Positions 1-49,263 of a DNA stretch of 49,263 nt are shown in pieces. The DNA comes from Puniceicoccaceae bacterium K14 (GTDB lineage Bacteria > Verrucomicrobiota > Verrucomicrobiia > Opitutales > Opitutaceae): contig JAKYXN010000040.1 of assembly GCA_022538095.1 (NCBI GenBank), forward strand, positions 1 to 49,263, given 5' to 3'. How positions within the stretch are numbered: the stretch's first letter is position 1; every line of letters begins with the position of its first letter. Under the pieces are notes generated by a model. It was not told where the DNA came from, did not search any database, and was given only the letters and a program-made list of their open reading frames with translations. The position numbers were made by a program, and so were the translations under genes.

Positions 1-363
1 GAAAAGCTGATACGACAACTAACATACCCATAAACCGATCTGACAACATACCTAACAATAGAGAATCTTCTGTCTACCAATACCAGTGCACCTCATACCA
101 GCGACATCGCACAAACCGAGATTAGCCTCGAGCCCTACGACCACGAATTATCAACACTGCACCAATCACTCACCTCAATCCAACCTGCCCACCTCAGCAA
201 TCTAACACAGTGATCAGGCACACTAAATCTCCCTCGCTTGGAAATTGACACCACACAACCGCCCCACTTCCCAACGATAGTCGAAAATCAAGCAACTCAA
301 AATCCTCTTACACCATTCTCCCTCAGCATCAGCGTTTGCTAAAAGCATTACGCTCGTAAGTAC
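1..363. other. Upstream region without recognisable gene
   Basis: No convincing open frame, RNA gene or hairpin was seen before the ATG of the ABC transporter at 364. The stretch is AC-rich on the + strand. It probably contains the promoter of the ABC transporter/GH39 pair, but I could not pick a well-spaced -35/-10 pair. Confidence 0.5.
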
Positions 364-2124
364 ATGAAAACATCAACTTCAGCTAAGAACGAAGTAAAAA
401 ACCTACCCAAATGGGCTCTGATTAAGGAACTCTTTGCCGGTCGCCAATGGCGAGTTATTAAGGCCCTGTTCTTCGTCACATTAAAGGCAGCCCCAGTTTG
501 GCTTATCCCGATTATCACAGCTAGGATCATAGACCTTGGACATGATGACATAGCCAACCTAAAACAATTAGCAATCTACGTTGCCATCGCTATTCTTTTG
601 TATCTGCAGAACATCCCCTCTGCGATTTGGTACATGTCCAACCTAGTCCACTTCACCCGAGGAATTGGCCAAGACCTGAGGATTCGCATTTGCGAACAAC
701 TCCAAGCTCTTTCACTTTATTACCACCGTCGCAGTAGCGTAGGCTCCCTCCATTCCAAAGCGATTCGAGATATCGAAATATTGGAGACACTTCCCAGACT
801 AGCCATCGAACAAGGTTACAGCTTCATCCTCGGAATAACCATTTCGAGCATCGCCATCTTTATCCGCAAACCTGAGGCGCTCCTCTTCTTTTTTCTTACA
901 GTCCCCATATGCGCAGTTGTATCTAGTTTATTCAAACGACGCATGAGTAACAGCGTAAACGAATATCGCAAAAGCCTTGAAGGGATGAGTACCCATTTAA
1001 ATGAGATGGTAACTATGATGCCAATCACTCGGGCCCACGGACTGGAACAAAAACAACTCCAAAGCATGGAAAGTGGTATTCGAGGCGTCTTCCAAAGAGG
1101 TGTCCACTTTGACAAACTGACCGCAGTCTTCGCTGCAGTTAGTTGGGTAGTCATGGGCGTAATGCAGATGCTATTCTTAGGTGGATCCATGTACGCCTGT
1201 TTCCAAAGACAAATTACCGTAGGCGATGTCGTAATGTTCAACGCATTCTTTATCACATTATCAAATACACTCGCCAACCTCCTTACTTTCGTGCCCCAAC
1301 TACTTCAATCCCGTGAATCCTTAGAATCGGTGATCGAAATCCTCAATGCCCCCGACCTCGAAAAAAATAGTGGCAAAGGAATATACCAAGAACTCCACGG
1401 CGACTTCAAATTAGACAACGTGAGCTTCAGTTTCCCAGAATCCGATCGAGCCGCCATCAAGAACCTTACCCTCCACATTCCCGCCGGAACGTCACTCGCG
1501 ATTGCTGGGCCAAGCGGTAGCGGCAAGTCGACCCTTCTCTCGCTTTTAATCGGTTTCGCCCACCCGGAAGAAGGCAACATCATTCTCGATGGCAAAGACA
1601 TGAAAAATATGGATCTTAGGAGCTATCGCCAACATGTCGGAATCGTTACCCAAGATCCTGTTTTCTTCTCTGGCTCCGTGCGAGAAAACATTTCATATGG
1701 CAATGACGAAGTAAGCGATGCACAAGTGGCACAAGCACTTGAACAAGCTCATGCAAATGAATTCGTGCAAGCCCTTCCAGAAGGTTTGGATACACGCTTA
1801 GGGATTAATGGCATAAGACTCTCTGGCGGCCAAATGCAGCGTCTCGCGATCGCCCGAGCCATTATCCGCGATCCCAAGGTACTCATACTCGACGAAGCTA
1901 CGAGCGCGCTTGATAGCATATCCGAAGTCCACGTCCAAAAAGCCATCGACAACGTCATGAAAAACCGAACCACATTCATGGTAGCACACCGTATCTCCAC
2001 TATCAAAAACGCTGACCGTATCGCCATTCTAGAAAATGGCGGCCTCGTTAACTGCGAATCACCCAAGGAACTTTTGAAGACAGACAACTTTTATAGCCAA
2101 TCCGTCAAAAACTCCAAACTATAA
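364..2124 (+). CDS. MsbA-like ABC exporter (fused permease-ATPase)
   Basis: A 586-residue half-transporter. The N-terminal ~330 residues form a six-helix type I exporter membrane domain, and the C-terminal part is the ATPase: Walker A GPSGSGKSTL at 382-391, signature LSGGQ at 486-490 and Walker B plus D-loop VLILDEATSALD at about 508-519. It would work as a homodimer in the inner membrane, moving a lipid, peptide or glycan outward. Its stop codon lies 4 bases before the GH39 start, so the two are almost certainly one transcript. The substrate cannot be read from the sequence. Pairing an exporter-type transporter with a glycosidase is unusual, since sugar uptake normally uses import-type systems. 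The family call is firm; the role is open. Confidence 0.93.
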   Translation: MKTSTSAKNEVKNLPKWALIKELFAGRQWRVIKALFFVTLKAAPVWLIPIITARIIDLGHDDIANLKQLAIYVAIAILLYLQNIPSAIWYMSNLVHFTRGIGQDLRIRICEQLQALSLYYHRRSSVGSLHSKAIRDIEILETLPRLAIEQGYSFILGITISSIAIFIRKPEALLFFFLTVPICAVVSSLFKRRMSNSVNEYRKSLEGMSTHLNEMVTMMPITRAHGLEQKQLQSMESGIRGVFQRGVHFDKLTAVFAAVSWVVMGVMQMLFLGGSMYACFQRQITVGDVVMFNAFFITLSNTLANLLTFVPQLLQSRESLESVIEILNAPDLEKNSGKGIYQELHGDFKLDNVSFSFPESDRAAIKNLTLHIPAGTSLAIAGPSGSGKSTLLSLLIGFAHPEEGNIILDGKDMKNMDLRSYRQHVGIVTQDPVFFSGSVRENISYGNDEVSDAQVAQALEQAHANEFVQALPEGLDTRLGINGIRLSGGQMQRLAIARAIIRDPKVLILDEATSALDSISEVHVQKAIDNVMKNRTTFMVAHRISTIKNADRIAILENGGLVNCESPKELLKTDNFYSQSVKNSKL

Positions 2125-2128
2125 AATT

Positions 2129-3724
2129 ATGGCCCAGACAATAAAACTATCCGCAAACGCCAGTTCCACAGCTGGAGTACAACAATTCAAACCTCACTGG
2201 AACCCTTGTGTGGGTGCAGGACGTGCAGGAGAAGCCCTACGCACGAGCTGGATGGAACAGATGGAACGAGTCCAACGCGAGTGCGGCTTCAAAACCGTGC
2301 GATTCCACGGCCTCTTCCACGATGACATGTTCGTACATCGAAAGGACAAGGATGGAAAGGTCATATACAATTTTCAATACATCGACGAAATCTTTGACCG
2401 CCTGCTCGACATGAATGTCCGACCATTCGTCGAACTCGGATTCACACCACGAGAAATGGCACGCGAAACTGACCTTGTATTCTGGTGGAAAGGACACGCT
2501 GCACCCCCAAACGATGTCAAAGAATGGGGTGAACTCATCAGACGATTTGTTCAACACGTGATCGACCGCTACGGAATCGACGAAATCCTCAACTGGTACT
2601 TTGAGGTCTGGAACGAGCCAAACCTTTGGCCTTTCTTTCACGGCACTAAAAGCGAGTACTTTGACATGTACCGCGAGTCAGCCGAAGTCATTAAAGCCAT
2701 CGACCCACGTCTTAAAATTGGCGGTCCATCAACCAGCAACTTCGTTCCAGACTCCCGCTTCGACGGCGAAAAGGAAGACACTTCGCAACACAATGTTGTT
2801 ACCAAAGCAGAGGATTTAGATGCTCTCGATTGGAAGCCAGTATGGCTCGCAGATTTCTTTAATTACTGCCACAAGAACAACCTGCCTGTCGACTTCATCA
2901 CCACCCACCCCTACCCAACCGACTGGGCATTCGACGAACACGGCACCGGCATGAAACTCACACGCGGCGTAGACGCCACGCCGAAAGACCTCGCCCTTCT
3001 TCGCAAAATGGTCGACGAGGGACCTTATCCTAAAGCGGAAATTCATCTTACAGAGTGGAGCAGTAGCTCATCCTCCCGTGACTTCACCCACGACTACCTG
3101 CAAGCAGCTACTTATGTAACCAAAGCAAATATCGACTCCATTGGCACAGTTGATTCGCTATCCTACTGGGTCTTTACCGACATTTTCGAAGAAAGTGGCG
3201 CAGGCAATACCGCATTCCACGGTGGTTTTGGCATGATAAACTTTCAAGGTATCGCTAAACCAACCTTCCACGCATACCGCTTTCTCAACACATTAGGAGA
3301 CGAGCTCTTAGAACGTACCTCTTCAGGGGCCATTACCCGGTGCAGTGAAAGTAATAAAATATCTGCCATAGCCTACCACTATCCTCCAGAAATCACCCAA
3401 ACCATTCCAGGCTCTTACGACTCTAGAGAAACCGCCGATACGACACTAGCCACCGGCTCGCCAGCGGTAATCGAATGGCACCTAGATGGGCTTCCTGCAA
3501 ACGCCGTTCTGGTACTCGAAATCGTTGACACAAACAACGGTGACGCAATGAGCGCATGGAAACGAATGGGCCTACCTGAGCCATTGTCTCGCGAGCAAAC
3601 TCAACAGCTCAAAGACGCCTCGGCAAAGACAAAACTCGTCCACTACACAGCTGACGAAAAGGGGGACTTTAACCTATCTATCGAGGTCGATCCTTGGTCC
3701 GTTATCAGTTTGCGACAACTCTAA
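2129..3724 (+). CDS. GH39-family glycoside hydrolase (beta-xylosidase-like)
   Basis: A 531-residue TIM-barrel glycosidase with the GH39 hallmarks: the acid/base segment FEVWNEPNLW with Glu163, and the nucleophile segment IHLTEW with Glu309. A C-terminal beta-sandwich of the usual GH39 type follows. GH39 enzymes are retaining and include beta-xylosidases, alpha-L-iduronidases and other exo-glycosidases, so the substrate is not decided here. No signal peptide is visible (starts MAQTIKLSAN), so it is probably cytoplasmic. It is translated directly after the ABC transporter and is followed by a rho-independent terminator at 3754-3780, closing a two-gene unit. The length fits the family. Confidence 0.9.
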   Translation: MAQTIKLSANASSTAGVQQFKPHWNPCVGAGRAGEALRTSWMEQMERVQRECGFKTVRFHGLFHDDMFVHRKDKDGKVIYNFQYIDEIFDRLLDMNVRPFVELGFTPREMARETDLVFWWKGHAAPPNDVKEWGELIRRFVQHVIDRYGIDEILNWYFEVWNEPNLWPFFHGTKSEYFDMYRESAEVIKAIDPRLKIGGPSTSNFVPDSRFDGEKEDTSQHNVVTKAEDLDALDWKPVWLADFFNYCHKNNLPVDFITTHPYPTDWAFDEHGTGMKLTRGVDATPKDLALLRKMVDEGPYPKAEIHLTEWSSSSSSRDFTHDYLQAATYVTKANIDSIGTVDSLSYWVFTDIFEESGAGNTAFHGGFGMINFQGIAKPTFHAYRFLNTLGDELLERTSSGAITRCSESNKISAIAYHYPPEITQTIPGSYDSRETADTTLATGSPAVIEWHLDGLPANAVLVLEIVDTNNGDAMSAWKRMGLPEPLSREQTQQLKDASAKTKLVHYTADEKGDFNLSIEVDPWSVISLRQL

Positions 3725-3753
3725 GAAACGTACCCCTCTTTTCAATCTCTGAA

Positions 3754-3780
3754 GGCCATAGTTCAATCTATGGTCTTTTT
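3754..3780 (+). terminator. Rho-independent terminator after GH39 gene
   Basis: The arms GGCCATAG (3754-3761) and CTATGGTC (3768-3775) pair over 8 bp with one G-U pair around a TTCAAT loop, and a T run follows at once. It lies about 30 bases after the GH39 stop and should end the ABC transporter/GH39 transcript. Confidence 0.8.
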
Positions 3781-4190
3781 CATAGGCCGGGAAGAACCGG
3801 CTCATTCTTCCCTAGCGAAGCACGGGCTAAATTCAAATAAAGTCTTCAAACATGCGCTCAAAAGTAATCACTCAAATGATACATTTTAGAACAAATCCGG
3901 TTTACTCAGTAAGTAATTCACAATTAGAGGTTAATAACACTCCGCCCCAAAGCTCAACTTCCCAAACTATTTCTCATCTCATATTCCCAAACATCATTCA
4001 TTAAATTCAACGAAAAATCTAACACCATAAACCGTAACCACTTATCCTTTACATATAGACTTCATTTTCGATTAACCCTCCTAGATTAGGAACAAAGTGT
4101 CTTTCCTACTTGAGAATGATCTTGTTTCAACATACCCTCTCGAATTTCTTAAACGGCACAGCCAATGCTAACTAATTTGGGGAATCGAAA

Positions 4191-4376
4191 ATGAAAAAAG
4201 GTGAGTTGAACACTGAAAGAGAAACTGCCGTTCAGCGTCTCATTAAAGGAGAGGACCCCGGCACAGAATATCTAGATTTACAAACTAGATATAAACAATT
4301 GCAATCGATCAAATCAAGAAGAAGGCGAAACCCGATACGCACGAAAATACTGAGGCTTTTGCATAAAATTAAATGA
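4191..4376 (+). CDS. Small basic hypothetical protein (61 aa)
   Basis: A 61-residue frame preceded by a GGGGAA motif seven bases before the ATG, a plausible ribosome binding site. The product is hydrophilic with a strongly basic C-terminal half, including a run of four arginines (SRRRRNP), and is predicted helical with no membrane segment or signal. It sits alone between the terminator at 3780 and the sulfatase run. I recognise no family. It could be a small DNA- or RNA-binding protein or a chance frame; the ribosome binding site is the only argument for it. Confidence 0.35.
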   Translation: MKKGELNTERETAVQRLIKGEDPGTEYLDLQTRYKQLQSIKSRRRRNPIRTKILRLLHKIK

Positions 4377-5087
4377 TACAAACTCGTTATAGAATCAACG
4401 ATTCGCAAATTCTAAGAAAGCCCAATAAGTCGCTTGCGAGTGATTGAAATTATTACTGAGAAGCAAAATTCAGGCTGCTAGCCGAGGGGAAGCCAAAGAC
4501 TCATCGAGGCGAGCAAATGAATTACAACGCTCAGGCTATCATCCAGTATTGCCCAACGCTCATTTTTACTTTCCCCCCGTTAAAGCGAGGCGGCTAACAA
4601 AGATTCACTGAGCCATCAACGAATGATGCTCTTGACCATTTGACGCCGCTCTTAAAAGCGCTTTCACTGCCTACCCTGGGTTACATTCCAGAACGTTTCA
4701 GCTTTCATAGTTAGAGTGCCACCAATCCCTAAATTTGGAGTCGAAGTTGTTCGGAAAAATTCACACACTCGTGAACTTAACCTGAGGAAAATCAGCTTTA
4801 AAATACACCCAAAGTGGTCGAGCTTCTGATTCAATAAACCCTTCGGATTATTGGCAGATCCTACCCTACCTGAAAAGTCCCGACGCGGCGCCCCCAGCCT
4901 CAGCATTCTACTCCCTTTTATAAGGCTAGAAAATAGACCACAAATCTCATTCCATTTTCCAGTGTAACCCGTCCAATCGTCGCAGTTTAACGACCCCATT
5001 GAGTTACTCGTTTTTCGATCCTTTCAGGCGGAATCACCGCTTCAAATTGCTTCCAAATAAACACCCCCGACAAACTTCATTGCTAGC
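4377..5087. other. Long intergenic region before the sulfatase run
   Basis: About 710 bases without a supported gene. A 111-codon minus frame (4664-4999) has no recognisable domain and no ribosome binding site, so I treat it as chance. The promoter of the downstream sulfatase operon should lie here, probably in the last 100-200 bases, but I see no clear sigma-70 pair. Confidence 0.45.
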
Positions 5088-6575
5088 ATGCCTAAACGCC
5101 CGAACATAATCCTCATAATGACGGATCAACAGCGTGCCGACACTGTCGCCGCTCACGGAGCTAGCCACATGCATACACCGCACATAGATTCGCTTGTCGA
5201 TGGCGGCATATCCTTCCACCAAGCACATTGCCCAGGAGCCACTTGCACTCCCTCCCGTGCTGCCATCTTCACCGGAATGTTCGCCCACAATACCGGAACC
5301 TATAGTTTCAATAATTGGGGGCACCAACGCACCTGGGTCCAAGATCTCGCAGACCACGGCTATTACTGTGCCAACATTGGCAAAATGCACTTCCAACCCC
5401 GCGATGTTACGGGCGGCTTTCACGAACGTATCATCGTCGAAAACCCAACCTCAACCGGAAACTGGGGCGGCAATGGCGACGATGATTGGGGGAAATTTCT
5501 CGCTTTCAACGATCAAGAACGCCCCAACTACCGACACCTCTCCGACCCAGATTGGCAAAACAAATACCAATGCGTTCCCTGGCACCTCGACGAACACCTC
5601 CACAGCGACGTATTCACCGCCGACAGTGCTTGCTCTTGGATCAAGCAATGGAAAGAAGAAAAACCACTCTTCCTCCAAGTAGGATTCCCTGGACCTCACG
5701 AACCATGGGACGCCCCCCAACGCTGGGTCGATCGCTACGACCCCAACAATCTCCCGGAACCGGTCGACTTCGACAACGACCTGAGTGACCTGCCTGCCCA
5801 ACAAACAGCCATTAAAAATTTCCATGCCACCTGCGACCACGAATCCCGCATCGACATGCCCAATGCGAAACCCGAGGACGTCCAACGCATGCGGCAACAC
5901 TACTACGCTAAGATTTCTTATGTCGACGAACAGATAGGCAAAGTCCTAGACGCCCTCGATCAAAGTGGACTCCTCGAAAATAGCATTGTCCTCTTCACCT
6001 CCGACCACGGCGAAATGCTCGGCGACCACGGCATGGCCTACAAATGGCTTATGTACGATAGCATCACTCGCGTTCCCTTTATCATAAAAGACTTTCGATC
6101 AAAAGCCAGTTCCCTCAGCGTCGACGCCCTCACTTCTCTCATGGACATCGGGCCCACTGTTCTTGAATACGCCCAGTGCCCCGTCGCCACCCGCTTGGAA
6201 GGCAAAAGCCTCAAACCCATTCTCACTGGGAACTCTACAGAGAATCACAATGCCGTGTACTGCGAAGACAATTACATGGTTATGCGCCGCACCCAGACTA
6301 CGAAAACAGTCCACTACATCGGCCAAAACCAAGGCGAGTTCTACGACCTCGTCCAAGATCCCACCGAATCGAAAAACCTCTGGAATGACCCTACCTACTC
6401 AGAACTCCGGGACCAGGAGCGATTAAAACTTTTAGATTGGCTCGCCACGAGCTCTTACTTTAACGGCGGACACAAAACACAATCTGCTGACAGCAACAAC
6501 CACTACCCCATTCGTTGGCACTCGGATGGCAACTACGGTATCCACGGAGATAACTACCGATTCATACAGCGTTGA
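5088..6575 (+). CDS. Formylglycine-dependent sulfatase (leaderless)
   Basis: A 495-residue type I sulfatase of the alkaline phosphatase superfamily. The N-terminal metal site is NIILIMTDQQRAD. The formylglycine motif C-T-P-S-R starts at Cys53, which needs oxidation by an anaerobic sulfatase-maturating enzyme or FGE encoded elsewhere. The second metal half-site is VLFTSDHGEMLGDHG. It would hydrolyse sulfate esters on a glycan. No signal peptide is present (starts MPKRPNIILI), so a cytoplasmic site is likely, acting on imported oligosaccharides. It is the first gene of a tightly spaced run (19 bases to the beta-helix gene). The sulfatase subfamily and position specificity cannot be assigned by eye. 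Confidence 0.94.
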   Translation: MPKRPNIILIMTDQQRADTVAAHGASHMHTPHIDSLVDGGISFHQAHCPGATCTPSRAAIFTGMFAHNTGTYSFNNWGHQRTWVQDLADHGYYCANIGKMHFQPRDVTGGFHERIIVENPTSTGNWGGNGDDDWGKFLAFNDQERPNYRHLSDPDWQNKYQCVPWHLDEHLHSDVFTADSACSWIKQWKEEKPLFLQVGFPGPHEPWDAPQRWVDRYDPNNLPEPVDFDNDLSDLPAQQTAIKNFHATCDHESRIDMPNAKPEDVQRMRQHYYAKISYVDEQIGKVLDALDQSGLLENSIVLFTSDHGEMLGDHGMAYKWLMYDSITRVPFIIKDFRSKASSLSVDALTSLMDIGPTVLEYAQCPVATRLEGKSLKPILTGNSTENHNAVYCEDNYMVMRRTQTTKTVHYIGQNQGEFYDLVQDPTESKNLWNDPTYSELRDQERLKLLDWLATSSYFNGGHKTQSADSNNHYPIRWHSDGNYGIHGDNYRFIQR

Positions 6576-6593
6576 ATTCTCATCGCCTTTATC

Positions 6594-7973
6594 ATGAGAA
6601 CTTCCAAAATCATTTTACTCCCCGTCCTTCTATTTTTGACAAAACTCTCGCTTGTTTCCGCAGCTACACACGAGATCGCTTCTCTTGAAGAACTCATGGA
6701 GTTCGCATCTCAAGACGGAAACAAAATATCAATGAAGCCAGGGACGTATAGCGTTCGTGACTACCTCACACCTGAGTTGCTTGCAGCAGTTGGAACAAAC
6801 CTGGACTATTCCAAAAGCAAACGCCCCCCAAGCCCAGTTCTCGAATTTAGCGGAAACGATAACACGTATCAACTTGATGGAGTCACTTTAGAAATCGACA
6901 CGCGTATCTACGATGAAATCAATTTAACCGGCTACCCTCGCTTCATCCATATAAGCGGGAACCGAAACACATTCAACGGGCTTACAATTTGCTATATCGG
7001 CCCCAACCAAGGATCTCACGGAACATGTGTCACTCTTTGGGGCGATCAAAACAACCTCATTGGAGTCACACTCTACGCTCATGGGTCCACTCCTTACGGA
7101 TACGGAGACCTGCTAGGAAAAGGGCGAGATAAGCTTACTCTCCTAAAAAAACAAAGTGGTATTATGGTCGGCGGAGACAACTGTACCCTCAAAAGCTGCC
7201 GCGTAATTAGCCGCGCCTTTGGGCACTGCTTCTATATTCAAGGTGCTCATAACACTCTCATTGAAGACTGCTACGCGGAAGGTGCAAACCGCTCAACCAA
7301 CGATATGCTGCAAGAGCGCGAGGGACCTGCATTCGATGTCGACTTCAAATCCGTCTACGAGAATCGCGATGGCCGATTCATGATCACCCCCGGTTACCGA
7401 AAAGCCCTCACGGAAGATGGATTCCGCACTTATGGAAACGGTGGTCCGCGTAACCAAAAAACGGGCCCAACGACTCTTATTAATTGTACAGCCATCAACA
7501 CACGAGCAGGCTTTGAAATCATCGGCCCTGCAGACGGTTCCGCTCCCACAACCCTTACCGATTGCACAACTCTTGGCGCCGAACGAGGATTCCTTCTCAT
7601 CGGCGGCAACATAAAAACTCGCAAATGCCGCGGTAATGCAATCCACGGACCGCTTCTTTATCTCTGGCGCGGCAAGAACGCCGATGTAGAAATTGAGCTC
7701 ATCGGCCAAGAAACCGACTACACCGTACACGCGCTTGCAACTATCTCCGGTGAAGGACACCGCGTGAAACTCACCCAATGGGTTGGCGACAGCGACTCTC
7801 CTGCTGTTCCAATCATGCTCGGTTACGCCATGCCCGCACACGCAGAGATGTCTTCGCCAATTCTACCAGAAGCCGCCAGCAACATAACTCTTATCAACGA
7901 GACCAATTCACCCATTATCGCTAGCGAACTCGTTACTCCCCAGTACACCGGTAGTATTATATTCGAGAGATAA
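6594..7973 (+). CDS. Secreted right-handed beta-helix protein, possible polysaccharide lyase
   Basis: A 459-residue protein with a clear Sec signal peptide (hydrophobic residues 5-23, cleavage near VSAA). After it come repeated short-strand turns typical of parallel beta-helices, for example GNRNTFNGLTI, GDNCTLKSCRV and AHNTLIEDCYA, with regularly spaced Asn residues and Cys stacking. Proteins of this fold in glycan loci are often polysaccharide lyases (PL6-like) or epimerases. I cannot see a decisive catalytic Lys/Arg signature, so the enzyme class is open. It lies between two sulfatases with gaps of 18 and 9 bases, which puts it in the same operon and suggests a role on the same sulfated substrate outside the cytoplasm. 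Confidence 0.8.
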   Translation: MRTSKIILLPVLLFLTKLSLVSAATHEIASLEELMEFASQDGNKISMKPGTYSVRDYLTPELLAAVGTNLDYSKSKRPPSPVLEFSGNDNTYQLDGVTLEIDTRIYDEINLTGYPRFIHISGNRNTFNGLTICYIGPNQGSHGTCVTLWGDQNNLIGVTLYAHGSTPYGYGDLLGKGRDKLTLLKKQSGIMVGGDNCTLKSCRVISRAFGHCFYIQGAHNTLIEDCYAEGANRSTNDMLQEREGPAFDVDFKSVYENRDGRFMITPGYRKALTEDGFRTYGNGGPRNQKTGPTTLINCTAINTRAGFEIIGPADGSAPTTLTDCTTLGAERGFLLIGGNIKTRKCRGNAIHGPLLYLWRGKNADVEIELIGQETDYTVHALATISGEGHRVKLTQWVGDSDSPAVPIMLGYAMPAHAEMSSPILPEAASNITLINETNSPIIASELVTPQYTGSIIFER

Positions 7974-7982
7974 GCCTTAGGC

Positions 7983-9392
7983 ATGAGTAAGCATAAATAC
8001 AATATAGTCATCATCAATCCCGACCAAATGCGATGGGATTACATGTCTCCTAATGGCCACCCGTTTATAGAAACAAAGAACCTTTCCCGTCTTGCTAGGA
8101 TGGGTACAAATTTCGACCACGCCTTCTGCTCCTCTCCGATGTGTGGCCCCAGCCGCACCTCTTTTCTTACCGGCCAATACCCATCCGAACATGGCGTCAG
8201 GGATTACGGCGGCACACTCGAACCCACCGCTCCCAATGCCCTCAAATGTCTCAAAGAAGCGGGTTATCATAGAGCCTTGTTCGGCAAAGACCATGTGATT
8301 GTAGAAAATGCCATCGGCATTCACTACGACGAAGGTGAGGACAATTGCATTGGAAACATGGACAATCATCCTAACTATACTCATAGTTGGAGTTCAGGCA
8401 CACTCGAAGACGATAGCCCATGGAACGTCACTGAACGACTAACAACCGAAGGGCTTAGTTACATAGATCGACGCTACAAATCTGGTGATTCCTTCTTCCT
8501 CACACTCAATTACCAAGACCCGCACCCATACTTCACCGCCCCTAAACCATACGATACACTCTTTCGTCCCAACCAGTTCGAATTACCAGAAAACTTCCGC
8601 AGAGAAACCACTCAGGGAGAACCCAGCCGGTTAGATCATTGGCGAAAACACTCACGTTCTCTGGAGGCAAGTGAGGAAGACTTCAAAAAGGCGATGGCTA
8701 TGTACTGTGGCCAAATTCGCTACGTCGACGATCAAGTAGGCCGCGTATTAGACAAACTCGAGGAATTAGAAATTTTGGACAACACCATTGTCCTTTTCTG
8801 GAGCGATCATGGAGAATTTTTGGGCGACTACGGCGTTACTCATAAAATGGCAGCCTTCTACGATTCCATGACACGTGTGCCAGTCATTCTTTGGGATCCC
8901 AGTGGTCGAATCAAAAAAGGCAACACGAGCCAATTTGTGGAGACACCCGACATGATGGCAACGCTTCTCGACCTCTGCGGTATTCCTCAACCAAAAGGCT
9001 CTCGAGCTTATTCACTCTTAGATACTGAGCACGCCCCACGACAAGATGTATTCGCTGAAGGCGGCACATACGTCGCCCCTTTGGAAGATCCGATAGACGG
9101 CGTCAATCTACGTGCACCTCACAGCCCTACCCAACACGGCCCCGGCTCAATGTTACGCACGAAGAAATGGAAACTCTGTACCCACTCCTTCGATTGCTGG
9201 GAACTCTTCGACCTCGAAAACGACCCCAACGAGTGCAACAATTTGATCAATTCACCAGAGCACGCTCCAATAATCCGCGATCTCACAAACCGCCTTATGA
9301 ATAGAATGCTCTGCCGAGGACAAGCTCCCGAACATCTTCCAAGGCCTAAGTGCATTGGAATCGACGAAGAAAAAATGCCAATCTGGAGATAG
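7983..9392 (+). CDS. Formylglycine-dependent sulfatase (leaderless)
   Basis: A 469-residue type I sulfatase. The N-terminal metal motif is NIVIINPDQMRWDY; the formylglycine motif is C-G-P-S-R from Cys54; the second metal half-site is VLFWSDHGEFLGDYG. The start is nine bases after the beta-helix stop and no signal peptide is visible, so like the sulfatase at 5088 it is probably cytoplasmic. Its motif context (MCGPSR rather than CTPSR) and divergence suggest it belongs to a different sulfatase subfamily from its neighbours and removes a different sulfate. It ends the first tightly packed block; the next gene is about 200 bases away. Confidence 0.93.
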   Translation: MSKHKYNIVIINPDQMRWDYMSPNGHPFIETKNLSRLARMGTNFDHAFCSSPMCGPSRTSFLTGQYPSEHGVRDYGGTLEPTAPNALKCLKEAGYHRALFGKDHVIVENAIGIHYDEGEDNCIGNMDNHPNYTHSWSSGTLEDDSPWNVTERLTTEGLSYIDRRYKSGDSFFLTLNYQDPHPYFTAPKPYDTLFRPNQFELPENFRRETTQGEPSRLDHWRKHSRSLEASEEDFKKAMAMYCGQIRYVDDQVGRVLDKLEELEILDNTIVLFWSDHGEFLGDYGVTHKMAAFYDSMTRVPVILWDPSGRIKKGNTSQFVETPDMMATLLDLCGIPQPKGSRAYSLLDTEHAPRQDVFAEGGTYVAPLEDPIDGVNLRAPHSPTQHGPGSMLRTKKWKLCTHSFDCWELFDLENDPNECNNLINSPEHAPIIRDLTNRLMNRMLCRGQAPEHLPRPKCIGIDEEKMPIWR

Positions 9393-9412
9393 AAACGTCT
9401 CACCCGCTACCA

Positions 9413-9426
9413 TGAAAACGTTTCCA
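9413..9426. promoter_or_regulatory. LacI-family operator-like palindrome
   Basis: TGAAAACGTTTCCA is a 14-base near-palindrome centred on CG with one mismatched pair. This is the form bound by LacI/GalR-family regulators (cre-like consensus TGWAANCGNTNWCA, one deviation). It lies in the only sizeable gap of the sulfatase run, 166 bases before the sulfatase at 9592, which suggests a second, sugar-responsive promoter there. No regulator gene is in the window, so this is a motif match only. Confidence 0.4.
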
Positions 9427-9591
9427 TCGAATCAGCTACTTTACTTTTCTCTTTCAACTTCGCTAGAGGGAGTCGTTCACCGGGGAACAATCCAATGTTC
9501 ATTAGTTACGAATTTTCCGAAAACACGGAAACGTCCTAATAAACAACGACAAACTTTCAGCTCACTCCTTTCGCACAGATAAGTTCGAACC

Positions 9592-11121
9592 ATGTTCCAA
9601 ACGGTCAAACTACTCGCTGCCATATCTCTTTTCACGGGAGCACCCATCCAAGATTCGGTATGCGCATCGGACCAAAAACCAAACATTGTCTATATCCTAG
9701 CTGACGACCTAGGATACGGAGACGTACAAATTCTAAATCCAGAGAACGGTAAAATACCCACTCCAGAAATGGATAAACTAGCTACAGATGGTATTGTGTT
9801 TACAGACGCGCACACAACTTCATCTGTTTGCACTCCGAGTCGCTATAGCATCCTCACAGGAAGGTACAATTGGCGCACGACTTTGCAAGAAGCAGTCCTC
9901 TTAGGATTTGATGACCCCATGATCAACGAAGATCGCTTCACTGTCGCTGACCTTTTAAAGAGCGAAGGCTACGCTACCGCATGCATTGGCAAATGGCACC
10001 TCGGCCTCGGGATACCTACGGTAAACGACGAGGAACTTTCAATCGAGGGATTAAGTAACGTAGACTGGAGTGGAAAAATTTCCGGGGGACCAACCAACCT
10101 CGGCTTCGACTATTTCTACGGTATTTCCGCTTCTCTCAATATGGCACCCTATATTTATATAGAGAACGATCAATTCGTGGGTGAATGCACTGTGATCAAA
10201 GGATTCAACCGCAAGGGTCCCGCTCACAAAGACTTCGAGGCAATCGACAGCCTCGATCACATCACAGAGAAAGCGGTAAGCTTTATTAAGAAACAGGATA
10301 CGGACAAACCATTCTTCTTATACCTATCACTAACCTCTCCGCATACACCTATCGTACCTACCGACGAATGGATTGGGAAAAGCGGAATCGGCCAATACGG
10401 CGACTTCGTGATGCAAACAGACGCCGTTGTCGGAGAAATTGTTCAGGCCCTCGAGGAGTCTGGGACAAGCGAAAATACGATTGTCATCCTCACAAGTGAT
10501 AATGGTTTTTCAAAGTGGGGCGGGCTTAAAGAAGTCCTCGAAGCCGGACACTTACCAAGCGCTCAGTACCGTGGATACAAATCGGACGCCTGGGAAGGTG
10601 GACATCGAGTGCCCTTTTTACTAAAATGGCCTAACGGTGTAAAAGCCGGTTCAGTAAGCGATCAACCGATTTCCCTGAGCGACCTCTTAGCAACTTGCGC
10701 CGAACTAGTTAGACTGGAAATTCCGGATACAGCAGGTGAAGATAGCGTCAGCTTTCTCCCTGCACTCTATGGAGAATCCATCGATTCATATCGTAAAGGA
10801 ATCGTACACCACTCTTTTAGTGGACACTTTGCCTACCGCAGCGACAATTGGAAACTCATACTCGCTAAGGGATCCGGTGGCTGGACATCTCCTGCCGAGA
10901 GCGAAATGTCCGAAGATGCTCCAGCAGGCCAACTTTATGACATGGAAGCCGACCCAGGAGAGACCAACAACCTTTTTCAAACGCACCCTAAAACCGTTAA
11001 AAAGCTCCTTAAACAGCTCAAGAAGGATATCAAACGAGGCCGCAGTACCGCTGGCCCAAAACTTAAGAATGATACTGACGACATAATTCTCTGGAAAAGC
11101 GGAGCGCCGGAACAACTTTAA
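9592..11121 (+). CDS. Secreted arylsulfatase A-like sulfatase
   Basis: A 509-residue sulfatase with an N-terminal signal peptide (hydrophobic core about residues 4-16, cleavage probably before ASDQKPN). The metal site is NIVYILADDLGYGD, the formylglycine motif is C-T-P-S-R from Cys80, the Lys-containing substrate motif is GKWHLG, and the second metal half-site is VILTSDNGFS. These match the classical arylsulfatase architecture, so a periplasmic or external glycan sulfate-ester hydrolase is likely. Twenty-one bases separate it from the three-domain sulfatase downstream. It follows a 199-base gap that holds a LacI-type operator candidate, so it may head its own transcript. Confidence 0.93.
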   Translation: MFQTVKLLAAISLFTGAPIQDSVCASDQKPNIVYILADDLGYGDVQILNPENGKIPTPEMDKLATDGIVFTDAHTTSSVCTPSRYSILTGRYNWRTTLQEAVLLGFDDPMINEDRFTVADLLKSEGYATACIGKWHLGLGIPTVNDEELSIEGLSNVDWSGKISGGPTNLGFDYFYGISASLNMAPYIYIENDQFVGECTVIKGFNRKGPAHKDFEAIDSLDHITEKAVSFIKKQDTDKPFFLYLSLTSPHTPIVPTDEWIGKSGIGQYGDFVMQTDAVVGEIVQALEESGTSENTIVILTSDNGFSKWGGLKEVLEAGHLPSAQYRGYKSDAWEGGHRVPFLLKWPNGVKAGSVSDQPISLSDLLATCAELVRLEIPDTAGEDSVSFLPALYGESIDSYRKGIVHHSFSGHFAYRSDNWKLILAKGSGGWTSPAESEMSEDAPAGQLYDMEADPGETNNLFQTHPKTVKKLLKQLKKDIKRGRSTAGPKLKNDTDDIILWKSGAPEQL

Positions 11122-11142
11122 AGCAAGAAGAACTCTAAAGAC

Positions 11143-14100
11143 ATGAAATCACTCATCAACTCACTAAACCTCTTACTCATCTTGTTCACCGCAAGTACCA
11201 CGGTGAATGGAGTAGCCTCTTCGGAAACATCCGAAAAAAAACGTCCTAACGTTATTTTCGTCCTTACCGACGATCAAGGCTACGGCGACCTTGGCTGCCA
11301 TGGAAATCCCATTCTCAAGACGCCAAATCTCGACAAGATGCATGAGGAGTCAATCCGCTTCACCGACTTCCATGTCAGCCCCCTTTGCACACCCACACGA
11401 GGTGCGCTCCTCACTGGTCGCGATCCAGGACGTAACGGTGCTTACCGTACCAGCGCGGGACGCACCATGATGCACGAAGACGAACGCACTCTCGGCGATT
11501 TGTTTTCAGAAAATGGCTACGCCACCGCTCTCTACGGCAAATGGCACCTAGGTGATAGCGCACCCAATCGCCCGCAAGATGCAGGATTCCAAGATGTCGT
11601 ATGGCACCGCTGTGGAGGGATTGGCCAAGTATCCGATTATTGGGGAAACGATTATTACGATGACATGTACGAGCGGAATGGAAAATTGGAACGCTTCGAA
11701 GGCTACTGCACTGATATCTGGTTCCGCGAAGGCATGCGTTTCATCGAAGAAAACAAAGACAATCCTTTCTTTCTCTACCTACCCCTCAACGCCCCACACA
11801 CACCGATAATCGTAGACGACGAATGGTCTGATCCTTACTTAGACCAAGTAGACAAGCCTATACGAGCGAAGTATTTCGGCATGATTGCCAATATCGACTA
11901 CAACTTCGGCCTCCTTCGCGAGCGCTTGAAAGAACTAGATCTCGAAGACAATACCATCCTCATTTTCATGACTGACAATGGCACCTACACGGGAGCTCAG
12001 TTCGATAACAATAATTCAGAATCAACATGGGGCTTCAACGCTGGCATGCGTGGACGCAAAGCTTCTGTGTACGAAGGTGGCCACCGCGTTCCTTTCTTCG
12101 TCCGTTGGCCCGAAGGCGGTCTCGAAGGAGGTAAGGATGTCGAAACGCTTACCACCCAATTCGACCTCTTTCCCACACTCGCCGAACTATGCGACATTCC
12201 CATGCCAACTGATCGCGAAATTGATGGCCAATCGCTCGCACCTCTACTCAACGGCGAAGAAGCATCCTGGAATCGCGATCACGTAGTCATGCAATTCCAC
12301 GGCGGCCCCGCCTTCCCAGAAGATCACCTCAAAAATGAGTTTTCATACATCATGACAGAGCGTTGGCGCCTCCTCCACGGTCGCGAGCTCTACGACATTC
12401 AAGCCGACCCCGCTCAACGAAAAGATGTCGCCGCTGAATATCCAGAAGTTGTTGAAGAGCTTTGGGCGCACTACGAGCCTTACTGGCAATCTGTGGTAAA
12501 AGGGATGAAAGCGGTGCGCCTCGATATTGGAAACCCAAGCGCTAACCCCGTGGAGCTTTGCTCTCAAGATTGGTATATGCCACAAGGCAACCCACCTTGG
12601 AATTTCCGCCTTATCGGTAAACTGCCTCGTGTTACCGCGCCATGGATGCTAAACATACGAAAAACAGGCACCTACCGATTTACTCTCCGCCAGTACCCAG
12701 AATTGGCAAATGCTCCTGTCATCGCCGAGAGAGCGAAAGTTTCAATTGCGGGACTCGAAAAAGAAGTTAGAGTCAAACCTGGTACAACTGGAGTTGTCAT
12801 TGAAATGAAATTACCTGCGGGTGAAGCCGAACTCGTCACTTATCTTTACGACGAAAATGGCGATGCGGGTGGGGCTTACTTCACCGAAGTCGAGTTGGTC
12901 GAAGAAGAGAGCGAAGATATCCAGCCAACACGGGACCTCACTTACAAATCCATCGATGGAATCGACCTTAAGTTTCACATCTTCGAGCCGGAAGGTCACA
13001 AGTCTACCGACGAACGGGCAGCAATGGTTTTCTTCTTCGGTGGAGGATGGGCCGGAGGAACCCCAAAACAATTCTACCAACAAGCCCAATACCTAGCCGA
13101 CCGCGGCATGGTTGCAATCTCAGCTGATTACCGAGTCAAGAAGCGCCACAACACTTCCCCTTTTGAATGTGTCACCGATGGGAAATCCGCAATTCGATAC
13201 CTCCGTGCTCACGCCGACGAATTAGGCATCAACCCCAACAAGATAGTGGCTTCTGGTGCGTCCGCAGGTGGACATGTTGCCCTTTGTACCGGAATCATTG
13301 AAGGATTTGAAGAAGAGAGTGAGGATATGAACATCAGTTCGCTTCCAAATGCTATTGTCGCTTATAATCCAGTCTTGGATACAACCGAAAACGGGTATGG
13401 GTTGAAAAAGGTAGGCGAAGACCGAAAAACAGAGATCTCTCCCTGTCACCAAGTTCGACCGGGCATAGTCCCTACCCTCGTAATTCACGGGACCGACGAT
13501 GCTACTGTTCCTTATGAAAATGCAGAACGCTTTGTCCGCCTAATGAATGAAGCGGGTAATGATTCCCTATTGGATAGCTACAAAGGCGAAGGTCATGGAT
13601 TCTTCAATGGCTCATTTTTCCGACCGAAAAACGGAGATGCTCGTTTTTACGAAACCCTATCAACCACTACTGAATTTTTACAGAAGCGTGGGTTCATGTC
13701 AGATGCTCCGATTACAATCGGTCACGCTGCTGAAGACTATAAAGTCGGCAAAGCACTCTACGATGACGGTTTCGCCAATAAAAAGGACTGGAAATTTCAA
13801 ATTGATAAATTGGATACAAATAAGAAACCCAAAATAAAATTCAAGAAAGGCATGCTCGATCTATTTATGGCCGGCCGTGGTTGCACAGCTTGGCTTGATA
13901 AAAAATTCGAGGGACCGATCCTGGTAAGCTACCGCATCAAATGCCCAGAGGAAACGATCGACGGCGACGAGGTACAAGCGCGTGACATCAATAATTTCTG
14001 GCACGCATCGGAGTCGGTTGAAGGTGAGAGCCTTTTCGACTCTGAACGCTACACCGGCAGCTTTGGCACCTACCACAAAATGCACGGTTACTACGCGAGT

Positions 14101-14484
14101 ACCGGCGGCGGTGGGGCCGAAGGCAACCATACAACTCGCTTTCGTCGCTACCCACGACGTGGCCCGGATGAGACAGACATCGAGCACATCGCCTTGAACA
14201 ACCGCGACGAAGATCCTGATTACCTAATTACACCTGGTAAATGGCACCACGTTCAGCTCGTTGCTGCAGATGGTATCGCTCAGTATATAGTCGATGGAAA
14301 AATTGTTTACGAAATCAAAGAAGGCGACAAAATAACGATCGAAGAAACAGGTAAAGAACCCTACACCACTACGTATTCCTACGACAAATACTCTCCACAT
14401 AATTCAGGCTACGTCGGTTTACGCCTCGTAAGGACCCACCACATCTATAAAGACTTTAAAGTCTATCAACTCGACCCCAAATAA
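11143..14484 (+). CDS. Secreted sulfatase-esterase-lectin fusion protein
   Basis: A 1113-residue, apparently three-part enzyme with a signal peptide (residues 1-25). Residues ~33-590 are a sulfatase: [16 protein letters not shown], formylglycine motif C-T-P-T-R from Cys82, GKWHLG and MTDNGTY. Residues ~595-865 are an alpha/beta hydrolase of the acetyl-esterase type: oxyanion segment FFGGGWAGG, nucleophile Ser707 in GASAGGH, Asp785 in HGTDDA and His818 in GEGHGFF. Residues ~870-1113 resemble the concanavalin-like DUF1961/DUF6250 beta-sandwich. Fucoidans are often O-acetylated as well as sulfated, so one protein could remove both groups while the third domain holds the glycan; that is inference. 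The reading frame is continuous with no internal start suggesting separate genes. Confidence 0.9.
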   Translation: MKSLINSLNLLLILFTASTTVNGVASSETSEKKRPNVIFVLTDDQGYGDLGCHGNPILKTPNLDKMHEESIRFTDFHVSPLCTPTRGALLTGRDPGRNGAYRTSAGRTMMHEDERTLGDLFSENGYATALYGKWHLGDSAPNRPQDAGFQDVVWHRCGGIGQVSDYWGNDYYDDMYERNGKLERFEGYCTDIWFREGMRFIEENKDNPFFLYLPLNAPHTPIIVDDEWSDPYLDQVDKPIRAKYFGMIANIDYNFGLLRERLKELDLEDNTILIFMTDNGTYTGAQFDNNNSESTWGFNAGMRGRKASVYEGGHRVPFFVRWPEGGLEGGKDVETLTTQFDLFPTLAELCDIPMPTDREIDGQSLAPLLNGEEASWNRDHVVMQFHGGPAFPEDHLKNEFSYIMTERWRLLHGRELYDIQADPAQRKDVAAEYPEVVEELWAHYEPYWQSVVKGMKAVRLDIGNPSANPVELCSQDWYMPQGNPPWNFRLIGKLPRVTAPWMLNIRKTGTYRFTLRQYPELANAPVIAERAKVSIAGLEKEVRVKPGTTGVVIEMKLPAGEAELVTYLYDENGDAGGAYFTEVELVEEESEDIQPTRDLTYKSIDGIDLKFHIFEPEGHKSTDERAAMVFFFGGGWAGGTPKQFYQQAQYLADRGMVAISADYRVKKRHNTSPFECVTDGKSAIRYLRAHADELGINPNKIVASGASAGGHVALCTGIIEGFEEESEDMNISSLPNAIVAYNPVLDTTENGYGLKKVGEDRKTEISPCHQVRPGIVPTLVIHGTDDATVPYENAERFVRLMNEAGNDSLLDSYKGEGHGFFNGSFFRPKNGDARFYETLSTTTEFLQKRGFMSDAPITIGHAAEDYKVGKALYDDGFANKKDWKFQIDKLDTNKKPKIKFKKGMLDLFMAGRGCTAWLDKKFEGPILVSYRIKCPEETIDGDEVQARDINNFWHASESVEGESLFDSERYTGSFGTYHKMHGYYASTGGGGAEGNHTTRFRRYPRRGPDETDIEHIALNNRDEDPDYLITPGKWHHVQLVAADGIAQYIVDGKIVYEIKEGDKITIEETGKEPYTTTYSYDKYSPHNSGYVGLRLVRTHHIYKDFKVYQLDPK

Positions 14485-14502
14485 CACCAACCCCCGCTAT
14501 TC

Positions 14503-15840
14503 ATGAAATACCTCTCTCGTCTCATTCTAATCGCAATCCTTTTCGCTTCTCATTCGCTGCACGCAGCTCCAACTCCTGACGATGAACGCATGGAATGGTG
14601 GCGAGATGCTGGATTTGGCATGTTTATCCACTGGGGCCTCTATGCCATTCCCGCCGGAGAATATAAAGGAGAGAGAGTCGGCGGCATCGGTGAATGGATA
14701 ATGGAAAAATTAGACATTCCTGTCACGGAATACGAAAAGTTCGCCGCCCAATTTGACCCAGTCAAATTCGATGCTGACGAATGGGTATCAATAGCAAAGA
14801 ACGCTGGCATGAAGTACATCGTTATCACCAGCAAGCACCACGATGGTTTCTGCCTCTGGGATTCGGAAGTGACAGACTACGACATCATCGATGCTGCTCC
14901 CTTCAAACGGGACATCCTTGGCGAGTTAGCTGACGCATGCCGAGAACAAGGTATTAAGATGTGCTTTTACTATTCAATAGTCGATTGGCACCACCCTCAG
15001 GCTCAAGCGCCGCTCTTTCCCAACTACAACGCTGGACAACGCGATAAGTCCGTTTTCAACCCAGAATTCCCAGAATACTTCGAGAATTACCTTAAGCCCC
15101 AAATCAAAGAGCTTCTAACGAAATACGGAGACGTCGGAGTCGTGTGGTTCGACGGAGACTGGATACCTGACTACACAACTGAAATGGGTAAAGAGCTGTA
15201 TCAATTCATTCGAGAAATCCAACCCAACACGATCGTAAACAATCGCGTAGATAAAGGTCGTTCAGGAATGAAAGGATTGAACCGCGAAGGAAACTTCGCA
15301 GGAGATTTTGGAACGCCTGAACAAGAAATCCCAGACGAAGGCATCAATGGGCTCGACTGGGAATCTTGCATAACAATGAACAAGACCTGGGGCTTCAAAC
15401 ACTTCGATCACAATTGGAAGAGCGAAGAGGAACTCATTCAGAGCCTGGTTGAAATAGTCTCCAAAGGAGGAAATCTCCTACTCAATGTTGGCCCAACAGC
15501 TGAAGGCCTTATCCCAGAAGAAAGCCTTACTCGCCTTGCAGGAATGGGTAAATGGTTGGAAGCGAACGGGGAGGCTATCTACGGAGCTCAAGCAAGTCCG
15601 TTCGAAAAACCAGAATGGGGACGCTATACTCAGAAAGAGAACACAATCTATGCTCACGTCTACGATTGGCCCGAAAACGGCAAACTCATTATAAACGACG
15701 AAATTAAAGTCAAACGAGCGAGCCTTCTTGCAACGCCAAAAGCAAAGATAAAATTTGATAAAAAAGATACGAGTCTTCAATTGCCAATGGACCCAATTCA
15801 CGATGCCGTATCAGTCATCAAAATTGACCTAAAAGGCTAA
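14503..15840 (+). CDS. Secreted GH29 alpha-L-fucosidase
   Basis: A 445-residue retaining alpha-L-fucosidase. A signal peptide ends near HSLHA (residue ~22). GH29 hallmarks follow: WWRDAGFGMFIHWGLYAIP near the N-terminus, TSKHHDGFCLWDS, and the nucleophile Asp217 in VVWFDGDW. The C-terminal beta-sandwich is short, as in many bacterial members. It would clip terminal alpha-L-fucose from desulfated fucan chains in the periplasm or outside. The gene starts 18 bases after the three-domain sulfatase, in the same operon. Specificity (alpha-1,2/3/4) cannot be read; the acid/base residue varies in this family and I did not assign it. Confidence 0.95.
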   Translation: MKYLSRLILIAILFASHSLHAAPTPDDERMEWWRDAGFGMFIHWGLYAIPAGEYKGERVGGIGEWIMEKLDIPVTEYEKFAAQFDPVKFDADEWVSIAKNAGMKYIVITSKHHDGFCLWDSEVTDYDIIDAAPFKRDILGELADACREQGIKMCFYYSIVDWHHPQAQAPLFPNYNAGQRDKSVFNPEFPEYFENYLKPQIKELLTKYGDVGVVWFDGDWIPDYTTEMGKELYQFIREIQPNTIVNNRVDKGRSGMKGLNREGNFAGDFGTPEQEIPDEGINGLDWESCITMNKTWGFKHFDHNWKSEEELIQSLVEIVSKGGNLLLNVGPTAEGLIPEESLTRLAGMGKWLEANGEAIYGAQASPFEKPEWGRYTQKENTIYAHVYDWPENGKLIINDEIKVKRASLLATPKAKIKFDKKDTSLQLPMDPIHDAVSVIKIDLKG

Positions 15841-15909
15841 GCCTGCGAACTACCGCTAAAGCAAGTCCCAGCTCCTCGAAGGAATAATTTTCCTAACACA
15901 ACAACTACA

Positions 15910-18261
15910 TTGAAAAACAAACTAACTCTCCAATACCCTGCCGCTTGGCTCGGCGAAAAATGGCGTGAAGCGCTTCCGTCCGGCAATGGCATCATTGCAG
16001 CCGCGGTTTATGGCGGGGTCCACAATGAGACGGTCTTACTAACCCACGACGACCTATGGCACGAGGTAGTAACCTCAGAGCTGCCAGACGTTAGCTCAAA
16101 GCTCCCAGAAGTCAGACGCCTGTTAAAAGAGAACAAAGCCTTTGAAGCAGACCCGATTCTCTCAAAAGCATTAGAAGACGCCGGATACAAAGCCGACATC
16201 GGAGCTCCCCTTCCCTTGGGCGACATAAAGGTCAACACTCCAGTCGATCAAGGATTCACTCACTACAGCCGCTCTCTCGATATGGAGACAGGCGAAGTAA
16301 CAGTTCAATGGCAGGACGGAGAAAGCGAATACAAACGTACACTTTTCACTTCGCGATGCGACGATCTCGTAGTCATGGAATTGAGTTGCCAAGGGCCCAA
16401 AGGCCTACATTCCACAATCGCTCTCGATTTGCACGATCCTTCCGACGGGCGCCCAGGGCGCTCAGACGATCCCGAACTCCCTATTAATATCGAAATACGC
16501 GCAGACGCCAATGGATACATTCGCTATGCAGCCGAGAACCGAAACGATGGCACCGATTTTGGCGCAGTCGCTCGAGTAATTTCACAGGACGGTTCCCTCT
16601 CCCAAGACGGAAACTCAATCAAAATTGAGAATGGTTCCAGTGCACTCCTAGTTGTAAAAGTATTCATCAAAGGAAAACGAGAGGAAGCATGGGCATCGCT
16701 TCAAAAAGAGCTAGAGTCAGTCACAACCGATTATAGGGCTTTGCTAAAGCCTCACGCCGCAGAACACGGCGAGCTCTTCAATCGCGTCACCCTAGACTTA
16801 GGAACAGACGAGGAAGATCACATGCTCTCCAATGAAGACTATTTGATCGGCGCTTACCAAGGAGAAGTCGCAACCGCCATGGTCGAAAAGATGTGGGCCT
16901 ATGGCCGCTACCTCCTAATAATAAGCTCTAAAGCGGGTGGACAACCTTGTCCTCTTCAAGGCAAATGGTGCGGTTCTTACCGAGGGTATTGGACATTCAA
17001 TATGGCCAACGAAAACTTGCAGATGAATTACTGGCAAGCGATGTCAGGGAATCTAATCGAAACCGCTCTGCCAGTCTTCGACTATTTTGACCGCTTGATA
17101 GATGACTTCCGCGAAAATGCAAAAAAGCTCTATGGTTGTCGTGGAATTGTGGTGTCATGCATTACCACGCCACCATCAGGTCTCTTCAAAGATATCCAGC
17201 CACATATCCTTCACTGGACCGGAGCCGGAGCGTGGGTAGGCCAACACTACTACGATTACTATCTCTACACAGGAGACGAAACATTCTTAAAAGAGAGAGC
17301 GCTGCCCTTCCTCAAAGAAGTTGCTCTCTTCTACGAAGATTTTTTCACTATCGATGAAAACGGCTACTTCTTAAGTTCTCCCTCAAATTCACCAGAGAAC
17401 AGCCCTGGCAATCACATGGCTGGAGGCAGTGCTATGAAATCCATGGAAACGACAATGAACGCGACCATGGACTTCGCTTTGGCCAAGGAAGTCTTCACCC
17501 ACCTTATCGAAGGAAGTCAAATAGTAGGGAACAACCAAGAAGATATCGAAAAATGGGAATCACTCCTAACTAAGATACCACCGTACCAAGTAAACGATGA
17601 CGGAGCAGTCAAAGAGTGGATGCATCCGTTCTACACAGACAACTACCACCACCGTCACCAATCGCATATTTATCCAGTTTTCCCGGGCACTGAAGTCACC
17701 CGAGACAACAACCCGGAACTATACAAAGCCTTTGAAATTGCGATTCGAAAACGCCTCGAAATCGGCATTAGCTCGCAAACGGGTTGGTCCTTTGCCCACA
17801 TGGCAAATATCTACGCACGCATGGGTGAAGGCGATCAAGCTCTGAATGTTCTCAGCCTCCTGGCTCGCTCTTGTGTGATGAATAATTTCTACACAACGCA
17901 CAACGACTGGCGAGAAAGCGGGATCGGAACACAATTTGAAGCCGCTCCTTATCAAATCGATGCCAATTTTGGCTGGACTGCGGCGATCCAAGAAATGCTT
18001 CTGTTTTCCACCCCCAACAACATCACCCTTCTTCCAGCTCTCCCTCGAGCGTGGCACGAAGGGTCTGTCAAAGGACTACTCGCAAAAGGCGGTGTAAACG
18101 TATCCGTCTCTTGGAATCAAGAAACGGGTAATATAGACGCAGAACTGCTTTCATCGAAAGATCAAACAATCACTCTTCGTTGTGGAGACTCATCTTTAGA
18201 AATTTCTCTTCAAGCCAATACGGTATTCGAGAAATCGTTCAACGCCCAGCAATCCCTATGA
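15910..18261 (+). CDS. GH95 alpha-L-fucosidase (leaderless)
   Basis: A 783-residue GH95-type enzyme (inverting alpha-L-fucosidase or galactosidase). The opening [20 protein letters not shown] is the family's typical N-terminus. The Asn pair in [10 protein letters not shown] (Asn367, Asn369) and Asp684 in YQIDANFGW match the Asn-x-Asn base relay and catalytic Asp known in Bifidobacterium AfcA. I did not place the acid Glu with certainty. The best start is TTG at 15910, with no ATG near it. There is no signal peptide, so it is probably cytoplasmic, complementing the exported GH29. Its TGA overlaps the ATG of the next sulfatase (ATGA), implying translational coupling. Confidence 0.92.
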
Positions 18262-20087
18262 AATACAGTCCATTCCTAAACAGACTGCTTGTAGCCGCAT
18301 TTTCGCTACTCACTAGTCTAACGATAAACGCTGAATCAGACGAAAAACCCAATGTCGTAATCGTCATCACCGACGATCAAGGCTATGGGGATCTTGGATT
18401 TACCGGCAACCCAGTAATCCAAACACCGTACCTCGATCAACTTCGGACCGAATCAACCCTCTTGGACAACTTCCACGTCGATCCAACCTGTGCCCCAACT
18501 CGAGCAGCCCTCATGACAGGTCGCCATTCAAATCGAGTCGGAGTTTGGCACACCGTTCAAGGACGCAGCATGTTGCGTAAGCGCGAAGTCACAATGGCAG
18601 ATGTATTCGCTGAAAATGGATACGCTACCGCTCTCTTTGGAAAATGGCATTTGGGCGACTGCTACCCCTTCCGCCCCGAAGACCGCGGTTTTCAGCACAC
18701 AGTTTACCACTCGGCAGGTGGCATTGGCCAATCCCCAGACTACTGGGACAACGACTACTTCGACGACACCTACTACGTTAACGGGGAACTACAACGCTTC
18801 GAAGGCTACTGCACAGATGTCTGGTTCGAAGAAGGGATGAAGTTCATTAAAGAGAACAAAGATAAGCCATTCCTCGCCTACATATCTCCAAATGCTCCGC
18901 ACGGTCCAGCCTATTGCCCGCTTGAATACGTAGAGCCATACGAGGACGACCCTTACGTCTCCATGCCAGAATTCTATGGAATGGTGACTAATATCGATGA
19001 CAATATGGGTATACTCGTAAAGTTCCTCGAAGAAGAGGGCTTAGCAGACAACACCATTCTCATTTTCATGACCGATAATGGCACAGGCTATGGCTTACGC
19101 GATGGTCGTGGATACGATGGCGGCATGCGCGGAAAAAAAGGTTCTCAGTACGACGGCGGACATCGAGTGCCATTCATGATACGATGGCCAAATGGCAAGA
19201 TCGAAGAAGGAAAGACAATTGAAGAACTAACTGCTCATATGGATGTCCTTCCAACATTGATTGAACTTTGCGAGCTCGACGCCCCAGCAATCGAATTCGA
19301 TGGAGCTGACGTATCAGACCTTCTTTATACAGACGCAGAAGAATGGCCAGACCGAGCGCTGATCGTTGAAAACCAGCGTGTCATCGATCCGATCAAGTGG
19401 CGTAGACATTCTGTCATGACAAACAATTGGCGACTAGTCGACGGTCGAGAATTGTATAACATGCAGGATGATCCGAAGCAGACGATAGACGTCGCTGGCA
19501 AGCATCCCGAAATTTTCAATCAACTCCGCACAGAATACGAGAAATTTTGGGCCGACGTCTCTCAAGAGCACAATCTAGTTAGCTACATGGCAATCGGATC
19601 CGAGGAATCGCCCATTGTAGCCCTTTCTTCACACGACTGGCTTTACCACGAATTACCTGCCTGGGACCAAAAACACATCCTCAACGGCGATGTCGCAGTC
19701 GAAACCCATTGGGCAATCGAAGTCGAACAAGCAGGTGAATACGAAATCTCACTGCGTCGCTGGCCAGTAGAAGTCAACAAAGGTATAAACGACGATACTT
19801 ACGGAAAAGGCTTCAACTACAAACAAGCCCGCCTTCGTATCGGTGAAAACATAGATATCACCCAGAAGATACCAAGAGAAGCGACTGAAGTTACATTCAA
19901 AGTAACGTTAGAAAAAGGCCTCACTAAGCTGGCGCCACTTTTTATTGGGAAAGACCTCCAAGCAACTCCCTACTACGCTTATGTCACGCATAAGCCAGAA
20001 AAGGGTTGGCAAACGCCAGAAGGCATGGGAGTACCTGTCTTCGATCCAAGCTACGGCGAGCGCGCTCCACAAAGACCCAAACTATAG
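18258..20087 (+). CDS. Secreted sulfatase, CAPTR type
   Basis: A 609-residue sulfatase. I place the start at ATG 18258, which overlaps the GH95 stop and gives a clean signal peptide (residues 1-25, ending TINA); a longer frame upstream runs inside GH95 and is artefactual. Motifs: [16 protein letters not shown], formylglycine motif C-A-P-T-R from Cys78, GKWHLGD and MTDNGTG. The last ~150 residues form an extra beta-domain similar to the region after the sulfatase domain in the protein at 11143, and the two sulfatase domains are close relatives (shared blocks such as RFEGYCTD and GGHRVPF). They are probably an ancient duplication with divided specificity. A strong hairpin terminator follows at 20115. 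Confidence 0.93.
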
Positions 20088-20114
20088 ACCACTAAAAAAG
20101 GTTTTTCAAAATGA

Positions 20115-20146
20115 GGGGCGTGCGCGAAAGCGTATGCTCCTTTTTT
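20115..20146 (+). terminator. Strong hairpin terminator or attenuator before MFS gene
   Basis: An uninterrupted 11-bp stem (20115-20125 with 20130-20140, three G-U pairs) is closed by a GAAA tetraloop and followed by six T (20141-20146). It stops transcription after the sulfatase gene. The MFS ATG comes only four bases after the T run, so any read-through mRNA also has its ribosome binding region inside the hairpin. That raises the possibility of attenuation rather than simple termination. Confidence 0.85.
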
Positions 20147-20150
20147 GTTC

Positions 20151-21431
20151 ATGACTTCCGACACTCAAGAAAAAAAACCTATTCCACATGCACGTTGGAA
20201 TTATTGGATACACACCCTAGAAGGCTGCTTTAATGTCGCAGGCTTGGCTTTCATACAAGTCGAACTTGTCTTACCCGCTTTGTTTCGCAGCTTGGATGCT
20301 CCTAACATCATGATCGCTCTGTCGCCGATTCTAATAATGGCTGGGCTTATGGCCCCGCCCCTCTTTACTGCTCACTTGGTCGAACGCCTAGACTACTACA
20401 AGCCAGTAATGAATTTTTTCACAGTGTTACACAGGATTCCCTATTTTATTATCGCTGCCACGCTATTCTACTTTGGAACAAGTCATCCTGAAGCTGTCCT
20501 CTATATTACATTTTTGGGCCTAATTTTAATTGGAGCCAGTTTCGGCGTGGTTGTCGTTGGATGGATGGAATGGGCTAGCAAAACAGTTGAAGGCAATCGC
20601 CTCTCTTCCATGATGGCCACCCGAAACATTGTTGGCGCTATCATGGGCGTCTTCGCCGGCGGCGCTATAAAAAAAATCCTCGATTCTACCGAATCACCTC
20701 AAGGATATGGTATCTTATTTTTAATCACAGGTATATTTGGAGTAATATCTTTCAGCATATTCATCTGGGTAAAAGAAGAACGTACAGTAAAACCAAAGCA
20801 ATTAGAAGAAGATCAAAATCGGAGTTCTCTAATGCAAACGCTCAAAACAGCTCCTACTCTTTTCAGCAAGCACCCCCGAATGAGGAAACTCCTCTGGTCT
20901 CGCCTTGCCTATTCAGGTGTATTTATCGTCACACCCTTTATGGGCATTCACGCCATCGATACAACGGGCCAAGGTGACGGGTTTCTTGGTGTACTGGTAA
21001 CATGGCAAATGGTTGGCAGCATCATAGGCAATTTGTTTGCCGGATACTGGGGAGACAAGCTCGGCCCAAAGACTCCATCGTTGGTCTCTTGTATCGCTTT
21101 CCTCCTATTCTTTGCGGGCATGTATTTCAACACAAGCGTCATTGGTTTTCAAATACTATTCGCATTTTTTGGATTTGCATTCTATACGAATATGGCATCT
21201 CGACTATCATTGGATCTCGAAGTCTGCGGCCCAGAACGACGTCCCATATTTATGTCTGTCATGACATTCTTGACGCTAATATCCATGCTCTCTGCATCAA
21301 CACTTGCAGCTCTACTACGAGACCTTGGTTCATCAAGCTTAAAACCAGCCATCATTCTCGGAACGTTACTAATGACTTTATCAGTTTTCTTTCTGGCAAG
21401 AATTAAGAATCCACGGTTTGCGAAATCTTAA
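20151..21431 (+). CDS. Major facilitator superfamily transporter
   Basis: A 426-residue integral membrane protein with about twelve hydrophobic helices, a long polar loop in the middle (around residues 215-240, KEERTVKPKQLEEDQN) dividing two six-helix halves, and a cytoplasmic N-terminal tail. It fits MFS carriers found in fucose and fucan loci, so import of fucose or a fuco-oligosaccharide is the likely role, by context only. I chose ATG 20151; a TTG at 20145 would fall inside the T run of the preceding terminator. No ribosome binding site is visible because the hairpin occupies that place. Classification as MFS is fairly sure, the substrate is not. Confidence 0.85.
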   Translation: MTSDTQEKKPIPHARWNYWIHTLEGCFNVAGLAFIQVELVLPALFRSLDAPNIMIALSPILIMAGLMAPPLFTAHLVERLDYYKPVMNFFTVLHRIPYFIIAATLFYFGTSHPEAVLYITFLGLILIGASFGVVVVGWMEWASKTVEGNRLSSMMATRNIVGAIMGVFAGGAIKKILDSTESPQGYGILFLITGIFGVISFSIFIWVKEERTVKPKQLEEDQNRSSLMQTLKTAPTLFSKHPRMRKLLWSRLAYSGVFIVTPFMGIHAIDTTGQGDGFLGVLVTWQMVGSIIGNLFAGYWGDKLGPKTPSLVSCIAFLLFFAGMYFNTSVIGFQILFAFFGFAFYTNMASRLSLDLEVCGPERRPIFMSVMTFLTLISMLSASTLAALLRDLGSSSLKPAIILGTLLMTLSVFFLARIKNPRFAKS

Positions 21432-22143
21432 CCGCAAAGCTTTTTTTAATTTTGAAAAGTACAGACTCTAGAACGCTACAAAGGCTAGAGCGGCAACTCT
21501 AACGTAACCGAACTCCAATCCGTTCAATGGAAGCACGGCAGTGGTCTGGTAAATAAATCACCTTAGTTAATAGTGTAAGCACACGCAAAATGGAAATTTT
21601 ATTACACTTATATTTGATTCTTAACCTACCTGTTAGTTTTTCTAAAAACTGATTTTTCATCAAAAAGATTTTCTCAATACCCCATTGAAAGCTCAGATAT
21701 CTTTCTGATTTTGTATTTGAAAGTACATTACAAAAAAACTGTTTCATAAATATTTAGCATGCAAGAAATAGCATGCTACTTCAATTTCCGAGGCTTCTTT
21801 CCACGAGCGTTGTCCTATTTTACAAGTAAAGTTACCAACCCTGTTCTATTAAAGATATCCCAATATTGAATTCTATTTTGATAGAACTCATAGCCCAGGT
21901 TGATTACAGCAAATATTATTCAACAAGCTTACCCTAATTCATGGCGATGCCTGTCCAGTGTTTGCGAAATTACACAGGCTACTATTTTCCAACTCGGATT
22001 GTCATGGGCCGTACTCACAGCGATACAAACTTAGTAATAAATCACTACCCCAACAAACCGAGCTCTCGTTTTTGAAATATAAAAATGATCCGAATCTCGT
22101 CTGCCTCATTCGAGGCGACTTATATCATAACCACCCTATAATT
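21432..22143. other. Intergenic region upstream of the fucolectin-lyase gene
   Basis: About 700 AT-rich bases without a supported gene. A frame open from 21958 runs into the lyase gene, but its first 62 codons look non-coding and lack a signal peptide, so I start the lyase at 22144. A perfect inverted repeat (21755-21778) is the only strong structure. An 82-codon minus frame (21499-21747) has no recognisable features. Confidence 0.5.
21755..21778. repeat. Perfect 8-bp inverted repeat TAGCATGC
   Basis: TAGCATGC (21755-21762) and GCATGCTA (21771-21778) are perfect complements around an 8-base AT-rich loop, and each arm holds the palindrome GCATGC. There is no T run, so it is not a classical terminator. 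The layout fits a dimeric regulator site or an mRNA hairpin, about 370 bases before the lyase start. Confidence 0.5.
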
Positions 22144-24852
22144 ATGAAACACCTACAATCGTTGAAGCGTCTATGCTTCGCATTCGCTCTGACTTTATTG
22201 AGCTTTCAATCGTTGCACGCCCAATTTGTGCACCCAGGAATAACTCATAAGAAATCTGATTTGGATCGTATTAAATATATGGTCGAAGCCCAGATTGATC
22301 CTTGGTATTCCTCTTACCAAGAAATGGTCGCCGATTCCAAATCCAGCTATAACTACACCGTACAAGGCAGTTCTTCATTTACCGAGCTCGGTCGTGATAG
22401 TGGTGTAAATTATAGCGAATGGAATAGCGACATTCGCGCCGCTTATTATAACGCGATCCGTTGGTACGTCACGGGAGATTCCCGACACGCCGACAAGGCA
22501 GTTGAGATTTTCAATGCCTGGTCAAACCTAACATCTGTCACCAGCGGTGGTACAAATGCACTAAGTGGGGGCGTAGCCTATATCATGATTGAGGCCGCAG
22601 AGATAATTAAGAGCACGTACTCTGGTTGGTCCAATTCGGATATCAACGACTTTAAAGATATGCTTGTTTATCCAGGTTACTCCACTACTAGCGTGCCCAG
22701 TGGAAACACAAGTTTCTACTGGATGTCCTACGAGGGAGACCCAGTGCGTCACGGCAACCAAGGCCTATCTGGATGGCGTGCAATAATGGCAATGGGTATC
22801 TTTCTCGACAACGAAATCATGTACGAGCGTTCGCTTAGATATATTCAAGGCTTACCTCACCGCTCTGACGATCTTCCTTACCCTTCCGGTCCCAATACGA
22901 GTGTTTCATTGGTTGCTTCCAACGACTACGCAGATACCTATAGCATTAGCAGGGGTTCATCGATTCCAGATTATGGATACAATGAACTATTGACCAACTA
23001 TATTTGGGAAAATGGTCAATGTCAGGAAAGTTCACGCGATCAACAGCACGTGTTCTTTGGCATGGGCTTATTATGCTCAATGGCAGAAATGGCGTGGAAC
23101 CAAGGAGACGATCTGTATAGCTTTGCTAACGATCGATTACTCCTCGGATTGGAGTACAACATGCGATACAATGTATCTTACCTACAGTCCTACCCTGACC
23201 AAACAAGCCATTGGGTCCCGACTGTCGCATCCGGCGAATTTTTGGAACGTTTTGACCGTACTGGACGCTGGTACTCTAAAGCAATAAGCCCTATTGCCGT
23301 AGGAGATTTCAGCGATGTTCGCCCCGTTTTCGAAATGCCCCTTGCCCACTACCTCGGCAGGGGATTTAAAAGCGCATCCGAAGTGACATGGACACAGCGG
23401 GCAAGAGACAAGGCTATAGAGCTTTCTGGTTACGAAGTTCACGGTTGGTCAAATGATGCGATTGGTTGGGGTGCTCTCACCGCCCGACGACCAGACGGTT
23501 GTTATGGCGACCCTATTAGCGGATTCGACTCAAATGGGTTACCAATCTACGAAATGAACGTCCTACCAATGACGATACAAGCGGAAAATTTTGATTACTC
23601 TCCTGTCAGCGGCGAAGATCGTATTTACAATGACACGACTTCGGGCAACACCGGCTCGCAATACCGTACAGACGAGAATGTAGACATCCAAGCTGCTGAT
23701 GACAATGGAACTGATATAGGTTGGAATGTCGGTTGGATAGCAAACGGTGAATATCTCAACTATACGGTCTATGTACCCAGTGATGGCGACTACGATATCT
23801 CCATAAGGTACGCCGCTAACTCTGGAAATGGGGTGATAAAAGTCTCCTTTGATGGAGTCGACAAAACCGGTAATGTATCCCTTCCCACTACTAACGATTG
23901 GCAAAATTGGGAAGAAATTGACCTAAGCTCTAGCGTCAGCCTATCCAAAGGAGTGCAACCCATGAAAGTCGATATGGTAAACGGAGGGTTCAACTTGCAT
24001 AGTATTACAATCACCCAATCGGCTGGTTCTGGAAATTTAGCCCTCAATCGCAACGCTACGCAATCATCAACCTCATTCGGTGGAGTTGCGTCGCGTGCCG
24101 TAGATGGCGATACAAATGGAATATACAACCAAAATTCGGTGACACACACTAGTAGCGAAGCAAACCCCTGGTGGGAAGTGGATCTTGGAAGCAGTTCGAA
24201 TATCGGTGATATAAATATTTACAATCGCACCGATAGCTGCTGTGAGAGTCGCTTAACCTTCTTCACTGTAAACGTGTTAGACAGCAATAGAAACAGCACC
24301 TTCACTCAATCTTTCACTTCGTATCCAGATCCCTCCATCACGGTGAATGCAGGGGGAGCCAATGGCAGGTACGTCCGAATTGAGCTAGATGATACCAATC
24401 CGCTATCATTGGCTGAGGTCGAAGTATTCTCCGGAACGGCGAGTGTAACTAATCTAGCGGAAAACCAACCCGTAACCGTCTCCGGCGAGCAAGCTGCTAA
24501 CCCAGGCTCTAACGCAGTTGACAACAACACGAACACGCGTTGGTCGGTCTCCGGCTTCCCGCAGTGGTTAGAAGTCGACCTAGGCTCAGTCCGAAACATT
24601 AGCAGCACAGAACTTGTTTGCTTCTCAGATCGTGCCTACCAATTCGTAGTTGAATCTAAGACTTCGGCAGGAGGCTCCTACACTCAGATCGTTGATCGCA
24701 GCAGTAATACAACTCCAGGCAGCACTGCTTCCCCGATCAAAGATACCTTCACACCAGTAAACGCTCGTTATGTGCGTATAACCGTCCAAGGAGCGAGCGG
24801 TTATTCAGGCTCTTGGTGTAGCCAACTGGAGTTTCGCGTCTTAGGAAACTAA
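22144..24852 (+). CDS. Secreted lyase-like enzyme with CBM6, F-type fucolectin and F5/8 domains
   Basis: A 902-residue secreted protein. The start ATG 22144 gives a signal peptide ending SLHA. Residues ~28-470 resemble the alginate-lyase (alpha/alpha toroid) fold, opening with HPGITHKKSDLDRIKYMV. A CBM6-like module follows (TIQAENFDY, ~475-620). Then comes an F-type lectin (~627-765), with His668, Arg695, Asp697 and the vicinal Cys699-Cys700 of the fucose-binding motif (N-R-T-D-S-C-C-E-S-R). A C-terminal F5/8-type C domain (~768-902) ends with FRVLGN. The fucolectin module strongly suggests attachment to a fucose-rich polymer. The catalytic specificity, whether alginate, a uronate-containing fucan or other, is not determined. 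Confidence 0.85.
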   Translation: MKHLQSLKRLCFAFALTLLSFQSLHAQFVHPGITHKKSDLDRIKYMVEAQIDPWYSSYQEMVADSKSSYNYTVQGSSSFTELGRDSGVNYSEWNSDIRAAYYNAIRWYVTGDSRHADKAVEIFNAWSNLTSVTSGGTNALSGGVAYIMIEAAEIIKSTYSGWSNSDINDFKDMLVYPGYSTTSVPSGNTSFYWMSYEGDPVRHGNQGLSGWRAIMAMGIFLDNEIMYERSLRYIQGLPHRSDDLPYPSGPNTSVSLVASNDYADTYSISRGSSIPDYGYNELLTNYIWENGQCQESSRDQQHVFFGMGLLCSMAEMAWNQGDDLYSFANDRLLLGLEYNMRYNVSYLQSYPDQTSHWVPTVASGEFLERFDRTGRWYSKAISPIAVGDFSDVRPVFEMPLAHYLGRGFKSASEVTWTQRARDKAIELSGYEVHGWSNDAIGWGALTARRPDGCYGDPISGFDSNGLPIYEMNVLPMTIQAENFDYSPVSGEDRIYNDTTSGNTGSQYRTDENVDIQAADDNGTDIGWNVGWIANGEYLNYTVYVPSDGDYDISIRYAANSGNGVIKVSFDGVDKTGNVSLPTTNDWQNWEEIDLSSSVSLSKGVQPMKVDMVNGGFNLHSITITQSAGSGNLALNRNATQSSTSFGGVASRAVDGDTNGIYNQNSVTHTSSEANPWWEVDLGSSSNIGDINIYNRTDSCCESRLTFFTVNVLDSNRNSTFTQSFTSYPDPSITVNAGGANGRYVRIELDDTNPLSLAEVEVFSGTASVTNLAENQPVTVSGEQAANPGSNAVDNNTNTRWSVSGFPQWLEVDLGSVRNISSTELVCFSDRAYQFVVESKTSAGGSYTQIVDRSSNTTPGSTASPIKDTFTPVNARYVRITVQGASGYSGSWCSQLEFRVLGN

Positions 24853-24881
24853 CGAACAAAACCTTCAACTAATCTCTGTTT

Positions 24882-24916
24882 GCCCCGTCTCTCAAAGAGA
24901 CGGGGCTATTGTTTTC
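24882..24916 (+). terminator. Rho-independent terminator after lyase gene
   Basis: A perfect 11-bp stem, GCCCCGTCTCT (24882-24892) with AGAGACGGGGC (24896-24906), around a CAA loop, followed by TATTGTTTTC. It lies 30 bases after the lyase stop. Confidence 0.87.
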
Positions 24917-24997
24917 CAAGCTGGCAATATCGCTTGCCCCGCATCAAATAATTTGAAAAGTAAAATTGGCGTCTCCAAAACACTCCCACAAAATAGT

Positions 24998-26419
24998 ATG
25001 AATACACACGGGAAAGCCAAATGGCTCTTTTTAATCCAAGCTATCTTCTTCATAGCAATCGGTTGGGTCATCGGTATCAACTTTCGGTCAACCGAAGACA
25101 ATAAACTCAATGCTTCGCAAGGACCAAAGCCTATAGCAGGCAGCAAAACGCAAACAACCCAAGGAACCATACCCAGTCGACCACAGGCTCGAGTACTTGC
25201 CACTGACAGAAGCCTCTCTTCCCTGGTAGGACAATTGGAGCAAAATTCACCTTCCAAGGATTTAGCCGAAAAAATCTTCGCATTCCCCCTTGAAGAGCAC
25301 CAACCCTGGATGGTCCAAATGCTATTGAAGAAATGGGCAAAAGAAAGCCCAACAGAAGCGCTCAACTATTTAACCACACTAGACAACGAATATTCCGGAA
25401 CTGAGTTTTTGGAAATCGTGCTCTTAAACGTTACCCCAGAAAATTTTGAAGAAACTCTGGCTTGGTTGCAAAATAATCAGGGAAATAAGGATTATCTCAT
25501 TACAGCTGCTTATACAGGTCTTGCTCGTTCTTTTCCACAGCAAGCGATGGAACTGGCTTCGCACCTTGAAGAAGGTTCTCTAAAATCTCGCATCACGCAA
25601 GCTGCAGTCAACGAGTGGGCCAAAACCGACGCCCGCAGTGTGCTGCAATGGATTGAAAACGCTCCCTTTAACACCTCGCTTCAGGATTTGTACGCTACTA
25701 CAATGACGTACTATATCGAGCAAGACCCTCAAACGGCAGGTGATTTAATCGAGTCGATGGAAAACGGGAGCCTCAAAGCGTCACTGTCTAGCCAATACGC
25801 CCGACAACTGTCCCGCAATGACCCGGTAACCGCAGTCGAGTGGGCACTCAACATTTCTCACTCTGAATCTCGCAAAACAGCTCTTGGAGTTGCATTTGAC
25901 ACGTGGTCGAATGTTGATTTCGAGAGTGCTTTTTCTTTTGCCTTAAATCTTCCGGATACAGATCCGTCTCAGCGAGAGCTACTCAAACAAACAGCGATTC
26001 GATTATCAAGGGAAGACCCAATAGGGGCAGTTGAAACTATCTCCCAATTTCCCCAAAATATGAATTCTGAAGTTACTCAACACATGGCTTTAACGCTATC
26101 CGAACACAACCCTCAAGCAGCAGAAAATTGGATACAATCACTCGAAAATGGAGAAATGAGAGACAATGCAATCAAAGGAGCCCTATACGAATTCAGAGAA
26201 AGGGATCCTCAAATTGCTTTTGAGCTTTCGAGTTCCGTGAAAAACAAACGCCTGCAATTCGAACTTATTCAAAAAAGTGCGAATGCTTGGTATCGTATCG
26301 ACCCCCAAGCAACTGAATCGGCTGTATCCAATTCTAACCGCCTATCTAATCAGCAAAAATACACTATTCTCTCCAATCTTCTAGAAAATGGAGAACCTAT
26401 CAATATAGTACTTCCTTAA
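24998..26419 (+). CDS. Membrane-anchored helical-repeat protein
   Basis: From ATG 24998 the product is 473 residues; a TTG at 24953 would add 15. A single hydrophobic helix (about residues 9-28, WLFLIQAIFFIAIGWVIGIN) anchors it with the rest outside. The body is a run of helical repeats of about 30 residues built on the pattern W-x(n)-DP-x-A-x-x-W, for example DPVTAVEWA, DPIGAVETI and NPQAAENWIQ. Such HEAT/TPR-like proteins are common and poorly characterised in Verrucomicrobiota and Planctomycetota, and probably act as protein-binding scaffolds. It follows a strong terminator, so it is likely a single-gene unit. No catalytic motif is seen. Confidence 0.75.
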   Translation: MNTHGKAKWLFLIQAIFFIAIGWVIGINFRSTEDNKLNASQGPKPIAGSKTQTTQGTIPSRPQARVLATDRSLSSLVGQLEQNSPSKDLAEKIFAFPLEEHQPWMVQMLLKKWAKESPTEALNYLTTLDNEYSGTEFLEIVLLNVTPENFEETLAWLQNNQGNKDYLITAAYTGLARSFPQQAMELASHLEEGSLKSRITQAAVNEWAKTDARSVLQWIENAPFNTSLQDLYATTMTYYIEQDPQTAGDLIESMENGSLKASLSSQYARQLSRNDPVTAVEWALNISHSESRKTALGVAFDTWSNVDFESAFSFALNLPDTDPSQRELLKQTAIRLSREDPIGAVETISQFPQNMNSEVTQHMALTLSEHNPQAAENWIQSLENGEMRDNAIKGALYEFRERDPQIAFELSSSVKNKRLQFELIQKSANAWYRIDPQATESAVSNSNRLSNQQKYTILSNLLENGEPINIVLP

Positions 26420-26432
26420 AGTACTTTTCTTT
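26407..26432 (+). terminator. Probable terminator overlapping a stop codon
   Basis: AGTACTT (26407-26413) pairs with AAGTACT (26419-26425) around CCTTA, with a TTTCTTTG tail. The stem begins inside the last codons of the helical-repeat gene and its stop codon (26417-26419) is partly in the loop. It is AT-rich and weaker than the other terminators. Confidence 0.45.
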
Positions 26433-26666
26433 GAATGCTCCCGATTGATACAATTCGTCTGAAGCCATGGGTTCTTCGAGTACTCAAAAGATAGTAACGC
26501 AGCTTCCATATCTGTAGCTTTTTTGGTGCGATGGCTCACCATAATTACACTCAGAAACCATTCTCTTTCTCTCCTCTATTACTTCTCAAAAATCAAAAGC
26601 ACCCTTCCAGCCGGAGCATCAAAAGGGCACTTTCTTACAGTAACAGAAACCGTATTCGGACTTAGC

Positions 26667-29081
26667 CTACTTGGAATCTATTTCCAGAGAAAGCTCTACG
26701 CCCTCTAGTTTAAGAGTCGCCCTCCACTTTTTACCTGCCACGAGCCATTCGTTATTACCAAGTTCTTCTACGGATTTTACCTTTGCTCCATCCTTCTTAA
26801 TGGAGGGTTCATAGACAGCCACAAAAGGGCGATCCCAGGCCTCGCCTGTTTGACGAATGACTATTGTTGGCGTAGGCCGGTTCCAATATTTTTCGTCGAA
26901 ATTGTGGCGTGCGCCTCGGTTTGCAGGAGCACTCACCTTAAACAGTTGACGATCCTCGCCACCTAACACCCAAACATCCATCGCCACTTTGTCGGACTCG
27001 ATATGAAGCGGAAATTTCGCATGTATTGTCGACTCTACCTTAGTAGAAACTTCATCTGTAAAGTAATCATAGCCCTTCTGGTTCCCCGCTGCTGAAGTTA
27101 GCAAAGAGCTAGGCTTCAACTCCAGGTCATTGATTTCCACCTCATCCGCCATTCCGTGGTAAAACCAATCGTGGTATTCATTCTGGTCTTTCTTGTTTCG
27201 CTTGGATCGGAAAACATCGAAATAGAATGACGTTGTTTCATCGATACGAACGAGCGCTAGCGTTCTCTGCTGACTTGCCTCAGGCTTCGGGTAAGCAAAG
27301 CTACTAGTAATATAAGTCAGATTCGGGTTATTACTTTCCTCATCAAACGCCGGCTCCACGTTTTCAACTTCCATGGCGATCGGCACCCCCCAACGTTTAG
27401 CAGATGCATAATTTGAAACCCCATTGACGATTACTGTGTTGTGAGCAGGCGCTGCCTTATAATACTCATTGTGGTCTGCTTGCCAGTAGCTTGTCCCTCT
27501 ACCAGAATCTATACCCAAGACATGACCGGCGCCATACAACTCGACGGCCAAGCCGTTAGCGTGCATATGTCCTCCTTTTGTTCCAAAAACAGTCGCAGAC
27601 AAGGCATAGTCAACATCCCCGCTTTCAGGCATGTTACGCAACATTACCAAATTAATTGGTTCCGCAAAATAGGTCGGCGTAAACTTGAGGCCATCTTCGC
27701 TTGCCTCAGGCAACTCAGATACATAACGGGTTAACGCAATCAAACTTTTCTGTCTCTTTCGCGAGTACGCTCCCGCATCTTGTTCAGCCTGTATAACTGC
27801 TGAAAGCGTTTCAGCTAGCTCCGTATCATCTTCCTTTACCGCCCAGCTTAATAACAGCTCAGCAGCTCTCGTATCAATACGTGTATAACTAGTATCGCCC
27901 ATAGCGTGGGAGACTCCAGTCGGGTATGTTTGCTTCAATTGGCCTAGCAAGGCACGACTAGGTATTGAATCTTCCAATACTTTTCTACCATTAACGTCGC
28001 TCGACATCAATGACGCTATCTCTATGATATTTGCAGTTACATCAAAGGCATAACCAGCGGCTTCTGGCCATACTGCTGTCTTCTGATCATAACCCTGGCG
28101 GATCACATGCATAAGTCCCAACTGATGAGGAAGGTCCGCATTCAAAGCGATATCTATGTAGTATTCCCTTCCGCGTCCATCTTCATACGCATCGTTGCTT
28201 TGCAAAGCCAGCCCTCCGTAAGCAATCTTAGTCGCTTGATGGAGATTCCAATTTCCGCCTCGTCCCCCTCCTGCAATGATCCGATCGACAAATCGCTTGA
28301 TTCCGATCTCGATCAAATCCGTGCTAACCTCATCACGCGTAGCGAGGTAAGGGTGCAAAAAATCGTATGCCGTCGCAATACTGTGCAAAATACCCTCATG
28401 AATCACTTCATATGAAGTCACCCCAATAATTTGATGTGGGCCATCTTCCTTATCCGCAATATGAGGCGTCTCAACATGAGAAAACCCTTCCATGTAAGAC
28501 CACATTATTGGTGTTGCGAACTCTGCATACTTAACATCTCCAGAAACCCAATACAAGAATGCAGCATCTGCCGCCAATTTCATTATATCATTATTAATTC
28601 GCTCGATTAGATGCCCAGTAATCGCCGGACTCACCCATTCACTTTCGCCAGTCTCAATATTAATGAACATGATATCCCCATCCTGGTCATTAAAGGGAAT
28701 GAGATCATCCAATTTTTGGCGTTCGTAATCTGTTTTCCAGTCGCGAGCTCCAGCGAATCGAGGAGTTGGTACGGGAGCCCGTCCTTCTCCGCCAATCGTA
28801 CGCGATCCTAAGGTCATCGGCCGTTTGTAGTGGGTGTCCCAGTTCATTGCCATACGAGAAGTCACCCAATCTGGATCCTTCTCTGTTTTGGCAATGTACT
28901 TATCTACATACGCTTTGAGATCCTCATAGGCCGATTCGGCCCAATCTACAGTTGTCACTTTGGCAACAATCTCCTCATGCTGATCAGATGTAACCAATAT
29001 TTGAGGACGTGCTTCGACCATTGCAGTAATCGAGGTAACGCCAACTACGGTCGCAAACCATTTTCTAATAAAGATTTTCAT
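26667..29081 (-). CDS. Secreted heparinase II/III-family polysaccharide lyase-like protein
   Basis: An 804-residue protein encoded on the minus strand, with a signal peptide (MKIFIRKWF plus hydrophobic stretch, ending MVEA). An N-terminal alpha-helical toroid (~60-460) is followed by the heparinase II/III C-terminal beta-sandwich. That segment has GGHMHANGLAVELYGAG, then GIDSGRGTSYW and PAHNTVIVNG, as in PL12/15/17-type uronate-polysaccharide lyases. His in GGHMHANG and the Tyr residues nearby are candidate catalytic residues. The substrate is probably a uronic-acid-bearing polymer acting with the neighbouring fucan enzymes; it is not assigned. It converges on the helical-repeat gene, and its promoter must lie in the 29082-29867 region. 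Confidence 0.85.
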   Translation of the reverse strand: MKIFIRKWFATVVGVTSITAMVEARPQILVTSDQHEEIVAKVTTVDWAESAYEDLKAYVDKYIAKTEKDPDWVTSRMAMNWDTHYKRPMTLGSRTIGGEGRAPVPTPRFAGARDWKTDYERQKLDDLIPFNDQDGDIMFINIETGESEWVSPAITGHLIERINNDIMKLAADAAFLYWVSGDVKYAEFATPIMWSYMEGFSHVETPHIADKEDGPHQIIGVTSYEVIHEGILHSIATAYDFLHPYLATRDEVSTDLIEIGIKRFVDRIIAGGGRGGNWNLHQATKIAYGGLALQSNDAYEDGRGREYYIDIALNADLPHQLGLMHVIRQGYDQKTAVWPEAAGYAFDVTANIIEIASLMSSDVNGRKVLEDSIPSRALLGQLKQTYPTGVSHAMGDTSYTRIDTRAAELLLSWAVKEDDTELAETLSAVIQAEQDAGAYSRKRQKSLIALTRYVSELPEASEDGLKFTPTYFAEPINLVMLRNMPESGDVDYALSATVFGTKGGHMHANGLAVELYGAGHVLGIDSGRGTSYWQADHNEYYKAAPAHNTVIVNGVSNYASAKRWGVPIAMEVENVEPAFDEESNNPNLTYITSSFAYPKPEASQQRTLALVRIDETTSFYFDVFRSKRNKKDQNEYHDWFYHGMADEVEINDLELKPSSLLTSAAGNQKGYDYFTDEVSTKVESTIHAKFPLHIESDKVAMDVWVLGGEDRQLFKVSAPANRGARHNFDEKYWNRPTPTIVIRQTGEAWDRPFVAVYEPSIKKDGAKVKSVEELGNNEWLVAGKKWRATLKLEGVELSLEIDSK

Positions 29082-29867
29082 GAGGCTTTAGGATAATATT
29101 CCGAGGGACTTGGGTGCACGAGATTTGACAAAACGGCATAGCATCGAACCGAACAACGAGACCCGTAGTTACACTGGTGACTTTGCCCTCCGAGCTCTAT
29201 CACAACAGCGCGACTGATAACCACTTCCCACAAAATAGTCATAGGCAAAAGCCCTAAAACACGCCTTCGATTCTCTTCATAGTAGCTCGAGTCGTAGGAG
29301 TCCATGAACTATGTCCATGAACTCCCGTCCCAATATACAAACTAACTCGACGTCAAAAAATGCTATCGCATCGTCAAATTAACCGGTTCTTCTCCGCGAA
29401 AAAGAAAACTCATAACAAACTCCAATTAAGATTGTCTGAACGTCCTAAAATAACAGGGGCAAAGAAATAGTAGGGTTGTACGACTAAGAATAAGTGACTC
29501 CCTCAATCTAAGTCTAATAATCCGGTTCCTGCAAAAGCCTAGACCGTTTACAATGGTAAGCAACCTCTACTGTTTACAGCCAGTTTAGCCGCGTTCCCAG
29601 TACAGTGATTGGGCACTGCTAGCATTTCCAGGTAAACCATCTCAAACCGTTTCCTCATATCTGCAATCGGCCCCGACAACCTATAATTCAAAATACATCC
29701 TGCTAATACTTAGCCTCCCGCAAAATCATACGATAACTAGATAACTAGTTAGCGTTAAACAAACATTGAAAAATTGGGCGATGACAAAAACACTCGCCCA
29801 AACCCACAGTCGCTAAAGCAACTGTTTCTACCCTTTAATTTACCCCAGACCAAATCACCCTACTTTA
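29082..29867. other. Divergent intergenic region
   Basis: About 790 bases between the heparinase-like gene (minus) and the CotH gene (plus), so it must carry both promoters. No gene is supported. Two copies of GTTTACA lie about 40 bases apart near 29550-29580, and other GTTT/AAAC-rich stretches occur, but I could not define an operator. No terminator-like hairpin was seen. Confidence 0.45.
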
Positions 29868-32800
29868 ATGTCACCCATGAATAAATATCCCAAATATAGA
29901 ATAGCCTTTTCGCTTCTCGCACTCCTGTTAAACTTTGGAACTGCTTACGCCGACCTAGTCATCTCGGAATTCATGGCCTCCAATTCCACGACTATCGTCG
30001 ACGAAGACGGCGAATATTCCGACTGGATAGAAATTCACAATACAGGCAGCGCAAGCGAGAACCTAGAAGGATGGTATCTCACTGATAACGATAACTTTAC
30101 TCCTACCGACTCTTCAACATTTTGGGAATTCCCAGCTCGCACATTAGTGCCCGGACAAAGACTGATTGTATTCGCTTCAGGAAACGACAGAGCCGAAGAC
30201 AGCGGCGAACTCCACACAAACTTTAAACTCTCATCAGATGGCGAGTACTTGGCTCTAATCAAACCAGACGGTACGAGCATCACATCAGAATTCGCACCTG
30301 AGTATCCCCCCCAACAAACTGATATTTCCTACGGGATAGGCCTCTCAACTGGAGAAACCGAGACCTACATTTCTGAACTAAGCCCAGTAAAACTCCGCAT
30401 CCCAAACGATAACTCCGAAGGCTCAGAGTGGTTTGGCGCCGCAAACGCATTCGACGACTCAAACTGGACGGACTCCACAACTGCAATCGGTTTCGATGCC
30501 GGAGCCGGAGCCGCTGGCTTCACTCTCATCGAAAATTTCGATTCACTTAATCAAGGTCCTCTCGACGGCCAAGGCTCTTGGACCAGCTCTACTTCCGAAG
30601 CAATTGTAGACCTCGACCCAGAAAACGTAGGAAATCAAATCGCTAGAATAGGTGGCTCAAACTCTAATACCTACAAGCCGATCAATCTGGCGAACGGTGA
30701 AACAAGCACACTCTTTTTTAGAATTCGCAGAGACGGACCGCTCAATGCCAGCGCAGGCGCTTCCGACTCCAGTTCCCCAAATCAATGGTCAAACTATGAA
30801 GTCCAATTAAACACCCAATTGGACACCATCATGAAAGTACGCGATGGCGGCGGATTCGATGACGTTGATGAATTTGCCGATAACACTTGGTACCTTGTTT
30901 GGATGGTAGTAGACAACGCAGCGGACGATTATCGCGTTTTCATGCAAGGAGGCGCTCTCCAAGAACAAACCCTTCTCGACGACGGCGCCCAAACAGAGTT
31001 CGGATTTCGTAACGGCCCCACCTCAAACGCTCTCGAAACATTCTTCGCCAAATATTCAGACAACAGCGACGGCTTTATGCTGCTAGACGATATTTACGTC
31101 GGTGCGGGTGAAAATCTCGGCACCCCAATCGGAGGCACCGGTTATGCCAGCCTCATTAGCGACGATGGTGACATCGAAGAGCTCATGCTCGACACCAACA
31201 GCTCCGCATATATTCGCATCCCCTTCGATATTGCCGACGTATCTGAAAACACCCTACTAAGCCTTCAAATGCGCTACGACGATGGTTTCATCGCCTACCT
31301 CAACGGAACCGAGGTCGCTAGCCGCAACGCTCCAGCATCCCCTGCATGGAACTCAGCCTCCACAGCAGAACAACTACCAGCGGACGCAATCCAGTTTGAA
31401 GAAATTGATATCACAAGTTTCCTGAGCGAACTAGCTCCAAACACAACAAACATACTCGCTATCCACGGCCTCAACACAACCAACGACGATACCGACTTCC
31501 TAATCTCTCCCAAACTCATAGCTGCCGAATTCTCTACAACGGAGGAAGCCGTCTACTTTCGCGAAGCCACGCCAAATGAAGAGAACGCAGACGGATACAT
31601 TGGTCTAATCGACGATACCAATTTCTCTCATAACCGCGGCTTCTACGAAACCGCATTCAACGTAGAAATCATTTCCACAACCGAGGGAGCAACCATCATC
31701 TACACCACCGATGGCTCAACGCCTTCTCTTCAAAACGGAACTCAAGCCACTTCACCCGCTACAGTTGACATCCTCACCACCACAACCCTCAGAGCCATTG
31801 CCGTAAAAAATGGATACTTACCTACCAATGTAGATACCCAAACCTACATATTCCTCGCAGATGTCATCAATCAAGGCAATAGCCCAGAAGGCTTTCCCTC
31901 AACCTGGCTCGGCAGCAATGGCGGAGGCACCTTTCCCGCTGACTACGAAATGGACCCAGATGTAACTACTGATCCAAACTACTCAGACCGCATTGGCGAT
32001 GCCCTACTCAGCCTTCCTACTATCTCGATCGTCACCGACCAAGAACACTTCTTCGATACATCTACCGGCATTTACCAACGTCCACAACAAAGTGGCTCAG
32101 CATGGGAACGCCCCGTTTCCGTAGAAATCATTCAACCCGATGGCACTCTAGAGAACACTCAAATAGATGCCGGTATTCGTATCCAAGGTGGTCACACAAG
32201 AAATCCTTCAAATAACCCTAAACACTCTTTCCGCCTCATTTTTAAATCCGAGTACGGTGCCAGTAAATTAGAGTACAACCTATTCCCGGACGACCCAGAG
32301 GCCACCCAAGAGTTCGACCAACTCATCCTACGCGGAGCCGGTAACCAATCCTGGCTTCACCACAACACCTTCAAAGGAGACAACCGTGGACGTGCCCAAT
32401 ACGTAAGAGACCAATGGGCGAAAGACGTTCAACTCGACATGGGCCATCCAGGCCTGCGAAACACTCATGCCCACCTCTACATCAACGGAGTCTACTGGGG
32501 CGTTTACAACCCAACCGAGCGAGCCACATCCGGACATGGAGAAGCGTACCTAGGTGGAGATAAAGACGACTACGTCGCCCTCAACTCAGGTGAAGAAGTC
32601 AGTGGCGACGAGCTCGCCCTCACAGAATTTCAAGCACTTGTAGACCTCGCAGACTCCGACATCACCGACTCCATCATCTATGCGCAAATGACTGATATCC
32701 TCGATATCGAAGCATTCGCCGACTATATGATTCTCCAACAATACGCTGGAAACGTAGACTGGCCTCACCACAACTGGTACGCCCTGCGCAATACCGATGG

Positions 32801-34316
32801 AGGCAAATGGTATTTCATTTGTTGGGACAGCGAATTCATCTTCGTCGAGCCCGACGCTAATGTAATCGATCAAAATATTCATGACAGAGAGGGACCACCT
32901 CTCGACATCCTAGACCGACTCATACTCAACGACGAGTTTCGCCTCTTCTTCGCCGACCGTATCCAAAAATACCTATTCAACGACGGTCTACTCACAGAAG
33001 ATAAAATTCTCGAAGCCTGGAATAAACGAAGCGACGAAATCTTCGAGCCACTCGTAGCCGAATCCGCTCGTTGGGGCGACTATCGTCGCGATGTCCACTC
33101 CCGCGGATCTCCCACACCAATTCCACTCTACGATCCAGACGAAGAATGGATGGTCGAGCGCGAACGTTTACTCACTCAGTACTTCCCCTTCCGTACCCAA
33201 ACCGTGATTGATCAATACCGAGCAATAGGATACTTCCCCGAACTTGATGCTCCTGTTCTTTCAACTAATAGCGCAACCGTTGAAGCCGGCTCTACCATAA
33301 GTATAAGTTCACCAGACGGAGGTTCAATCTACTACACAACAGACGGAAGCGACCCACGCCTCTCAGGCAGTGGAAATCCCTCGCCAAACGCTCAAATTTA
33401 CGGTGACGAACTTATAATAAACAACACCCAAACACTACGAGCCCGCGTCTTATCAGGCGGAGAATGGTCACCCATTATAGAGGCCACTTATCAACTCGCC
33501 CTCGACTCAATCTACGAGAGTCTAGTCGTATCCGAAATTATGTACAATTTGGACGGACCAGACGACGCAGAATTCATCGAGCTCTACAACGTTGGTACCG
33601 AAACGATAGATCTCACCGGAGTCTCCTTCAGCGAAGGAATCGAATTTCAATTCGCCGATGGCTATCAGCTCGCTCCAAGCGCTTACACACTTATCGTTCG
33701 AGATGAAACCGCCTTCATAGAGCAATTCGGCAGCAACCACCCAATAGCCGGCGTATTCGCCAACGATACCGCCCTAGACAACGGAGGCGAAACCATCACC
33801 CTCGTCACAGCCGACCTAAGCGTCATCCAATCATTCACATACGATGATAGCGACCCTTGGCCCTCAACTCCCGATGGCGATGGTTTCAGTCTTGAACTCA
33901 TCAACCCTGAAAGTAGACCCGACCACACCAACCCAGCAAACTGGCAAGCCAGTGCTCAGGTAGGAGGTACGCCAGCAATCACCTTCGACGGCAATGACAC
34001 AGACGACCTCGATAACGACGGAGCTCCCGCACTTCTCGAATACATTCAAGGGACCTCAGACGACGATGCCAATGACCAAGGTATGGCCTTCTTCATTTTC
34101 GAAAGCGAAGGCTCCCGCTTCCTCTCAATACTCGTGAACCCAGCGCTTCGCTCTCGTTTAACAATCCTCAGTTCGACTAATCTCGAATCCGAGGAACCCG
34201 CGGACAGTCTACTCGAACTCCAATCCAAAACGCCATCGGGCAACAGTGGACAAGAAATCGAGCTCTATAAAATCATGGACAACAATACCCACTTCTTCCG
34301 CCTAAAAGCCGAATAA
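29868..34316 (+). CDS. Giant secreted CotH/lamin-tail protein
   Basis: A 1482-residue secreted protein with a signal peptide ending near TAYA (an ATG at 29877 is an equally good start). A lamin-tail domain opens it (LVISEFMASNS...DWIEIHNTG). Beta-sandwich segments follow, and a chitobiase C-terminal-like module (IIYTTDGSTPSLQNG, about residue 605). The CotH-kinase-like core comes next (~710-1000: ISIVTDQ, RIQGGHTR, SWLHHNTF, YFICWDSEFIF), then a second TTDGSDP module and a second lamin-tail domain (VVSEIMYNLDG). CotH proteins are atypical protein kinases of bacterial spore coats; in this phylum such fusions are common surface proteins of unknown role. Length and modular build suggest a cell-surface or matrix function. 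Confidence 0.85.
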   Translation: MSPMNKYPKYRIAFSLLALLLNFGTAYADLVISEFMASNSTTIVDEDGEYSDWIEIHNTGSASENLEGWYLTDNDNFTPTDSSTFWEFPARTLVPGQRLIVFASGNDRAEDSGELHTNFKLSSDGEYLALIKPDGTSITSEFAPEYPPQQTDISYGIGLSTGETETYISELSPVKLRIPNDNSEGSEWFGAANAFDDSNWTDSTTAIGFDAGAGAAGFTLIENFDSLNQGPLDGQGSWTSSTSEAIVDLDPENVGNQIARIGGSNSNTYKPINLANGETSTLFFRIRRDGPLNASAGASDSSSPNQWSNYEVQLNTQLDTIMKVRDGGGFDDVDEFADNTWYLVWMVVDNAADDYRVFMQGGALQEQTLLDDGAQTEFGFRNGPTSNALETFFAKYSDNSDGFMLLDDIYVGAGENLGTPIGGTGYASLISDDGDIEELMLDTNSSAYIRIPFDIADVSENTLLSLQMRYDDGFIAYLNGTEVASRNAPASPAWNSASTAEQLPADAIQFEEIDITSFLSELAPNTTNILAIHGLNTTNDDTDFLISPKLIAAEFSTTEEAVYFREATPNEENADGYIGLIDDTNFSHNRGFYETAFNVEIISTTEGATIIYTTDGSTPSLQNGTQATSPATVDILTTTTLRAIAVKNGYLPTNVDTQTYIFLADVINQGNSPEGFPSTWLGSNGGGTFPADYEMDPDVTTDPNYSDRIGDALLSLPTISIVTDQEHFFDTSTGIYQRPQQSGSAWERPVSVEIIQPDGTLENTQIDAGIRIQGGHTRNPSNNPKHSFRLIFKSEYGASKLEYNLFPDDPEATQEFDQLILRGAGNQSWLHHNTFKGDNRGRAQYVRDQWAKDVQLDMGHPGLRNTHAHLYINGVYWGVYNPTERATSGHGEAYLGGDKDDYVALNSGEEVSGDELALTEFQALVDLADSDITDSIIYAQMTDILDIEAFADYMILQQYAGNVDWPHHNWYALRNTDGGKWYFICWDSEFIFVEPDANVIDQNIHDREGPPLDILDRLILNDEFRLFFADRIQKYLFNDGLLTEDKILEAWNKRSDEIFEPLVAESARWGDYRRDVHSRGSPTPIPLYDPDEEWMVERERLLTQYFPFRTQTVIDQYRAIGYFPELDAPVLSTNSATVEAGSTISISSPDGGSIYYTTDGSDPRLSGSGNPSPNAQIYGDELIINNTQTLRARVLSGGEWSPIIEATYQLALDSIYESLVVSEIMYNLDGPDDAEFIELYNVGTETIDLTGVSFSEGIEFQFADGYQLAPSAYTLIVRDETAFIEQFGSNHPIAGVFANDTALDNGGETITLVTADLSVIQSFTYDDSDPWPSTPDGDGFSLELINPESRPDHTNPANWQASAQVGGTPAITFDGNDTDDLDNDGAPALLEYIQGTSDDDANDQGMAFFIFESEGSRFLSILVNPALRSRLTILSSTNLESEEPADSLLELQSKTPSGNSGQEIELYKIMDNNTHFFRLKAE

Positions 34317-34392
34317 GCAAAGCACCGAAGCTTAAATAGCCTTCCCCACTCACTCCTAGGAATAAATTCACTCGCCGGCACTCTTATCTTCT

Positions 34393-35757
34393 ATGAGAAA
34401 GGCGAAAACAATTTTTCTAGGAGTGATGCTCATCGGGCTCTTTTCCGTCTCGTCCCGCAGCGAGCCACTCGAAGGCTCCCATGTGCCAATTCACATCTTC
34501 TTCGACCTTATCCACACAGATAAAGCAAAGCGCAAAGCAGCCTCCAAACAAGTCTCGGAAAACTGGCACGATTCCTACACCCCTATTCTCATAGAACTGC
34601 TTCGCGTCGTTCACGGAAGCCCCAAAGCCAACGGAATCTGGAAGATCATAGAGAAACAAACCCCTGGAGGATTTGAGCAAAGCATGGACCGTGCATTCTA
34701 TTGGTCATGGCAAAACGAGTACGACCCGCATCCCGACTACGCCGCTTTCAAAGCAATCCACTACACGAGAATCGATCGCCGATTTTTCAACTACTTCGAC
34801 CATCATACGGAAAACGCGACGATTCGACTCGATGAAATCCGCTGGGGAGGCGTCGTGCGCGATGGCATTCCTCCGCTCAACCGACCCAAGATGATCTCGG
34901 CTCCAGAAGCCGACTACTTAAAAGACAGCAACATCGTATTCGGCGTTGAAATCAACGGCGATGCCCGAGCTTACCCCAAACGCATTCTCGCATGGCACGA
35001 AATGTTTAAAGACGTCATCGGCGGCATATCCATAAATGGAGTCTACTGTACCCTTTGCGGAACTGTCATCGTATACAAAACCGAACATAAAGGCATTCAC
35101 CACGAGCTCGGAACCAGTGGCTTTCTCTATCGATCAAACAAGCTCATGTACGACCAAGCCACCGAATCGCTCTGGAACACCCTCGATGGCGAACCCGTCG
35201 TCGGCCCACTCGTAGGTCAAGGAATCAAGCTAGAACCTCTCTATCTAGTCACCACAACTTGGGGAGAATGGAAAAAGCGTCACCCAGAAACATCCGTACT
35301 GTCTTTGGAAACTGGCTTCAGACGCGACTATGGCGAAGGAGTCGCTTACAATGACTACTTCTCTACAGACGACATTATGTTCACCACCCCCTTTCGCGAC
35401 AAGAGATTGAAAAACAAAGACGAAGTATTCGTCCTCCGCTTCGGCAGACCCTTCGACGAAGGACGCGCTTATTCTGTACGTCATCTAAAGAAAAAGAAAA
35501 TAGTACACGACACCTACGGAGGCACCCCCTATGTCCTAATCTCCGACCAAAGTGGAGCCATTCGCACCTACGAAAGTGGAGGACACACATTTTCTTACAA
35601 ACGCGACATTTTATTGGATACTAATGGAAGCAAATGGAAATTAAGCGAAGCCCATCTCTCCAACGAAAACGGCGAAACGCTCCAACGACTCCCCTCCCAC
35701 CGCGCCTTCTGGTTCGGCTGGCACGCCGCCAACCCTGACACAGAACTCATAAAATAA
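34393..35757 (+). CDS. DUF3179-domain secreted protein
   Basis: A 454-residue protein with a signal peptide (hydrophobic residues 6-20). The DUF3179 family signature is clear: IVFGVEINGDARAYPKRIL, AWHEMFKDVIGG and the Cys-containing YCTLCGTVIVY, followed by GTSGFLYRSN and ESLWNTLDGEPVVGP. The family is widespread in bacteria and archaea and its function is unknown; the conserved Cys-x-x-Cys pair could bind metal or form a disulfide. It starts 76 bases after the CotH gene on the same strand and may be cotranscribed. It does not look like part of the lasso cluster. Confidence 0.85.
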   Translation: MRKAKTIFLGVMLIGLFSVSSRSEPLEGSHVPIHIFFDLIHTDKAKRKAASKQVSENWHDSYTPILIELLRVVHGSPKANGIWKIIEKQTPGGFEQSMDRAFYWSWQNEYDPHPDYAAFKAIHYTRIDRRFFNYFDHHTENATIRLDEIRWGGVVRDGIPPLNRPKMISAPEADYLKDSNIVFGVEINGDARAYPKRILAWHEMFKDVIGGISINGVYCTLCGTVIVYKTEHKGIHHELGTSGFLYRSNKLMYDQATESLWNTLDGEPVVGPLVGQGIKLEPLYLVTTTWGEWKKRHPETSVLSLETGFRRDYGEGVAYNDYFSTDDIMFTTPFRDKRLKNKDEVFVLRFGRPFDEGRAYSVRHLKKKKIVHDTYGGTPYVLISDQSGAIRTYESGGHTFSYKRDILLDTNGSKWKLSEAHLSNENGETLQRLPSHRAFWFGWHAANPDTELIK

Positions 35758-36297
35758 TCTCACCACTCCCCATTCAAATTTCACAATTCACTCCTTACAC
35801 TTCACCGCCCAATCCGGAAGAATATACCCTTGAAGTCGTCTTTCCACTATTCTCAATCTCAAGCCCCGCAAGCAAAGCCACCCATCGTCGCGTCATCCAC
35901 CCGATACCAAGGAACAGAGCGACGACACTCGAGGAGTAACGCGAACAAGACATTTGCAGGACAATCTCTGCCAACCCCACTCAAATGGGCACTGGTTTAA
36001 GAAAAAATTGGATCTATACGCCATATTCAGGCGTTTGCAGAGAGATTCCATCTGGGTTGGAAATCAGAAAGATGGCGACGGTCAACAGAAAGGTCATAAA
36101 GAGCTGTTTCGAAAAAGTTGATCCTTTTGAATACACGCGCTCAAAATACCTGAGCGATCGATAAGGCCTCAATAGTCTCAAATTTTGGACAATTTTCTCG
36201 CCCTACAGCCAAACACGAGAAACCATCTAACGCTCCCTATTAACTGAAATAACCATTCCAAACCCATAGAAGCCAAAGCTATAATCCGGCTGAGTGA
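35758..36297. other. Intergenic stretch before the lasso cluster
   Basis: About 540 bases with no supported gene. Minus-strand frames here (for example 35795-35980) and a 30-codon + frame at 36072 have no recognisable features, and none shows a lasso leader pattern. From 36298 the + frame that becomes the first kinase is open. Confidence 0.45.
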
Positions 36298-36474
36298 CTC
36301 GCTCCAATAAACCGTAGATTCGCCGACAATAAGTTTTCTCACACACAGCCACTCTATTTTCCAAGCAAGCTGAATCGAAAATATCACTACACCTGTTACG
36401 GGACTCGCCTCTCTTGTACGTTCCCATGCCATGAACTCCAAGAAATAGCCCCTCAGAGTCCACACGACATTGAG

Positions 36475-37272
36475 GTGATCGAAGGAAAAACTCCAAATGA
36501 ACTCGAAAACCCCACTCGAGTCGCCAACCGATTCTCCATCGCCCCCGGACAATTACTCCTGCAAGTCGATCGCGTCGCTCGCTTTTGGGTGACCAATGGC
36601 AATAAGATAACAATCCAACGCTCACCTGATGCCTCCCATGACGACATACGCGTTTACTTATATGGCACCGCATTGGGAGCCGCCATTCTTCAGCGGGGAC
36701 AAGTGCCCCTCCACGCCACAACCGTCATCAAAGACGACAAAGCGATTGCCTTTACCGGTGCGAGCGGGGCAGGCAAGTCCACCCTAGCACATACTCTCAT
36801 AAACCGAGGATGGAAACTCGTTTGCGACGACGTTACAGTCCTAACCACTACAAACGACATCCTCCATGCTCAACCCGGATTCCCTTCCATAAAGCTCTGG
36901 CGCGACGTCCTAGAAGCTTCTCACCCAGACGTATCCAAACTAAAGGAAATCCGCGTTCAAGTTGACAAATTTCACTGGGATTCCAAGAGCAGTTTCTACG
37001 CTCAGCCTGCCCGGCTCCATGCAATAATCGGATTACTTCCCTACAACGAAGAGTCACTTAAAATAGAATCTCTCCGAGGCTTTAGAAAGTTCAAGTTCCT
37101 TACTCGAAATACCTACCGCCAGCAGATGATCGAGGGAATGGCAGACACTAGTAAGATCTTCAAAATGTGGTCAGAAACTCTAGAACAAATAAAGTTCTGG
37201 AAAATCCATCGCCCCAAATCTCCACTAAGACCTGAGCTTCTCGCAGACGCCATAGAAAAACTCATCCAATGA
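36475..37272 (+). CDS. HPr-kinase-like P-loop protein of lasso cluster (start unresolved)
   Basis: A 265-residue frame from GTG 36475 with an HPr kinase/phosphorylase-like fold: an N-terminal cap region, LHATTV, Walker A FTGASGAGKSTL (about residues 96-107) and the following NRGWKLVCDDVTVL. Relatives in lasso clusters (the PadeK/ThcoK type) phosphorylate the C-terminal Ser of the precursor. Comparison with the second kinase at 41367 shows that homology continues upstream of the GTG: YGTRLSCTFPCHELQEIAP (36397-36453) matches FGINLASEIELPELLPIDF. That upstream frame is open from 36298 but has no ATG, GTG or TTG before 36475; CTG 36370 is one candidate. The N-terminus may therefore use a rare start or be damaged. 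Confidence 0.75.
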   Translation: MIEGKTPNELENPTRVANRFSIAPGQLLLQVDRVARFWVTNGNKITIQRSPDASHDDIRVYLYGTALGAAILQRGQVPLHATTVIKDDKAIAFTGASGAGKSTLAHTLINRGWKLVCDDVTVLTTTNDILHAQPGFPSIKLWRDVLEASHPDVSKLKEIRVQVDKFHWDSKSSFYAQPARLHAIIGLLPYNEESLKIESLRGFRKFKFLTRNTYRQQMIEGMADTSKIFKMWSETLEQIKFWKIHRPKSPLRPELLADAIEKLIQ

Positions 37273-37279
37273 AAACATG

Positions 37280-37299
37280 TTGAATAACCTCTTATTCAA
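37280..37299. terminator. Inverted repeat between convergent genes, possible terminator
   Basis: TTGAATAA (37280-37287) and TTATTCAA (37292-37299) are perfect complements around CCTC, between the convergent kinase and ATP-grasp genes. The minus-strand side is followed by CATGTTTTC, the plus side lacks a T run. It may end the ATP-grasp transcript. Confidence 0.4.
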
Positions 37300-37397
37300 T
37301 GAGCGGAAACACAGTGTCCCACGCACTTCTTGCGGTGCTAATTAGCCATAACCAAGAAGGACCTAACTGGAAATTTTCGACAAAACAAGAACCCCAA

Positions 37398-38750
37398 TCA
37401 TTTAAACTTAGCCAACAGAGCATCCCATAACACAGTCTGTCTCAAAGGGCGTTGAGGCGGAAACTGATGAGCAGCCAACGCACACCCAGTGTTTCCCTCA
37501 ATCAACACGGGTCCACAGGAAGTAAACACAAGGTCCCACCCTACGACTAGCAACCCCGGAAACGCAGTATGCGCTTTGCGGACGAGAGCCATCCCTTCCT
37601 CCCAGTGCGGGACCACCCGCCCAACAATAGGAGCTCCGCTCAATGGGTGTTTTCCTGTATCCAAAATATATTGATTTCTCCCAAGGATGGCGGTCAAAGC
37701 TCCAGAAGCAATATCTACCGCCACAAATACGACCACCTCCCGCCAATCCGCATCCTTAGCCTTTTCAATCGGCAACTGAGCAATAGGGGCTAAAACCTCA
37801 ACCCGTCCATCCACAAGAACAGTCAACACTCGAAAAACAACCACACCGCCATTTGAAAGATCATCCAGCTCCGGATGGTTCCTCAAACAAGGCTGCACAA
37901 GATATTCCCGAGACGCCGACAATAGACTCACTCGATCAGATAGAGCCTCAGCAGTGAGAACCGTATCCTGAAATGCCCGACTAAATCCTTCCGCTGTCCA
38001 ATCCCAGCGCTCGACTCCCTCGGAGCGCGACCCAATCCGAGGCTTGAAAATAAGCGAATCGCGATACCCTTTTAACACCAAATCGAGCGAAGAGCGGCCT
38101 TCCCCAACAATCGCTAGATTAGAAACTGCCTCGATACCGCGTTTCTGGCAAATAACAGAAAACGCCTCTTTATCGCTTAGAATTTCGGTCTCCCTGCACT
38201 CATTCGCTTTCGCCAACAAAGGTAAGACTAGCGCCTCACTCACATAGTCCCGGAATGAGTTAGAACCCGCACCCTCACCCACTAATTCGAAGCGGTGAAT
38301 ATCGATTGGGTTGAGGCGATACCGCAGCGCAATTCTCACCAAACAGAAAAAATAGCGGCCTTTCCTTCCACTACTCCAGCCACTGCGTTTTCCGAAACGG
38401 CTAGTCAAGCGCCACGCCCGACCAACTACAACCATTGGCCACAGGATAAATGATCCAACAATCGCCCCGAATGCTAAAGGGATCGAAATCTGTTTAAACA
38501 ATAGTTTAACACGTTGGTTCCACAGCCTAGCCCACAGCAGATCACTCCGCCCAAACACCGGATGACAAGGCAAACTTCTCAAATACAGCCTTATCCTGCG
38601 TGGTAGATAAATAGACATTGCCAATACACACTGTCCAATCATGAATAACTTTAAAGACAAAAGACCCAACCCACCACAAGAGTATCCAAACACCACTGCC
38701 GCGGCCTCTATCTGTAATCCACAGATAAACAACCCCATAAGGGCCATCAC
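37398..38750 (-). CDS. Membrane-associated ATP-grasp protein (sugar-transfer-associated type)
   Basis: A 450-residue protein on the minus strand (GTG 38750; ATG one codon later). Residues ~1-50 and ~85-115 are hydrophobic, implying membrane attachment. The C-terminal ~250 residues are an ATP-grasp domain of the PF14397 type: LIFKPRIGSRSEGVE, EYLVQPCLRNHPEL, VVFRVLTVLVDG, and the metal-binding end VGWDLVFTSCGPVLIEGNTG. ATP-grasp enzymes activate a carboxylate through an acyl phosphate and join it to an amine or another nucleophile. It is enclosed by lasso genes, so it may ligate something to the acidic peptide or act in an unrelated glycan pathway. Neither is proven. Confidence 0.8.
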   Translation of the reverse strand: MMALMGLFICGLQIEAAAVVFGYSCGGLGLLSLKLFMIGQCVLAMSIYLPRRIRLYLRSLPCHPVFGRSDLLWARLWNQRVKLLFKQISIPLAFGAIVGSFILWPMVVVGRAWRLTSRFGKRSGWSSGRKGRYFFCLVRIALRYRLNPIDIHRFELVGEGAGSNSFRDYVSEALVLPLLAKANECRETEILSDKEAFSVICQKRGIEAVSNLAIVGEGRSSLDLVLKGYRDSLIFKPRIGSRSEGVERWDWTAEGFSRAFQDTVLTAEALSDRVSLLSASREYLVQPCLRNHPELDDLSNGGVVVFRVLTVLVDGRVEVLAPIAQLPIEKAKDADWREVVVFVAVDIASGALTAILGRNQYILDTGKHPLSGAPIVGRVVPHWEEGMALVRKAHTAFPGLLVVGWDLVFTSCGPVLIEGNTGCALAAHQFPPQRPLRQTVLWDALLAKFK

Positions 38751-39032
38751 AAAATGGCCCTCAACATGATGACCAAAAGGAACAATAAAACCTTATCAAC
38801 CAACATTGATGGTGAAACGATTCTCACTGCACGGCGAAAGTGAAAAATATTTCAATCTCACTACTGCACGCAGCTCAATTGGGCTTCTCCTAGATAAGCA
38901 CCTCGCCTTAAAAAACTCACTTGCTCGGCTCACCTCTCCGTTCATTGGATATTATAATCTGATGCTGACTGAGTCTCAGATCTAAATCCAAATTTTGGTC
39001 AACCGGGTTAGCCTCTTTTCAATAAAACACTG

Positions 39033-40826
39033 ATGAGCATTCAATACGGCGTATATAGAACGCAACTACATGAAAAAACCATCGAAGAACGCGACTTCCT
39101 TGCCGACTCATTTGAAGAATGGAAGTGCGACTACGTCGGCAAAGCGAATATGGAGTCTGTCGCTTTTGGCTGCCGCGTCCTACGCATCTATCCCGAAAGC
39201 AAAGACGAACAGCAACCTTTAAAATGCAAGGAACACCCAATCCTTCTCACCGCTGATTGCCGTCTAGATAATCGAGAAGAATTGGCCCATGCACTTGGGG
39301 TAACCGCCACCGACCTACTAAAAACACCAGACAGCTCCCTTATTCTCGAAGCCTATCTACGCTGGGGAAGAGATTGCTTTCAGCGCCTTGATGGCGATTT
39401 CGCAATCGCCATCTGGGACCAACACTCACGCCAGCTTTTACTCGCGCGCGACGTCACCGGAGTACGACCGCTCGCCTACGCAACCTGGGACGGCGGAGCC
39501 GCATTTTCCAGCAGCATACCAGAGCTCTACCACCTCCCTTCGGTCCCCGAAGCCCTAGACGATCTTAAAATTGCGGCTATTTTCGGAAAGCATTCGACCG
39601 GGCGAGAACGCACGCCATTCAAATCCATAAAATGGGTTCACCCAGGAGCCGTAATAACAATCTGCGATAGCAATATCTCAAAAGAAATATTTGCTACCAT
39701 CAAACCAATGACCTTAAGCCCAGAAGAGCGTCGCAACCCCGCCCCTCGCCTTGGAGAGCTTCTCAAAGAAAGTGTACGCAAGCGAATCCGAGGCCAAGGC
39801 GATCTCGTATGCGAGCTCAGTGGTGGGTTCGATTCCGGCTCCATAACCGCCCTCGTAGCCAAACTCCTTGAAAAGAGCTCGCGTAATGTCAGTGCCATCT
39901 CGTGGACGCCTGACTACGACACAGTGCCTCCGTTGAAAGGTCCCGATGAACGCAACGAAATCCAATGGATAGAGCAGCACTACAGTATCCACTGCTCGTA
40001 TGTTTCCCCGTGCCTTAACAAGAACGCTTCCAATACGCTATTCGAAAGCTCTTTTCGTCAAAACGCCGCCTCCGCGATCGGCAACGCTCGCACCGTGCTC
40101 TCCGGCTCGGGAGGTGACGAATGTGCAAGCTTTTACCTACGCGGTTTTCATCCACATGCCCTCTTAGCCGACGGAATCGGTCCCGCCATCCATCGGCTAC
40201 TAGCCGACTTCCAAGAGATGCCCTTTGGATATCAAGCTCCCCTCAGACTCATTCGAGGGATCAAAGGGATGCTAAAAGCCAGGATACGAAACCAACAGTT
40301 TAAATCGGACAAAAGCTCCATAATTAATTCTCAGTTAAAAGACAAATGGCGTCAGGCTCTCGCCCAAGCTCATGGAGACGGAATCATGCGAGATATTCTA
40401 CCCTCTGGAGCACACGACTGTATGACTCGGGCATTCGCACGTGGCCATCTTGAACAACGCGCTGCTACGGAGTCCCTCGACGCCGCTCACATCGGCGTCT
40501 CAATGGCCTACCCGATGCAAGATGCCCAACTTCTCTCATTTATGATTTCTCTTCCGTCACATTATTTTAACTACAGTTCTCGACGCCGGCAGCTTTTCCG
40601 TCGCGCCCTTGATTCCCTCACCATCAAGCTCGCTCCCAACACCCGGAAACAAGAAGAAGCACTCGCAACCCGATCCCAAAAAAGACAAAGCCCCTCCTAC
40701 TCTAAGCCAGCACAAGATGAAATGAAGTCCCTCCAAAGTCGCTTCTTTAAAAGCACGCCCAATTTAATGCGGCATCAAATTGATCATCTATATGGAATTA
40801 TCGAGCATTCTGTCAAAAAAAATTAA
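39033..40826 (+). CDS. Lasso peptide macrolactam synthetase (asparagine synthetase-like, C protein)
   Basis: A 597-residue asparagine-synthetase-B homologue. The N-terminal glutamine-amidotransferase-like domain has Ser at position 2 (MSIQYG) instead of the catalytic Cys, so it cannot hydrolyse glutamine. This is normal for lasso cyclases, which use the peptide's own N-terminal amine. The synthetase domain has the PP-loop SGGFDSG at 263-269 and GSGGDE near residue 360. The enzyme adenylates the side chain of Asp or Glu in the core and closes the ring with Gly1. The precursor gene begins 91 bases downstream. Ordinary asparagine synthetase is unlikely given the missing Cys and the neighbours. 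Confidence 0.9.
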   Translation: MSIQYGVYRTQLHEKTIEERDFLADSFEEWKCDYVGKANMESVAFGCRVLRIYPESKDEQQPLKCKEHPILLTADCRLDNREELAHALGVTATDLLKTPDSSLILEAYLRWGRDCFQRLDGDFAIAIWDQHSRQLLLARDVTGVRPLAYATWDGGAAFSSSIPELYHLPSVPEALDDLKIAAIFGKHSTGRERTPFKSIKWVHPGAVITICDSNISKEIFATIKPMTLSPEERRNPAPRLGELLKESVRKRIRGQGDLVCELSGGFDSGSITALVAKLLEKSSRNVSAISWTPDYDTVPPLKGPDERNEIQWIEQHYSIHCSYVSPCLNKNASNTLFESSFRQNAASAIGNARTVLSGSGGDECASFYLRGFHPHALLADGIGPAIHRLLADFQEMPFGYQAPLRLIRGIKGMLKARIRNQQFKSDKSSIINSQLKDKWRQALAQAHGDGIMRDILPSGAHDCMTRAFARGHLEQRAATESLDAAHIGVSMAYPMQDAQLLSFMISLPSHYFNYSSRRRQLFRRALDSLTIKLAPNTRKQEEALATRSQKRQSPSYSKPAQDEMKSLQSRFFKSTPNLMRHQIDHLYGIIEHSVKKN

Positions 40827-40917
40827 ATTACTCCGCCACACACAATGTTGCTTTGCACAACAAATCGCTGTAAGTATTCATCCTATCATCTAATAAGCCT
40901 AGTTAACACCATTCAAC

Positions 40918-41079
40918 ATGAGCAAACCTACCGATAAAAAAGAAACGACAGAAGACACGAACCCACAAAAGAAAGAGTGGGAAGCTCCGACAATCGAAAA
41001 ATTTGAAGTCGCCGATGTAACGCAAGGCAAGCTCGCCGATAACACCGATGAAATCGGTGACACAATCGGTGCTTCTTAG
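40918..41079 (+). CDS. Lasso peptide precursor (A gene), 53 aa
   Basis: Read directly from the DNA: ATG 40918, TAG 41077-41079, 53 residues. The leader contains W21-E-A-P24-T-I26 and T35-Q36-G37, matching the lasso leader pattern Y-x-x-P-x-L plus Thr at the penultimate leader position. The predicted core starts at Gly37: GKLADNTDEIGDTIGAS (17 residues). Core Asp8 or Glu9 would accept the Gly1 amine for an 8- or 9-residue ring. The core ends in Ser, the residue phosphorylated by lasso-cluster HPr-kinase homologues. It has three Asp, one Asn and two Thr, and no aromatic, Arg or His. Location between the cyclase and kinase/B1 genes is the expected place. The ribosome binding site is weak. Confidence 0.85.
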   Translation: MSKPTDKKETTEDTNPQKKEWEAPTIEKFEVADVTQGKLADNTDEIGDTIGAS

Positions 41080-41366
41080 ATAGCGGTCTTACAAAAATAG
41101 ATCACAGGTAGCCTTCACCTGTTGAGGAGCAGGCAAATACCTACAAAAAAATAGACTCAAATTGAAGTCAGAACCTCAATGTCCTCACAATCTGTTCGCC
41201 GATTATACAGCATTGCGATTAACCGTTGTAGCGTTAAAATACTATTCCGAGAAAAATACGTAACAGAAGATTAGATACTTTCAATTCACAGTAAACGAAG
41301 CGAGTGAAACGAAGATTCACCATCGAATATTGAGATGAGACTAAAATTACATGCGTTTTAGAGTGT
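41080..41366. other. Gap after the lasso precursor gene
   Basis: A 287-base stretch with no supported gene. A 6-bp hairpin ACAGGT/ACCTGT (41104-41122), without a T run, lies 25 bases after the precursor stop and could protect or limit the precursor message. A possible promoter is listed separately. Small open frames here do not show a leader motif. Confidence 0.45.
41213..41240 (+). promoter_or_regulatory. Possible sigma-70-type promoter for kinase-B1-oxygenase genes
   Basis: TTGCGA (41213-41218) and TAAAAT (41235-41240) are separated by 16 bases, about 125 bases before the second kinase. It is a weak match found by eye; it would let the tailoring genes be expressed apart from the cyclase-precursor message. 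Confidence 0.25.
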
Positions 41367-42309
41367 ATGGTGAATAATTATAGGGTTTTTGGCATTAACC
41401 TCGCATCGGAGATAGAGCTTCCAGAACTCCTACCCATCGATTTCCCCCAAGCAGACGTATGCTTGAAAATAGGCGAAGTACCGAAACAATTACAAAACCC
41501 AGCCAAGATTCGCAAGTCGTTTGAAGTATCGTGTGATCAAGTGTTGATACGTGCCAAAAACGTCGGGCGATTCCTCATAGAGCGGGGCAAACGCATCACG
41601 ATAGTGCCAGAGCACGGCACCACTGAAAAAACAATCCGGCTATTTGTGCTCGGCAGCTGCCTTGGAGTTATTCTCCATCAACGTAACCTTTTCCCTATTC
41701 ACGGCAGTGTGATCGACACACCTACCGGAGCAGTTATCGTATGCGGAAAACCTGGTATTGGTAAATCAACTACTGCAGCAACGCTTGCCAAACGAGGCTA
41801 CCGTATCCTCTCCGACGATATCGCCGCCCTGAAAATCGACGGGAAATCAATTCAAGTCGAATCCAGCTATCCGCAATTAAAACTATCGGGAAATAGCCTC
41901 AATCATATAAACGAAGACCCAGAGCGACTCGAAGAGATAAGACCTGGTATCGGCAAAAGAGCATTCAAACTGCAAGCCCTGTTTAAAGCTAAGCCCAGTC
42001 AGGTAACTGCTTTGGCTTGGCTTTGGCGACAACAAAACACCTCGCCTATTTGAAGCAAAAGGCAATGAACGCTTCAATGCGATCAAGGAAAACGTTTATC
42101 GCCGCAAGTGCATTCTCCCCGAAAACAAAAGAGAGCATATTGTCCGTTGCATTCGCTTGGCCAAGCAACTACCTGTCTATCACTTGGAAAGGTCTGAAAC
42201 AAAAGATAGCATCGATGAAGTAGCTGATTTGATTGAGATGCTAGCAAAAGGTGAAATCTCAAATTCATTTCAGGCAGATTTCAGTCCTGTTTTCGAAGGA
42301 ATAACCTAA
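41367..42309 (+). pseudogene. Frameshifted HPr-kinase-like lasso tailoring kinase
   Basis: The first frame encodes 228 residues: YRVFGINLASEIELPEL, then LFPIHGSVI, Walker A CGKPGIGKSTT (126-136), and RGYRILSDDIAALKI. It stops at TGA 42051. The family's C-terminal end continues in the +1 frame: LWLGFGDNKTPRLFEAKGN then NVYRRK, and LAKQLPVYHLERSE, to TAA 42307-42309. The shift falls within 42009-42030, in the slippage-prone repeat CTTTGGCTTGGCTTTGGC, by one added or two lost bases. The gene would phosphorylate the precursor's C-terminal Ser if intact. As read it loses about 85 C-terminal residues and is probably inactive, unless the shift is a sequencing error. The second kinase at 36475 may replace it. 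Confidence 0.85.
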
Positions 42310-42319
42310 AAACACTACT

Positions 42320-42616
42320 ATGGATTCAAACAAACTAAACCAAGATACCGTACTTCGGCAGAGCGAAAACCAAGTCGGCTGCAACCTAGACGAAGAGATG
42401 GTCTTACTCAATATCAACACTGGAGGCTACTACAATTTCAACGAAATAGCCTCCGCCGTCTGGGGGAGTATTAAGGAACCCAAGTCGTTAGGTGCCTTGA
42501 TTTCTGAACTGCTTGAAACATACGAAGTGGAAAAGGAACTCTGCCAACGAGACGTTAAAGCTTTTTTATCCAAACTCATTGCAGACGACCTCGTCGAGGC
42601 ATCCAACGAAGGCTGA
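42320..42616 (+). CDS. PqqD-like lasso leader-recognition protein (B1)
   Basis: A 98-residue PqqD-family protein. Typical features: residues ~15-35 form the beta-wing (VGCNLDEEMVLLNINTGGYY), then NFNEIASAVWGSI, and a helical C-terminus with LISELLETYEV and VKAFLSKLIADDLVE. In lasso systems this RiPP recognition element binds the leader and delivers the precursor to the B2 protease and the cyclase. It starts 10 bases after the end of the kinase reading and is likely on the same transcript. B1 and B2 are separate genes here, and are encoded 4 kb apart on opposite strands. Confidence 0.9.
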   Translation: MDSNKLNQDTVLRQSENQVGCNLDEEMVLLNINTGGYYNFNEIASAVWGSIKEPKSLGALISELLETYEVEKELCQRDVKAFLSKLIADDLVEASNEG

Positions 42617-42881
42617 CTTTGAGTGCTGTTCAAGGCTTCTGAACACGCCATGTATTTTGTCCGACTCAATTGCGATCAAGGCCAAGCCACTCGTAAGATA
42701 CATTTTTGAAAATTGGCACCATGCGAATCCCATTACAAGTCGATTGGCAAACGCATCAAAGAAGCACGCCTTTCGATGATAAATAGAAAAGCAATGAACG
42801 CACAAAAAGCTCATTTCGAGAGTTAGAGAATTTCATTGGCATATGTTAGGGATTTACAAATACAATTGAAAGGAAATCAAA
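42617..42881. other. Gap between B1 and the oxygenase gene
   Basis: A 265-base stretch with no supported gene. In many lasso clusters B2 follows B1 directly; here I translated all frames and found no Cys-His-Asp transglutaminase remnant. The oxygenase ribosome binding site AAAGGA lies just upstream of ATG 42882. Confidence 0.4.
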
Positions 42882-43922
42882 ATGAATAGCCAAAATTTGA
42901 CTAGCGAATTGAAAGCCGAAGAAAAAAAGGCCACTCATACCGAGCAAGAGCTAATTGAACGTTACTCCAACCCAGTCGTTGCGAATCAACTGCTCGCCGC
43001 TTTGGAAAAACGAATCGAAAGCAATCCCACTAATGTCCTTTTATTATCGCAAAAAGCGATGATTCTACGACGCATCGCGAAATTGGAGCAGGCTCTTTTG
43101 GTCTACAAACAAATCTTAGCTCTTGAGCCACACAACGAATATGCCCATCGCTCCGCCGCAGTTCTCTCAGGCTCGCCACTTCCCGTGTCCAAAGAAAAAG
43201 GTTCTTTCCCAGCTCCGTTTGTCGCTATCCCTAATTTTTTGCCGGATTCGAAGTTGTCTGCACTTTATCAAGCGACACTTGAGAACGAAAAATATTTTAA
43301 GCCTTCTGGAGTCGGAGCCACCGAGCCTCACTATGATCCAGACAAGCGACAAAGTTTCGTTTGGGGGGGTATCGGCGAATGGAGGCCCTTCATGAAAGGC
43401 CTTCTCCGGGAACGCTTGCCGCAATTGTGCGAATCACTCTGCATCGATACCTTCGAACCCGGTTCGGTAGAAGTGAAAATTACCAACTACCTAAACGGCG
43501 GCTTTTTCATTACCCATGCTGACAATAGTATTAGCAAAGGAAAGACAGGGCGAGCCATCAGCTACCTGCTCTACTATCACTCTCAGCCCAAAGCTTTCCA
43601 AGGAGGAGACCTTTTCCTTTTTGATTCTGACTTGAGCAATGAACGATATACAAATGCGAACTTCACTCGCATTCGCTGCCAAAACAATACCTTAGTCGCA
43701 TTCAATAGCCCCTATTTTCATGCAGTACAGCCGGTTCGGCTAGAAAGTGAACGATTCGACCAAGGACGCATGGCATTGGGTGGTCATATAAACTATATGG
43801 ATACTGAAGACTCTACTAAAAAAACCCTTAGACAATCGAGACAAAGCAGATGCTTGGACCGCTCAACTGTAAAGAGTGCAACATTCGAGAAGATCCAAAA
43901 AAATTACAATAAACGAGCGTAA
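42882..43922 (+). CDS. TPR plus 2OG-Fe(II) oxygenase, candidate lasso hydroxylase
   Basis: A 346-residue protein with a good AAAGGA ribosome binding site. Residues ~30-95 are TPR-like helices (LLALEKRIESNPTNVLLLSQ...). The rest resembles prolyl-4-hydroxylase-type double-stranded beta-helix enzymes. Iron ligands are His212 and Asp214 in ITHADN and His280 in YFHAVQPV; Arg296 in QGRMALGGHI could bind the 2-oxoglutarate C5 carboxylate. GGDLFLFD lies between them, as in the family. Related enzymes hydroxylate Asp, Asn, Pro or Lys; an iron/2OG enzyme makes beta-hydroxy-Asp in the lasso peptide canucin A. Here core Asp5, Asp8, Asp12 or Asn6 are possible targets. The 3' end overlaps the convergent sulfotransferase gene by 19 bases. 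Confidence 0.82.
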   Translation: MNSQNLTSELKAEEKKATHTEQELIERYSNPVVANQLLAALEKRIESNPTNVLLLSQKAMILRRIAKLEQALLVYKQILALEPHNEYAHRSAAVLSGSPLPVSKEKGSFPAPFVAIPNFLPDSKLSALYQATLENEKYFKPSGVGATEPHYDPDKRQSFVWGGIGEWRPFMKGLLRERLPQLCESLCIDTFEPGSVEVKITNYLNGGFFITHADNSISKGKTGRAISYLLYYHSQPKAFQGGDLFLFDSDLSNERYTNANFTRIRCQNNTLVAFNSPYFHAVQPVRLESERFDQGRMALGGHINYMDTEDSTKKTLRQSRQSRCLDRSTVKSATFEKIQKNYNKRA

Positions 43923-44851
43923 GCCAATTGAGCTGATTCTAGGATCATTTGTGGCTCATAACCACATCGATCAATTAGGTTGGGCTTTTTTTCCTTCATC
44001 GAAATCGGCACTGGATCCTTCGCCGAAGACTTCGCGTAAAATTGTTTCTGGGATTTCATCTTCTTCAAAATCCCTTCAGAACCTTTCGCTTCGAACTGCT
44101 CTAGTATTTGCTCCAGAGAGTTATCCATATTTTCATAATCAATAAGCATAGCCGGTCGTACTGATTTGAACTCTAGAGCCTTTTGAGCATTGTGGCTGTA
44201 TATTCTAACTGCTTCTTCACACAATGCACTTTCGCGATTTCCCTCCATTTGAATCTCATTGAGGAGCCAATTGGGAGGCTTTCGTAGGAGTGACTCTATT
44301 ACCGCAATGGGTTCTCTAAAAAGCAATACAGCTGAAGCAGTATCAAAGGCCTCACTGAGAATTTCCCAGTATTCTATCTGCCACGACGTCAGTTTGAAGA
44401 TTACTCGCTTCCCGCTTGCCGCCGCCCAGTCTTGAAATGCAGCAGCAACTTTCCGAAGTGCATTCATTTTTTGCTCCGAAGGCAGGCTTCGGCTTTTCAG
44501 AATGCTGCTGAATATTCCAAGCTCGCCAATCACGATAAAATCGGGATGGCATTTGAGCATTTGGCAAAGGAGAGTCGAGCCACAACGGCTGCAGTGATAG
44601 ATGAGGCCAATAGCTTTTTCCTCAGCAGGTTCTTGAGAAGCTGGAAGGGAAAAAAGATCTTCAATCGGCGTAATTGCACAGACGCGCTTGTTAAGCGGCA
44701 ACGCTTCAATGCTATCTCGAAAAAACCCGTATCTAAAATCCAAAGCGACTGCATCAACCCAATGAACGATTAATTTGCCATTGATATTGATAAGAGCGTA
44801 CGGAAGCTTCGCATTTTGGAAAACGGCATTCTCTTTTCGGTCTTCTAGCAT
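43904..44851 (-). CDS. Sulfotransferase-like P-loop protein in lasso operon
   Basis: A 315-residue protein on the minus strand. The 5'-phosphosulfate loop is HCSRCGSTLLCQMLKCHPD, followed by helices and a 3'-phosphate-type region near LLFREPIAVIESLLRKPP, as in PAPS-dependent sulfotransferases. It begins 21 bases after the end of the ABC transporter D gene, which itself overlaps B2, so B2, D and this gene form one operon. Sulfation of the peptide on Thr7, Thr13 or Ser17, or of an exported partner, is therefore plausible. Whether it uses PAPS or acts on another group cannot be told. It is listed as a candidate tailoring enzyme. Confidence 0.78.
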   Translation of the reverse strand: MLEDRKENAVFQNAKLPYALININGKLIVHWVDAVALDFRYGFFRDSIEALPLNKRVCAITPIEDLFSLPASQEPAEEKAIGLIYHCSRCGSTLLCQMLKCHPDFIVIGELGIFSSILKSRSLPSEQKMNALRKVAAAFQDWAAASGKRVIFKLTSWQIEYWEILSEAFDTASAVLLFREPIAVIESLLRKPPNWLLNEIQMEGNRESALCEEAVRIYSHNAQKALEFKSVRPAMLIDYENMDNSLEQILEQFEAKGSEGILKKMKSQKQFYAKSSAKDPVPISMKEKKPNLIDRCGYEPQMILESAQLAYARLL

Positions 44852-44872
44852 TAAAGCAATGTAAGGAGGGGA

Positions 44873-46609
44873 TTACTCAGGAGCAACTATCGTAGGCTGA
44901 TAGTCCTGTAAGTGTATACGTTGATCAACATCAGCAATAGTTGCCTCTCGGTGGGCTATCACGACGATAGTAGTTTGCCCTCGCATACGCTTCAACGCTT
45001 CTTGAATTTTTCCCTCATTTTCTGCGTCTAAAGCGCTTGTCGCCTCATCAAGAATGAGTAGCTGAGCCTCTGCCAACAAAGCTCGGGCAAGAGCTAACCT
45101 TTGCCGCTCACCTCCGGACAAACGTATTCCATTGTCCCCCACGACCGTGTCAAGCCCTTCAGGCAAACAAGCTACGAAATCCTCTGCGGCGGCCAGACGA
45201 AGAACTTCCCAAAGATCCTCATCCACAATTCTTCTCGAAACGACCCAACTTAAATTCGCCCTCACTGTATCATGAAAAAGATAAGCTTCTTGGGTTACAT
45301 AAGCCACGCTCTTGCGCCAAGAGAGGAGAAATGAATCCTCCAAAAGTTGCTCATCGCAGTAAATGGCTCCGGAAATTGGCTCTAAGAGACCTGCTAGCAG
45401 ATCCGCTAAAGTGGTCTTGCCAACGCCTGAAGGGCCTACAAGGGCAGTCGTTTGATTTTTTCGGATACATGCGGAGAGCCCCTCAAAGACAGGCTCTTCC
45501 TTTCCTGGATAGCGATAGGAAATCTGGCTCAAATTAATCGCTTGCTTGAGTTCGAGCGGCGGCAAATCAGTCTCCTCGCGTGCTTCTCTGGCCGCGGCGC
45601 ACTCACTTAGCATCCTCTCCACATCTTGAAAAGCCGGCGTCTTGTGAAGAAGAAGCTGATAGCTTCTCTGCATTCCCGAAAATTGCGGCAAAAGGCGGGA
45701 GAAAATGATCAGCAAAAGAAACAAGGTAGCTATGGGAATCTTGAATACGATTTGAGAAAAATAAAAAAACACGCTGAAAGCCGCAGCAGCTCCCACTACG
45801 TAAATCAATTGAGTGACTGCATTCATGCGAACAACCCGTATACTTTCATTTTCCAGGTTTTCGCTGGTCTGCCTCAAGCGTTCTGCGCAACGGCTTTCGC
45901 CCGAGTAACTCTTGATCATTTTCAAGCTTCCTAGCTGCTCGGTCAACATTTGAAAAACGGTCTTGTAGTTAGCTAAATGAGTACGCCCAGAACCGTAGAT
46001 GGACCGATTCAATGGCAGTAGCAGGCCTAACAGCAAACCACCAAAGCCAATAGCCAAAAGAGTCATCTTCCACGACATAAGAAATGCGAGAACCAACATC
46101 AAGGAGGCCAAAACTGACTGGCTCAGCAAGGAAAGCATCTGATTCGACGCTTGCCCTATCGACTGAACCTGGCCCGTAAGACAATGACTGAAGTCCGACA
46201 TTTTCCTTTGAACTATAAATTCCCATCGAGCAGCCAGCAAGGAGCGGTAAAGCCTGTCACGTAAATCACCAACATAGGCAAATTGCGTTTCCGCTGAAAG
46301 TGTCGCCAAACGATAGCGAACCGAAGCGATCATCCCGACGATAATGACATAGCTTATCAGTACGCCCGACAAAGTGGGCTCAACACCAATGAAATAAAAT
46401 ACCTCTTGGGCAAAGCCTGCGACCCTCGAATCCAGCGACCCGCCCAAATCGAAACCAACCAAATCAAGAAGAGGAACGATGAAAAGTAAGCCCACTCCCA
46501 TGGTCACTCCTTGGATCACCATCAGAAAAAAAAGAAGTATCTGTCGTCTAGGAGAAAAACGATAAAACGAAACGAAAGCAGCTCCCAACACTCTCAAATT
46601 TGCAGTCAT
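44873..46609 (-). CDS. Lasso peptide ABC exporter (D protein)
   Basis: A 578-residue type I ABC exporter: six membrane helices over the first ~310 residues, then the ATPase with Walker A GPSGVGKTTL, signature LSGGERQRLALARAL and Walker B LLILDEATSALD. There is no N-terminal C39 peptidase domain, so it exports mature peptide and leaves leader removal to B2. Its ATG overlaps the B2 TGA (ATGA at 46606-46609), giving translational coupling. In lasso systems the exporter also provides self-immunity. Assignment is firm from family and context. Confidence 0.93.
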   Translation of the reverse strand: MTANLRVLGAAFVSFYRFSPRRQILLFFLMVIQGVTMGVGLLFIVPLLDLVGFDLGGSLDSRVAGFAQEVFYFIGVEPTLSGVLISYVIIVGMIASVRYRLATLSAETQFAYVGDLRDRLYRSLLAARWEFIVQRKMSDFSHCLTGQVQSIGQASNQMLSLLSQSVLASLMLVLAFLMSWKMTLLAIGFGGLLLGLLLPLNRSIYGSGRTHLANYKTVFQMLTEQLGSLKMIKSYSGESRCAERLRQTSENLENESIRVVRMNAVTQLIYVVGAAAAFSVFFYFSQIVFKIPIATLFLLLIIFSRLLPQFSGMQRSYQLLLHKTPAFQDVERMLSECAAAREAREETDLPPLELKQAINLSQISYRYPGKEEPVFEGLSACIRKNQTTALVGPSGVGKTTLADLLAGLLEPISGAIYCDEQLLEDSFLLSWRKSVAYVTQEAYLFHDTVRANLSWVVSRRIVDEDLWEVLRLAAAEDFVACLPEGLDTVVGDNGIRLSGGERQRLALARALLAEAQLLILDEATSALDAENEGKIQEALKRMRGQTTIVVIAHREATIADVDQRIHLQDYQPTIVAPE

Positions 46610-47118
46610 ATATTCTGAGTCGGCAAGACGTTTGTGTTACGAGAGCGATTCAGAGCAACCCCATAGGCAGCGATCACCGTAAAGGCCCGATGTCCCTCAC
46701 GCCCGCTAACAACCAAATCTCCAACCTTAACCCACGCATGCGCCTTCAATGGTCCATCCGAGTTCACGACACCCAAATAAACGATTCCAGGAATACCATA
46801 AAACCGCAGGCCTACTGCAACCGCCACAGCCTGTACTAAGCACTTCGATTCCCAAGGCGTGTAGCGAGCCACCAAAGAACAAATACGCCCAAGTCGCCTC
46901 GCAAGGTCTTGACTAGTTTCCGAAATCGGCACAATCGAGGAAGAATCCGTATCAGTCGGCCTCCCGAGAACAGACGCAATCGCTCGAAACGGCAGTATTA
47001 GGATAGCGAGACGAACGAATCCGCTTAGAGGATACGCCAAACAAAACCAGACCTTTTCGCGAGCAGGCAAACGCAGTGCTGTTTTTGCCTTTCCTATGAA
47101 TCCAAAAAACCCTTGCAC
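46606..47118 (-). CDS. Lasso leader peptidase B2 (transglutaminase-like)
   Basis: A 170-residue protein from GTG 47118 (a stop lies two codons upstream in frame). It has the catalytic pattern of lasso B2 cysteine proteases: Cys93 in ESKCLVQAVAVAVGL, His127 in LKAHAWVKV and Asp134 in VGDLVVSG, plus an N-terminal segment of hydrophobic helix. It removes the leader after Gln36 of the precursor, guided by B1, and exposes Gly1 for ring closure. It overlaps the D gene by four bases. The intergenic space of 96 bases to the divergent nucleotidyltransferase gene must hold both promoters. Confidence 0.9.
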   Translation of the reverse strand: MQGFFGFIGKAKTALRLPAREKVWFCLAYPLSGFVRLAILILPFRAIASVLGRPTDTDSSSIVPISETSQDLARRLGRICSLVARYTPWESKCLVQAVAVAVGLRFYGIPGIVYLGVVNSDGPLKAHAWVKVGDLVVSGREGHRAFTVIAAYGVALNRSRNTNVLPTQNI

Positions 47119-47214
47119 ACATTAGGCATGTAACCAGCTTCCAAATCATAGCAACTCATTTATCCGAATTCCATGCATTGACTTCCGCCTCTTAAGCGAC
47201 AGCTTATTCTGCCA

Positions 47215-48381
47215 TTGAAAACCGAAAGAAAGCTACTACTTGCTTGCCTGCAATTTGAACTAGGCTCCCGCTCCTTGGAAGATCTTAGCAACGCTCTCCA
47301 GGCGAAGGATCTCGACTCGAAACAATTCGCCAAGTTCCTTCTACGTCACCGTCTCGTCCAACAGGTCTATGCGACGCTTAAAAAGGCACCTATAGACACC
47401 CATTCAATTGAAAACGCTCTCAAGCAGCTCAATCTCCAAATTACGCTTAAACAACTCGCTAACACCGCTCAACTCACGAAAATAGTCGCAGCCTTCGAAG
47501 AACAGAGCATCTCATTTATCTGTCTAAAAGGCTCCGCTCTAGGCGTTCTTCTATATGGAGCCGCTGAGAAACGACAATCCAACGATATCGATATTCTCGT
47601 GCAAGAAAGTGATTTGCGAGCAGCAGAATCCGTCCTAGCGCATTTGGGTTTCAAATACGACGAATTCAGCTCCGATTCACCAACAAAAGACAAATTTGAA
47701 ATTCACAAAAACCACACACACCATCTTCATTTTTCAAAGGGTGACTTAGTCGTAGAAGTGCATTGGAAAACCTCATCGCATAACTATCTGTATCCAAAAC
47801 CCTTCGAAGAGCTTTACCAGAAACGCACTCATATCCCAATCGCCAACCAAAACGTCCCCTTTCTTTCTACAGAAGACCTCATCGCTTATCTGCATATTCA
47901 CGGGATCGCTCACTGCTGGAATCGCATGAAACTAATCTATGAAGTCGCTCTCCTTCGGCAAAAAGACCCTCAAGTATTCGATACCCTAACGAACCGACCA
48001 GAACCATCTCCCCTTCGCCAAGCATTCAAAACTTACCAAGCTCTATCACACCAGCTTTTTGACTACGGGCCAAGTCCTCAAAAATCCTTAAAAACCTCGA
48101 TCCTGACTTCGCTCGCATGCTCTCAAATGCTAGGCGACAACGAGCTCCTAGATAGCCTTCCCAATACCCTAGGCCGCTCCGCATCCATATTTTTGACAAT
48201 ACCCGATATCCCAAACCGCATTCGTTATACCAATCAACTGCTTTCTTGGACTCCCCTTTATCATAAACTTCCTCTCCCCAAATATTTCCATTTTGTCTAT
48301 CCCCTCATAAGCCCAGCCCTTTGGTTCTGTCGCGCTATCAGAAGAGTGTTCACACCCGAGAAGAGAAAAGTGAAACAATAG
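47215..48381 (+). CDS. Nucleotidyltransferase-fold protein of lasso clusters
   Basis: A 388-residue protein from TTG 47215 of the PF14907 type. The polymerase-beta-like core shows ISFICLKGSALGVLLYGAAEKRQSNDIDILV with the two Asp of the metal site (DID), then VEVHWK. Such genes accompany many lasso clusters, as well as other RiPP clusters and capsule loci, and their role is unproven. Transfer of a nucleotide to the peptide or to a tailoring protein is one proposal. It is divergent from B2-D-sulfotransferase. Its C-terminus is hydrophobic and basic, perhaps peripheral to the membrane. The family call is good; function is unknown. Confidence 0.82.
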   Translation: MKTERKLLLACLQFELGSRSLEDLSNALQAKDLDSKQFAKFLLRHRLVQQVYATLKKAPIDTHSIENALKQLNLQITLKQLANTAQLTKIVAAFEEQSISFICLKGSALGVLLYGAAEKRQSNDIDILVQESDLRAAESVLAHLGFKYDEFSSDSPTKDKFEIHKNHTHHLHFSKGDLVVEVHWKTSSHNYLYPKPFEELYQKRTHIPIANQNVPFLSTEDLIAYLHIHGIAHCWNRMKLIYEVALLRQKDPQVFDTLTNRPEPSPLRQAFKTYQALSHQLFDYGPSPQKSLKTSILTSLACSQMLGDNELLDSLPNTLGRSASIFLTIPDIPNRIRYTNQLLSWTPLYHKLPLPKYFHFVYPLISPALWFCRAIRRVFTPEKRKVKQ

Positions 48382-48642
48382 AAAAGCAGTTACAAGCGTG
48401 CTTCTCCCTTACGTCAGTCATACAAACCAGAACACCCATACGTACTCTATTTTTACTGACAAATATTCGCGACCAAGAAAATTTCGAATCCACTCTTCTC
48501 CAAAATTCGGAACCCCAAAGAATCTTGCGGGGTCCAATCATTCTCGCTTGTGACTTCGATTCCTTACAGGATCTCTCTGTCGCCTAGGTTACTTGAATTT
48601 TCCAAACAGAAGTGGTCTCGTAACGTAGAAGCACACCGTTTA

Positions 48643-49087
48643 TTATTCTAAAGCGCCTCGCATGCGATTGAAATCCGCCACGCTTCGATTAAAACTCGCT
48701 ACCGCTGAAATCTCACGCAACTCCGCTGTATTCAAATCATTTTGCAGGCGTAGTACAACGAAGGTCGAACTTGTCCCCGCTGTCAGTTTCTTTTCTTCTG
48801 CGCTCAAGCTTTGTTCAGCCAATTCACGCGCATACCGAGTCGCTTCCACTCGCTCGAAATTTGTCTGCATCGCCTCGAAGGAAGTATGAAATTCTAACTG
48901 TATTGCCAGCCGAATACGTTCTATATCCACAAGCGCAAGCTCCTCTCTCTTCTCGGAAATCGTTCGCTGAGCGCGAGCCCTACGATTCAAGAGCGGAAAG
49001 CTAAACGCCGCTCCTAAAGAATAACTCTCCTCTCCTTTCGAAAACACATCAGACAAACTGTTGCCCACAGACTCCCCAGAACCGCTA
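48643..49087 (-). pseudogene. Truncated TolC-family outer membrane efflux gene (C-terminal fragment)
   Basis: The minus frame encodes about 140 residues of a TolC/CusC-like outer membrane factor: SYSLGAAFSFPLLNRRARAQ, a heptad-rich helix (LAIQLEFHTSFEAMQTNFERVE), AEEKKLTAGTSS and FNRSVADFNRMRGALE. This is the second half of the family, and the N-terminal half is missing. Upstream the frame reads GSGESVGNSL, then passes into unrelated sequence of the IS630 element and stops at 49134-49132. The nominal GTG 49068 is an accident. The break point is inferred at about 49075-49110. It is probably not functional unless the rest lies beyond the insertion. Confidence 0.75.
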
Positions 49088-49263
49088 GAGCAACTTTCTT
49101 TAAAATAGTCGCATTTTAATAGCGCTTTTTCTCAAAAAGCAGTTAGGGTGCCTCTTCCATGAAACCGCTAAGCATGGATATTCGAAAAAGAGCTGTGGCC
49201 TTGCGTCAAGAAGGCTACAGCGCAGCTGAAGTATCACAACGATTGATGATCAGTAAACGCAGC
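49086..49263 (+). mobile_element. Left end of an IS630-family insertion sequence (partial)
   Basis: The transposase start at 49159 and the interruption of the TolC frame point to an IS630-type element entering from here. Family members insert at TA; the TA at 49086-49087 (CTAGAG) is my best guess for the junction. A perfect 7-bp hairpin, GCTTTTT/AAAAAGC with loop CTC (49124-49140), lies between the end and the transposase start. The right end is outside the window, so terminal repeats could not be compared. Confidence 0.6.
49159..49263 (+). CDS. IS630-family transposase, N-terminal 35 residues
   Basis: The frame opens with MKPLSMDIRKRAVALRQEG and continues YSAAEVSQRLMISKRS to the window edge. 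This is the N-terminal helix-turn-helix of IS630/Tc1-mariner transposases, which binds the terminal repeats. ATG 49174 is an alternative start. The DDE catalytic domain would follow outside the window. The family call is moderate because only the DNA-binding end is visible. Confidence 0.65.
   Translation, partial: MKPLSMDIRKRAVALRQEGYSAAEVSQRLMISKRS

Follow-up and report, generated by a model that had tools for sequence, protein, structure and literature searches.

A putative lasso-peptide pathway with a small, acidic and aromatic-free core in Puniceicoccaceae bacterium K14

The contig JAKYXN010000040.1 of Puniceicoccaceae bacterium K14 (49,263 nucleotides, analysed over its whole length and referred to as the window) holds a frame of 53 codons, here called A, situated between a lasso-type cyclase and a B1/PqqD protein. 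This raises the question of whether A is a lasso-peptide precursor gene and, if so, which residue closes the ring, what keeps the thread in place and how the chain is modified. A literature search, made up mostly of titles and passages, gave no description of a Verrucomicrobiota lasso precursor of this type. The present analysis indicates that A almost certainly encodes a lasso-peptide precursor and that its pathway very probably yields one more representative of a familiar natural-product type, the chief oddity being the lack of bulky thread-holding residues.

The likely precursor frame and its candidate processing genes

The frame starts with ATG and its translation, MSKPTDKKETTEDTNPQKKEWEAPTIEKFEVADVTQGKLADNTDEIGDTIGAS, ends in a core of 17 residues, GKLADNTDEIGDTIGAS, of which four are acidic, one is basic and none is aromatic. 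With Gly1 of the core as reference, the leader marks are Trp(-16), Pro(-13), Ile(-11) and Thr(-2), and both the marks W-x-x-P-x-I and T-Q-G and the core boundaries read in an earlier note on this DNA were recovered in the translated frame. The arrangement is that of a precursor adjoining a cyclase, with an aromatic-xx-Pro-x-Leu/Ile motif and Thr(-2) in which Trp replaces Tyr, and the core has Gly1 first and two acids, Asp8 and Glu9, within the lasso range of positions 7–9. In a published lasso leader, as given in passages of PMC10368454, the corresponding residues are Tyr(-17), Pro(-14) and Leu(-12), so that the marks of A each lie one residue nearer the core, in agreement with the shortened spacing noted before. 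The cyclised core has a computed monoisotopic mass of 1657.7795 Da ([M+H]+ 1658.7868), reproducing the earlier sum of about 1657.78 Da. When the precursor was searched against the Pfam and NCBIfam profiles no family was found up to E 1; lasso precursors this short are frequently without a family match. The product is predicted to be a lasso peptide without cysteines, of class II type, and its threading is something we infer.

Table 1. Features in and around the putative lasso cluster (positions in the window)
Feature	Coordinates	Strand	Remarks
Second HPr-kinase-like gene, K1	36370..37272	+	Listed ORF 36475-37272 (GTG start); PF07475 30.6 bits, below cut-off 33.3
ATP-grasp protein	37398..38750	-	PF14397 2.2e-34; cluster membership doubtful
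Putative lasso cyclase, C	39033..40826	+	597 aa; N-terminus MSIQ, without Cys2; SGGFDS loop present
Putative lasso precursor gene, A	40918..41079	+	53 aa; leader encoded by 40918-41025 and core by 41026-41076; stop 41077-41079
HPr-kinase-like gene, K2	41367..42309	+	PF07475 34.7 bits (cut-off 33.3) in first part; probable C-terminal Ser kinase
B1, PqqD-type leader-binding protein	42320..42616	+	98 aa; NF033536
2-Oxoglutarate/Fe(II) oxygenase with N-terminal TPR-like part	42882..43922	+	PF13640 6.6e-12
Sulfotransferase-like protein	43904..44851	-	315 aa; PF13469 31.9 bits (cut-off 27)
ABC exporter, D	44873..46609	-	578 aa; PF00664 and PF00005
B2, leader protease	46606..47118	-	170 aa; NF033537, PF13471
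NTP_transf_5 nucleotidyltransferase-like protein	47215..48381	+	388 aa; PF14907 2.2e-43

Among the processing genes (Table 1) the assignment is most direct for B2, which scored 94.2 bits against a cut-off of 33 with the profile of the transglutaminase-fold protease and whose Cys93 and His127 are conserved in an alignment with the B2 of another lasso cluster of this genome, described below. B1 passed its lasso profile narrowly (82.0 bits, cut-off 80) and has PDB relatives in 9x90 and TbiB1 (5v1u). For C the family NF033535 was the top match (221.5 bits, E 2.2e-65) but the score stayed below the curated cut-off of 525, and the label lasso cyclase therefore rests on a tree and on the neighbouring genes. 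In the tree, built from 48 asparagine-synthase-like proteins, a 100/100 branch splits 23 proteins with a lasso label assigned from their neighbouring genes, C among them, from 25 others. C itself sits on a long branch and its position among the lasso-side cyclases is not settled by the tree; the rows nearest to it include Verrucomicrobiae DG1235 and two genomes of the window's own family. Its identity to other cyclases is at most 25% over the alignment in the tree set and at most 35% over local stretches within the order.

Based on these assignments, B1 would bind the W-x-x-P-x-I leader and an HPr-kinase-like enzyme would phosphorylate Ser17 ahead of leader removal, a step proposed from the known mechanism and from a bias towards C-terminal Ser described below, and the oxygenase or sulfotransferase may likewise act on the linear precursor. 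B2 would then cleave between Gln(-1) and Gly1, the site being suggested by Thr(-2), C would close the ring around the tail by linking the Gly1 amine to the side chain of Glu9, the favoured acid, or of Asp8, and the finished product would leave through the ABC exporter D. We regard this route, taken as a whole, as very likely.

At the nucleotide level the RNA of the core-coding stretch 41036–41069, one of three stretches chosen by eye, forms a compact hairpin (z -3.0, with 1 of 200 shuffles as good), and a scan for promoters and terminators over 38700–43000 gave about the same number of sites as in shuffles.

Related loci and the ring residue

Relatives' DNA was taken as 43 stretches, together with loci from similarity searches, the window's own genome being the sole representative of its genus in the sample. 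Matches to the B2 profile were found in 10 of 273 genomes of the order (9 over the cut-off) and in 15 of 387 genomes of the phylum (13 over the cut-off), two samples that overlap. Loci with a PqqD match together with a B2 or a cyclase were classed as lasso-type, giving a set of 22 with the window included, some of them cut by contig ends. From these loci 14 motif-bearing candidate precursors were collected, nine with Trp and five with Tyr in the leader. Outside this count stand precursors at L033, L038, L044 and L047 (no PqqD match with the queries used; the first two end in Ser and the last two do not), at L064 and L041 (dropped by an overlap filter, both ending in Ser), at L029 of DG1235 (motif without I/L/V, ending in Ser) and at L046 and L080 (more than 2 kb from the lasso genes, both ending in Ser), while nine of the 22 loci yielded none, for reasons beyond those just named.

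A strict pattern, [YW]xxPx[ILV]-7..9-TxG followed by 10–30 residues in ATG ORFs of 30–90 aa, was devised with A already known and returned, besides A, seven matches at six loci across 897,004 bases from elsewhere, a total that includes some 11 kb twice. All six loci were classed as lasso-type judging by their neighbouring genes; at L033 and L038 no B1 was detected with the queries used, and the classification follows from cyclase and kinase in L033 and from cyclase, kinase and B2 matches in L038. The eight strict hits, which are not independent since L038 and L041 look closely related and L123 is counted twice, fall into three with the standard Tyr(-17) and Gly at P+6 and five with shortened spacing and without that Gly (four Trp, one Tyr).

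The closest parallel to A comes from the same genome, where contig C340 carries a second lasso cluster (L042) with genes for an HprK, a sulfotransferase, a PqqD, a 55-aa precursor, a cyclase, an aspartyl/asparaginyl beta-hydroxylase-like protein (PF05118), a glycosyltransferase-sulfotransferase fusion (GT8) and a B2. The leader of this precursor shows Trp(-16), Pro(-13) and Thr(-2), with Glu replacing the usual Gly at P+6, and the 17-residue core that follows, GGSNVTGFESGAFYRTS, has Gly11, Ser17 and, as its sole acid, Glu9; in each of these features, the sole acid apart, the precursor is like A. The B2 proteins of the two clusters are 58.6% identical whereas the cyclases and PqqD proteins share 23–26%; the tail of the L042 core has Phe and Tyr, of which A has neither, and L042 differs further in its oxygenase and in carrying the GT8-sulfotransferase fusion. 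The earlier note had called the leader of A unusual and was correct about the Trp, the Glu and the short spacing, but these traits are no one-off, as L042 shares all of them, so that they recur within the genome, and Trp outnumbers Tyr among the 14 candidates. When A was used as query against the 387 genomes of the phylum, matches with E values of 1 or below came from 21 genomes and were weak almost without exception; besides L042, the leader of which was retrieved weakly at E 0.08, no lasso locus was recognised among the matches listed; a closer look at one further match, G049 C115 (L090, L127), revealed no lasso gene there.

Two further observations concern single loci. In L029 of DG1235 a 54-aa ORF (10869–11033, minus strand) adjoins the PqqD gene, has Trp-xx-Pro and ends in Ser; its boundaries are uncertain, and one reading gives it Ile(-2) and Glu9. 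L121 and L123 each have two kinase-like genes, an oxygenase related to that of the window (26% and 29%, respectively) and two candidate precursors with Trp leaders.

For the ring the earlier note had offered Asp8 and Glu9 as two open options, and both are chemically possible, but they are not equal when the precursors of relatives are compared, as the note had proposed. Among the eight strict hits an acid is found by eye at position 9 in seven and at position 8 in two, the window being one of these, and all four strict hits with a Trp leader have Glu9, including the L042 precursor, which has no other acid in its core, and one from L123 that also has Asp7. The comparison thus favours Glu9 over Asp8, and closure at Glu9 is the probable outcome predicted from these sequences. 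The same lasso pathway closing at Asp8, with an eight-residue ring and Glu9 as the first loop residue, is unlikely given this conservation of position 9, even though Asp8 is present in the core of A, the precursor of L033 carries Glu8 with a non-acidic residue at position 9, and two tentative precursors from the same order (L046, 5319–5426; L080, 9054–9158), both more than 2 kb from lasso genes, can be read with Asp8.

The C-terminal serine, its candidate kinases and possible further tailoring

The cluster combines an HPr-kinase-like gene with Ser at the C-terminus of the core, as in the paeninodin type, and one of its two kinase genes has a broken frame. In K2 the frame is broken at about 42,000–42,020 and the C-terminal part runs on in another frame to 42309. 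The first part, up to about 42,000, holds a P-loop and an Asp-Asp motif and is 39% identical to the DG1235 kinase over 217 columns, and the out-of-frame part is still 32% identical to the same kinase over 37 columns (E 9e-6 against a set of three kinases), indicating that the break is recent or an assembly error. K1 is 31% identical to the DG1235 kinase over 295 columns, and the similarity reaches upstream of its GTG start; a possible CTG start lies at or near 36370, and when read from there K1 looks whole.

Ser forms the C-terminus in all eight strict hits, A included. It is also found in 11 of the 14 looser candidates compared with 13 of 130 motif-free small ORFs from the same neighbourhoods (p 3e-9 in a binomial test that disregards relatedness), the candidates not ending in Ser being those of L037 and L043 and one of the two at L121. 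Thirteen of the 14 lie in loci with a detected kinase and ten of these thirteen end in Ser, while L120 has the Ser without a detected kinase and the lasso-like precursors of L044 and L047, outside the counted set, lack it with kinases present. The bias fits the presence of HPr-kinase-like genes at 18 of the 22 lasso-type loci; the corresponding matches for the nucleotidyltransferase, sulfotransferase and oxygenase are 12, 7 and 5, all four counts having been made with window and L042 proteins as queries, so that a match at those two was bound to occur. Among kinase-bearing lasso-type loci both the Trp leader of shortened spacing and the C-terminal Ser are recurrent traits.

According to passages of PMC9266682 and PMC8498205, the kinases PadeK, ThcoK, SyanK and PsmK phosphorylate the C-terminal Ser, on linear precursors, and PsmN appears to put a hexose onto this residue. 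A counter-case is BsfK, for which a passage of PMC10368454 gives phosphorylation at Ser3 instead. The earlier note had listed a +79.966 form without a residue, and Ser17 is now the likely site. We lean towards phosphorylation of Ser17 with moderate confidence, because one kinase is frame-broken and the second looks whole.

The genes for a sulfotransferase, a 2OG-oxygenase and a nucleotidyltransferase point to additional tailoring of the product. The oxygenase has an HxD motif at 212–214 and a candidate distal His at 280, and a PDB search with it gave only weak matches (prolyl 4-hydroxylase, E 0.0057, and TPR proteins). CanE is described in passages of PMC9266682 and PMC8498205 as beta-hydroxylating an Asp of a linear lasso precursor, and hydroxylation of the present product on an Asp or Asn may be considered, with a chance somewhat short of even. 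Sulfation is a more tentative prediction, as is, to the same degree, the addition of a hexose on the phosphate. Relatives of the sulfotransferase occur at the lasso-type loci L045 and L064, and lasso clusters with a kinase and a nucleotidyltransferase, and some with a sulfotransferase gene, are already known from passages of PMC8498205 and PMC4289311. The ATP-grasp protein was left out of the proposed route since no relative was found at any of the 21 other lasso-type loci. As a separate observation, the kinase, sulfotransferase and PqqD genes are consecutive in L029, L042, L079 and L116 and form a recurring module.

When compared with known systems as described in passages of PMC8498205 and PMC9266682, the window shares lasso genes, an HPr-kinase-like gene and a C-terminal Ser with paeninodin (PadeK), ThcoK, SyanK and pseudomycoidin (PsmK/PsmN), and with the pseudomycoidin cluster also a nucleotidyltransferase-like gene. 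It is set apart from kinase-associated lasso peptides by the Trp leader with spacing one residue shorter than in the leader of PMC10368454, by the very acidic 17-residue core without aromatics and the added oxygenase and sulfotransferase, and by its origin in the Verrucomicrobiota. The bsf cluster of Bradymonas sediminis (BsfA, BsfK, BsfB1, BsfN) resembles the window in its kinase, its nucleotidyltransferase and the split B1/B2, but BsfA differs from A in its Ile(-2), in the standard Tyr(-17) of its leader, in its C-terminal Asp and in being phosphorylated at Ser3 (passages of PMC10368454). An Fe/2OG oxygenase is likewise found in the canucin A cluster, where CanE acts on the lasso precursor; its target is the C-terminal Asp, whereas the window has a C-terminal Ser and an oxygenase with a TPR-like part (passages of PMC9266682). 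To the known lasso pathways the window adds one whose core is unusually small and acidic and free of aromatics, with as many as four activities that are candidates for tailoring.

Possible retention of the thread and alternative readings

The tail of A, IGDTIGAS, contains no F, W, Y, H, R or K; by eye, the tails of the other seven strict hits each contain at least one of F, W, Y, H or R. Lasso lock residues are mostly bulky aromatics according to a passage of PMC13352647, and since the tail of A is without such a plug the product could be a branched, unthreaded macrolactam. We consider this rather unlikely, as Ile14 or a modified Ser17 could hold the thread in a tight ring and the cyclase C groups with cyclases of other lasso-type loci. 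For the preferred, threaded product an enzymatic cap has also been considered, in which a (poly)phosphate, hexose-phosphate or sulfate on Ser17 would act as the stopper with no bulky side chain, and to this we give a slim chance. The locus makes it testable whether a chain-end modification can take the place of a bulky plug in holding a lasso thread.

Decay of the cluster, with A intact and the pathway no longer yielding a product, is suggested by the frame break in K2 but appears improbable considering the open frames of A, C, B1, B2, D, the oxygenase, sulfotransferase and nucleotidyltransferase-like genes and the catalytic part of K1, and considering that the resemblance of the out-of-frame part of K2 to its relative agrees with a recent break or a mistake in the assembly. 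That A is a chance ORF and no precursor, a reading with which the missing family match would agree, is scarcely tenable, as the strict pattern matches once in the window, at A, against a mean of 0.03 in 100 dinucleotide-preserving shuffles (3 of 100 with a match), A is placed between C and B1 and a paralogue with an identical leader layout is found in the same genome.

Other frames were considered as well. A reverse-strand frame of 54 aa overlying A (40899–41063) was rejected, nothing being found in its favour, and six more frames that a looser screen gave at 34–49 kb were set aside as overlapping larger genes or being alternative readings of them; in a filtered screen of the cluster surroundings A was the sole remaining precursor candidate.

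As the window is an entire contig the cluster may extend elsewhere, and a frame for an outer-membrane efflux protein (TolC-like) is found near the contig end at 48643–49263. At the other side, between 5088 and 29081, the scanned genes include three sulfatases and one heparinase-like gene, as in the breakdown of sulfated polysaccharides.
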